This document shows positions 1 through 44,463 of a stretch of DNA of 44,463 bases, one piece after another. This stretch comes from Alphaproteobacteria bacterium (lineage in GTDB: Bacteria; Pseudomonadota; Alphaproteobacteria; RF32; CAG-239). The number at the start of each line of letters is the position of its first letter. The first letter of the stretch is position 1. Both the position numbers and the translations under genes were made by a program. The notes under the pieces are model-generated. The model was not told the origin of the DNA. It did no database searches and saw only the letters and a program-made list of their open reading frames with translations. Location of the stretch: NCBI GenBank assembly GCA_017444525.1, contig JAFSWL010000008.1, positions 1 to 44,463 of the forward strand, given 5' to 3'.

Positions 1-117
1 AAACCTGTTTATGAAAGTTTGCTTGAACGTGCCAAACCTAAAATGGTTGCTATTACTGCTGTTATGCGTAAGTTAATCATTTACCTGAATGTTAAATCTA
101 AAACTCTTTGTGCATAA
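1..117 (+). CDS. IS110-family transposase, C-terminal end (partial)
   Basis: The frame is open from base 1 to a TAA at 115-117 and encodes 38 residues. The text ERAKPKMVAITAVMRKLIIY followed by a short basic tail is the typical end of the transposase_20 domain of IS110/IS1111 transposases, where a GKPxKVAxxAxMRKLL motif closes the protein. The catalytic DEDD domain and the serine would lie outside the window, so activity cannot be judged. Elements of this family often carry a guide-RNA-coding non-coding end; in the IS1111 branch this lies downstream of the transposase, which would be bases 118 onward here. The family call is from a short segment, so it is good but not certain. Confidence 0.75.
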   Translation, partial: KPVYESLLERAKPKMVAITAVMRKLIIYLNVKSKTLCA

Positions 118-321
118 TTTTTTTTAACTGGATTGATGACTCTTTGGCGTGTGCTCCGCACAGCGTACCATTTGACGCGTTTATTTGTCGAAAACGAAGC
201 ATAACGGCAATATTTATATGCTGCACCGGTTGAACGATGACAATAGAGTACTATTTTAATATGAAGATGTCTGGACGTGCTCGCTTGTGGCACAGCAATT
301 CATGGCAATAAGGTTAATACA

Positions 322-352
322 TTTAGTTACGGCTCAGCGAGGCGTAACTAAA
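322..352. repeat. Perfect 10-bp inverted repeat (hairpin) downstream of the transposase
   Basis: TTTAGTTACG at 322-331 pairs exactly with CGTAACTAAA at 343-352. Inside the 11-base loop, CTC and GAG can extend the helix by three pairs past a G-G mismatch. There is no T-tract on either side, so this is not a normal terminator. It may be part of an insertion-sequence end or its guide RNA, or a protein binding site. Confidence 0.65.
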
Positions 353-544
353 CTGTTGTGCTTCGCAAAACGATGAAATAGCTAATATGTAATTAAACTT
401 TAAAAATAACCAATAAATTATTAAAAAATAGCTAAGAATTATACAAATTATTGACAATAGAAACATAATTAAAACAAAATGTTATATAAATGTTATATAT
501 GACAATTTTTTTCTTGCAATGCTTAAAAAAACATTCTAAACTCC

Positions 545-565
545 CGATTAACGTCGTGTTAATCG
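545..565. promoter_or_regulatory. Hairpin in the presumed leader of the adhesin mRNA
   Basis: CGATTAAC (545-552) and GTTAATCG (558-565) form a perfect 8-bp stem with a five-base loop. It lies 29 bases before the AAGGAG ribosome binding site (595-600) and 43 bases before the ATG. It could be an operator palindrome or an mRNA stability/translation element in the leader; the sequence alone does not decide. Confidence 0.5.
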
Positions 566-608
566 CGGCGGAAGTTTAAACTTATTATAGAGATAAGGAG
601 AATAGTTC

Positions 609-3600
609 ATGAAATATTCTAAGTCTGCGATAGGGCTCTTAACAGCGCAATATCGTAGTGTTTTAAAGAAATGCTGGATGATTAATGTCGGCTTATTCGC
701 GTTAGGTGCGGCATTGGCCACTCCGGCAATGTCAGAGGAATTTGATATTAAATATCTGACCGGAACATTAAAAGATGGTGATAATATTAATGTTACAGCA
801 GCCTCGCCGAGCAATCCGGTTATTGCAAAGTTGACACTTACGGCAACGGATATTAAATCAATATTGGGTAACTCTGGTTCACTTAATGCTGATACAGCCA
901 CTACTGCTACTGAAGCTGATACTGCGAACGCAGTAAGACTTAATACTGCTGTTAATACAGATGCAGGAACTTCAACCGGTAGAACAATCGGCGATTACAT
1001 TAATAAAATCACTGCTTTGGAAACAGCTGGCTATGTAACTGGCACATATGTGGATGAAAATTATGCAAAAAAGACAGATATTGCAAATGTTGCTAAAACA
1101 GACGGTTCAAGTATTTTTAGCTCGATTAAAATCGGCTCTAGTGCTTCCAACGGCGAATTATCCTATTCTAATGAGAGCGGTAAAATCTATACAGATAAAG
1201 CTTTCCAAGCGACAGGTAATTTGATCGTTAAATCTGCTACAGATAATACGGTTACAGCAGCTTTAGGTGTGGATAAGTCAGGCGCTAATAGTCGTTTGAC
1301 TGCAGATCATTTCAAAGCAACCAACCTTTATATCGGAAATAGTGATGCGATTACCGGTGTTGCTAATACAATCAGTGATACCGATACTGAAAATGTGGGT
1401 AAATTAGCCTCGGCTAGTGCTGTTAAAGCTTCTGTTGATGGTGTAAAGAATTATGCTGATGGTTTGTCGGCGGCTGTGTATGACGGCAGCAACGCATTCG
1501 CCAAATTTAAGATGGGTGAGGTTGAAGTTGACGGTATTACGGCTGCATCTACAGGTGATACTAAAAAATTGATTACCGAAACTGCGGTAGATGGTAAAAT
1601 CACTGCAGCAACTACCGATTTAAGCGCAGATGTTGCAACTTTGAAAGGTGGTAAGACTACTCCTAATTCAGTGTTATATAACATTGATAATGAAGCTGAA
1701 AACGCTAAATACACCGGCGCTGCAGCAGCTAATTCAATTGGTGCCGCTATTAAAGGCAATGCTGATAAGTTGGCCGGCTTAGTGGTTAATACAGGTGCTC
1801 AGGAAACGGTTCAAAATGCTATCAATAAAGCCAAGACCGAAGCTCAAGCATACAGCGGTACTGCTGTGTCTGAAGCAGCTACGGTCAGCGCTGCTATTGA
1901 TAAAAACGCAACCAGCATTGCTGATTTGAAAGATGCTTCCAAAGAAGGTTCAATTGCCAAATTAATTGAAGCCAATGCTAAAGATGCGACTTACAGCGGT
2001 GATATCACTATTTCTGAGGCAATTAGTGCTGCTTCCGGTTCTATCGGTACGGAAACTTTGACTAATGCTAACGGTAATTTAAATGGCGGTACCACAGGTA
2101 CATTCACCGGTTCGGTAAAAGCTGCGATTAACGGTCTGGATGCCACATTGGGTAAAATCTATGGTTTGGCAACCGGCGGAAAGGGTAACTTAGCAAGTAC
2201 CGGTGATACTGTTTCCGGTCATTTGAGTGCTTTGGACAATGCTATCGGCAACAGAACAACAGCTTATGGTACATCCAATTATGCCGCAACCGGCAATGCT
2301 GATTTGAACGTTGCTACGGCGATTAAAAATTTGGATACCGCGGTTTATAACAACCTGAACGGTATCAGCACTGCCACATTGAACATCGGCGGTTCGGCCA
2401 AAGATGTACACATCGGTCAAGACGGTCAAGGTTTGAATATTGCCTCAACCGGCGCTACTTTGCTGACTAAAGACGGTTCTTCGATAACCAATGGCCTGAC
2501 AATCGGCAGCACAACAGATGCTACTTCATCTCTCGGATATACAAACTCCGGAACTTTCAGCGGAATTAAAGTTTCCAAAACTTCTGCCAACGCTGATACC
2601 GTAACCATTACCGACGGCACAAACAATGTTGTGTTCAAAGGTGGCAAAATGACTGCCAACGGTGCAGAACTGAGCACTTTGAAAATGGGTGCCAACGAGG
2701 CTAAAGGAATTGACACCGGCACCAATTATGCGGCTACCGATGCAACAGCTCCTGCTGCTGACAATATTCAGTTGGCTTCTACCGCTACGGTTTATAACAG
2801 TGTTCATGCCTTAGCCGGCCAGATGGGCAATTTTGAAACCATTGCCAATGTTCACGGTGTTAACGGTACAGAAAGCCTCAAGTTTGGTGAAAATGCCAAT
2901 AATATCCGCATCGGTTCTGAAAATTTAATCAGCGGTAATAAAGTTCTGGCTACAGGTATTGATGTTAACGGTTTAGTCTCAGGCACCAGAGGCATTAATC
3001 TGCGCGTAGCCAACGGCGACAGCTCGGATAATAATACCAGTGTAAATGTTACGGAAAGCCAAGTTAAATTAGGCAGTACCGTAAGCGGAAAATTCTATGG
3101 TATTACGTCTAATTATGACAGTACGGTACCGGCTGATTCTTCAATTAAGTTCAGCAGCGATGATAAGTACGTAGAAGTTAAAGGCGGTAATTTGAACGCT
3201 ACCGGCGATATTAAGACGGCTACCGGCACAGTTGAAGGTGCACATCTCAAAGCTACCACAGATTTGAAGATTGGTGATTCCACTCCGGTTGTTGGCGTAG
3301 ATGCCGGCACTGATGATTTGGATAACACTGCTGATAATACAATATTGGCTTCGGCTAAGACAGTGTATAGAGCAATGTCTTCAGCTCAGGGATATACTCC
3401 GGCTGACGCTTTAAAAGCTGGTACACATATCTTTAACGGTGTTACCACCAACAAAGCTGCGTTAGATATTGTCGGCACCAAATTGGATGGTTTGACCATG
3501 GCTGACGGCACAACAGCTGCTGCAACGGTACAAGCTGCTTTGCAAGATGTTAAATCTGCTGCAGATACGGCAGTTAATAATTTGAAGGACGGCGATGTTG

Positions 3601-6600
3601 CTGCTAACAAGGCAAAATTGGCCGGTTTGAATGCCGGCGAAACGGCTAATCCGACAGTTCAGGACGCTATTAACTATGCAAAGGCACAGGCTGGTGTATA
3701 TACATCTGCTACCGGTATGCAAGATGAAGGCAAAATCTTCAATGGTCTGACAACATTTACCGATGCTATGGATGCAGCCGGTGCTGGAATCATGGCTAAT
3801 ACAGCTCGTTTTGCCGGATTTGCCAGTGGTACGCAGACTGTTGCTGAATATGTTGACGCCAATGCTAAAGACGCTACTTACAGCGGTTCGGGCGGAACCA
3901 AAGTAACCATTGCTCAAGAAATCGCAAAGAAAGCCAATACGGCTGATTTGAAGACCGCAGCATATCGCAATGTTGCAGCTGACTTTACTCCGGTTCCTAC
4001 GGATTATCATGATACGGATATAGCTACTTGGGTTGCAGATAATGATACCAATATTGCTGATGTGACAACAACATTCAAGGTATTGTCGAAGAAACTTTCT
4101 ACTGTTCAGCATGATTTGATGGATAACGGTGACAACGCATCCTCCATTGCTCGTGCTTTAGGCGGTACTGCAGCAACCGATACCTTGCCGGGTATGGTTC
4201 AAAAGCTTGCCTTAAACGCTCCTTACAGCTCAACGGCTACTTATGACGAAGGCTCTATCGGCGAAGCAGTTCAAAAAAATACTGCTAAGTTCGGCGATTT
4301 GGGTACCAACACGGTTGCACAAGCAATTGCTGCTGCCGGTGCATCTGCTGATGGCAAATATGTTGCTAAAACAGATTTGACACCGGCTAACGGTCAAGTT
4401 GTTTTAGGTCATGCTTCTACCGATAACTACAACGATAAAGGTACAGATTTCACTGTTAATACTGCTGACAGCACGATTAAGGCTACTGTATTTAAGCCTT
4501 CGTCTGCTTCGGATATGACCAAAAAAACATCAACCATGGAAATGGATAAAGATGGCGTTACCTTTACTACTGCTGAAGTAGAAACCAGTGGTACAACCAC
4601 CAAGACAGCCAGCATTAAAGATGGTGTTGTTTCTGCTGAAGGCTTGAAGCTCGGTACCAACGACGTTACTTCGATTGACAGCGGTGAGGCTCTGGATATT
4701 ACCACAGACGTAGCTGCCGCCGACAAGAAAGTAATGGCTACCGACGCTGCAGTTAAGGCAACTGTTAAGGCTTTGGCTGAAGGCGCTGTTGCTACTAATA
4801 CGGCAAACATTGCTAAGAATACGGCTCGTTTCGGTGCCGGTGCTAACTTGCCGGCATTTGTTGACAATCAAACCGTTGCCGATTATTTGGAAGCTAACGC
4901 TGACAGCGCTAAACACGGCGACACCACAATCGGTGGTGCTATTACAGCTAACACCACGAAATTGGCCGGTTTGACCAATGATACGGTTCAAGAGTCCATT
5001 AATGCCGCTAAATCCGGCTTGGATACTCGTATCAATAAAGTATTGAGCGGCAACACACTTATTAATAAAGTAACCGGTACTAACGGCGAAGCTATGATTT
5101 TCAATGAAAGTGATGGCGGCGGTGCTATGTTTACACACAAGACCGGTGACGTAGTAGACGGTAAGTCTTATGTAGGTGTACATGACGGTAGCTCTAACTT
5201 GGATATCGGTGCTCAGATTTATGTATTAGACGGTTCTGATAGCGGTGTAAGATTAAACGCTAATATGAACGGTATCTACTATGTTAAAGGTGCAGCAGGT
5301 CAGGGTAATCCGGCAAAAGCCGAAATCGTTACTTTGGGAACAGCTCAGAATGCTGATTACACTCAACCGACGGATGCTCGTACTTCTATCGGTAATGCAA
5401 ACACCATTCAGGGCGCTATTGACGCCGTAGCTGCTGCTACCGACACCAATACAACCAACATCGATACCAACACGCAAGCTATTGCTACGTTGAACGGCGG
5501 CAAGACAGTTGAAAACTCTGTTGATTACAAAGTTTACAACAACGCTAAAGACGCACTTTATAAAGCAGGAACAGGTGGTGCTGAAGATATAACCATCGCT
5601 CAGGCTATTGACGCAGCTAGTCAAGGTGCATCTGACGCTTTGGCTAAAGTTCTGAACGGTGAAACAGCATTTAGCAAGCTGAGCTTGGGTACAGGTGCTG
5701 ATGATGATTGGAGTATGGACAAGAATGTTGCCGGAAACCTCGTTATTCGTAACGGTGGAAAACCTGTTGTAGGTATGGATAAAACCGGCTTGTTCACACT
5801 CAGTGCCATAGCTGACGGACAATCCAAACAATATTTGGCTGCCGGAAATGGTTACTTTAAGCTGTCTAAAGACGGTGGAGATCCATATTTGCATGCATCA
5901 AACTCTACTTTTGCATTGTATGACAGCGAAGGTAAACCGAGATTCTTGGTTGATAATGCAACCGGTAACGTTTCTGCAAGAGGTAGCTTGACATTGAATG
6001 ATGGCACAGCTTCTGCTCCGCAAGAATTAACGGCTGCAAAGATTGAACAAATCACTACAAATAAAGATGCTATTGATTTGTTGAATGACGCTGACACCGA
6101 AGCCGGTTCTGTAAAGAACAGCATTAAGACTTTGGCTGAAAAAGCTACATATACACCGGCTACAGGTGAAGAAAGCGCAGCTGTAATCACAGCTCAGGCT
6201 AACACCATTAACGGCGCTATCTTGGCTTTGGATAAAAACGCTGTAGCTACTAATAACGCTATCGGTAATATAAATAACCTGCACGGTGATGACAACGCGA
6301 TGATGGACTACAGCGGCAATACACCGGTTGAGGCTGCCAACATTGTTGAAGCAGTTAACAACATTTCGGCTACCTTGGGTACCATTCACGGTTTGAAAGC
6401 TTCTGTTGAAAACGGTGATTTCGATGCAGAAGGCAGCACATGGTATAAAGACGGTGCGGGCAACTTGTTTGCCGGTTCGGAAGTCGACGACCACTTGGCT
6501 GAATTGGCTGCTTCTATCGGCAACAGAAACTATGCTGCGGATACTCCGTATTTGACAGCTAATGAAAGCGTTGCTACTTCGTTGACCGTATTGGCTAACA

Positions 6601-9600
6601 ATTTGAAGGGTGTTGCTGATGGCTATGTAACCAAAGAATACTTCAACGGCGGTACGGCTACAACTCCGGCGACGATTTCGATGGGCGCAAATGCTTCTGA
6701 TATCGTAATCGGTCATGTTGCTGCTTCTGATACCGATACAGGTACAACCTTCGATGTTAACCACGCAGCCGGTACAATTACCAGCAGTGTAGTTACCGCA
6801 GGTGCTGTAGGCGGTGCTGCTCCGACCACAACAACAACCGAGTTGTCTAAGGACGGCTTCAAAGTTACCAACGGCGGTAAGACTGTTACCGTTGCCGGTG
6901 GCGATGTTGCAACCGATAGCGTTACTATTACCAACGGTGCTCAGATTCATGGCAGTGAAGGTACAACAATCATTGAGGGAACAACCCTTGTTAATGGTAG
7001 TGTATCCGCTGTTAAGAGCTTATTTGCCGGCGAAAACTTAGGTGTAACCGGTGATACTACACTTGGTGGTAAGTTAGCCTTCGGTGGTAATCAGTTTACA
7101 ACTACTGCTTTGGCTATCAGTTCGGCGTCGACCGATGCTGAATTGCCGACAGCTAAGGCAGTTTATGATGTTGTTAAGGCTGAAACCACGGTTGAAGCCG
7201 CTGCTAACGGCAACTATGCTGCCGGTTCGGTTAAAGACGCTTTGAATACTGTTGACAGCAGAATGGGTAATGTTTCTTGGTATAAGAACAGCACACACTA
7301 TGCTAACCCTAACTCTACGGCAGGCTTGAGCTTGTCTGCAGCTATCAGAAATATTGATGCTAATGTTTATGCTAAAGTCGGCGCTGTTGACTTTGCTGAC
7401 ACCATGAACTATGTATCTTCTGCTGATACTGACCTGACAACGGCCATTAAGAGCATGGATACCAATGTTAAGGCTGCTATCGATAATTTGGACGGCACAT
7501 ATGTTACCAAAGATTACTTCAATGGTAAGGGCGGTGCCGCAGTTAAGATGGGCATTTCTTCAAATGACATCGAAATCGGTAAGCAAAACTTTGACGGTGA
7601 GGGTAATCCGACCGGTCTGATTTCCGGTATCAAGATTGCCAGCGACGCAACTGCAGGTAATACAATTTCTATCGGCAGCAACAATGGTCAAACCTTTAAT
7701 GGTATCGAGTTGTCCGACTCCGGTAAAACTGCTACCTTCAAAGGCACAAATAACGATGTTGAAATCAAAGACGGCGAAGTTACAGCTGAAAAAGCTACGG
7801 TTAAGACTTTGGCCTTTACCGACGGCGCAGCTACTAATCCGACCATTACAACAGCTACATCTGTTGATAATACTGGTAAGGACGTTTTGGCTGCCGGTGT
7901 AACCGCTGACGGCGAAGAACTCGCTTCTACGCTGACAGTTAAGAACACTGTTGCAGGCGCTGTTAATGTTGAAGCCGCTGCTAACGGCAACTATGCCGCA
8001 GGTACGGTTAAGACCGCAGTTGCAGACATTGATGCCGCAATCGGTAACAGAGATTATGCTGAAGGTACACCTTATCTGCATGATAATGAAAGCGTTGCCA
8101 CATCACTCACAACATTGGCCGGTGCTATTGACGGCGTTGCCAAAGATTATGTGAAGACTTCTTACTTCAATAACGGTGATGATAACGGTCTGATTTCTAT
8201 GGGTTCGGGCGCTACCACCATTCAAATGGGCAAGGTTGATGCTGCATCCGGCTTGAACGGTATCATCATCAACAATTCTGCTGATGACAAGACCATCAAG
8301 ATTGGTAACAACACCCAAAACGTAACGGTTGACGGCGGTGATTTGACCGCTACCGGTGCAGTTAAGGCTGCAAGCTTTAAGATTGGCGAGAGAGAAGTTA
8401 CTTCTATTGACGCAGGTGCGGCTCTGAGTTACAGTGCTGACGCTGCTGACGCCGATAAGAAAGTAATGGCTACAGACGCTACCGTAATCAATACGGTTAA
8501 GGCTTTGGCTGAAGGCGAAGTTGCTACTAATACGGCAAACATTGCTAAGAATACGGCTCGTTTCGGTGCCGGTGCTAACTTGCCGGCATTTGCTGACAAT
8601 CAAACCGTTGCCGATTATTTGGAAGCTAACGGTGCAAAAGCTCAGTATAAGGGTGGAAACACCATTGCTGATGTATTTGATGCTATTACCAAAGATAACG
8701 GTAAACGCATTTATAACGTGGTAACCGGTACCAATGGTAAAGCTTTAATTTTCAACGAAAAAGACGGCGGCGGTGCTAAGTTTGAACACACCGACGGTAC
8801 TTGGTCGGCAGTTGCCGTTAATGATGGCGGTGCAACCGGTATTGCAGCACAAATCTATGCTATTAATAACGGAACCAAGAAAGGTACTCGTTTGAATGTT
8901 ACCACCAACGGTATGTTCTATACCAACGGTGCAACAAGCGCTGCTTATGAAGCAATTGATGAATTGGTAACATTGAGAACGGCTGAAAACGCTGTTTATA
9001 CTCCGGGTACGGACGCAGTTGCTACAAAAGATGCTGAAACCGTTAACGGTGCTATTATGGCTCTGGACGGCGCAGTTGATGCAAACGCTAAAGAAATCGC
9101 CAAGAGAAAGATTACGATTTCTAAAGCGACTGTCGGCAATACCGATGAAGTCGAACTCGCTACCATTGAAGACGGTACTGCAGAAGATACTGCTGTTGTG
9201 TTGACACTTGCCGGCGCAACCAAGATATTTGATGCCAAGCAAGGTTGGATGGATAGCGTATTCGGTATCGATTCTGACAGCATCACTCCGTATGCAACCG
9301 CATTCAACGGTGCTAAGAACATCAATCTTGAAGGCGTAACCATGACAAGCTCTATTATGGACTTGGATGGCGCTATTGCTGATAGAAAACTCTACAACGG
9401 TACGCACTATGCAAATCCGAATTCGGCTGCAGATGCAGATCCGATTAGCTTGTCACAAGCCATCAAGAATATTGATGATAATGTATTTGCTAAAGTAGGT
9501 ACTGTTGACTTGTCTACGGCTACCAACTATGCCAATACGACGACTGATCCTGCTACCAACTTGACACAGGCTGTTGTTAACATCGATAAGAATGTTAAGG

Positions 9601-12600
9601 CCGAAATCAATAGTTTGGATAACAAGTTCGTTACCAAAGATTACTTTAATAACGGCGAACCGGCTCAGATTGATGACGGAACAGGCACAATGATTGATAA
9701 TCCGAATGCCGGCTTGATTTCGATGGGTTCGGGTGCAACTCAAATTAACATCGGTAAGACAGTTCCGGCAGGAACTCCTACTTCTGCAGTACTTGATTCC
9801 GGCTTGTCTATCAACAACACCAACGGCGATGTAATGCTCGGTCAAATTTCTCAAGTTGGCTCAGGTGCAACCGCTAAGAGTGTGGTTGAAACCGGTCTTA
9901 ATGTTGATAACACCAATTACACCGCAAGCCTTATCTCGGCTAACGGCCAATCCAGTATTAATGCGGTTGATGTTAACCGGACCACGATTAAAATCGGTAT
10001 GACTACCACCGATAACAGCGGTAATCCGTTGTTCTCCGGTGTTTCGATTAACAATGGTGTTATGACCAACGCTGATCCGGCAGATGCCAACAAGAAAGCA
10101 ACCTTTGCTTCTGACGAAGTTAAAGTTGCTTCCAGCGCGACGGATTACACTTCGACTACAGCAGCTGGTACGACTGTTACCAAGAAAGACGGTGACAAGA
10201 CCTACACAGCAAATATGGCTGCTGATGAAGTTAGCGTAGCCGACGGTACAAACACTGCTTCGGTTAAGGCTGATGAAATGAGCGTAGCCGACGGTAATGG
10301 TAACTCTGCTTCGGTTAAAGCTGATAAAATGTCTGTAACCGACGGTACCAACACTTCGTCAATGACCGCTACCACTGTATCGCTTGCTGATACGTCAGGT
10401 AAATCCAACACCATCACTAAGACTGGTATGACGATTGCTGACGGTACAACTGCTAGTGCGAATGTAACTTCGGTTGAAGCTACCGGTGTAACAGTAACCA
10501 ACGGTACTAGTACCACCACGGTTGCTGCTGACGGCGTAACTTCTTCTAAGTTTGCCTTCAATGCTAATGATTATGCAACCGGTATTGATGCGGGTTCTGA
10601 TTTAACAGATCCGAACACAACGGCTACAATCGATGGTCACACCATTGCTACAACAGCTACGGTTAAGGCTTCTGTTGACGGTATGGTTGCCGATATCGAG
10701 AAGCAAATCCACGGTGATGGTCCGGCTTCAACGGTTAATATCGGTGATAAAGCAGGCACAACCTTCATCGGCGAGACCTATAAGGATATGGCCGGTAAAG
10801 AACAAGTTGCCGGTGGTATGGCTGTTCGCATGACCTACGAAGATCCGGCGGCCGATCCGGCAGTTGTTACCAACCGTGAAGTTGAAATCACTGCATTGTT
10901 GAACGATGGTTCCGGTGTAAGCGTTGACTTGAATGCTGATAATCAAACCATTGATTTAGTCGCTGCCGGTGATGATGACGATTCTGCAACCGGTGTTCGT
11001 ATTAACCACAAGAATCAGACGATTACGCTGGTTTCTGCTGATGAAGATACGGAACAAACAACCGGTGTTGAAATCAACAACAAGAATGGTACAATTGCTA
11101 TTTCTTCGGCTAACGATGATGATCATACCGCAACCGGTTTGAGCATTGTTAACGACAAGGCAAATAACAAACATACCATTGACTTGGCTTACAATAATAC
11201 AACCAGTGGTACTTCTCAAGGCTTGAGTATTGATGCTGATGAACAGTCCTACAGCTTAGGCTCTACCGATGTTACCAACAGTAAATTCTCCGGTTTGGAT
11301 ATCGACGCTGCCGAAAATACCTATGCTTTAGGTAAAGGCACGATTGATGACCAAGGTGAGTTTACACTTGACTATGGTATGACCATGGATGCAGAAAACG
11401 GCGTTACCACATTTGCTAACAAAGAAGGTAAGGGTGTTACCATGAATAAGGGTGACATGACCGTTACCGACAGCGCAACGGTTGGCTCTGTTGATGCTCA
11501 AGGCAAATTGTCCGGTGTTAAACTTGACAAGTCCGGTACGGCTCAGGCTTCTGAGAGCGTTACTGCAGGTCAGGTTGACGGTGACGGTAAGTTGAGCGGC
11601 AACGGCGTTCAAATGAAGAACGACGGCTCTGCTACCTTTGCTGCTGAAGAAGGCAATGTTAATATAGCTAAGGGCTCTGTCCAAGCTGATAACAGTGCTT
11701 TAATCGGCAATAAGGATACCGATGACGAAAACTACATCGAATTTGCCATGAATTCGGAAACCGATCCGGATACAGGTGCAGAAACTAAGAGTGCAGTTGC
11801 TACCTTTGCTTCTTCTGACGGCAATGTTGAAATTGCTAAAGGCGAAGTTACGGCTGATAAGAAAGTTACGGTTGGTGATGATACCAACAGCGTTGTCTTG
11901 GATAAAGACGGTAACATTGCCGCTACCAGCAGTGCTTTGATCGGTTCTGAAACCGACGATGGTCAAGGTAACAAGACTTTGACCGGTGTTAAACTCGACA
12001 AAGACGGCAATGCACAAGCTTCTAACAGCATCTTGGCCGGTACGGAAACCGACGATGGTCAAGGTAACAAGACTTTGACCGGTGTTAAACTCGATAGAGA
12101 CGGTAACGCTACCGCTTCTAAGAGCGTAAACGTTGGTGATACTACAGGTACTGATTATGCCAGCATCGCTAAAGATGATGAAGGCAAAGTAACCGCTACC
12201 TTCGCTTCTGAAGCCGGTAATGTTGTAATTGCCGACGGTGAAGTAACGGCAGACAAGAAAGTTACGGTCGGTGAGGATAAAGTCGTTTTGGATGACGAAG
12301 GTAATATCACTGCTGATAAAGACCTGACGGTTAAAGGTTTGGGTACATTCGGCAAAGATAAGAAAGTCGTAATCAACGAAGGCGATATCAATGCTGACGG
12401 TACGGTTACGGGCGACAAGCTTGTTGCTAACACCGAATTCGAATTGGCTGGTACAAAAGTTCACTCGATTGATACCGGTACGGCTAAAGTTGAAGAAAGC
12501 GGCGATGTATTGGCTACCACGGCTTCTATCTTTAGAAATGCCGAGGACGGTGATTACAACGCAGCTGAAGGTACTTATACCACGGTTGATGCTACAACCA

Positions 12601-13310
12601 TTAATGAGGCTTTGACCGCAGTTGATAACATCATCGGTAACTTCCCTGATGGTTTGAACTACGATAATCACAACCTCGACAATGGCGGTCAGGCTAAACC
12701 TGAAAACATTGTTGATGCCTTCAATAACATTGACGCTACTTTGGGTCAAATCCACGGTTTGGCTGCAAAAGTCGGTGTTGAAAACGGCAGTATGAACCTC
12801 GGTCAAAACACAACGGTTGAAGAACACTTGACCGCTTTGGCAGGCTCTATCGGTAACAGAACCAGCTACACAGAACAGAACGTTATCAAGAATAATGAAT
12901 CTGTTGCTAAATCGCTGGATGCTCTCGATATGGCTGTTGGTGATGTGTCTAAACTGCAGGGTACGGCCTTTGCAAATGCCGGCAATCTGTCTGACGCGGT
13001 TGTCCAAATCGACGATAAGTTGCAGAACTTGGATGGTCGTGTAGAATCCGTAGAACACGATTTGAAGGATGTTCACCACGAATTGCGTAGAGGTATGGCT
13101 TCCATGGCTGCTATGTCGGCTTTGGTACCGAACTCTCGCTCTACGGGTAAGACTTCACTCTCGCTCGGTACGGGTGCTTATAGCGGACACGCAGCTGTCG
13201 CTCTCGGTGGTTTCCACTACCTGACCGACAACTTGATGCTCAATGCGGGTGCCGCATGGAGCAACAGCCGCGATGCTGTTTACCGTGTAGGTGTAACGTA
13301 TTCATTCTAA
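609..13310 (+). CDS. Giant trimeric autotransporter adhesin (YadA-type anchor), 4233 aa
   Basis: Surface-exposed, secreted by the type Vc route. Residues 1-42 form an extended signal peptide: a basic start, a hydrophobic core (VGLFALGAALA) and a likely cut after AMS. The last ~90 residues are a YadA anchor: a helix (RVESVEHDLKDVHHELRRGM), then four amphipathic beta strands ending VYRVGVTYSF with the terminal Phe used for outer-membrane insertion. The ~4000-residue passenger is Ala/Thr/Asp/Asn-rich with recurring motifs such as NTARFGAGANLPAF, NESVATSL, SIGNR and YVTKDYFN. I do not see canonical YadA head repeats (SVAIG). Residues ~3150-4000 are short beta-type repeats. ATG 609 follows AAGGAG by eight bases. 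The 12.7-kb frame is intact and visibly less AT-rich than its surroundings. A terminator follows at 13333, then a probable membrane partner. Host ligand unknown; the adhesin role is inferred from family. Confidence 0.93.
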   Translation: MKYSKSAIGLLTAQYRSVLKKCWMINVGLFALGAALATPAMSEEFDIKYLTGTLKDGDNINVTAASPSNPVIAKLTLTATDIKSILGNSGSLNADTATTATEADTANAVRLNTAVNTDAGTSTGRTIGDYINKITALETAGYVTGTYVDENYAKKTDIANVAKTDGSSIFSSIKIGSSASNGELSYSNESGKIYTDKAFQATGNLIVKSATDNTVTAALGVDKSGANSRLTADHFKATNLYIGNSDAITGVANTISDTDTENVGKLASASAVKASVDGVKNYADGLSAAVYDGSNAFAKFKMGEVEVDGITAASTGDTKKLITETAVDGKITAATTDLSADVATLKGGKTTPNSVLYNIDNEAENAKYTGAAAANSIGAAIKGNADKLAGLVVNTGAQETVQNAINKAKTEAQAYSGTAVSEAATVSAAIDKNATSIADLKDASKEGSIAKLIEANAKDATYSGDITISEAISAASGSIGTETLTNANGNLNGGTTGTFTGSVKAAINGLDATLGKIYGLATGGKGNLASTGDTVSGHLSALDNAIGNRTTAYGTSNYAATGNADLNVATAIKNLDTAVYNNLNGISTATLNIGGSAKDVHIGQDGQGLNIASTGATLLTKDGSSITNGLTIGSTTDATSSLGYTNSGTFSGIKVSKTSANADTVTITDGTNNVVFKGGKMTANGAELSTLKMGANEAKGIDTGTNYAATDATAPAADNIQLASTATVYNSVHALAGQMGNFETIANVHGVNGTESLKFGENANNIRIGSENLISGNKVLATGIDVNGLVSGTRGINLRVANGDSSDNNTSVNVTESQVKLGSTVSGKFYGITSNYDSTVPADSSIKFSSDDKYVEVKGGNLNATGDIKTATGTVEGAHLKATTDLKIGDSTPVVGVDAGTDDLDNTADNTILASAKTVYRAMSSAQGYTPADALKAGTHIFNGVTTNKAALDIVGTKLDGLTMADGTTAAATVQAALQDVKSAADTAVNNLKDGDVAANKAKLAGLNAGETANPTVQDAINYAKAQAGVYTSATGMQDEGKIFNGLTTFTDAMDAAGAGIMANTARFAGFASGTQTVAEYVDANAKDATYSGSGGTKVTIAQEIAKKANTADLKTAAYRNVAADFTPVPTDYHDTDIATWVADNDTNIADVTTTFKVLSKKLSTVQHDLMDNGDNASSIARALGGTAATDTLPGMVQKLALNAPYSSTATYDEGSIGEAVQKNTAKFGDLGTNTVAQAIAAAGASADGKYVAKTDLTPANGQVVLGHASTDNYNDKGTDFTVNTADSTIKATVFKPSSASDMTKKTSTMEMDKDGVTFTTAEVETSGTTTKTASIKDGVVSAEGLKLGTNDVTSIDSGEALDITTDVAAADKKVMATDAAVKATVKALAEGAVATNTANIAKNTARFGAGANLPAFVDNQTVADYLEANADSAKHGDTTIGGAITANTTKLAGLTNDTVQESINAAKSGLDTRINKVLSGNTLINKVTGTNGEAMIFNESDGGGAMFTHKTGDVVDGKSYVGVHDGSSNLDIGAQIYVLDGSDSGVRLNANMNGIYYVKGAAGQGNPAKAEIVTLGTAQNADYTQPTDARTSIGNANTIQGAIDAVAAATDTNTTNIDTNTQAIATLNGGKTVENSVDYKVYNNAKDALYKAGTGGAEDITIAQAIDAASQGASDALAKVLNGETAFSKLSLGTGADDDWSMDKNVAGNLVIRNGGKPVVGMDKTGLFTLSAIADGQSKQYLAAGNGYFKLSKDGGDPYLHASNSTFALYDSEGKPRFLVDNATGNVSARGSLTLNDGTASAPQELTAAKIEQITTNKDAIDLLNDADTEAGSVKNSIKTLAEKATYTPATGEESAAVITAQANTINGAILALDKNAVATNNAIGNINNLHGDDNAMMDYSGNTPVEAANIVEAVNNISATLGTIHGLKASVENGDFDAEGSTWYKDGAGNLFAGSEVDDHLAELAASIGNRNYAADTPYLTANESVATSLTVLANNLKGVADGYVTKEYFNGGTATTPATISMGANASDIVIGHVAASDTDTGTTFDVNHAAGTITSSVVTAGAVGGAAPTTTTTELSKDGFKVTNGGKTVTVAGGDVATDSVTITNGAQIHGSEGTTIIEGTTLVNGSVSAVKSLFAGENLGVTGDTTLGGKLAFGGNQFTTTALAISSASTDAELPTAKAVYDVVKAETTVEAAANGNYAAGSVKDALNTVDSRMGNVSWYKNSTHYANPNSTAGLSLSAAIRNIDANVYAKVGAVDFADTMNYVSSADTDLTTAIKSMDTNVKAAIDNLDGTYVTKDYFNGKGGAAVKMGISSNDIEIGKQNFDGEGNPTGLISGIKIASDATAGNTISIGSNNGQTFNGIELSDSGKTATFKGTNNDVEIKDGEVTAEKATVKTLAFTDGAATNPTITTATSVDNTGKDVLAAGVTADGEELASTLTVKNTVAGAVNVEAAANGNYAAGTVKTAVADIDAAIGNRDYAEGTPYLHDNESVATSLTTLAGAIDGVAKDYVKTSYFNNGDDNGLISMGSGATTIQMGKVDAASGLNGIIINNSADDKTIKIGNNTQNVTVDGGDLTATGAVKAASFKIGEREVTSIDAGAALSYSADAADADKKVMATDATVINTVKALAEGEVATNTANIAKNTARFGAGANLPAFADNQTVADYLEANGAKAQYKGGNTIADVFDAITKDNGKRIYNVVTGTNGKALIFNEKDGGGAKFEHTDGTWSAVAVNDGGATGIAAQIYAINNGTKKGTRLNVTTNGMFYTNGATSAAYEAIDELVTLRTAENAVYTPGTDAVATKDAETVNGAIMALDGAVDANAKEIAKRKITISKATVGNTDEVELATIEDGTAEDTAVVLTLAGATKIFDAKQGWMDSVFGIDSDSITPYATAFNGAKNINLEGVTMTSSIMDLDGAIADRKLYNGTHYANPNSAADADPISLSQAIKNIDDNVFAKVGTVDLSTATNYANTTTDPATNLTQAVVNIDKNVKAEINSLDNKFVTKDYFNNGEPAQIDDGTGTMIDNPNAGLISMGSGATQINIGKTVPAGTPTSAVLDSGLSINNTNGDVMLGQISQVGSGATAKSVVETGLNVDNTNYTASLISANGQSSINAVDVNRTTIKIGMTTTDNSGNPLFSGVSINNGVMTNADPADANKKATFASDEVKVASSATDYTSTTAAGTTVTKKDGDKTYTANMAADEVSVADGTNTASVKADEMSVADGNGNSASVKADKMSVTDGTNTSSMTATTVSLADTSGKSNTITKTGMTIADGTTASANVTSVEATGVTVTNGTSTTTVAADGVTSSKFAFNANDYATGIDAGSDLTDPNTTATIDGHTIATTATVKASVDGMVADIEKQIHGDGPASTVNIGDKAGTTFIGETYKDMAGKEQVAGGMAVRMTYEDPAADPAVVTNREVEITALLNDGSGVSVDLNADNQTIDLVAAGDDDDSATGVRINHKNQTITLVSADEDTEQTTGVEINNKNGTIAISSANDDDHTATGLSIVNDKANNKHTIDLAYNNTTSGTSQGLSIDADEQSYSLGSTDVTNSKFSGLDIDAAENTYALGKGTIDDQGEFTLDYGMTMDAENGVTTFANKEGKGVTMNKGDMTVTDSATVGSVDAQGKLSGVKLDKSGTAQASESVTAGQVDGDGKLSGNGVQMKNDGSATFAAEEGNVNIAKGSVQADNSALIGNKDTDDENYIEFAMNSETDPDTGAETKSAVATFASSDGNVEIAKGEVTADKKVTVGDDTNSVVLDKDGNIAATSSALIGSETDDGQGNKTLTGVKLDKDGNAQASNSILAGTETDDGQGNKTLTGVKLDRDGNATASKSVNVGDTTGTDYASIAKDDEGKVTATFASEAGNVVIADGEVTADKKVTVGEDKVVLDDEGNITADKDLTVKGLGTFGKDKKVVINEGDINADGTVTGDKLVANTEFELAGTKVHSIDTGTAKVEESGDVLATTASIFRNAEDGDYNAAEGTYTTVDATTINEALTAVDNIIGNFPDGLNYDNHNLDNGGQAKPENIVDAFNNIDATLGQIHGLAAKVGVENGSMNLGQNTTVEEHLTALAGSIGNRTSYTEQNVIKNNESVAKSLDALDMAVGDVSKLQGTAFANAGNLSDAVVQIDDKLQNLDGRVESVEHDLKDVHHELRRGMASMAAMSALVPNSRSTGKTSLSLGTGAYSGHAAVALGGFHYLTDNLMLNAGAAWSNSRDAVYRVGVTYSF
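4764..4898 (+). repeat. Passenger repeat copy A (135 bp, near-identical to 8496-8630)
   Basis: This stretch encodes VKALAEGAVATNTANIAKN and continues to YLEAN. Against 8496-8630 I count three base differences in 135. The copies lie 3732 bp (1244 codons) apart and in frame. Similarity continues at protein level downstream (VTGTNGEAMIFNE versus VTGTNGKALIFNE), so the exact block sits inside a larger, older duplication. Confidence 0.9.
8496..8630 (+). repeat. Passenger repeat copy B (135 bp, near-identical to 4764-4898)
   Basis: Second copy of the block described at 4764-4898. Synonymous positions are identical almost throughout, while flanking sequence has diverged. That suggests recent gene conversion or recombination between the two passenger segments rather than selection on protein sequence alone. 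Confidence 0.9.
10215..10390 (+). repeat. Short tandem repeats in the adhesin passenger (SVADGTNTASVKAD type)
   Basis: Three to four consecutive units of about 17-19 residues run VSVADGTNTASVKADE, MSVADGNGNSASVKADK, MSVTDGTNTSSMTATT and a weaker VSLADTSGK. At DNA level the units share GTAGCCGACGGTA and GCTTCGGTTAA blocks. They look like stacked beta units of a trimeric stalk. Confidence 0.7.
11949..12140 (+). repeat. 96-bp tandem duplication in the adhesin passenger
   Basis: The segment encoding ETDDGQGNKTLTGVKLD occurs at 11949 and again at 12045, an in-frame period of 96 bp (32 residues). The first ~50 bases of the two units are identical except at the end. Such repeats are prone to expansion and contraction, so the protein length may vary between strains. 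Confidence 0.85.
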
Positions 13311-13332
13311 TTTTAGTATGAAACCAAAAAAT

Positions 13333-13361
13333 ACGGGGAGGGGAAACTCTCCCCGTGTTTT
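13333..13361 (+). terminator. Rho-independent terminator after the adhesin gene
   Basis: ACGGGGAG (13333-13340) pairs with CTCCCCGT (13349-13356), followed by GTTTTT. It starts 22 bases after the adhesin stop and ends less than 20 bases before the next ATG, overlapping the leader of that gene. Partial read-through would give a fixed low ratio of the downstream protein to the adhesin. Confidence 0.85.
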
Positions 13362-13378
13362 TGAAAGAAGAGGATATT

Positions 13379-14110
13379 ATGGCTCGTAAGAAAAAAGAAA
13401 AAGCGGAAATAAGACAATTAGCATTGATTGAAGCAGCAAAAATAGCCGCAGTTCAGCAAGCGCAAGCCCAGCCGGCTCCGGTGCAAGAAACAGCTCCGGC
13501 GGCTCCGGTGCAAGAAACAACTCCGATTCAACCGACTCCGGTTCAAGCAGCTCCGGCAGCTCAAATTCCGTCCGCACCGGCTGTACAGCTACAGGTTACA
13601 CCTAAAGTGTCGTCAGGATTAGGTTTTAAGTGGTTTGCATTGTTGATGATTTTGGTACTGTTGGTCGGAAATGTTTTTTCGTTGTATCAACTGCAGCAGT
13701 TAGAAAAACGTGTTTCACATGATAGCAATATTTATGTGTATAGTATGGAAAATGTGCTGCTTTTGGCCGGTATGGCAGAAGAAAACAAAGAGTATCAAAT
13801 AGAATTTGACAAGTTGGCAAAAGATATTGATGCTGCTCAGAAAAAATTGAACAGCATCAAAGATAAAAAACTTAGGCAGGAATATTCTGAGGTTTATATG
13901 AAATCGTTGCAGTTAAAACGCGATACACTGGTCGAAACTCACGATAAATTTAAGGCAGATTTGTTGAAGAATATTAATCGTGCGCTTTTAGCTGTAACCG
14001 AAAAATACAATGCTCCGACAATATTCTATGCCAAATCAATCGCCGTGCATACACCGAATGTGGTGGATGTAACCGACGAAATTTCAAAATATCTTAAAGA
14101 TACAATGTAA
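13379..14110 (+). CDS. Single-pass inner-membrane protein with periplasmic helical domain; possible adhesin partner
   Basis: I do not recognise the family. The start at 13379 follows GAAGAGGA and gives MARKKKEK. The 243 residues comprise a strongly basic N-terminus, an Ala/Pro/Gln-rich linker (residues ~35-70) containing a 9-residue tandem repeat APVQETAPA/APVQETTPI (27-bp DNA period), one hydrophobic segment (~80-100, WFALLMILVLLVGNVFSLYQ) and a ~140-residue C-terminal domain predicted to be mostly helical with coiled-coil character. By the positive-inside rule the C-terminus is periplasmic. Its position directly behind the giant adhesin recalls Salmonella SadB and Acinetobacter TpgA, small periplasmic or membrane helpers encoded beside trimeric autotransporters. 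It is not homologous to them by eye, so the helper role is inference from context. Confidence 0.6.
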   Translation: MARKKKEKAEIRQLALIEAAKIAAVQQAQAQPAPVQETAPAAPVQETTPIQPTPVQAAPAAQIPSAPAVQLQVTPKVSSGLGFKWFALLMILVLLVGNVFSLYQLQQLEKRVSHDSNIYVYSMENVLLLAGMAEENKEYQIEFDKLAKDIDAAQKKLNSIKDKKLRQEYSEVYMKSLQLKRDTLVETHDKFKADLLKNINRALLAVTEKYNAPTIFYAKSIAVHTPNVVDVTDEISKYLKDTM

Positions 14111-14142
14111 ATTCTGCGCTTTTATGTTTTTTTTACAACATG

Positions 14143-14168
14143 AAAATACCCGCATTGGCGGGTATTTT
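14143..14168. terminator. Bidirectional terminator between convergent genes
   Basis: AAAATACCCGC (14143-14153) and GCGGGTATTTT (14158-14168) form a perfect 11-bp stem with an ATTG loop. The A/T flanks allow termination in both directions. It separates the adhesin partner gene (plus) from the patatin gene (minus), which stops at 14174. Confidence 0.9.
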
Positions 14169-14173
14169 GGACT

Positions 14174-15031
14174 TTAAATCCGGTGCGCAGATTGCAGAAA
14201 CTCTTTGACTTTGGGTAGAGCTTTAAGCGCATCTTCGCAACCAAGATTATAAACCGTTTGCAAAACTTCCGTATTATGCTCTGTATGGCGGATTTTAATT
14301 TCCCGACTCGGACGAATTACCAATGCCGTACCTTCTTTTTGGCTGTTTTCAATGTCTTTTAACTCTTGATTATACATTAGATGCCGGTTGATTACGGCAT
14401 TGGCAAACTTAGGATATTTGCGATACATAATTTTTGCCAGCCACGCCAATTTATTTTTCTTCTTTGTATATCCGGTAGCTCTGGTCTGCACTACCACACA
14501 GCGTTCGTATCCCATATTTTGAAAAGCGCGCAAGGGAATACTGTCAGCAATTCCGCCATCAAGATATTTGCAGTTGCCGATTTGGCTTATTTTCGATACA
14601 AACGGCATAGAGGCCGAGGCACGTATATAAGGCAATTTGGTTCTTAATTCATTGCAATATATATATTCGGCCTGTCCGCTTTCCAAATTTGTGCAAGTGG
14701 CATAGAATTTGGTAGGTGAAGCCTCAAAGGTCTGATGATCAAATGGAAATAACTTTTCCGGTAGGTCATGATAACAAAATTGTTCCCCCACCAAATTGCC
14801 GGTAGTCAGCCATGAATAAAAACTCATATAACGTCTGTCATTGGCATATTTAAGTGTGTAACCGATACTCCGTCCTTTTTGCTTTGAGACAAAAGCGCAA
14901 CCATGAATTGCACCGGCAGAAACTCCGACCACACCGTCAAAAATTATGTCGTTTTCATTAAATACATCAAGTACACCGGCTGTATATATGGCTCGATGCG
15001 CTCCTCCTTCCAATACCAACCCTGTTTTCAT
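14174..15031 (-). CDS. Patatin-like phospholipase (YjjU-type)
   Basis: This is a cytoplasmic serine hydrolase of the patatin family, expected to release fatty acids from phospholipids. I chose ATG 15031 (MKTGLVLEGGAHRAIYTAGV), which gives 285 residues and puts the oxyanion-hole motif EGGAHR at residues 8-13, as usual. The nucleophile elbow GVSAG (Ser38) and the catalytic Asp in YLDGG (Asp158) are both present, so the Ser-Asp dyad is intact. There is no signal peptide. Its ATG overlaps the stop of the upstream gene as ATGA, so the two are translationally coupled. The bidirectional terminator at 14143 ends the transcript. Substrate is unknown; membrane lipid turnover is a family-based guess. 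Confidence 0.88.
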   Translation of the reverse strand: MKTGLVLEGGAHRAIYTAGVLDVFNENDIIFDGVVGVSAGAIHGCAFVSKQKGRSIGYTLKYANDRRYMSFYSWLTTGNLVGEQFCYHDLPEKLFPFDHQTFEASPTKFYATCTNLESGQAEYIYCNELRTKLPYIRASASMPFVSKISQIGNCKYLDGGIADSIPLRAFQNMGYERCVVVQTRATGYTKKKNKLAWLAKIMYRKYPKFANAVINRHLMYNQELKDIENSQKEGTALVIRPSREIKIRHTEHNTEVLQTVYNLGCEDALKALPKVKEFLQSAHRI

Positions 15032-15564
15032 CTTAAACCGCAGGTAATGAGCTGATTGAATTTGGTTTGGAAATTGCGATTCGGATATTTGATTTTGCGT
15101 CGGTGCTGGGAAAAGCAATAGCCGTTTCGTAAATTTCCGCGATGATATTTAAACTTGCCGCGCAATTTACCTTTCTTATCATAAATATCAACACTTCCGT
15201 GTAATAAACCGCCGACATAAGGAGCTGATATCCAGACTCTACCGTTATCGTGATAAAAATAATTAATCCCGTCCATAACTCCTTTTTTATACACAGTTCT
15301 TTCTACCATTCGCCGCTGATCGTCCAAGACAAAATTTTCACCGTTACGATAGCCGTTCTTAAACTCACCGATACCGGCAATTGAACCGTCATCGCGCATA
15401 ATGGCGATTCTACCGTCTAGAGCGTGTCCTTTTTCAGAGGTACAGTATTCTCTTTTACTTTTTTCGGTACAAGAAATTTTTTGAGCTTTAAGCGCGCGTG
15501 CGTGCGCCGATAACATATCGGAGCCGAACAACAAAAAACAAGCTAAAATCAATCGTAACAGCAT
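15028..15564 (-). CDS. Secreted MORN/YwqK-like repeat protein
   Basis: The 178-residue product starts with a signal peptide (LRLILACFLLFGSDMLSAHA). The rest contains MORN-like units such as GEFKNGYRNGENFVLDDQRR, VYKKGVMDGINYFYHDNGR and APYVGGLLHGSVDIYDKKGK, each with the G-x-x-x-G-x-x-x-x-[YF] rhythm of the YwqK-type repeat family. Four cysteines (two near the N-terminus of the mature protein, two near the end) could form disulphides in the periplasm. It ends in an ATGA overlap with the patatin gene and lies 26 bp after a helical protein gene, so all three probably form one operon. YwqK-type repeats are sometimes annotated as antitoxin components, but nothing here supports a toxin-antitoxin role. 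Confidence 0.7.
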   Translation of the reverse strand: MLLRLILACFLLFGSDMLSAHARALKAQKISCTEKSKREYCTSEKGHALDGRIAIMRDDGSIAGIGEFKNGYRNGENFVLDDQRRMVERTVYKKGVMDGINYFYHDNGRVWISAPYVGGLLHGSVDIYDKKGKLRGKFKYHRGNLRNGYCFSQHRRKIKYPNRNFQTKFNQLITCGLR

Positions 15565-15590
15565 CTCAGTACATCCTTTCCGTTCTATCG

Positions 15591-17021
15591 TTATCTATCT
15601 GACGCAAACCAATCGTGTCCGCTGGTAGACATCGGTGTAAATACAATCTCTTTGGTATCTTTAGGATTTGAACCGTATATCTTCTTCAATTTATCTAATT
15701 TAGCAATAGTCTTTTCATCTCTGTTTTCATTGTTTAATATGTTACGGAATTTTGCATCTAAACTATCGTATAAATGGCGATCTTCGTTATCAATATCGCT
15801 AAGTTCATAAAACTCATTAATACCGGCTTTTAACATGAATCTTTTCAGTTTGATATTATCGGTTTCATCAACCAAGCGGTTGTACTCTCTGATACGGGCG
15901 CGATAATTCAAAAGTGAAGCCATTTCCATACGTGTACGGATATATGCACTTTTATCGAAATTTTTTTCCTGTTCGGAAACAATATTTAATAAATCAATTT
16001 TTTCATTTTTATTGTTGGTGTAGTTGATAGCTCTGCGAAAATGTTTGATAACCGAGTTGATACGTTTTTCGCGTTGTTTGCTGAAACCGTCTGTTCCCTT
16101 AAAGTCAAGCAGAGTTTCGGCATACAATTTATGTGCTCTGAACAGGCTGCGGGCATCACCGGAGTTATCGATTACCCGATGGCATGCATCTAAGATTTTT
16201 TGTGAATTATAATCAAAATGCGGGCTCCAATCGCGGTGAACATCTAAAATAAGTGCAATATTTGTATTTGTAATATCTAATGCTTGACGTTTATATCCCA
16301 ATGCAAAATTGTGTTCGTCTTTTACCATTTTTTCGGTATTTTTTTGCAGCGAACTTATATCGTATACCGAACCTATATTATAATAAAATTGAGCTAATTG
16401 TTCTCTGGTGATAGCGCCGGAAGAAAAATAATTTTCCATCTTCATTACTTTATCATTGAGTTCAATTGTACCGCTTTTATTTTTATAAATATTTAACACG
16501 TCACGATTCAGCTGCAAAATTTTATATTCTTCTAATAATCCTTTCTGCATTGACGCACGATATTCAAATAAACTATCATAAAAATCGGGTTTTATCGATT
16601 CGGCATTAAGTTCCATACCTGTAAGGATAAATATTTCTTCAAATGCCTTATTTACACTGGATTGTTTCAGACTGATGGCATAGTCATTGATTATTTCAAT
16701 CTTATCTGAAATATATCTCTCCACCAGATCTTGCTGACGTTTATCTTCAAACGGCGCATTTTCCGCTTCTTCATCCGAAATCTCAGGGCCGAAATATTCT
16801 CTTTTCAAGTCAGTATAATATGCAGCCACTTTGTCATCTTGTTGCGCCGAAACTTGCAGCAAAAGTAATGCGCGCGTAAACAATTCTTCCGAAGTCATCG
16901 GCTCAATCTTATTAGCAGATTGTTCTTCATTCTGCGCCGCATTTTGGTTTGTTTTATTTTCGTCATTTGGCGATGTTTCATCAGCCTGCATTGAATTATC
17001 GATATCGTCAGTCATTATCAT
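15591..17021 (-). CDS. Unrecognised large helical cytoplasmic protein
   Basis: I do not recognise this 476-residue protein. I placed the start at ATG 17021 because GGGAG (17029-17033 on the plus strand) sits seven bases upstream; a further ATG at 17015 would be too far from it. There is no signal peptide or membrane segment. The first ~40 residues are an Asn/Gln/Glu/Asp-rich, probably disordered tail. The remainder is charged and almost entirely helical, with TPR-like spacing of aromatic and small residues (for example QFYYNIGSVYDISS and FRAHKLYAETLLDF), which suggests a helical-repeat scaffold. It leads the operon containing the MORN-like protein and the patatin phospholipase. Confidence 0.6.
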   Translation of the reverse strand: MIMTDDIDNSMQADETSPNDENKTNQNAAQNEEQSANKIEPMTSEELFTRALLLLQVSAQQDDKVAAYYTDLKREYFGPEISDEEAENAPFEDKRQQDLVERYISDKIEIINDYAISLKQSSVNKAFEEIFILTGMELNAESIKPDFYDSLFEYRASMQKGLLEEYKILQLNRDVLNIYKNKSGTIELNDKVMKMENYFSSGAITREQLAQFYYNIGSVYDISSLQKNTEKMVKDEHNFALGYKRQALDITNTNIALILDVHRDWSPHFDYNSQKILDACHRVIDNSGDARSLFRAHKLYAETLLDFKGTDGFSKQREKRINSVIKHFRRAINYTNNKNEKIDLLNIVSEQEKNFDKSAYIRTRMEMASLLNYRARIREYNRLVDETDNIKLKRFMLKAGINEFYELSDIDNEDRHLYDSLDAKFRNILNNENRDEKTIAKLDKLKKIYGSNPKDTKEIVFTPMSTSGHDWFASDR

Positions 17022-17197
17022 TAATTTTCTCCCACCACAGTCATTATATAAACATATAATGTACAAAAAATCAAGTAAAAAATTGTCAAAAATATCATTT
17101 TTGGATAGTTAAGGGTTGGATAGTTAAGAGATATAAATATTAAAATAAGTTTTTAAAGCGTATAAAACGAGTTAATATGTTTCAATATTTCAGGCAC

Positions 17198-17226
17198 AAA
17201 AAAAGACGGATAAATCCGCCTTTTTT
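17198..17226 (-). terminator. Terminator downstream of the beta-barrel gene
   Basis: Read on the minus strand, a GGCGGAT/ATCCGTC stem flanked by A and T runs forms a compact hairpin ending in seven T. It starts about 18 bases after the stop of the 17244 gene. The A-run on the other side could also allow plus-strand termination. Confidence 0.85.
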
Positions 17227-17243
17227 CAAGAAGTTAGAATATA

Positions 17244-17846
17244 TTATTCAAACATATATCTTACGCCGAGATAAATTTCATGAGCATCAGATTCAACTCT
17301 GGTTTTAGCTTCTCCTTTGGCGCGGGAGAAGTGTCCCAAATCAACAAAGCGATAGCCTGCATCAGCAACGATATTTGGAGTAAAGTTATAAGAAATACCG
17401 GCACCGAGCTGCCATGCAAAACGATTATTACGATCGCTGACATCCTCTACTGAATATTTGATACTGGAACCGCCCAAACCGGCACTGAGATACGGTGTGA
17501 ATTTGGTGCATGTTCTGAAATCATAATACATATTGAGCAAAACATAGTGGCTTTGTGTTTTTGCAGAGCCATCTGTAGTGGTTTTTTTGATATCTTTATT
17601 GTGACTGTATTCTAATTCACCGCGTAAAGCAGGAAAGGAATTTGCACGCAAACCGAAAGCAACACTGCCTCCGAAAATATTTTTATCCATATCAATATTG
17701 TGGTTATAATCAGTTTTTTCATATTTTACGGTGCTGTCCATAAACGCATATCTGGCTTTTGCTGCCAAATACGGAGTAAATACAGACGCAGATGCATCAG
17801 ATGCAAATAAAGCAGCAACACCCGCCAACAATAACATTCTCTTCAT
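17244..17846 (-). CDS. Outer-membrane beta-barrel protein (OmpA/opacity-porin fold)
   Basis: The 200-residue product has a signal peptide (MKRMLLLAGVAALFASDASA, then SVFTPYLA). The mature part alternates hydrophobic and polar residues in about eight amphipathic strands: YLAAKARYAF, SVAFGLRANS, LRGELEYSH, HYVLLNMYYDF, FTPYLSAGLGG, AWQLGAGISYNF, IVADAGYRFVDLG and HEIYLGVRYMF. It ends on an aromatic residue plus Glu. The pattern TPYLSAGLG and GAGISYNFTPNIVADAGYRF is characteristic of the small opacity-type/OmpA-like barrels abundant in Alphaproteobacteria. It has no peptidoglycan-binding domain. It is a single-gene unit with a terminator at 17198. Pore or adhesin function cannot be told from sequence. 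Confidence 0.85.
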   Translation of the reverse strand: MKRMLLLAGVAALFASDASASVFTPYLAAKARYAFMDSTVKYEKTDYNHNIDMDKNIFGGSVAFGLRANSFPALRGELEYSHNKDIKKTTTDGSAKTQSHYVLLNMYYDFRTCTKFTPYLSAGLGGSSIKYSVEDVSDRNNRFAWQLGAGISYNFTPNIVADAGYRFVDLGHFSRAKGEAKTRVESDAHEIYLGVRYMFE

Positions 17847-17957
17847 AGTAAGGATCCTTTCATTTAGTTATGTGATATCATATATACTAAATCATATATA
17901 CATTAATATATAGTTAATTGCTAGTTTTATTTATCTTTTATACAGATATATGACAGA

Positions 17958-18179
17958 TTATTCGATAAATTTGATCCAATATTTTTCCATATCAGCATTG
18001 TTATTGCGATTCGCACCTGAATATTCTAATGCAAGTTGTCGCATTGCGGTTATAAATTCTGCAGAAGTACGCTGCAGCGAAGCTTTGAGATTATCTTGTT
18101 CGTTATATATGTTTTTTATAGCTCCGAATAAGACACCAAAAAAAATTAAGTAAAACGTTAATTTTAAAAATCGCAACAT
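17958..18179 (-). CDS. Small membrane-anchored protein of unknown function
   Basis: This 73-residue product is read from ATG 18179, five bases after a strong GGAGG. An upstream in-frame ATG at 18191 would overlap the binding site itself and adds only MEED. One hydrophobic segment near the N-terminus (LKLTFYLIFFGVLFGAI) is followed by a ~50-residue polar helix (NEQDNLKASLQRTSAEFITA). No family is recognised. It lies between AT-rich non-coding DNA and a lipoprotein gene on the same strand. Confidence 0.55.
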   Translation of the reverse strand: MLRFLKLTFYLIFFGVLFGAIKNIYNEQDNLKASLQRTSAEFITAMRQLALEYSGANRNNNADMEKYWIKFIE

Positions 18180-18239
18180 ATCCTCCTCCATTTTAAGTGT
18201 AAATATGTCGATTTAGAGAGATATCAAGCTAATCCGAAG

Positions 18240-18279
18240 CATAAAAAATCTCCGCCCTGTAAATTATAAAGCGGAGATT
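18240..18279 (-). terminator. Terminator downstream of the lipoprotein gene
   Basis: AATCTCCGC (18247-18255) and GCGGAGATT (18271-18279) form a perfect 9-bp stem. On the minus strand the hairpin is followed by a T-run, about 20 bases after the 18297 stop codon. Confidence 0.85.
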
Positions 18280-18296
18280 AAGAAAAAAACAAAGGA

Positions 18297-18890
18297 TTAT
18301 TGCCGTTGAATGTATTCAACAACTTTTTCCACTTCAATTTGTCCCAGTTTATCCAAATCCGCCACGCTTTGCTTTTTTTCAACCGCATAATCAGTAGCTT
18401 CGTTAATAAGATTTTCGCAAATCTTGTCTTGTAAAATAACATTAACTAAATCTTCGTGCAAAAATGAATTTTTACCGGCATTAAATGCCATGTATGTATC
18501 ATCATTAATTCCGACACCGTACTTATGAGCTCCCAACCCCAAAAAATAATTGACCATGGCCGATGCTGTAATTGGTTTTGCTACAGCCATCGCCCCCATG
18601 GCAAATGCTGCGCAAAAATAATATTGCTGGGGAGCACTGAGTTTTTTAAATTCTTTTTTGAACTTTTCTGTATTGCCGCCGACTTTTTTTGTAAAATTAT
18701 CTTCGAACACAACTACTTCTTGAGCTTTTTCTTCGACAGCCTCATTAACATCGGCATCAATAACATCTGCCGAGATATTTTCCTCTATTTCGGCTTTTTG
18801 TATGGTCATTTTTTGTTCGTTCGATTCATCTTTACCGCAAGCACTCAATAATAGCGCAGCGCATCCTAAAATAACAAATATCTTTTTCAT
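18297..18890 (-). CDS. Predicted lipoprotein, unknown function
   Basis: The start at ATG 18890 (MKKIFVILGCAALLLSACGK) has GGGAGA at proper distance; the ATG six bases upstream is too close to it. LSAC is a clean lipobox, so Cys18 should be lipidated, and the following Gly-Lys gives no inner-membrane retention signal. After an acidic linker (residues ~30-65, EKAQEVVVFEDNF) the C-terminal ~130 residues look helical, with a hydrophobic stretch FAMGAMAVAKPITASAMVNY and a Lys/Asp/Val-rich end. It contains two further cysteines (YYFCAAF and DKICENL). I do not recognise the family. It is a monocistronic unit bounded by a terminator. Confidence 0.65.
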   Translation of the reverse strand: MKKIFVILGCAALLLSACGKDESNEQKMTIQKAEIEENISADVIDADVNEAVEEKAQEVVVFEDNFTKKVGGNTEKFKKEFKKLSAPQQYYFCAAFAMGAMAVAKPITASAMVNYFLGLGAHKYGVGINDDTYMAFNAGKNSFLHEDLVNVILQDKICENLINEATDYAVEKKQSVADLDKLGQIEVEKVVEYIQRQ

Positions 18891-18943
18891 GCTCATTCTC
18901 CCGCAATTTTTTTCAAAGCTATCACTTATTTTCTAAAATATCG

Positions 18944-20065
18944 TTAACATTGCGGTTCAAGAGTTATAAGAATGACATCGCTCGGTGCTCCGAGGCGCAT
19001 CGGAGGTCCCCAATAACCTGCACCGCGCGAGAGTATTAAAACGGCATCGTTAAGGCGGTATTCTCCTGCAATAAATCCGGCATTGCCTAATTTAGATAAC
19101 AGATTAAAGGGAAATATCTGTCCGCCGTGAGTGTGTCCTGCAACCATTAAATCAATCTGTTTTGGCTTGATTTGTCTGAAAATTACAGGAGAGTGAGATA
19201 ATACGATTCTGTAATCATCATAATGTGCGCGACTGACGGCTTGAGTGAGGTCAACTTTAAATGCGGTATAATCCGGTACTCCGCCTATAAATACTCGTGC
19301 GCTTTCAATTCTTATGCCGCTGTTATGTAATATTTTCCAACCGATTGCCGCAAATTCGGCTTCCCAAGCATAAGGGTTATGATAAATTTCATGATTGCCG
19401 AGTGTAAAACAGATACCTTGCGGTGCTCTTAGTTTTTTAATAATACGCAGCTGTTTTTGCATACATTCTTTGGAGTCGTCGGCAATATCTCCCGGCATTA
19501 AGATAATATCGGGGTGTAAATTATTAAAATAAGATATTTGCTTTTCGATTTTTTTTAAAGGAGTCAGGCGATTGATATGCCAATCCGATATTACCAGAAT
19601 TTTTAATGTTTGCTTAATTCGAGTGCTGCAATATTTAAAATGCAGTACTCGGGGCATCTTTTCGGCAGCATAAAGAGAATAAGCAGTGCACAAAAATAAT
19701 ATAAGCAATGTAATCATATTTGCCGTTCGTGCAGCGGTAATCTCAAAAGGTGAGGGTATTTTGCCGATTCCTAAAATATATAATGTATACCACACAAAAT
19801 CACGGATAATCAGCAAACAAAACATTAAAAAGGCCATTCCCAACAGCAAATGGCATATTCGTATAGCAATGGTATGAGCTATTGATAATTTCCCGTTTTG
19901 CCGCTTTACATGCCAAATCCCAAGCGGTGACAACCATGCAGCTAAAAAAACGCCATATATAAGTATTGTAATACTGCTTCCGTAATCAGCCCGCGCTGTA
20001 AATGAGTATCCGCTGAATAAACTGCATAAAGTTCCGATAATTAAATAAACAATCAAAAATCCCAT
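18944..20065 (-). CDS. Membrane-anchored calcineurin-like metallophosphoesterase (copy 1)
   Basis: The 373-residue protein has an N-terminal membrane half with about four hydrophobic segments (residues 1-135) and a C-terminal metallophosphoesterase domain. All five motifs of the fold are present in order: SDWHIN (DxH), GDIADD (GDxxD), GNHEIY (GNHE), SHSP (His) and GHTHGGQIFPF (GHxH). The ligands for two metal ions are therefore intact. The start follows AAAGGA by six bases. It is paralogous to the plus-strand gene at 20754, and the two are divergently oriented around a putative RNA. Candidate roles are the YkuE/YaeI group or a UDP-2,3-diacylglucosamine hydrolase of the membrane-anchored LpxG type; the sequence alone cannot choose. 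Confidence 0.85.
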   Translation of the reverse strand: MGFLIVYLIIGTLCSLFSGYSFTARADYGSSITILIYGVFLAAWLSPLGIWHVKRQNGKLSIAHTIAIRICHLLLGMAFLMFCLLIIRDFVWYTLYILGIGKIPSPFEITAARTANMITLLILFLCTAYSLYAAEKMPRVLHFKYCSTRIKQTLKILVISDWHINRLTPLKKIEKQISYFNNLHPDIILMPGDIADDSKECMQKQLRIIKKLRAPQGICFTLGNHEIYHNPYAWEAEFAAIGWKILHNSGIRIESARVFIGGVPDYTAFKVDLTQAVSRAHYDDYRIVLSHSPVIFRQIKPKQIDLMVAGHTHGGQIFPFNLLSKLGNAGFIAGEYRLNDAVLILSRGAGYWGPPMRLGAPSDVILITLEPQC

Positions 20066-20164
20066 AATATATCCTTTATTGTTTTGTATTTATTATATGC
20101 GGAATAATATATGGAAAATCAACTAATAAAAACGCTTATTATTGCAAATACATAAATATTTTTA

Positions 20165-20575
20165 TCAGTCCTAAAAAAGAAAGCCTCTGACAACTCGTGT
20201 CAAAGGCTTAAGCTTAAAACTAAAGCAGGATGCTATTACGCGCAAATTATGGGAATGGTCGCTACCAAACCGACTCAACTGCTTGTCATTGTTTTTTTGC
20301 TTCAGGGAAGGTCATTTGCGAACCTGCCCGACAGTTTAAGAAAAACATCTGAAATGCTTAGGGCCGCTTGTCACCCGTTAACATTGGACTTTCAATTCAG
20401 AAAGGTTGCTTTCGCTCGCCACTACTTACAACAATCACCCCAAAACGTATTTTCGGCGACAGCTCAGAATTCTGATAAGAACCTGAGGATCACCCGACCG
20501 CGATGTTGAGCAGATTTCCTGTTTTGCATTCAGACGGTTTTTTGGTATGTCCCAAAATCACTTGGTCTGCCACTT
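20165..20575 (-). ncRNA. Candidate structured non-coding RNA of about 400 nt, unidentified
   Basis: No convincing gene covers this stretch. On the minus strand it ends in a strong terminator (20171-20209). Several helices can be drawn: GCAGA/TCTGC near the 5' end and CTCAG/CTGAG around 20465-20487. The size would suit RNase P RNA or a tmRNA, but I cannot find the RNase P core (GAGGAAAGTCC, ACAGAA) or a tmRNA T-arm with CCA. A motif TCGCAAATGAC resembles the start of a tmRNA tag, but that frame stops after five codons. The segment AGTAGTGGCGAGCGAA near 20415-20430 resembles helix text of 23S rRNA domain I. The 5' end is approximate. Confidence 0.5.
20171..20209 (-). terminator. Terminator of the candidate RNA
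   Basis: On the minus strand AAGCCT-T-TGACA pairs with TGTCA-G-AGGCTT around a short loop (20181-20209), followed by TTCTTTTTT. This is a canonical Rho-independent signal about 100 bases upstream of the metallophosphoesterase start at 20065, so the RNA is a separate transcript from that gene. Confidence 0.85.
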
Positions 20576-20670
20576 TTTTTCGTGCGATGCAAATTTTCTT
20601 AAACTAATATATATAGTATGGAAGAATAATTTTATAACAATTTGAATTTGGTTGTTTTGTAACAACTTTT

Positions 20671-20684
20671 TTGACATCTGTCAA
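20671..20684. promoter_or_regulatory. Perfect palindrome providing TTGACA boxes on both strands
   Basis: TTGACA-TC-TGTCAA is a perfect inverted repeat, giving a consensus -35 box in both directions. On the minus strand a weak -10 (TACAAA) lies 17 bases on, towards the candidate RNA. On the plus strand no good -10 follows at 17 bases. It may also be an operator, as it lies just upstream of the plus promoter at 20693. Confidence 0.5.
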
Positions 20685-20692
20685 GAAAAAAC

Positions 20693-20721
20693 TTGATTGT
20701 TGCAGCGCAAAATATTATACT
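20693..20721 (+). promoter_or_regulatory. Sigma-70-type promoter for the 20754 operon
   Basis: TTGATT (20693-20698), a 17-base spacer and TATACT (20716-20721) match the consensus closely. The implied start near 20728 leaves a leader of about 25 bases before ATG 20754. Confidence 0.7.
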
Positions 20722-20753
20722 GTTGCGGTATTGAAATCATGGAGCAAAAGTAA

Positions 20754-21878
20754 ATGACCATGTGGATTATCATCATGTGGACAACGCTGATTATTACCGG
20801 TATGGCATTGGTGTATGTCAGCCATCGCGTGTGCAAATTCGGCTTTATTCGTTGCCTGACAAAAGAAAACGAAAAGCGCAAGGCTTTTATCGGCGGCGGC
20901 ATTGTATTCGGCGGTTTCGGTGTACTCTGCTGGCTGCTGAACTTTATGAATGCAATTGTCTGTATTGTTTATTTTGCTTTAGCTTGGCTGATTTGTGATT
21001 TTGTGTTCTTTCTGGCGGAAAAACTGCGCAAGCGTCCTTTCAAGCGCTATTATTCAGGCTTTTTCGCCGTTATAATTGCCTTCGCCGCGCTAGTCTCCGG
21101 TTGGTATCTTAATCACAATGTTTGGCGCACCGAATACAATCTTGTTACCGCAAAAAATATTGAAAATCTCAAAATTTTGATGTTTGCCGACTCACATTTG
21201 GGAACTACTTTCAATGCCGACGGATTTGCCGAGCATATTGCGACAATGCAGGCCGAAAATCCGGATGCGGTAGTGATAGTCGGAGATTACGTCGATGATG
21301 ATACTTCGCTCGAAGATATGCGTGCCTCCGCCCGCGCTCTCGGTTCTTTACAAACTAAGTATGGTGTTTATTTTGTGTTCGGCAATCACGATAAAGGCTA
21401 TTACGGAGCGGCTCATCGCGGTTTCAGCGCAGATGAACTGATTGCGGAGCTGCAGAAAAACGGTATTACGGTGCTGCGTGATGAAACGGCTTTAATCGCC
21501 GACGCTTTCTATATTATCGGGCGCCACGATTTTTCTGAGGTCAAAGAAATGCATCGGCAACGTAAATCAATGGCAGAAATCACCGCGGAGCTTGATATGA
21601 ATAAATATTCGATAGTTCTGGACCATCAACCGGCGGATTATGCCGCACAAACAAAGTCCGGAGTGGATTTGGTGCTTTCAGGACATACTCATGGCGGTCA
21701 GCTGTGGCCGTTCAATCAAGTAGGCAAATGGATTGGGGCAAATGATCGCATATACGGTTATGAAAAACGCCAAAACACCGATTTTATTGTTACTTCCGGC
21801 ATTTCTGATTGGGCAATTAAATTCAAAACCGGTACTAAATCAGAATATGTGGTGCTGAATATTCAAAAAAAGGACTAA
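20754..21878 (+). CDS. Membrane-anchored calcineurin-like metallophosphoesterase (copy 2)
   Basis: This is a 374-residue paralogue of the 18944 gene. The N-terminal part has hydrophobic segments at residues ~1-22, 45-83 and 98-120. The catalytic domain follows with FADSHLG (DxH), GDYVDDD (GDxxD), GNHDKG (GNHD), DHQPADY (His) and GHTHGGQLWPF (GHxH), so both metal sites look intact. It uses GNHD and DHQP where copy 1 has GNHE and SHSP. GGAG lies nine bases before ATG 20754; ATG 20760 is an alternative. The next gene starts four bases after its stop, so they are co-transcribed. As with copy 1, a role in envelope or nucleotide-sugar phosphoester hydrolysis is plausible but unproven. Confidence 0.87.
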   Translation: MTMWIIIMWTTLIITGMALVYVSHRVCKFGFIRCLTKENEKRKAFIGGGIVFGGFGVLCWLLNFMNAIVCIVYFALAWLICDFVFFLAEKLRKRPFKRYYSGFFAVIIAFAALVSGWYLNHNVWRTEYNLVTAKNIENLKILMFADSHLGTTFNADGFAEHIATMQAENPDAVVIVGDYVDDDTSLEDMRASARALGSLQTKYGVYFVFGNHDKGYYGAAHRGFSADELIAELQKNGITVLRDETALIADAFYIIGRHDFSEVKEMHRQRKSMAEITAELDMNKYSIVLDHQPADYAAQTKSGVDLVLSGHTHGGQLWPFNQVGKWIGANDRIYGYEKRQNTDFIVTSGISDWAIKFKTGTKSEYVVLNIQKKD

Positions 21879-21882
21879 ACAA

Positions 21883-22179
21883 GTGGAAAAAGAACAAGAA
21901 CTTAAAATATATAATGAAGCCATCGATTTTTTTGGGGTAGAATCTCAGAAAATTATGGTTATTGAAGAAATGTCGGAACTAACCAAAGAATTATGCAAGG
22001 AACTGCGCAGCCGCGGTGATATTCCGCATATTGCCGAAGAACTTGCCGATGTGGAAATCACGCTGGCACAGCTTAAGATGATATATAATATTCATCAGGC
22101 GGTGGAAGAGCAAAAAGATTATAAACTTAACCGTCTTGCTAAAAATATGGCAGAGCTGAAAAAAGCCCAAAATCAATAG
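21883..22179 (+). CDS. MazG-like nucleotide pyrophosphohydrolase
   Basis: The 98-residue all-helical protein shows the MazG metal-binding signature: EEMSELTKE (ExxE) followed about twenty residues later by AEELADVEI (ExxD). This single-domain size is typical of MazG-like enzymes that hydrolyse nucleoside triphosphates to monophosphate and pyrophosphate, often as house-cleaning. Translation starts at GTG 21883, eight bases after AAGGA, and four bases beyond the stop of the phosphoesterase gene. Its 3' end overlaps the stop of the convergent MATE transporter gene by seven bases. Confidence 0.82.
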   Translation: MEKEQELKIYNEAIDFFGVESQKIMVIEEMSELTKELCKELRSRGDIPHIAEELADVEITLAQLKMIYNIHQAVEEQKDYKLNRLAKNMAELKKAQNQ

Positions 22180-23501
22180 CCGTAGCGACTGCGCATTTTT
22201 TTAATAAAGAAGAAACTCACGCCAAGAGCCATAATTTCTGCCACGGTAATGGCTGACCAAATGCTGTTTACTCCGAATAATATCGGCAGAATCAAAACGC
22301 AAAGGCACTCAAAAATCATGGTGCGCGAAAAGGCTATCAATGCCGATATCAGTCCGTTGTTGAGCGCCGTAAAAAATCCCGAGGCGTAGATATTGAATCC
22401 CGAAAGCAGAAAAGATATGGAATATATGCGAAAAGCGTATATTGTCATCGTGGTTAAATGAGTGTCTTTATCGACGAATATTCGGGCAATCTGTGGCGCA
22501 CTGACTTCGGCAATAAACGTCAATATGATGGCAGCGGCGAGTATCAGCCGCAAGCTTTTTCGCAGCAGACTTTTCAACTCATTTTTATTACCGGCACCGT
22601 AATGAAAACCGATGATCGGGTTACTGCCGACCGTGTAGCCGATAAATGCCGCCAGAAAAATAAAATTGACATAGGTGATAATGCCATAAATAATCACCCC
22701 GTCTTCGCCGATAAATCGCAGCATTTGATAATTGTACAATATGCCGATTAACGACATTGAAATGCTTGACATAAACTCGCTGGCGCCATTGGTGCAGGTT
22801 TTTATAAGAGCCTTAATATACAATTTGGTGCGCCCTAAATGCAGCAGACTTTTGTTAGGAAAGGCAAAATACAGTAACGGTATCGTTGCACCGATAATCT
22901 GACTGGCGGCCGTAGCCCATGCGGCACCTGATAATCCCCACTTCAAAACGATAATAAATAAGGCATCTAAAAGAAAATTGCTGACACCTGCCACAACCGT
23001 AATAAACAGCCCCAGTTTCGGACGTTCCGCCGTTACCGTAAAAGACTGAAATATAACTTGCAACATCAACGCCGGTACTACCGGAAACAAAATTTTGGCA
23101 TAAAGCATACTCTGTGCCAACAACTCCCCTTCAACTCCAAACGCATGTAATATCGGCTTAATCAAAAACAGTCCGCTCGCGGCAAAAATCACTCCGACGA
23201 CAATAGTAAGATAAATCAGCATAGAAAAAATGCGGTTAGCCTTATAATTATTACTTTCGCCTAGAGTTTTTGCCACCAAAGCACTGCCGCCGCTGCCGAA
23301 CATAAAGCCGATAGTGCTGATTATCATAATGAACGGCCACACAATGTTTACGGCGGCAAACGGTGTCGCGCCGGCAAAATTGGCCACAAACAGGCCGTCT
23401 ATCACGCTGTAAATGGAAGTAAATATCACCATAATCACCGACGGTACGGTGAAACGTAACAATTTGCCGTATGTAAAATGATCCGATAACTGAATTGCCA
23501 T
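22173..23501 (-). CDS. MATE-family multidrug/Na+ antiporter
   Basis: A 442-residue polytopic protein with about 12 hydrophobic helices in two related halves. The N-terminal sequence FTVPSVIMVIFTSIYSVIDG and the following FVANFAGATPFAAVNIVWP are characteristic of MATE exporters (NorM/DinF/MepA type), which expel cationic drugs or metabolites in exchange for Na+ or H+. Length matches the family (about 440-460). It is a single gene on the minus strand, divergent from the 23617 gene and convergent, with overlapping ends, to the MazG-like gene. Substrate is not predictable. Confidence 0.92.
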   Translation of the reverse strand: MAIQLSDHFTYGKLLRFTVPSVIMVIFTSIYSVIDGLFVANFAGATPFAAVNIVWPFIMIISTIGFMFGSGGSALVAKTLGESNNYKANRIFSMLIYLTIVVGVIFAASGLFLIKPILHAFGVEGELLAQSMLYAKILFPVVPALMLQVIFQSFTVTAERPKLGLFITVVAGVSNFLLDALFIIVLKWGLSGAAWATAASQIIGATIPLLYFAFPNKSLLHLGRTKLYIKALIKTCTNGASEFMSSISMSLIGILYNYQMLRFIGEDGVIIYGIITYVNFIFLAAFIGYTVGSNPIIGFHYGAGNKNELKSLLRKSLRLILAAAIILTFIAEVSAPQIARIFVDKDTHLTTMTIYAFRIYSISFLLSGFNIYASGFFTALNNGLISALIAFSRTMIFECLCVLILPILFGVNSIWSAITVAEIMALGVSFFFIKKMRSRYGY

Positions 23502-23566
23502 AATTTTTCCTTATACTGCCCTTATTAAATCGTTGCAGTTATATTGTCAAGCCTACATATAAATGC

Positions 23567-23594
23567 TTGCAAAATAAAATAACTGTCTTAAAAT
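23567..23594 (+). promoter_or_regulatory. Promoter for the C_GCAxxG_C_C gene
   Basis: TTGCAA (23567-23572), a 16-base spacer and TAAAAT (23589-23594) form a good sigma-70-type promoter. A leader of about 15-20 bases precedes ATG 23617, with GAGAGGA as ribosome binding site. Confidence 0.6.
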
Positions 23595-23616
23595 GCGAAA
23601 AAGAGAGGACTGAATT

Positions 23617-23998
23617 ATGGAAAGCAGAAAATTTGAAGCGGCCGAAAAAAAACGCAGCGGACGTTATAATTGCGCTCAGGCAATAACATGTACATATTGC
23701 GATAAGGCCGAAATAGATGAAACAACCGCACTTAATATCGGTAATGCGTTTGCGGTTGGTATGGGGTGCTCAGAAGGCACCTGCGGCGCATTGATAGGGG
23801 TCGGAATGGTGCTGGGATTAGCTCAAAAAAATAGAGCAAAATCCATAAAATCAATGCGCTATATAATGACAAAATTTTTTACAAAGAAACGGAGCAACCC
23901 AATGTAAATTGCTTAAAGGATCTGAGACCGGAAAAGTACTGCGGGAATGTGCAAATTGTGTGGCAGATGCTGCTGAGTTTTTGGAAGATGAACTTTAA
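23617..23998 (+). pseudogene. C_GCAxxG_C_C family redox protein, frameshifted at a T-run
   Basis: The open frame from ATG 23617 encodes the family's N-terminal part: NCAQAITCTYCDK, then GMGCSEGTCGALIGVGMVLG, the Cys-Gly-Ala core. It runs into a TAA at 23905 after TKKRSNPM. The missing C-terminal part is present in the +1 frame: RNGATQCKLLKGSETGKVLR, then ECANCVADAAEFLEDEL and a TAA at 23996-23998. The frames join at six T (about 23875-23880); five T would restore one reading frame of about 126 codons. The conserved cysteines lie on both sides of the break. It is a homopolymer frameshift: pseudogene, phase-variable switch, +1 recoding site or sequencing error. Confidence 0.85.
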
Positions 23999-24043
23999 TC
24001 CATAAGAATAGTGCAAAAAATATAAAAAATTGAATAAAATTAC

Positions 24044-24072
24044 TTGATTTTCTGTCTAAAATGTTGTAATAT
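24044..24072 (+). promoter_or_regulatory. Promoter for the 24103 gene
   Basis: TTGATT (24044-24049), 17-base spacer, TAATAT (24067-24072). It is well placed for the ATG at 24103 with GGAGG at 24091-24095. Confidence 0.65.
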
Positions 24073-24102
24073 GTCGTAACGATTGCATGATGGAGGCATA
24101 AG

Positions 24103-26376
24103 ATGGCAACAAAAAATAGAAGTATATGGGATAGAATTAGGCAAACTGCAACATCTTTGTGGAATAACGGTAAAGAAAAAATTGCTGCGGCAGTTACAGC
24201 TCCGCGCGCCAAAATTAGTTCTTTACTGAGAAAATATGTTCCAGCCCTGATGATTTTTTCAGGCAGTTTGACCGCAGGTGCCGCTCCGGCACAAAATACC
24301 AAAGATAATATAAAAGCACCAAATAATAAGGAAATTAAACTTAAAGACAAATCCATAAGACCGGATAATAACGGTATTTATTATTTTAAGAATATGCGTA
24401 TTGACCCCAATAATCTGTTGCCGGAAATGCTGAATATGCAATTTATGACCAATAATAAATTCGACGCGGTTTATGCTCCGCGCGGTAGAGTTGCTACAAT
24501 AGAAAACGCAACCGGATTCGGACCTTATCTGACTCGTATCAATGATTTAAGAAAGTTTCTTACCAAATATCGTGATAAATATAAAGAACAGTACGATGTT
24601 ATGATGGAAAAGGGTATTAATACCAATGCGTTCAGAAATTCATGGAATAAGTGCAATCATTCTCAAATGATTGAAGATTTGGGACGTGAAAAGTGGAATC
24701 ACGAATTTCAACCGCTGCTTGACAAATTATCTAAAAAACTCGGCTTTGATCCTATAACTTATGAAGAACGTGCAAGTAGGAAAAACTTTGGCTTTGTGGC
24801 GGCGGTAATGACCTGTAGCGATCAAAGTTCGAAAGTTTATGAAATTTTAGTAAAATCAAGTTTGCGCGCTCGCAAAAAATTCGGCAAAAACACTACTCTG
24901 GATAATATAGCCGATGAAAGCTATTTACTGCGTAATGAAATGTACGGTTTGAATAAACGTTATTTTGGCGATAAAAATACTGCAGGAGAAATGGAAGCCA
25001 ACAAATTGATGCGTGAAATAGTAAACCAAAATTCAAATACAAACTTTATATCGAAAGCCAAAATTCAGGAAGTTGAACAGATTCAGTTGCAAATTGATAA
25101 TAAACTTGTTCATAGTACTGATGCTATTCAACCGGCTATTCCGGATTCAACATATTGGGAAGTGCGCGATATGTACGAAAAAATGGAGGATGGAAAATCT
25201 CAGGTTAAAGCAGAATTTGAAAATAATCCATATTTAAATATGACAATATTGGATTTGCAATCTCGACATGGTGTTTTAGAAAAAGAACTCGATGTTTGCA
25301 GAAAACAACTGAAGGAAATATCTACCGGAAAATACACAATTATGGGACATACTCATACAATTGATTACAATAATTTCCCGGCGACACATGTTTCATACCT
25401 TTATGAATCAGGACTTAATCCGGCACAGGTTGCTTTGGACGGTAAGGCTATCGGATTGCCGCAGTTTAATTTTGATGACACTGCGAAAACTTTGGTTTAT
25501 TGTTTGTCAGACGAATTTCCAAAGTTGTTGCAGGTCATGGAAAAGTACGGCATAAGATCAAGTCAGTTTGCAGCAGTATGGAAAGAATGCTCTTTCGGTC
25601 CTGAGAAAGCAAAATTTGAAGCTCGTCAGTTTGATTTTATGTGGGATAAATTCTACAAATCCAAGTTTAAAGAACTGGAAACAGATTATGGAATGCCTGA
25701 GATTACCAAAAAGACGATAACGGATATCGATAAAAAATACTGGGTTTACATTGCTTCGGTAATTTCCATATATCACCAACGTCCGAGAAGTGTTACCACA
25801 TTCTTTAAAAAGGCGCGTGAACGCCTTGTTGCGGAAACTCATAATCAAAACCCGGATCCGAACTCTATCGGTTTGGTAATGCAAGATATTCGTGATGAAA
25901 CCTGGGCTATGACTTGTATTAACAAAGCAAAAAATATATGGAAAGTCAAAAACCGCGCGATGCATCGTCGTTTTAAGGGTGGAAACGGTGTTATCGGTGA
26001 AAAAACGTTGCTTGAAAATGCCTTGCGCTGTTTTCGCGAATATCCACGGGTGTTTGCTCATATGCAAGAGCTGGAAAATACTATGCATCAAATTGAACTG
26101 GCTATGCAATATCACAAAACGGATAAAGTGCTGCTTGCCGATAAATCTGCGGTAAAAAAAGCTCCAAAGGCTCCGGGGTCGCGTAAATTAGCAAAGGCAA
26201 CCCAAAAGAATGTTAAAATTAAAAAAATAACCAATTTAAAAGAATTATTTAAAGCACGTGAGCGCGCTCAGCGCAATTTGGCCAGAGCTAGGGATAACGG
26301 GGGCACACAAACGTCTCAGCGTAAATATCAGGGTAATCCGCAGAAAAATAATACGCAAAGCTCACGCCGTGCTTAA
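24103..26376 (+). CDS. Exported protein with two copies of a lysozyme/muramidase-like domain (putative)
   Basis: The 757-residue protein begins with ~45 basic, amphipathic residues before a hydrophobic export signal (YVPALMIFSGSLTAGAAPAQ, ~45-64). Two related regions follow. The second (~430-600) has YESGLNPAQ (Glu435), IGLPQFNF, SSQFAAVWKECS, EARQFDFMWDKFY and ASVISIYHQR. That order resembles phage-type and VgrG-associated lysozyme-like domains, where ESG gives the acid residue, a G-x-x-QF strand follows, then FxxAW, AQ-x-x-F and AVQHG. The first (~130-290) has the same layout (TGFGPYLTRI, NAFRNSWNKC, FGFVAAVMTC) but lacks the QF and an obvious ESG, so it may be inactive. The C-terminal ~75 residues are very basic. 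Fold and activity are my inference from motif order. Confidence 0.55.
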   Translation: MATKNRSIWDRIRQTATSLWNNGKEKIAAAVTAPRAKISSLLRKYVPALMIFSGSLTAGAAPAQNTKDNIKAPNNKEIKLKDKSIRPDNNGIYYFKNMRIDPNNLLPEMLNMQFMTNNKFDAVYAPRGRVATIENATGFGPYLTRINDLRKFLTKYRDKYKEQYDVMMEKGINTNAFRNSWNKCNHSQMIEDLGREKWNHEFQPLLDKLSKKLGFDPITYEERASRKNFGFVAAVMTCSDQSSKVYEILVKSSLRARKKFGKNTTLDNIADESYLLRNEMYGLNKRYFGDKNTAGEMEANKLMREIVNQNSNTNFISKAKIQEVEQIQLQIDNKLVHSTDAIQPAIPDSTYWEVRDMYEKMEDGKSQVKAEFENNPYLNMTILDLQSRHGVLEKELDVCRKQLKEISTGKYTIMGHTHTIDYNNFPATHVSYLYESGLNPAQVALDGKAIGLPQFNFDDTAKTLVYCLSDEFPKLLQVMEKYGIRSSQFAAVWKECSFGPEKAKFEARQFDFMWDKFYKSKFKELETDYGMPEITKKTITDIDKKYWVYIASVISIYHQRPRSVTTFFKKARERLVAETHNQNPDPNSIGLVMQDIRDETWAMTCINKAKNIWKVKNRAMHRRFKGGNGVIGEKTLLENALRCFREYPRVFAHMQELENTMHQIELAMQYHKTDKVLLADKSAVKKAPKAPGSRKLAKATQKNVKIKKITNLKELFKARERAQRNLARARDNGGTQTSQRKYQGNPQKNNTQSSRRA

Positions 26377-26411
26377 ATTTTTGTAAAATTTCACCAAATT
26401 ATTATTATATT

Positions 26412-27269
26412 ATGGAAATAAATTTTAGAACTCAGGAATGGAAAGATGCCAAAGTAATCTTTGACTTTTTTCGCAAGGAAACAAATTGCTTTGATAGCAA
26501 CGGTAGGTTATGTGTGCAGCCGAAATATGTGGTTGCTATCGATAATGATCCGGTATCGGCATATTATGCCGCTGTTATTATGAAACAGGCAAAGTCGCAA
26601 TTCGGTGTTTATCCCCAGCTCTTATGTGTCGGAGGTAACGGTATGTTGTCCAAGTATCTGAATCGCTATGCAGACGGCATAATTTTGAGCAATGGTATGA
26701 AACTGCGTATGGTGGCACTTCATTTTGGCAATTTTCCGGTTTGTGTGCTGGATAGGGGAAACACCACGGAAGTCAATATCAAGGAGATAATTGACTTCTT
26801 GGTAGTGTACAATAATTACGATGCACCGCTTATTTTCTGTGTTACTCAGCGATTAAGTAAACGTTTGGAGCGGATCGTTGCTTATTCTACCCGACGATTT
26901 CCCAGTACTCATCCTTTGAATGCATATTATTACGTTCCGGGAGAGGATATCCGTGATGTTTGTCGGCTTTACAACGGTATGGCACTGGCCGGCGGTTTAC
27001 CTTTGTTGTCGGAAGCGGCAGCTTTGTATGACAGAGTGGGAACCAGCCGTTATGTTAATCATTATACGGCTGAATATGATGGTACAATTCCAAAGTACGT
27101 CATGCAAGCCGGTATGCGTCTGATGGAAAAGTATCCGCTGAAAGTTTCGCAAAACATTATTACTGCGCCGTGGCAATATGCTTGCATTTATTTAAGCTTG
27201 TTGAAGAATCGCAAAGCAATTGCCGAGGATTTGGATGACAAAATAATTGAATGGATGCAGACTTTCTGA
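26412..27269 (+). CDS. YdcF/DUF218-like protein
   Basis: A 285-residue soluble protein with no signal peptide. The order VAIDNDPVSAYYAAVIMKQA, then PQLLCVGGNG, then VLDRGNTTEVNIKEIIDFL, then LIFCVTQRLSKRLERI resembles the Rossmann-like DUF218 fold of YdcF, SanA and ElyC: a starting strand with counting of items, a GG loop, the S/G-N-T-x-E-N motif (here GNTTEVN) and the following VT-x-x-x-H/R strand. The C-terminal third is extra. The family has envelope-related members (ElyC, SanA), and the gene lies 35 bp after the putative muramidase with no terminator between, so both may act on the cell envelope. Assignment is moderate. Confidence 0.5.
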   Translation: MEINFRTQEWKDAKVIFDFFRKETNCFDSNGRLCVQPKYVVAIDNDPVSAYYAAVIMKQAKSQFGVYPQLLCVGGNGMLSKYLNRYADGIILSNGMKLRMVALHFGNFPVCVLDRGNTTEVNIKEIIDFLVVYNNYDAPLIFCVTQRLSKRLERIVAYSTRRFPSTHPLNAYYYVPGEDIRDVCRLYNGMALAGGLPLLSEAAALYDRVGTSRYVNHYTAEYDGTIPKYVMQAGMRLMEKYPLKVSQNIITAPWQYACIYLSLLKNRKAIAEDLDDKIIEWMQTF

Positions 27270-27272
27270 TGT

Positions 27273-27312
27273 AAAAAGTCCCTTGTCAGAGAAATTTGAC
27301 AAGGGACTTTTT
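27273..27312. terminator. Strong bidirectional terminator, 16-bp perfect stem
   Basis: AAAAAGTCCCTTGTCA (27273-27288) pairs perfectly with TGACAAGGGACTTTTT (27297-27312). It ends the plus-strand transcript of the 26412 gene three bases after its stop. It could also block read-through from the macB-like operon, which stops at 27371. Confidence 0.93.
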
Positions 27313-27370
27313 TAAATAAAACAGTTTTTACCAAGATGGCAGGGCTGTTTTATTACATCAGAAACCGTTA

Positions 27371-28600
27371 TCATTCGTATCTTAGAGCGGTAATCGGGTT
27401 TAAAAGTGAGGCCTTATATGCCGGAAAAAAGCCGAAAATCAATCCAACAATACCGGAAAAACTGAATGGCAGCAACACATAAAACGTGGATAGCACTGCC
27501 GTAATAGAAGTGATTTTCGGCAATACAAATACGCCGATAATACCGAACACTACCCCGATTAAACCGCCGATAAGAGATAATATCAACGCTTCCATTAAAA
27601 ATTGCAATCTGATATCCCAACTTTTAGCTCCGATAGCCATACGTATACCGATTTCCCGAGTACGCTCTGTAACCGACACCAACATAATGTTCATAATACC
27701 GATACCGCCGACAATCAGCGATATAGAAGCAATAAAGCCCAAGAAAATCGTCATAGTTTGCGATGAACTTTGCATCATTTCCATAAATTGCGTAAAGTTC
27801 ATAATCGTAAAGTCATCTTCTTTGTTGAGGCCTAAGTTGTGGCGTTGCCGTAAAAGTGCGCGGATTTCCTCTTGTGAGGTATAAGTATCTTCGGCATGTT
27901 CTGCTTGTAGCATCAGCTGATTAACCATATCCGGAAATTGGGAACCAGAAACTTTTTTCTGTGCAGTTGAAAGCGGCATATAAACCATATCGTCCTGATC
28001 TTGCCCCGGACCGCTTTGTCCGCGTGCCGTCAAAGTACCGATAACCACAAACGGAATTCCTTTAACTCGGATTGTCTTACCTAAAGGATCAATATCTCCG
28101 AACAGCTCGGTAGCTACTGTTTGCCCCAAAATCACCACTTTATTGGCAGTACGAATATCATTTTCACTGAAAAAACGACCGTAGGCTAATTCCCATTCCT
28201 TGATATCAAAATAGCGATTATCGGTGCCGACAATACTAGTAGACCAGTTGGTGTTACCATAAATCAGTTGTCCGCTGTCATTAATGACAGGAACTGCCAG
28301 ACGAATTGCCGCTACTTTTTCTTGGATGGCATCTGCATCACCATTTTTTAAGGTCGGTTGCGAACCGCGTCCCATTCTGGCACCACCAGAAGTAGATGCT
28401 CCCGAACGAATCATAATCAGATTGGTACCCATACTGCGCATTTCATTTTCAATTGATTTTTGGGTGCCATTACCAATAGAGAGTAAAATAATCACCGCCG
28501 CCACACCGATGATGATACCCAAACTAGTCAATACCGAGCGCATTTTATTGGCTTCAATTGCTCTGACGGCGATTTTAAGAATAGTTTTAATTTCAATCAT
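27371..28600 (-). CDS. macB: MacB-type ABC transporter permease
   Basis: A 409-residue FtsX/MacB permease starting at ATG 28600 ([20 protein letters not shown]), preceded by AAGGAAA. The frame is open further upstream, but that part overlaps the ATPase gene and is not conserved. The first membrane helix (SLGIIIGVAAVIILLSIGNG) is followed by a ~230-residue periplasmic domain (MacB_PCD) and three C-terminal helices, including IVGGIGIMNIMLVSVTERTR with the family's EIGIRMAIGA coupling motif. In E. coli MacB the ATPase is fused; here it is a separate gene whose stop overlaps this start by eight bases. With the MacA-like adaptor it should form a tripartite exporter; the outer-membrane TolC partner is not in the window. 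Confidence 0.9.
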   Translation of the reverse strand: MIEIKTILKIAVRAIEANKMRSVLTSLGIIIGVAAVIILLSIGNGTQKSIENEMRSMGTNLIMIRSGASTSGGARMGRGSQPTLKNGDADAIQEKVAAIRLAVPVINDSGQLIYGNTNWSTSIVGTDNRYFDIKEWELAYGRFFSENDIRTANKVVILGQTVATELFGDIDPLGKTIRVKGIPFVVIGTLTARGQSGPGQDQDDMVYMPLSTAQKKVSGSQFPDMVNQLMLQAEHAEDTYTSQEEIRALLRQRHNLGLNKEDDFTIMNFTQFMEMMQSSSQTMTIFLGFIASISLIVGGIGIMNIMLVSVTERTREIGIRMAIGAKSWDIRLQFLMEALILSLIGGLIGVVFGIIGVFVLPKITSITAVLSTFYVLLPFSFSGIVGLIFGFFPAYKASLLNPITALRYE

Positions 28601-29300
28601 TGCATTTCCTTTTATTATTGATGGTGTCAGAGTGAATTTCACCGTCGACAATTTTAATGATGCGTTTGGCATAAAGCGCAATATCTTCCTCATGTGTCAC
28701 CAAAATGATGGTGCGTCCCAAATCGGCATTAAGTTTAGAAAATAATTGCATGATTTCAACACTCATTTTAGTATCTAGATTACCGGTCGGCTCATCAGCA
28801 AAAATAATCGGTGCATCGTTGACCACGGCTCTGGCAATTGCCACACGTTGTTGCTGTCCTCCTGAAAGTTGGTTCGGCTGATGATACATTCGCTCACCCA
28901 AACCGACGCTGATAAGTGCCTCTTTAGCCTTTTGCAGTCTTTCGGTATCATCGATTCCGGCATATACCATAGGTAGTTCTACATTTTCAATTGCTGAGGT
29001 GCGCGAAAGCAAATTAAAGCCCTGAAACACAAATCCGATTTTACGATTGCGAATAGTTGCCAGCTCATCGGAGCTTAATTTTTCGACATTTTCTCCGTCT
29101 AGCATATAGTTGCCTGAAGTAGGGGTATCCAAGCAACCGAGAATATTCATCAGTGTTGACTTACCTGAGCCGGATGGCCCCATAATTGCCACAAATTCGC
29201 CGGCATTGATTTGCAAATCAATGCCTTTTAATATTTCCAAGTCAAAGCCGTCGAGCGGATAGCTTTTATGAATGTTTTTAAGTTGAATCAACGGTGTCAT
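28593..29300 (-). CDS. MacB/LolD-type ABC transporter ATPase
   Basis: A 235-residue nucleotide-binding subunit. Walker A is GPSGSGKST, the Q-loop sits in [10 protein letters not shown], the ABC signature is [14 protein letters not shown], Walker B is [12 protein letters not shown] and the switch His is in LVTHEED. The sequence belongs to the MacB/LolD/FtsE group. Its ATG shares one base with the macA stop (TGATG), and its own stop overlaps the permease start. The three genes are therefore translationally coupled and probably made in fixed ratio. It energises the permease at 27371. Confidence 0.93.
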
Positions 29301-30487
29301 CAGCGCGGCATCCTCATTCTCATGGCGCGTTGATTTTTTACATCGCCGCCGTGTTTGGCAATAATAACAATATCGCCGTCTTTTATCTCATCGGTAATAA
29401 TCTGAGTGTTAGCATCGTCGCTTACGCCGATTTTAATACTGATACGTTGCGGTTTGCCATCACGGATAACCCACACACCGCGATCTTGATAACGTTTGGC
29501 ATTAGCACCTTCATCCATATAAAAACGCAAGGCCTGATTCGGAACCAACAGTGCATCTTTCACATCGGCGGTAATAATTTCGACATTGGCTGTCATCCCC
29601 GGCTTGAGCTTCATATTACTGTTATCAATCTCAATAACTACGGTGTATGATACAACATTTGAAGTAGTAACCGCTTCATTGCGCACCTGCACTACTTTAC
29701 CAAAAAAGTATTCATCGGCATAACTGTCTACACTGAAACGTACATCTTGACCTTCTTTGACTTTGGCTATGTCAGCTTCAACCACAGAAGCCTCTATTTG
29801 CATTTTGGTCAAATCTTCAGCCACCGAAAACAATTCCGGCGTTGAAAAGCTGGCAGCCACGGTTTGTCCGACTTCTACAGCTTTTGATATTACAATTCCG
29901 TTCACCGGTGATTTTATTTCGGTGTATGAAAGTTCGGTTTTGGCTGCATTTAATGAAGCTTCAGCTTGTTTTACCTGAGCTTTTTCCAGAGACAACTGCG
30001 CTACGGCATTATCATAATCACGTTCGGCAGCTTCCAATTCTTTTTCAGTTGAATATTTGGAAGCGTTAAGCTTGGAAATTCTATCCAGTACTTTTTTGAA
30101 GTATTTTATATTATTTTCTTCTACCTCTACCTGAGCTTTGGCTATTTCCAATGCCGCTTCGCGCTGTGCAACGTTGGCTTTGGCATTATCTTGATCTATC
30201 AATGCCAAAAGTTGTCCTTCTTTTACTTCTGAATTGTAATCCACATAAATTTCGGCAATTCTCCCTGAAGCTTGCGTGCCGATAGAAACGGTTGAAAGCG
30301 GATTAATCGTGCCGGAAGCCGTAATACTTTCGGTAATGGCTCCGACTGTCAGCGGTTGAGTTTTGAACTCTTCGTGAGTTTTGTTACCGCGCATGATTTT
30401 CTGTCCGCACCAGATGGCTAAAGCAACCAGAATGATGTAAGCTATATGCTTTAATGTTATTTTTTTTTGATTAGATTGTGTATCCAT
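29300..30487 (-). CDS. macA: MacA-like periplasmic adaptor (membrane fusion protein)
   Basis: A 395-residue RND/ABC-type membrane fusion protein. An N-terminal membrane anchor (IAYIILVALAIWCGQ) is followed by a half lipoyl motif (SIGTQASGRIAEIYVDYNSE), a long helical hairpin (~95-190, rich in Lys/Glu/Ala), the second lipoyl half (SYTEIKSPVNGIVISKAVEV), the beta-barrel domain and a membrane-proximal domain ending near NQALRFYM and the C-terminus. The start at 30487 is preceded by GGAGAGG. It is the first gene of the three-gene export operon. Possible substrates are macrolides, lipids or peptides; none is indicated. Confidence 0.92.
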   Translation of the reverse strand: MDTQSNQKKITLKHIAYIILVALAIWCGQKIMRGNKTHEEFKTQPLTVGAITESITASGTINPLSTVSIGTQASGRIAEIYVDYNSEVKEGQLLALIDQDNAKANVAQREAALEIAKAQVEVEENNIKYFKKVLDRISKLNASKYSTEKELEAAERDYDNAVAQLSLEKAQVKQAEASLNAAKTELSYTEIKSPVNGIVISKAVEVGQTVAASFSTPELFSVAEDLTKMQIEASVVEADIAKVKEGQDVRFSVDSYADEYFFGKVVQVRNEAVTTSNVVSYTVVIEIDNSNMKLKPGMTANVEIITADVKDALLVPNQALRFYMDEGANAKRYQDRGVWVIRDGKPQRISIKIGVSDDANTQIITDEIKDGDIVIIAKHGGDVKNQRAMRMRMPR

Positions 30488-30667
30488 AGTTTTTACCTCT
30501 CCATAGGTATAAATTATGCGATTTTTAGTAAAAGTCTATAAAAAAATAATAGTAGAAAGCATTAAAAAATATAAAAACGTATGTATATTTTTCGGTATAG
30601 TTATAAAAAAATACTTTATTTTCAAAAAATTATAAGATATATAAAAACTGTGTTTTATAATAAAAGG

Positions 30668-31927
30668 ATGAACCGTTTGCGAAAAAGCAAGTATAAATTT
30701 AAAAGACAAAAAGTGCAATATATTGAGAAAAAACCGTTTTTAGCAGATAAGGAGATTATTTTCAGAAACGGCGGACGGGCAAAAGTATTCAATATCTCCC
30801 ATCGATTGCAAATTTGGTTTTTGTTGCTGATAGCGGCGATTTTTTGCTGGTCGGGATATAATTATTATGCGTATCATCACTCGGAACGCGTAATCAATAA
30901 AAAAGAACGCGAATTGGATAAAACCAGAGACGCGTATATTGATTTAATGTCCGATGTGTCGGCATTACAAAACAATCTTAAGGATGTTGTGGCCGCAGTT
31001 GAAGATGCTGGTGCCGGTTTGAACGAATTGCGGAAATATAAGGAAAAAGCTTCCATCGTGGAGGATAAGATTAAACAGATTACCGATTCCGAAACTTGGA
31101 TAGATGCCGATAAAGTCGAAGATAAGGTTACAAAAAAAGAAGCGCTAATTCAAAAAGATATAGCTGTAAAAGAAAATACTTCATTAAGAGAAAAAATCAG
31201 TAATCTTAGTTCTACATTAGAAAATTTACAGCAGACGGTTAAGGGATTGGAGACTGCTGAAATAGCTATATTGGATAAAATAGAAAAAATGTCCGGTAAA
31301 GAAATCGAGGATATCAAAAAGTCTTTAGGTCAGATAAATCAGTCATTGCGCAAACAAAAACAATATTTTAATCCGTTTGCCAATGTCCCCAAAGATAAAG
31401 ACAGTGAGTATGTTCCTCCTGAAAATATAAAAATAAGTAAAGAATTAAAAGATAAAATGTCGGCAACTTTTAATCGGATAGGACAGTTGGATAAATATAA
31501 GATTGCAATGAGTGCAGTTCCACTCGGCAGACCTGTATATAAGTATCGTATGAGTTCGTCATTCGGTAATCGTTCCGATCCGCTGGAAAAACGGATTGCA
31601 CAGCATAAAGGAGTTGATTTCAGTGCATCCAGAGGCAGTCGTATATCTGCTCCGGCGGCGGGTAAGGTCATGATAGCCGAATATAATCACGGAGGTTATG
31701 GTAATTTGGTGGAAATTAGCCACGGTAACGGCTTTGTTACCAGATATGCCCATTTGCATAAAATGTATGTAAGAAAAGGCGATTATGTTAAATTTAATCA
31801 GGCTATAGGAGAGGTAGGGCGAACCGGTCGTGCTACCGGAAGCCATTTACATTATGAAGTTTTATACAACGGTCGTAACGTGAACCCGTTGACATTTGTA
31901 AATATTCCTAGTATGAATAAATCATAA
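30668..31927 (+). CDS. Membrane-anchored M23 peptidoglycan endopeptidase (LmdC/Csd-like)
   Basis: The protein has a basic cytoplasmic N-terminus (~50 residues), one membrane helix (IWFLLLIAAIFCWSGYNYYA), a periplasmic coiled coil (~residues 80-220) and a C-terminal LytM/M23 domain. The zinc site looks complete: HKGVDFSA (HxxxD) and GSHLHYEV (HxH), with YAHLHKM in between. It should cleave cross-bridges in peptidoglycan. ATG 30668 has AAAAGG directly adjacent, so TTG 30677, eight bases from it, may be the real start; the long upstream frame (from 30581) is AT-rich and unconvincing. A bactofilin gene starts 12 bp downstream. Paired M23-bactofilin genes are known to control cell shape in Helicobacter and Hyphomonas/Caulobacter-type bacteria. 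Confidence 0.88.
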   Translation: MNRLRKSKYKFKRQKVQYIEKKPFLADKEIIFRNGGRAKVFNISHRLQIWFLLLIAAIFCWSGYNYYAYHHSERVINKKERELDKTRDAYIDLMSDVSALQNNLKDVVAAVEDAGAGLNELRKYKEKASIVEDKIKQITDSETWIDADKVEDKVTKKEALIQKDIAVKENTSLREKISNLSSTLENLQQTVKGLETAEIAILDKIEKMSGKEIEDIKKSLGQINQSLRKQKQYFNPFANVPKDKDSEYVPPENIKISKELKDKMSATFNRIGQLDKYKIAMSAVPLGRPVYKYRMSSSFGNRSDPLEKRIAQHKGVDFSASRGSRISAPAAGKVMIAEYNHGGYGNLVEISHGNGFVTRYAHLHKMYVRKGDYVKFNQAIGEVGRTGRATGSHLHYEVLYNGRNVNPLTFVNIPSMNKS

Positions 31928-31938
31928 GGAGTGTTAAA

Positions 31939-32373
31939 ATGCGCAGTTTGAAACGTTTAATTTATTTGAAAATTGCTAGGATGAGCCGCAAATCAAGTAC
32001 GCCGGTGCCGAGCATTATAAGTTATGATACTAAAATTAAAGGTGATATCTGGGGCGGAGATACCATTCATATCGACGGTAAACTTGAAGGCAATATTATG
32101 TGCAATGAAGTTATCATCGGGACTCGCGGCTATATTTTAGGTGATATTAAAGCCAAATCTTTGAGTGTTTACGGCACTATCAACGGTACTATCGATACCG
32201 AGGAGTTGTTTGTGGCAAACAATGCTCGAGTTATCGGTAACGCTTGCTACACCAAAATAGCTTTGGAACCAGGAGCTTATGTTGAGGGAAATTGCATTCC
32301 GCGTGCTAAGGCGGTAAAGCCTGCGGCAGAAACGGAAAACAAAAACGTAACAGAACTAAAAGCCGTAAAATAA
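31939..32373 (+). CDS. bacA: Bactofilin
   Basis: A 144-residue bactofilin (DUF583). The core right-handed beta helix is visible as regular short hydrophobic turns: GDIWGGDTIHIDGKLEGNI, then CNEVIIGTRGYILGDI, KAKSLSVYGTINGTI, and DTEELFVANNARVIGNA. The N-terminal 30 residues are basic with a possible membrane-targeting helix, and the C-terminal tail is Lys/Ala/Glu-rich and disordered. AAGGAG precedes the ATG. Bactofilins polymerise on the inner membrane and localise peptidoglycan enzymes; the M23 gene just upstream is the obvious client. The stop codon overlaps the smpB start by one base. Confidence 0.93.
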   Translation: MRSLKRLIYLKIARMSRKSSTPVPSIISYDTKIKGDIWGGDTIHIDGKLEGNIMCNEVIIGTRGYILGDIKAKSLSVYGTINGTIDTEELFVANNARVIGNACYTKIALEPGAYVEGNCIPRAKAVKPAAETENKNVTELKAVK

Positions 32374-32852
32374 TGGCAAAGAAAGTCAAAATATCAGATT
32401 TTATTTCGACCGGAACAGTGGCAGAAAATCCGCGGGCACGATTTGATTATTTTATCGGCGACACCTATACCGCCGGTTTGGTGTTGACCGGTACCGAGGT
32501 TAAATCTTTGCGGCTCGGACACGCCAATATCCGCGATGCTTACGGAGTTATAGAAGGCAGTGAATTGTATATTTCTAATATGTTCATCTCCGCATATGAA
32601 TACAAAGGCTATTCCAGCCATGCCGAACGCGGTAATCGCAAGCTTCTGCTGCAACATAAAGAAATAGTTAAAATAATCAACTCACTCAATCGCAAAGGGA
32701 CAACGTTAGTGGCTCTGAAACTGTATTTTGATAATAACGGGCGAGCCAAATTGCTTATCGGTTTAGGAACAGGAAAAAAACTTTATGACAAACGTGAAAC
32801 CTCTAAGGAACGCGATTGGGCACGCGAAAAAGCCCGCTTAATGACACATTAA
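32373..32852 (+). CDS. smpB: SsrA-binding protein SmpB
   Basis: A 159-residue SmpB, the partner of tmRNA in rescuing stalled ribosomes. Hallmarks are VLTGTEVKSLRLGHANIRDA, the beta-barrel strands around LYISNMFISAYEYKGYSSHA, LLIGLGTGKKLYDKRET and the basic C-terminal tail KERDWAREKARLMTH, which inserts in the empty mRNA channel. Length is standard. Its ATG overlaps the bactofilin stop (TAATG), so expression is coupled to a cell-shape gene. I found no convincing tmRNA gene in this window. Confidence 0.96.
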   Translation: MAKKVKISDFISTGTVAENPRARFDYFIGDTYTAGLVLTGTEVKSLRLGHANIRDAYGVIEGSELYISNMFISAYEYKGYSSHAERGNRKLLLQHKEIVKIINSLNRKGTTLVALKLYFDNNGRAKLLIGLGTGKKLYDKRETSKERDWAREKARLMTH

Positions 32853-33002
32853 AAATCAAAATTCTGAGAATGTGATTTTATCCAGATTAATGTTTTTGAA
32901 CTGGTTTTAATGTATAATATTAATCACATAAATCAATCAATTTGCTTAGTGCAGTCTACTGATTAAAAAAATAAGGCTTAATTAAAGAAAAATGCTGTTT
33001 AC

Positions 33003-33111
33003 GTCATACTGAGGCAAAGCCGAAGCATCTGTCAACGCTTTAGGGTATTGTTTCGTCCTTAAGACGAAACTGATTATTTGCACGACACTAAAGTCGTCTA
33101 CTCAGAATGAC
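33003..33111. repeat. 109-bp inverted-repeat element with nested hairpins (MITE/REP-like)
   Basis: Terminal repeats GTCATACTGAG (33003-33013) and CTCAGAATGAC (33101-33111) pair with one mismatch. Inside are GGC-AAA-GCC (33013-33021), a perfect 8-bp hairpin GTTTCGTC/GACGAAAC (33050-33070) and ACGAC/GTCGT (33082-33097). The GTCATxCTGAG...CTCAGAATGAC ends resemble short dispersed repeats I recall from several bacterial genomes. It has no coding capacity, so it would be moved by an outside transposase or act as a folded RNA/DNA element. Confidence 0.75.
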
Positions 33112-33165
33112 TGTTAATCAAGCAGCTATGTTTTATTAAAAAACAACACTTTTCTTTTATAGAGC

Positions 33166-33198
33166 GAAAAATAAAAAGCTCTACCCAAAGGCAGAGCC
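33166..33198 (-). terminator. Terminator of the DUF192 gene
   Basis: On the minus strand GCTCTGCC pairs with GGTAGAGC (33179-33198, one G-T pair) around a four-base loop, followed by TTTTTATTTTT. It is 20 bases after the stop at 33218. Confidence 0.85.
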
Positions 33199-33217
33199 GG
33201 AAATTTTCAAACAATGA

Positions 33218-33736
33218 TTAATTGTTGCCAAATAAATCTGCTTTCAGCATATCACCGACATTGATACCGTACTTATCCGAATGACCGGCATTAATTTCCA
33301 AAACGGCACGCGGTCTCTTCGGTGGAATAATCGGAGTAACGTCATTCGGTTGAGCGTTTTTGTAAATATAAAAGACAGTTCCTTGTTCATCTAAGAACAA
33401 CATATCCAAAGGAATTAAGGTATCCTTCATCCAGAACGCGATTTGAGCATCTTTAGGTGCAATATTGACATCAAATAACAGACCATAATCATCATCAATT
33501 GAAGTGCGCCCCATCAGTCCGTGATAAATTTTCTCTTGAGTATCGGCTACTTCAAGTTTTAAACTCACTTTAGCAGTCCCTTCCACAGGAGACACAATAG
33601 CACCGTTGTAACCATCGTTTGCTGTAGTATTTTCTGATACGACAGTTGCATCTGTAGCTGAATTTTTATCTTCATCGGAACAGGCTGATATAACAACCAA
33701 TATGGCTAATGCCAAAATTCTATAAAACTTAAACAT
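33218..33736 (-). CDS. DUF192 family lipoprotein
   Basis: Read from ATG 33736 (MFKFYRILALAILVVISACS), which has AAGGAG at the right distance; a GTG two codons upstream overlaps that site. VISAC is a lipobox, so the 172-residue product should be a lipoprotein. After a Ser/Thr/Asn-rich linker the DUF192 domain is clear: YHGLMGRTSIDDDYGLLFDV, FWMKDTLIPLDMLFLD, and VLEINAGHSDKYGINVGD. The family folds as a small beta-barrel and its biochemical role is unknown. It is a monocistronic gene. Confidence 0.88.
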   Translation of the reverse strand: MFKFYRILALAILVVISACSDEDKNSATDATVVSENTTANDGYNGAIVSPVEGTAKVSLKLEVADTQEKIYHGLMGRTSIDDDYGLLFDVNIAPKDAQIAFWMKDTLIPLDMLFLDEQGTVFYIYKNAQPNDVTPIIPPKRPRAVLEINAGHSDKYGINVGDMLKADLFGNN

Positions 33737-33916
33737 AATCACTCCTTCAAACCGTTTCCCTCTATATTTTATAATACTAAATTCCCAGATTCAACAATAT
33801 TTTAATATTTATTTACAAATAAAACGTTAAAATTTTTGGGGAAAAAGCGTATTTCCGTTTGTGTTAAGATATAATATTTTTTAGACTGAAGCACAATGAT
33901 TTATAAGGAGATTTGT

Positions 33917-34390
33917 ATGAAGAAACTGTTTTTATTCGGTTTTGTTTTGTTTTTGAGCGGTTGTGCCGGTTTGCTGAACGAACCGAACTGTCGTCTTTCT
34001 GAAGATGAGTATGTGGCTAAAATCGCCGAAGCTCAGCTAGCGGCTGTTCTTCATTTTGAGAATGGTAAAGCAGATTTGAAACAACATGAGTTGGATATAA
34101 TTAAACAAGTTGCCGCCAGAGCGGCAAGAGAAAATACTGCAGTTGTGGTTTATGGACACGCATCACATCGTACTCTTACTAAAGATCCGATTCAACGGAT
34201 TTTGATAAATTTGGATATATCAAACGAACGTGCTCTGAATGTGATGAAAGCTCTAACATCGGCGGGAGTTGCCAAAGATAAAATCAGTGCAATCGCAATG
34301 TTTGACAGCAGACCGATAAAAAAAGAGATAACGCGTGCGGATGAGGCTGCCAATCGTCGTGCGGAAATTTATTTGTACTGGCTTAAATAA
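33917..34390 (+). CDS. OmpA-like peptidoglycan-binding lipoprotein (Pal-like)
   Basis: Read from ATG 33917 (MKKLFLFGFVLFLSGCAG) with AAGGAG upstream; the ATG at 33896 lacks a site. LSGC is a lipobox. The 157-residue protein has an OmpA C-terminal domain: VLHFENGKADLKQHELDIIK, VVVYGHASHRT, NLDISNERALNVMKALTSAG and ADEAANRRAEIYL, with the Asp/Arg pair used to bind diaminopimelate. It should tether the outer membrane to peptidoglycan. A TATAAT at 33870-33875 is a possible -10 box without a good -35. The stop overlaps the recJ start (TAATG). The Tol-Pal neighbours expected for true pal are not here. Confidence 0.82.
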   Translation: MKKLFLFGFVLFLSGCAGLLNEPNCRLSEDEYVAKIAEAQLAAVLHFENGKADLKQHELDIIKQVAARAARENTAVVVYGHASHRTLTKDPIQRILINLDISNERALNVMKALTSAGVAKDKISAIAMFDSRPIKKEITRADEAANRRAEIYLYWLK

Positions 34391-36144
34391 TGCAAGATGA
34401 AATTTCATTAGGCGGCAATATTTGGAATATGGCACAGGTCGATGACGGCCTGTGCGTGCGTCTTGCGCAAACTTGCGGTATTCCTTTTCCGGTGGCGCGT
34501 ATTTTATGCTTGCGTGGAATTGATATTTCCGAAGCAGAAAATTTTTTACATCCGAAAATTCAAACTCTGATGCCTGAGCCGACAGTGTTGAAAGATATGC
34601 AAAAAACAGCCGAGCGTATAGTCTCAGCTATTGAAAAAAAACAAAAAATCGGTATTATCGGCGACTATGACGTTGACGGTGCAACATCTACTTCAATTTT
34701 AACCCGTTTTTTCCGACAGCTCGGATGCAATCCTTTGATACACATACCGAGCAGGGAAGAGGGATATGGCCCGAGTGATTTAGCTTTTAAGGAGTTTACC
34801 GATGCCGGTGTGAGTTTAGTTATTACCATTGATTGCGGTACCACGGCATTTGATGTTTTGAATCGGGCAGCTGAAAAGTTTGATATAATCGTTATCGACC
34901 ATCATGAAGCAGAGCCGCTTTTGCCAAAGGTGTATGCCGTGGTAAATCCTAAGCGATTAGATGAAGAAAATCCGTACCGATATTTGCAATATATGTCGGC
35001 AGTAGGTGTGGGATTTATGGTATTGGTTGCGGTAAATCGTTTGCTGCGTAAGCGTGGTTTTTATCAAAATACATCTGAACCTAATTTATTGAATTTACTT
35101 GATTTGGTGGCTCTCGGTACGGTTTGCGATGTTGTGCCTCTGTTGGGCTTAAATCGTGCGTATGTGCGCCAAGGACTTAAGGTTATGAGTAAAATGGGAA
35201 ATATCGGTTTAAGGCAGCTAATGAAAGTATTGAATTTGCAGGAAGTACCAAGTGCATACCATTTGGGGTTTGTTATTGGTCCGCGCATCAATGCTTGCGG
35301 ACGGGTGGGGGACTCGCGGCTCGGCAGCAAGCTGTTGTGCTCGGAGAGCGAAGATGAAGCGCAGATGCTGGCCGAACAGTTCAATCAGTTTAACTTTGAG
35401 CGCAAAGAAATAGAAAATTTTGTGTTGCTTGATGCCATTGAGCAAGTGGAAGGCACACCGCAAGAATATCCGATGGTGTTTGTTTATGGGCACAACTGGC
35501 ACCAAGGGGTTATCGGTATTGTGGCGGGAAAATTGCGCGAGCGTTATAATGTTCCGGCATTTGTAATGTCGGTGGAGCCGGACGAGGTAAAAGGTTCAGC
35601 ACGCTCTACAGAGGGTATTGATTTGGGAGCATTGATTATCTCAGCCAAAGAAAAAGGAGTTATCAGCGGAGGCGGAGGACATATTATGGCAGCTGGATTT
35701 TCTTTGCGGGAAGAACAAATCTCCGAATTTAAAAAGTTTGCCGGCGAATATATATTATCCCGCTTAGGAACGGAAAAAATTGTTCCGGTTCTGAATATTG
35801 ACTGTCAAATAAGCCCGAGTGCCGTTAACGAACAATTTGCCGAAGATTTGCAGCTTTTGGAACCTTATGGTACTGGTAATCCTGAGCCGCAGATTATGTT
35901 GAGTAATGTACGTTTCAGTTGGACGCAGATTGTTGGTAACGGACATGTAAGATGTACTCTGATTTCGGCTAAAGGAGATAAAGTTCAAGCTATAGCGTTC
36001 CGAGCGGCAGACAGTGAAATCGGTAAGGCTATTTTACAAAACAACGGTGAGGAGTTTGATGTTGTCGGTCATATTCGCTGTGATAGTTGGCAAGGTAATA
36101 AACGTGTGCAAATGTTAATTAACGATATTAAGAGGAAATCATGA
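34390..36144 (+). CDS. recJ: Single-stranded-DNA-specific exonuclease RecJ
   Basis: A 584-residue 5'-3' ssDNA exonuclease in recombination and mismatch repair. DHH-family motifs are intact: GDYDVDGATS (motif I), ITIDCGTTAF, VIDHHEAEP (motif III, DHH), and the DHHA1 end motif SGGGGHIMAAGF. The C-terminal OB-type domain (from about LLEPYGTGNPEPQ) is present, and length matches E. coli RecJ. It shares one base with the upstream lipoprotein stop and four bases with the DUF502 gene downstream (ATGA), so it lies within a tightly packed operon. Confidence 0.96.
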   Translation: MQDEISLGGNIWNMAQVDDGLCVRLAQTCGIPFPVARILCLRGIDISEAENFLHPKIQTLMPEPTVLKDMQKTAERIVSAIEKKQKIGIIGDYDVDGATSTSILTRFFRQLGCNPLIHIPSREEGYGPSDLAFKEFTDAGVSLVITIDCGTTAFDVLNRAAEKFDIIVIDHHEAEPLLPKVYAVVNPKRLDEENPYRYLQYMSAVGVGFMVLVAVNRLLRKRGFYQNTSEPNLLNLLDLVALGTVCDVVPLLGLNRAYVRQGLKVMSKMGNIGLRQLMKVLNLQEVPSAYHLGFVIGPRINACGRVGDSRLGSKLLCSESEDEAQMLAEQFNQFNFERKEIENFVLLDAIEQVEGTPQEYPMVFVYGHNWHQGVIGIVAGKLRERYNVPAFVMSVEPDEVKGSARSTEGIDLGALIISAKEKGVISGGGGHIMAAGFSLREEQISEFKKFAGEYILSRLGTEKIVPVLNIDCQISPSAVNEQFAEDLQLLEPYGTGNPEPQIMLSNVRFSWTQIVGNGHVRCTLISAKGDKVQAIAFRAADSEIGKAILQNNGEEFDVVGHIRCDSWQGNKRVQMLINDIKRKS

Positions 36145-36794
36145 AACAGGATAATAAAACGGAAGATACTTTCGGTCATCGCTTAAAAAATTATTTTTTT
36201 ACCGGTGTTATTGTGGCCGCACCTGTGGCTATCACTATTTATATGTCATATCACTTAGTTATTTGGATAAACGAAATTACCAAAAGATTGATTCCGCAAC
36301 AGTGGAAAATAGGTGATTTTGTACCATACGCGGTTCCTGGTCTCGGTTTATTAATATTGATTTTGACCTTATTGTTTATCGGTATGTTAACCACCGGTTA
36401 TATAGGTAAATTTTTTGTGCGCCTGTGGGAGAGAGTTATCAAAAAAATGCCGGTTATATCCAGTATATATTCATTATTGAAACAAATTTTTGAAACGTTT
36501 TTATCTCAAAAATCACGTTCGTTCAATGAAGTCGTTGTGGTGGAATATCCACGTAAGGGCTTGTGGTCTATCGCTTTTATCAGTAATAATGAAACCGGTG
36601 GCGAAATAGTTGACGCAACCGGACAGAAACTGATGAGTATATTTGTACCGACAACACCTAATCCAACTTCAGGTTTTTTGATTTTTGTGCCGGAAAAGGA
36701 TGTGATTAAGTTAAATATGAGTGTTGAAGACGGTATTAAGTATGTGATATCATGCGGCATCGTCACACCGGATATGAAAGATAACGAAGAATAA
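36141..36794 (+). CDS. DUF502 inner-membrane protein
   Basis: A 217-residue protein with two membrane helices (TGVIVAAPVAITIYMSYHLV and VPGLGLLILILTLLFIGMLT) and a conserved cytoplasmic or periplasmic tail with motifs PVISSIYSLLKQIFETF, EYPRKGLWSIAFISN and FVPTTPNPTSGFLIFVPE. These are diagnostic of DUF502, widespread in Proteobacteria and plants (LIKE-COV), with no settled function. Its ATG overlaps the recJ stop. The next gene starts 10 bp further on. Confidence 0.92.
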   Translation: MKQDNKTEDTFGHRLKNYFFTGVIVAAPVAITIYMSYHLVIWINEITKRLIPQQWKIGDFVPYAVPGLGLLILILTLLFIGMLTTGYIGKFFVRLWERVIKKMPVISSIYSLLKQIFETFLSQKSRSFNEVVVVEYPRKGLWSIAFISNNETGGEIVDATGQKLMSIFVPTTPNPTSGFLIFVPEKDVIKLNMSVEDGIKYVISCGIVTPDMKDNEE

Positions 36795-36804
36795 GGAAAC
36801 GAAT

Positions 36805-37356
36805 ATGAGAACTAAGCTTTTATCTACTGTTATGTTGCTTGGTTGCTGTCTCGGTTGGCAGGCAAATGCGGGATGGTGGTCTGACAGCTATAATTTTGTG
36901 AAAAACGATATTAAAGAAATTTGGAACGAGCATGATTATGACTTATTTATACCGTTTTATGCTTGGCATAATCGTCTGACTTATGATAGAGAACATATTG
37001 ACAGGTATAACGAGCATCCGTGGGGCGCAGGTTTGGGAATTTCGCATATTAACGACGAAGGAACGTGGTCGGGTTTGTATGCTCTCGGATTTAAGGATTC
37101 CAACTCGTATTTTGAAACATATTTCGGTTATGCTCGTCAATGGAACTGGTTTGCCGGTTCGGAAAATCAGTGGCACGCCGGTGTCGGTTATACATTGGGT
37201 TTGACACAGCGTCATGAATATAAATACATTCCGGTGCCTCTACCTTTGCCTTTAGTCGGGGCTGGATATCGCAATATTGAAGTGCACGGAGCGTATATTC
37301 CAGGGGTTAAAAACGACGGAAACGTGTTCTTTATGTTTGCCCGTTTGCATATATAG
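36805..37356 (+). CDS. pagP: Lipid A palmitoyltransferase PagP
   Basis: This is an outer-membrane enzyme that moves palmitate from phospholipid to lipid A. The 183-residue precursor has a signal peptide ending in QANA. The mature part starts with an amphipathic helix (WWSDSYNFVKNDIKEIWNE) and an eight-strand barrel. Catalytic residues known from E. coli PagP are at matching places: His in FYAWHNRL, and Asp-Ser in FKDSNSYFE. The C-terminus GNVFFMFARLHI carries aromatic strand residues. It sits between DUF502 and kdsA in one transcript. Palmitoylation usually protects against host antimicrobial peptides and dampens TLR4 signalling, which would fit a host-associated lifestyle together with the adhesin. 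Confidence 0.93.
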   Translation: MRTKLLSTVMLLGCCLGWQANAGWWSDSYNFVKNDIKEIWNEHDYDLFIPFYAWHNRLTYDREHIDRYNEHPWGAGLGISHINDEGTWSGLYALGFKDSNSYFETYFGYARQWNWFAGSENQWHAGVGYTLGLTQRHEYKYIPVPLPLPLVGAGYRNIEVHGAYIPGVKNDGNVFFMFARLHI

Positions 37357-37365
37357 GAGATGAAG

Positions 37366-38211
37366 ATGGAGCAGAAAATTATCCAAGTCGGTAAGGTTAA
37401 ACTCGGCAATAAGCTGCCGTTGGTGTTGATATCAGGTCCGTGTCAGATTGAGAGCCGTGAACACGCGATTTTTATCGCCGATTCAATGGTGAAGATTACG
37501 CAAAGATTGGGTTTGCCGTATATTTTTAAGGCCTCTTTTGACAAAGCTAACCGCACATCAATAAACAGCGCACGCGGTGTCGGGTTGGAAGAAGGAATGA
37601 AGACGTTTGAGCAAATTCGCAAACTGTATCCTGATTTGCCGATTTTGACCGATATTCACGAAGTATGGCAGTGCGCAGAAGTGGCAAAATATGTAGATGT
37701 GTTGCAGATTCCGGCGTTTTTGTGTCGGCAAACCGATTTAGTGGTGGCGGCAGCTAAAACAGGCAAAACGGTTAATATTAAAAAAGGACAATTTTTGGCG
37801 CCGTGGGACGTGAAAAACATTGTTAAAAAAGTTGAGGATTCCGGAAACAATAATATTTGCATTACCGAGCGCGGCACCAGTTTCGGCTATAATACGCTGG
37901 TTACGGATATGCGAGCATTTCCGCAAATGGCGCAAGATACCGGCTATCCGCTGATTTTTGATGCCACGCATTCGGTACAGCAACCGGGAGGATTGGGCGG
38001 AACTACCGGCGGACAGCGTGAGTTTGCTCCGGTGTTGGCCAGAGCAGCGGTTGCCGTGGGAGTGGCCGGTGTGTTTATCGAAACGCACGAAAATCCGGAT
38101 AAGGCATTGTCTGACGGCCCTAATTCAGTCAAATTAAGCGATATGGAACGGGTGCTGACCGAGCTGATGGCATTTGATAAGGTCAATAAAACTTTGATAA
38201 AAGAATATTAA
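37366..38211 (+). CDS. kdsA: 3-deoxy-D-manno-octulosonate 8-phosphate synthase, metal-dependent class
   Basis: Condenses phosphoenolpyruvate and arabinose 5-phosphate to KDO 8-phosphate for lipopolysaccharide inner core. I chose ATG 37366, six bases after AGGAG; ATG 37360 abuts the site. Motifs: SGPCQIESREHA, FKASFDKANRTS, TDIHEV, NIKKGQFLAPWD and FDATHSVQQPGG. The Cys in GPC, the His in ATHS, the Glu in FIETHE and the Asp in SDGPN match the four ligands of metal-dependent (class II) enzymes such as that of Aquifex. The metal-free class has Asn in place of this Cys. It follows pagP by a few bases. Confidence 0.95.
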   Translation: MEQKIIQVGKVKLGNKLPLVLISGPCQIESREHAIFIADSMVKITQRLGLPYIFKASFDKANRTSINSARGVGLEEGMKTFEQIRKLYPDLPILTDIHEVWQCAEVAKYVDVLQIPAFLCRQTDLVVAAAKTGKTVNIKKGQFLAPWDVKNIVKKVEDSGNNNICITERGTSFGYNTLVTDMRAFPQMAQDTGYPLIFDATHSVQQPGGLGGTTGGQREFAPVLARAAVAVGVAGVFIETHENPDKALSDGPNSVKLSDMERVLTELMAFDKVNKTLIKEY

Positions 38212-38261
38212 TAATTTTATGCTATAAATCTGGATAACAAAGTTTTACGGACGGATAATTT

Positions 38262-38990
38262 ATGCAATTTAGCGGCGAAGGATATATCATCAAAATCAGA
38301 AAACACGGCGAGCAATCGGCGATTGTTACGCTTATTTGTCCGCATAAAGGTAAAATCGTCGGCTATGTGAAAGGCGCTTTCAATAAGCGTGGTTTGGGAG
38401 TTTTTCAAATTGGCAATTATATTTCGTTCAATGCTTATGCCAGAGTGGAAGAAAATATGCTCAGTTTGCGCGGAGTGGAGTTGGTGCATTCGCACGCAGC
38501 CGATTTTGTGCTGAACGAAGATAAAATTGAAGCGCTAGTCTCGTTGTGCCGATTGTTGGATGAGTGTGTGGCGCAAAATGATGATTTAGGCTCGTTTTTT
38601 GGTGCGGTAGATGATTTTTTCCGTCATATCAATGACGATAATTGGTTGGCGTATTATTCGTTTTTTGAATTTTATCTGCTCGATTTTTTGGGTATAGGAT
38701 TGGATATAAACGAGTGCGCAGTTACCGGCAAACATACGGATTTGCTGTACGTTTCGCCGAAAACCGGACGTGCAGTGTGTGCCGAGGTTGGAGCGCCGTA
38801 TAAGGATAAATTGTTTGCTTATCCGCAGTATATAGCCGAGAAAAATTATCGCCCACAACAAAAAGAAATCACAGAGGTATTGACAATGACCGGCAGCTTT
38901 TTGCAAAAGAATTTTTTGGCACAGCACAACTTGCAATTACCTGAAAATCGTGTTAATCTGCTGAAATTTGAGAAAATATATAAACTTTAA
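38262..38990 (+). CDS. recO: DNA repair protein RecO
   Basis: A 242-residue RecO: an N-terminal OB fold (GEGYIIKIRKHGEQSAIVTL, HKGKIVGYVKGAFNKRG) and a C-terminal helical domain (FEFYLLDFLGIGLDINECAV, TGKHTDLLYVSPKTGRAVC). It loads RecA on SSB-coated gaps together with RecR. Cysteines of the zinc site seen in some homologues are only partly present (Cys in NECAV and in AVCAE). It starts 50 bp after kdsA and ends ten bases before parC. Confidence 0.93.
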   Translation: MQFSGEGYIIKIRKHGEQSAIVTLICPHKGKIVGYVKGAFNKRGLGVFQIGNYISFNAYARVEENMLSLRGVELVHSHAADFVLNEDKIEALVSLCRLLDECVAQNDDLGSFFGAVDDFFRHINDDNWLAYYSFFEFYLLDFLGIGLDINECAVTGKHTDLLYVSPKTGRAVCAEVGAPYKDKLFAYPQYIAEKNYRPQQKEITEVLTMTGSFLQKNFLAQHNLQLPENRVNLLKFEKIYKL

Positions 38991-38999
38991 GGTGGAAAA

Positions 39000-41219
39000 A
39001 TGGTTGATGAAGCGCAAAAAATAAAAGACGTACAGTTCGGAGAAGAATTGAGCAAACGCTACTTGTCGTATGCAATGTCGACCATTGTATCGCGTTCGTT
39101 GCCGGATGTGCGCGACGGACTGAAGCCAGTGCATCGTCGTCTAATGTACGCTATGCGCCAGTTACATTTGGATCCGAAGAACAGTTTTAAAAAATGCGCA
39201 CGAGTAGTAGGTGATGTCATCGGTAAATACCATCCGCACGGCGATAGTGCGGTTTATGGCGCAATGGTGCGTTTGGCTCAGGATTTTTCGGTTCGTTATC
39301 CGTTGGTTGATGGGCAAGGAAACTTTGGTAATATTGACGGCGACGGTGCCGCGGCAATGCGATACACTGAAGCGCGGCTGACCGAATTTGCCATGGATTT
39401 GATGGATGGATTGAATGCCAATGCAGTAGATTTTACAGATACTTATGACGGCGAAGACAGTGAGCCGGTGGTAATGCCGGCAATGGTGCCGAACTTATTG
39501 TGTAACGGCTCAATGGGTATTGCCGTTGGTATGGCTACCAATATTCCGCCGCATAATTTAAGCGAACTCAGCGATGCGCTGCTATTACTGATTGATAATC
39601 CGGATTGCAGTGATGAAGCGGTAGTGCGCAAGGTACAGGGACCGGATTTTCCGACCGGCGGTATGCTGGTTGATTCGTTTGAAACGATTTTGAATAACTA
39701 TAAGCAGGGTAAGGGTAATTTCCGTATTCGCGCTAAGTGGACAACCGAAGATTTGGGACATGGACAGTATCAGATTGTAGTAACCGAGATTCCGTATCAG
39801 GTTATTAAATCAAAGCTGATTGAAAAAATTGCCGAACTGTTGTTGAACAAAAAGTTACCGCTGTTGAACGATATCAGAGATGAATCGGCACAAGATGTCC
39901 GCATTGTGTTGGAGCCGAAAAATCGTACTGTTGATGCCGCTGTTTTGATGGAACAGTTATATCGTCAGACCGATATGGAAGCAAAGTTCAATATGAATAT
40001 GAATGTACTGGATTTGGACGGTGTGCCGAGAGTGATGAGCTTGAAAGAAGTTTTGCATGATTATTTGATTCATAGAAATATGGTTTTTTTACATAAAATC
40101 AATTACAAGTTAAATAAAATTAATGCAAGACTTGAAATTCTTGGCGGTTATCTGATTGCATATCTCAATTTAGATGAAGTTATCCGCATAATCCGGCAGG
40201 AGGACGAGCCGAAAGCGGTGTTGATGCAGACGTTTAAGCTGACCGACAATCAGGCCGAGGCAATTTTGAATATGAAACTGCGTAATTTGCGCAAGCTCGA
40301 TGAAGAAGAAATCCGTACCGAGCACTCCGAGTTGTTGGAAGAAAAAGCCGGTTTGGAAATCTTGGTTGGAGATGAAACCAAGCGTTGGGCAGCGATTGCC
40401 GAAGAAATTAAGCGCATTAAGGAAAAATACAGCAAGAAAACCGCGCTGGGACGACGTCGTACCGAAATATCCGAACCGCCGGCAGAAATTGAATTTACGC
40501 CGGAAGTGTGGATTGAAAAAGAACCGATTACAGTTATTTTGTCGCAAAAAGGGTGGATACGTTGTCTTAAAGGGTATGTCGATTTAAACGATAATTTTAA
40601 ATTTAAGGACGATGATGCTTTGGCATTTGCTATTCATGCACAGACCACCGATAAAATAGTTTTGCTCGATAATAAAGGAAAATTCTTTAATATTGCGGCG
40701 AGTGATATTCCGAGCGGACGCGGTTTTGGACAACCGGTGCGTTTGATGATTGATTTGGCACAAACCGACGATATTGCAGCGATGTTTGTGTATGAACCGG
40801 AGGCAAAATATCTGATTGCCTCGGATAAAGCATACGGTTTTATTGTGGATGAGAATCATATTTTGGCGCAAACCCGCAACGGGCGCAAGATTATGAATGT
40901 GGCTGATGATGAGGTGATTAAGTTCTGCGTCAAGGTTACCGGTGATTATGTGGCAACGGTTGGCGAAAACCGCAAGTTGCTAGTGTTTAAGGCTGAGGAA
41001 ATACCGACTATGGCACGCGGGCACGGTGTGTTACTACAGAAGTATAAAGACGGCAAGATTACCGATATTCAGTTCTTTAAGGGCGAGGAAGGATTCAGCT
41101 ACAATCGTTCCGGCGGTATAAGCACCGAAAAAGAGCTAATAACATGGCTCGGACATCGAGCTCAAGTCGGTAAACTGGTGCCGTTCGGTTTCCCAAAAAA
41201 TAATAAGTTTTTTAAATAA
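39000..41219 (+). CDS. parC: DNA topoisomerase IV subunit A
   Basis: A 739-residue type IIA topoisomerase A subunit. The winged-helix/tower core runs from [20 protein letters not shown], with the catalytic Tyr122 in [30 protein letters not shown] is the quinolone-determining region. The C-terminal ~240 residues form a short beta-pinwheel without the GyrA box, which with the total length favours ParC over GyrA. In E. coli ParC numbering Ser80 is conserved (Ser83 here) but Glu84 is Gly (Gly87). It is the last plus-strand gene of the cluster; parE is not in the window. No clear terminator follows; the convergent M20 gene ends 83 bp on. Confidence 0.95.
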
Positions 41220-41302
41220 AGACAATGATTTGTTATGTCATAAGATAAAGCAGAAAGAAAAGTAACATAGTTCCGTTGAAATTTGCACTTTTGTTTTTGT
41301 TT

Positions 41303-42406
41303 CTATTTTGCAGCCAGATGCTCCAAAAACTTAATCTGAATATCTGCGATTTGTTTAACGCTTTCAATTTCTACATATTCTCCGGAAGCGTGCATTCCTT
41401 CTCCGGTTCCGGAATGCATAATTACAGTGGAACCTTTAACCGCAAAAGCTCTCGAGTCGGTTGCGCCGCCGATGTGCTCAAATTCAATCTGTTTTTGCAT
41501 AATATTCTCGGCAAAACGCTTATAATCAAGAATATCTTGATTATTTTCATCCATAACCACCGGCGTGCTTGATGAAACAATTTTGTATTCAACACCGTCT
41601 ACCATACATTTTTGCAGATTGTTTTCCAAATTTTCCACACTGGAGTTTTCGGTTAAACGGAAATCAAGCAGTGCTTCGGCATAATTTGAGATTATATTTG
41701 AGACTTGTCCGCCTTCAATCTTGGCAAAATGCACCGTATCAAACCATGTATCTTTCGGTTGCGGTAAATCGGCTGCATAATACGGATAAATTTTTCTAAT
41801 ATTTTGCCATGTTTGCAGCAAAAGTTCATTGGCATCAATACCATCCCAAGGTGTGGAGCCGTGAGCTTCTTTGCCGTGGGCAATAATTTTTACAAACACC
41901 GGATTTTTGCATTTGCTGATAATTTTGGTGATATCACCGCCTACATCATTATCCAGTACAATTCGTGCACTTATTTGCGGATATGCTTTCATAAAGGATT
42001 CGGTGGATTTACTGCCTCTTTCCTCATCGGTGGAGAGAATAACTCCGAATTTGAGTGGTAAATTATGCTGCACCACATATTCCATTGAATTAAGGGCTAC
42101 AGCGGCAAATGACTTCATATCCAGTGTGCCGCGGCCGTACATTCTGCCATTTTTTATAACCGGAATAAACATAGCATCATCTGCAGGTACAACGTCAATA
42201 TGTCCTAAAATGACAACATCAAAATCAATAGATTCGCAATTACGCAAAAATACCACAGGAGAGGCGTTTGTTTGAAATATTTCCACCTTAGCTGAAGTTT
42301 TACTGAATATATTTTTTATATATTCGGCAGCCTTTGCTATTTCCTCCGTATTGCCTGTCTCAGTTCTGAAACGGATTAAATCATCAATTGTTTGTAATAA
42401 ATCCAT
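41303..42406 (-). CDS. M20-family deacylase (ArgE/DapE-like)
   Basis: A 367-residue M20A zinc hydrolase of the acetylornithine deacetylase/succinyl-diaminopimelate desuccinylase type. Metal ligands and catalytic residues are visible: LGHIDVVP (His, Asp), GRGTLDMKS (bridging Asp), STDEERGS (catalytic Glu, ligand Glu), VLDND (ligand Asp) and HSGTGEGMHASGEY (ligand His). The dimerisation domain lies at HGSTPWDGIDANEL. ATG 42406 follows AAAGGA. The neighbours give no pathway clue, so I do not choose between argE and dapE or a peptidase; motif style GGATDSRAF and MHASGEYVEI is common to all of them. Confidence 0.88.
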   Translation of the reverse strand: MDLLQTIDDLIRFRTETGNTEEIAKAAEYIKNIFSKTSAKVEIFQTNASPVVFLRNCESIDFDVVILGHIDVVPADDAMFIPVIKNGRMYGRGTLDMKSFAAVALNSMEYVVQHNLPLKFGVILSTDEERGSKSTESFMKAYPQISARIVLDNDVGGDITKIISKCKNPVFVKIIAHGKEAHGSTPWDGIDANELLLQTWQNIRKIYPYYAADLPQPKDTWFDTVHFAKIEGGQVSNIISNYAEALLDFRLTENSSVENLENNLQKCMVDGVEYKIVSSSTPVVMDENNQDILDYKRFAENIMQKQIEFEHIGGATDSRAFAVKGSTVIMHSGTGEGMHASGEYVEIESVKQIADIQIKFLEHLAAK

Positions 42407-42496
42407 ATTTTTTATCCTTTGAAACCATAATTTTTACCATTTTTTTATATCTATAAGTCATAATAATTTAAAATAAGTAAAAAAAGGATTTTTGCA

Positions 42497-43012
42497 ATGA
42501 AGTCGTTATTAATTACATTGATGGCAGTTATGCTTACATGGGGAACAACTTGCCGCGCCGAAGTTGCGGCGGAAACAGAAGATAGTGAAACCGGATTGAC
42601 TATTCCGCGTATGGTGTCGCTGCGCTCCAGCCGGATTAATGCGCGTTCCGGCCCTGGCAGTCGCTATCCAATTGAATGGGTGTATCAACAAAAAGGTGCT
42701 CCGGTAGAAATAATTGCCGAGTTTGAACTTTGGCGTCAAATTAAAGATTGGGAAGGCTCAGAAACTTGGGTGCATAAGGCTATGTTGTCTGGGCGACGTT
42801 TTATACGGGTAAGCAATCCCGGAGAAAATAATATTTACGCTAAACCTGAGTTGGAATCGCGTGTTGTGGCGCACGTTGAAGACGGAGTGGTCGGAGAGGT
42901 CGACAAATGTCCGGAAGGCAGCAGTATGTGTCTGATTAAGTTCGACAGCATTCATGGATGGATGCCTCGTAGTGCCTTATTCGGTGTTTATGATGATGAG
43001 GTAATTAAATAG
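42497..43012 (+). CDS. Exported bacterial SH3-domain protein
   Basis: The 171-residue product has a signal peptide (MKSLLITLMAVMLTWGTTCRA). The mature part has two SH3-like segments. The first, SSRINARSGPGSRYPIEWVY with WRQIKDWEGSETWVHKAMLS, is the classical SH3_3/SH3_4 pattern (NxRxGPSxxYPV, WxxVxDxxGxxGWV). The second, NIYAKPELESRVVAHVEDGV with CLIKFDSIHGWMPRSALFGV, repeats it. This two-SH3 arrangement (DUF1058-like) is common in Alphaproteobacteria and probably binds peptidoglycan. The recombinase gene follows three bases after its stop. Confidence 0.85.
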   Translation: MKSLLITLMAVMLTWGTTCRAEVAAETEDSETGLTIPRMVSLRSSRINARSGPGSRYPIEWVYQQKGAPVEIIAEFELWRQIKDWEGSETWVHKAMLSGRRFIRVSNPGENNIYAKPELESRVVAHVEDGVVGEVDKCPEGSSMCLIKFDSIHGWMPRSALFGVYDDEVIK

Positions 43013-43015
43013 ATA

Positions 43016-43957
43016 TTGAAAGAAGAAATTAGATTTAATGCTGATGAAGAACTTTGCCAAATTATCAAACGTTGGCAAGCTTGGTTGTTAAAAGAACGAC
43101 TTTTTTCCGAGCATACACTCGACGGGTATTCCCGTGACTTGGCAATATTTATGCAAAAAATAAATCCGGATAGGGCTTTGAGCCTTCAGGATTTGGCTCA
43201 ATTGGAAGTTCGTGATTTTCGGCGTTTTTTAAGTGACCGTGCGGCGCAATATATCAATAAATCTTCACTCTGTCGTGAATTGTCGGCCGTAAAGAATTTT
43301 TTTAAGTGGTTGGCTGTAAATGAAATCGCCAAAAATCCGGCGATAAGTGTTATTTCTACACCGCGAAAATCAAAAATTTTGCCCAAAGCAATAGATATTG
43401 AAGATGCATTTAATGTGTTGAGCGAATCTGAAGATATGGCGACAAACGCATGGCAAGGGCTTCGTGATAAAGCTATTTTTACATTGCTATATGGCTGCGG
43501 TTTACGTATATCCGAAGCCCTGTCATTAAATGTCGGCGATATTACTGCCCAAAGCGAGTTCCTTCGCGTCAAAGGTAAGGGGAACAAGGAACGAATCGTC
43601 CCCTTGTTGCCGATAATTTGGCAGAATATCGAGGCTTACCTTACAAAAAGCCCGTATACCGTCAACGTAGGAGAACCGTTGTTTTTAGGGGCTCGAGGTG
43701 AGCGTTTAAGTCCGCGTATAATACAGCGGCAGATGCAAAAGTTACGCGCCAGATTGGGACTTGCCGATACGGTAACGCCGCATGCGTTGCGCCATTCTTT
43801 TGCAACTCAGCTGTTGCAAGAGGGAGTTGATTTGCGCTCCATACAGGAGTTATTGGGTCATTCATCCTTAATCACAACCCAACGCTATACCGATGTCCAA
43901 ATGCAAACTCTGAAACGAGAATACCATAAAGCGCATCCGCTCGAAAAACAGGAATAA
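43016..43957 (+). CDS. xerC: Tyrosine recombinase XerC/XerD
   Basis: A 313-residue tyrosine recombinase with the N-terminal SAM-like domain (LLKERLFSEHTLDGYSRDL) and catalytic domain. All active-site residues are seen: Arg in GCGLRISEAL, Lys in VKGKGNKER, His-x-x-Arg in TPHALRHSFAT, His in LLGHSSL and the nucleophile Tyr in TTQRYTDV. The length and VDLRSIQELLGHSSLITTQR are typical of chromosomal XerC/D, which resolve chromosome dimers. I chose TTG 43016 as start; no ATG occurs until well inside the N-domain. The upstream GAGG is weakly spaced. Tight linkage with the SH3 gene suggests co-transcription. XerC versus XerD is a guess. Confidence 0.9.
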   Translation: MKEEIRFNADEELCQIIKRWQAWLLKERLFSEHTLDGYSRDLAIFMQKINPDRALSLQDLAQLEVRDFRRFLSDRAAQYINKSSLCRELSAVKNFFKWLAVNEIAKNPAISVISTPRKSKILPKAIDIEDAFNVLSESEDMATNAWQGLRDKAIFTLLYGCGLRISEALSLNVGDITAQSEFLRVKGKGNKERIVPLLPIIWQNIEAYLTKSPYTVNVGEPLFLGARGERLSPRIIQRQMQKLRARLGLADTVTPHALRHSFATQLLQEGVDLRSIQELLGHSSLITTQRYTDVQMQTLKREYHKAHPLEKQE

Positions 43958-43990
43958 AAAAAAGAGGCGCGATATACCGCATCCCCTTTC
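43958..43990 (-). terminator. Probable terminator of rpmG
   Basis: On the minus strand an imperfect stem (GGGGATGCG with CGCGCCTCT) is followed by eight T, 20-50 bases after the rpmG stop. The A-run on the plus side could also help end the xer transcript. Confidence 0.55.
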
Positions 43991-44011
43991 TCAATCTTAT
44001 ACCAGCAGAAA

Positions 44012-44179
44012 TTACTTCAACTTCTTTTCTACAAATTCCTCATGCTTACGAGATTTTTTATCAAACTTTTTGACCGTAAGCTTTTCCGGATGAGTTCTCG
44101 GATTTTTTTCTGCCAAATAGAAAGAGCCGGTACCTGCGGTGCTTTCCAACTTAATTTTAATCTTTACTGCTTTTGCCAT
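44012..44179 (-). CDS. rpmG: 50S ribosomal protein L33 (zinc-free form)
   Basis: A 55-residue L33. I start at ATG 44179 ([20 protein letters not shown]), which gives the usual length; the longer frame adds MKRVKK. Conserved text: [20 protein letters not shown] and [20 protein letters not shown]. The CxxC pairs of the zinc-binding form are absent, as in most Proteobacteria. Monocistronic. Confidence 0.95.
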
Positions 44180-44293
44180 TTTCTTTACTCTTTTCAAAGG
44201 TTACAAATTAAAACATTTAGGCGCATTATACATATTTGGCTGAGCTTGTCAATAGCTTTTTTAAGGAAGTTGCAAAAAAATCAACAGGGCAAT

Positions 44294-44328
44294 AAAAAAC
44301 ACCGTCATAATTTTTGGCGGTGTTTTTT
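44294..44328. terminator. Hairpin with A/T flanks upstream of rpmG
   Basis: AAAAAACACCG (44294-44304) and CGGTGTTTTTT (44318-44328) pair perfectly around a 13-base loop. It can end transcription from either side and so insulates rpmG from whatever lies to the right of the window. Any plus-strand transcript it would serve is not obvious. Confidence 0.75.
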
Positions 44329-44463
44329 TATGGTTCGAACGTAACACTACCTGCGTGAGCAGGTAGATGTAGACAATCCTAAATCTTCGCGCTATACTGC
44401 GGTTATGGAAGAAGTAAAGTATAGCAAACAAAGCAATTGCGTGTATCACTGCCACTATCATAT
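44329..44463. other. Palindrome-rich end of the window, no gene supported
   Basis: An 8-bp perfect hairpin CTACCTGC/GCAGGTAG with a GTGA loop lies at 44347-44366. A second inverted pair, CTATACT/AGTATAG, lies about 30 bases further right (near 44391-44424). GTTCGAAC at 44333-44340 is a further palindrome. A weak minus-strand reading frame crosses the region but looks like chance translation of repeated DNA. It may be part of an RNA or repeat element cut by the window edge. Confidence 0.4.

Follow-up and report, generated by a model that had tools for sequence, protein, structure and literature searches.

Type V secretion still poses the question of how three chains of more than 4000 residues cross the periplasm unfolded and trimerise in register, and this question is raised by a locus in the window, that is, the whole stretch of 44,463 nucleotides analysed in this work. 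The locus probably constitutes a two-gene type Vc unit, in which a giant trimeric autotransporter (TAA) with an ESPR-like leader is encoded beside a private, membrane-tethered holdase of the Skp type, an organization resembling SadA/SadB with an unrelated partner. Since one Skp-type partner accompanies each adhesin, the question of how the periplasm is crossed becomes testable here, and the pairing also opens to experiment which clients a partner accepts, how trimer is matched to trimer, and whether a membrane tether is needed. The interest of the locus lies in this private partner together with the leader, neither of which figures in the initial annotation, more than in the motifs of the passenger.

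The Giant Adhesin Gene

A single open frame with an ATG start (609..13310, + strand), preceded by a ribosome-binding site visible in the sequence (AAGGAG, 595..600, + strand), encoded an adhesin of 4233 aa. Its N-terminus displayed a basic stretch followed by a hydrophobic core, as judged by reading and hydropathy only, and its C-terminus (aa 4174-4233; 13128..13307, + strand) matched the YadA membrane anchor PF03895 (E 2.5e-11 in the Pfam search with the whole protein; 52.7 bits in a separate scan). The sole match in a PDB sequence search was YadA (2lme), at the anchor. The initial annotation had called a type Vc anchor and a signal peptide; the former was confirmed by the C-terminal PF03895 match, and the latter agrees with the signal-like N-terminus. 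Judged by frame and anchor, the product is a giant trimeric autotransporter of type Vc, ordinary in kind.

In the comparison with the closest relative, RUG13901 (L017:609-9652), dN/dS was 0.17/0.61 in the C-terminal segment, and two segments of the passenger gave 0.53/1.20 and 0.34/0.69, the second of the three segments in this order being near saturation. These substitution rates indicate purifying selection. In RUG13901 the anchor lies in a frame other than that of the passenger, so that an open frame is not universal; the split reflects either an assembly error or decay. The earlier argument that a gene open over 12.7 kb must be under selection therefore held as regards the open frame and the purifying dN/dS, but not as a general property of these genes.

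The Passenger

No Pfam head or stalk family was matched in the 4233 aa, in agreement with the missing YadA head pointed out previously: PF05658 and PF05662 (YadA head and stalk, respectively) were absent from the passenger and gave no row on the contig of the adhesin (C6). Nothing except the anchor exceeded the Pfam cut-offs with the whole protein, and when it was cut in ten pieces all non-anchor matches remained under the cut-offs (best 0.006). NCBIfam gave no match, PHROGs none better than 0.015, and the PDB sequence search nothing convincing in the passenger beyond the anchor.

The recurring motifs described in the initial annotation were found only one to three times each, but internal matches revealed real, diverged modules. 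Motif counts gave TARF three times (twice as NTARFGAGANLPAF), NESV three times (NESVATSL twice and NESVAKSL once), KDYFN twice, YFN four times, and VADG three times, with the full VADGTNTASV once. The best internal pair reached 72% over 98 aa (aa 1339-1436 and 2583-2680), and the second 50% identity over about 110 aa, corresponding to two copies of a duplicated domain (copy 1, aa 1481-1590; 5049..5378, + strand; copy 2, aa 2698-2803; 8700..9017, + strand). The remaining pairs were mostly 20-50% identical, the weak ones being inflated because the self-comparison was run without composition correction.

A seed HMM delimited seven beta-plus-neck modules, all on the + strand: module 1 (aa 626-736; 2484..2816), module 2 (aa 800-927; 3006..3389), module 3 (aa 1264-1390; 4398..4778), module 4 (aa 2032-2155; 6702..7073), module 5 (aa 2337-2451; 7617..7961), module 6 (aa 2526-2634; 8184..8510), and module 7 (aa 3243-3360; 10335..10688). 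These units scored 1e-27 to 1e-37 with the HMM made from the same seven, and an extra stretch (3907-3973) appeared at 1e-4; as such an HMM scores its own seeds by construction, the values describe the modules and are not a test of them. A short beta-repeat stalk was recognised by internal matches (aa 3641-3943; 11529..12437, + strand; tandem repeat at 11942-12125), and a membrane-proximal stalk (aa 3998-4173; 12600..13127, + strand) was common to paralogues.

With regard to the nature of these modules, we slightly favour ordinary TAA elements (beta-rolls, necks, and coiled coils) that have diverged too far for Pfam, with nothing new in them. The composition of the passenger and its alternating beta and coiled-coil stretches argue in this direction, as does the statement in PMC7247746 that TAA modules can retain their fold at around 20% identity. 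The searches above, in which nothing beyond the anchor exceeded the cut-offs (Pfam, NCBIfam) or was convincing (PHROGs, PDB), weigh against it, together with the lack of a match between the neck-like motif and canonical necks in hhalign, a comparison of low power made with five canonical necks only. A monomer fold prediction of aa 2476-2830 (16 rows) was poor (mean pLDDT 62.8), and with folds kept at such low identity the sequence searches do not establish new modules; hence the passenger is non-canonical as far as matches in Pfam, NCBIfam, PHROGs, and PDB sequences are concerned, but the novelty of its modules was left unsupported. A derivation of the modules from trimeric phage tail fibers appears quite improbable: aa 2128-2216 weakly matched the receptor-binding protein BPP of phage TP901-1, but the E-values were marginal (0.0085 with a 141-aa query and 0.077 with a 1400-aa query), the same segment had no tblastn match in 50,697 phage records, and the PHROGs matches of 12 neck segments were all above 0.09.

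The Downstream Skp-Like Protein

The second gene (13379..14110, + strand) began 68 nt past the adhesin stop codon and encoded a protein of 243 aa, predicted to be membrane-tethered and identified as OmpH/Skp-like by family profile, structural model, and Foldseek. It consisted of an N-tail, a predicted transmembrane helix (aa 85-103; 13631..13687, + strand; hydropathy 2.23 over 19 aa), and a coiled coil carrying a small, conserved body on its C-terminal side, the Skp-fold domain covering aa 118-242 (13730..14104, + strand) according to the model, whose best Foldseek matches were Skp/OmpH structures. Accessory genes of this kind were collected by reading downstream of 40 anchor frames, duplicates included and six stretches ending too soon; 29 of the proteins were used for the alignment and HMM (A6), and L060, L144, and L145, cut by the fetched stretch, were left out.

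At E <= 1, PF03938 (OmpH) was matched by 25 of the 29 accessories, with 2.9e-14 as the best value; the protein encoded in the window, taken alone, was not among them. The accessory profile matched E. coli Skp in the PDB (1sg2 at 2.5e-4 and 1u2m at 2.6e-4). The model (mean pLDDT 82.5) ran helix, strand, helix, helical hairpin, strand, strand, helix, and had the topology of Skp, a small beta body with a helical hairpin. Foldseek ranks 1-9 were chains of Skp (1sg2, 1u2m), of the OmpH-like 4kqt, and of 8gl8, a type 9 translocon complex including SkpA in which the subunit of the matched chains is not stated; 4 of the 83 matches had E <= 0.001, and TM-scores by query length were 0.26-0.36 for ranks 1-9. 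Given these low TM-scores and the lack of an own PF03938 match, the assignment of the downstream protein to the Skp/OmpH family is based on family profile and fold.

All 29 accessories contained a TM-like stretch (19 residues, mean hydropathy > 1.6), which was followed by an AxA pattern in only two, so that by hydropathy it does not read as a cleaved signal. When whole proteins were searched, a strict lipobox was found in none of the 29 and a loose pattern in six; the window's own protein is devoid of Cys. The partner thus shares family profile, topology, and C-terminal motif with Skp/OmpH. In Skp the signal peptide is cleaved and the clients are many, whereas the partner is predicted to keep its N-terminal TM, its N-tail differs in length between members, and it goes with a single client gene. 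SkpA of the type 9 extended translocon (8gl8) is likewise a Skp-type protein in an export complex, in another secretion system and phylum. In Veillonella parvula four Skp genes are reported, three of them downstream of BamA, and that account, as far as accessible, mentions no pairing with a TAA (PMC5491611).

Pairing of the Anchor and the Skp-Like Gene

YadA anchors gave 33 rows, distributed over 16 of the 27 genomes of the genus. For 32 of these anchors an accessory HMM match on the same strand followed within 600 nt, and a Skp-like gene was read next to the 33rd (G026:C28) in L145. Because the HMM was built from TAA-adjoining genes, matches at those loci arise partly by construction, and the reverse count is therefore the better test: 31 of the 33 accessory matches above 100 bits adjoined an anchor. 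The two strong matches without an anchor were G003:C87 and G019:C11, the latter with a short-frame leader upstream. Ten of the 11 anchor-free genomes had only weaker matches (1e-16 to 1e-21), and the remaining one, G019, had the strong match. Matches below 100 bits occurred in 26 of the 27 genomes, the sole match in G005 being TAA-linked; the general Skp is presumably among these weaker matches. By gene order and profile matches, anchor and Skp-like gene are paired in this genus.

YadA anchors were present in 15 of 385 genomes of the class (own included). An accessory match was obtained at one of 26 anchor loci elsewhere in the class (L177, G233:C12, family f91; 2.1e-22, with 1.3e-57 for the own-genome control L001 in the same scan), these loci including some with short downstream stretches or doubtful anchors, such as L168, which reads like a porin. 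In family f91 the accessory gene stood at one of seven TAA anchor rows.

In a Rickettsiales MAG (L039), the gene next to the TAA (L039:10577-11125) reads by eye like a secreted protein with an OmpA C-terminal domain. TpgA is the peptidoglycan-binding partner of AtaA, and we take the L039 neighborhood to resemble the AtaA/TpgA arrangement.

The Intercistronic Hairpin

The spacer between the two genes contained a terminator-like hairpin (13327..13362, + strand), formed by GGGGAG and CTCCCC with a T run; the stretch 13308-13385 gave -26.6 kcal/mol and z -4.59. Such a hairpin was found by the terminator criterion applied in 25 of 31 spacers (shuffles: mean 0.22, maximum 2, 100 rounds), a count in which seven of the 31 spacer lengths were set by hand and a few rows are near-duplicates; the other six spacers failed the same criterion. 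Homologues covaried, with two-sided changes in 11 of the 14 pairs and a covariation score of 0.466 vs. 0.292 in shuffled and 0.15-0.25 in slid alignments. This alignment comprised 19 of the 31 spacers, two of them shortened, and none of the six failing ones, so that the covariation describes the hairpin only where it is present. Rfam gave no match within the window. The counts and the covariation point to a conserved hairpin between the genes.

The N-Terminal Leader

An extended leader (about aa 1-42; 609..734, + strand), which recurs on numerous type V proteins within the genus, preceded the passenger and carried C22, the sole Cys in the 4233 aa of the adhesin. Its layout, by sequence reading only, was two-part (N1-H1-N2-H2), on carriers of types Va, Vc, and probably Vb. 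The first 46 aa gave 101 matching rows in 26 of the 27 genus genomes (E <= 0.01; the weakest rows doubtful). Positions L11, Y15, L19, K21, C22, and N26 were invariant in the leader alignment, which comprised 43 of the 101 rows, these having been found by similarity to the window's leader.

Forty leader carriers were fetched from the genus, 29 of which were longer than 300 aa and terminated by a stop codon; the C-termini of these 29 corresponded to an Autotransporter barrel in 21 cases, a YadA anchor in two, and neither in six. Of these six, L064 ended early in its own frame, and neither L087 (3413 aa, searched whole) nor L096 (2877 aa, last 330 aa) had a recognised C-terminal translocator in Pfam. 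The other three, the leader proteins L075, L076, and L077 of around 5000 aa, were followed by a ShlB/FhaC-type gene (E 2.9e-32, 1.8e-31, and 1.3e-31, respectively) and then, in L153, L154, and L155 (the same units, in three genus genomes), by an OmpH-like third gene (E 3.3e-8 in L153, the one scanned). The Pfam TpsA domain was not matched in L075, so its Vb status derives from the downstream ShlB/FhaC gene. These units are, from their gene content, probable two-partner (Vb, TpsA/TpsB) systems with a Skp-like third gene of their own.

Within the class the leader was found in 11 of 385 genomes, own included (E <= 0.01), and beyond the genus, rows of convincing strength (4e-5 or better) came solely from families f74 and f91. 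Twelve carriers were fetched from outside the genus, of which two ran off their contigs, seven were Va, and three Vc; 10 of the 12 had a Cys at the leader position (by reading). Matches beyond the class, in 4 of 397 phylum genomes besides the own one, had E > 0.001 and frames of no more than 181 aa and were taken as chance.

The leader lay upstream of 37 of 101 classical autotransporter (Va) rows, in the same frame in 35; by rank, the 37 comprised 35 of the top 53 rows and 2 of the other 48. Only 5 of the 33 Vc anchors shared an open frame with a leader, a count limited by the many Vc frames that run into contig ends. Eight TAAs had their start judged in view, five with the leader (G000:C6, G001:C23, G009:C19, G011:C2, and G022:C54) and three without it (G000:C29, G007:C5, and G007:C1), which indicates that leader and chaperone are separable. 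Many TAA frames stopped at contig ends (for instance G000:C3 and G000:C32), and L020 and L021 opened with identical sequence; it seems that shared repeats interrupt the assemblies and thereby conceal N-termini.

The ESPR is known only from the beta/gamma group, and one paper reportedly calls it phylogenetically restricted in its title. PF13018 (ESPR) was over the cut-off in none of the 27 genus genomes, the E. coli control being over it, and was absent from the families matched by the 43 leaders at E <= 10. The ESPR is described as a conserved 25-residue extension before an ordinary signal peptide, across type V subtypes (PMC8151025). Like it, the leader is a conserved N-terminal extension common to type V subtypes; unlike it, the leader does not match PF13018, presents other conserved residues, Cys among them, and occurs in Alphaproteobacteria.

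The leader might instead be a lineage-specific long signal peptide, inherited as type V genes were duplicated and shuffled, and serving Sec targeting only, a possibility to which we give appreciable but lesser weight. It would fit with the limited share of Va rows that have the leader upstream and with the three TAAs that manage without it, and some proteins are secreted unchanged after ESPR deletion, according to PMC8151025. It fits less well with six invariant positions, including the Cys, in 43 of 43 rows (even if these were found by similarity), with the Cys retained in most carriers outside the genus, and with the presence of the leader on proteins of unrelated C-termini in three families of the class. 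If the leader does act in an ESPR-like way, the task of the ESPR would have been solved twice, by unrelated means.

Proposed Assembly and Comparison with Known Systems

From these features we infer a scheme in which the leader would engage Sec and slow or hold the chain at the inner membrane, where the Skp-like protein would sit by its uncleaved N-terminal helix. Tethered in this way, and trimeric if it behaves like Skp, it would catch three chains at the Sec exit and bind them as clients, preventing their folding and preserving their register up to the point at which the C-terminal anchors form a trimer and are inserted via BAM. The passenger would then thread outward and fold into a fiber, putatively adhesive. 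The hairpin may act as a partial terminator, holding chaperone output below that of the adhesin. Taken together, the adhesin, the adjoining partner gene and the leader hint at an assembly line devoted to giant surface proteins.

SadB is an inner-membrane periplasmic protein encoded beside the TAA SadA, proposed to aid the trimerisation and export of the three chains (PMC3953254); similarly, the TAA gene of the window adjoins a gene for a putative inner-membrane periplasmic helper. SadB, a lipoprotein that includes a MATH-like part, is encoded on the upstream side, whereas the window's partner is predicted to be TM-tethered, is Skp/OmpH-like and is encoded downstream; unlike SadA/SadB, a partner of the window's type accompanied all 33 TAA anchors found in the genus. 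BadA (3082 aa) is a long TAA with a beads-on-a-string organization (PMC7247746), a plan shared by the window's adhesin, which is longer (4233 aa, with 5196 aa reached in L062) and has no recognised head or stalk families. In a literature search by title and start of abstract, with subscription journals mostly outside its coverage, no TAA-Skp unit and no such leader were described.

The downstream protein could also be no export helper at all, serving instead in the envelope as a tether that holds the completed adhesin in place or as a link across the periplasm, in the manner of TpgA for AtaA. We regard this as unlikely. Its predicted TM and coiled coil could indeed span part of the periplasm, and the OmpA C-terminal-like gene after the L039 TAA indicates that other TAAs may pair with envelope tethers. 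However, the folded part of the window's protein is Skp-like by both profile and fold, no peptidoglycan-binding family appeared among the matches listed (25 of 126 Pfam families), and the probable TpsA/TpsB units have an OmpH-like third gene although their secreted protein has no anchor to fix. The holdase reading may extend beyond the window: with slightly less than an even chance, an independently evolved, ESPR-like leader with a conserved Cys singles out giant proteins of types Va, Vb, and Vc, and TAAs and probable TpsA/TpsB systems are coupled to private Skp-type holdases dosed by a conserved terminator.

Host and Related Loci

The assembly containing the window comprised 1.58 Mb in 50 contigs and was 86% complete. 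The C-terminal 236 aa of the adhesin had matches in 16 of 57 genomes, own included, all of them in one genus (27 genomes). Among 23 named loci related at the C-terminus, 18 had RUG or RGIG names and 12 mentioned a ruminant organ in the title; the titles mostly referred to Alphaproteobacteria, Rhodospirillales, or a proteobacterium, and L039 to Rickettsiales. Because of these names and titles, the host is probably an uncultured alphaproteobacterium of the ruminant gut. Canonical YadA heads occurred in the same genus, in frames with the same leader as the adhesin, which indicates that a single lineage contains passengers of both sorts. The suggestion, put forward earlier, of a separate family of gut-type adhesins accordingly finds support in the RUG/RGIG names of its relatives but not in the composition of the genus, where canonical heads coexist.

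Rows of the YadA stalk family PF05662 were seen in 24 of the 27 genus genomes, mostly in frames of 135-325 aa; the copy in the own genome (L139, G000:C36:26288-26398; 242 aa) resembles a phage tail-fiber protein on reading. Adjoining the adhesin unit in the window, a patatin-like phospholipase with DUF6363 is encoded on the opposite strand (14174-15118, - strand).
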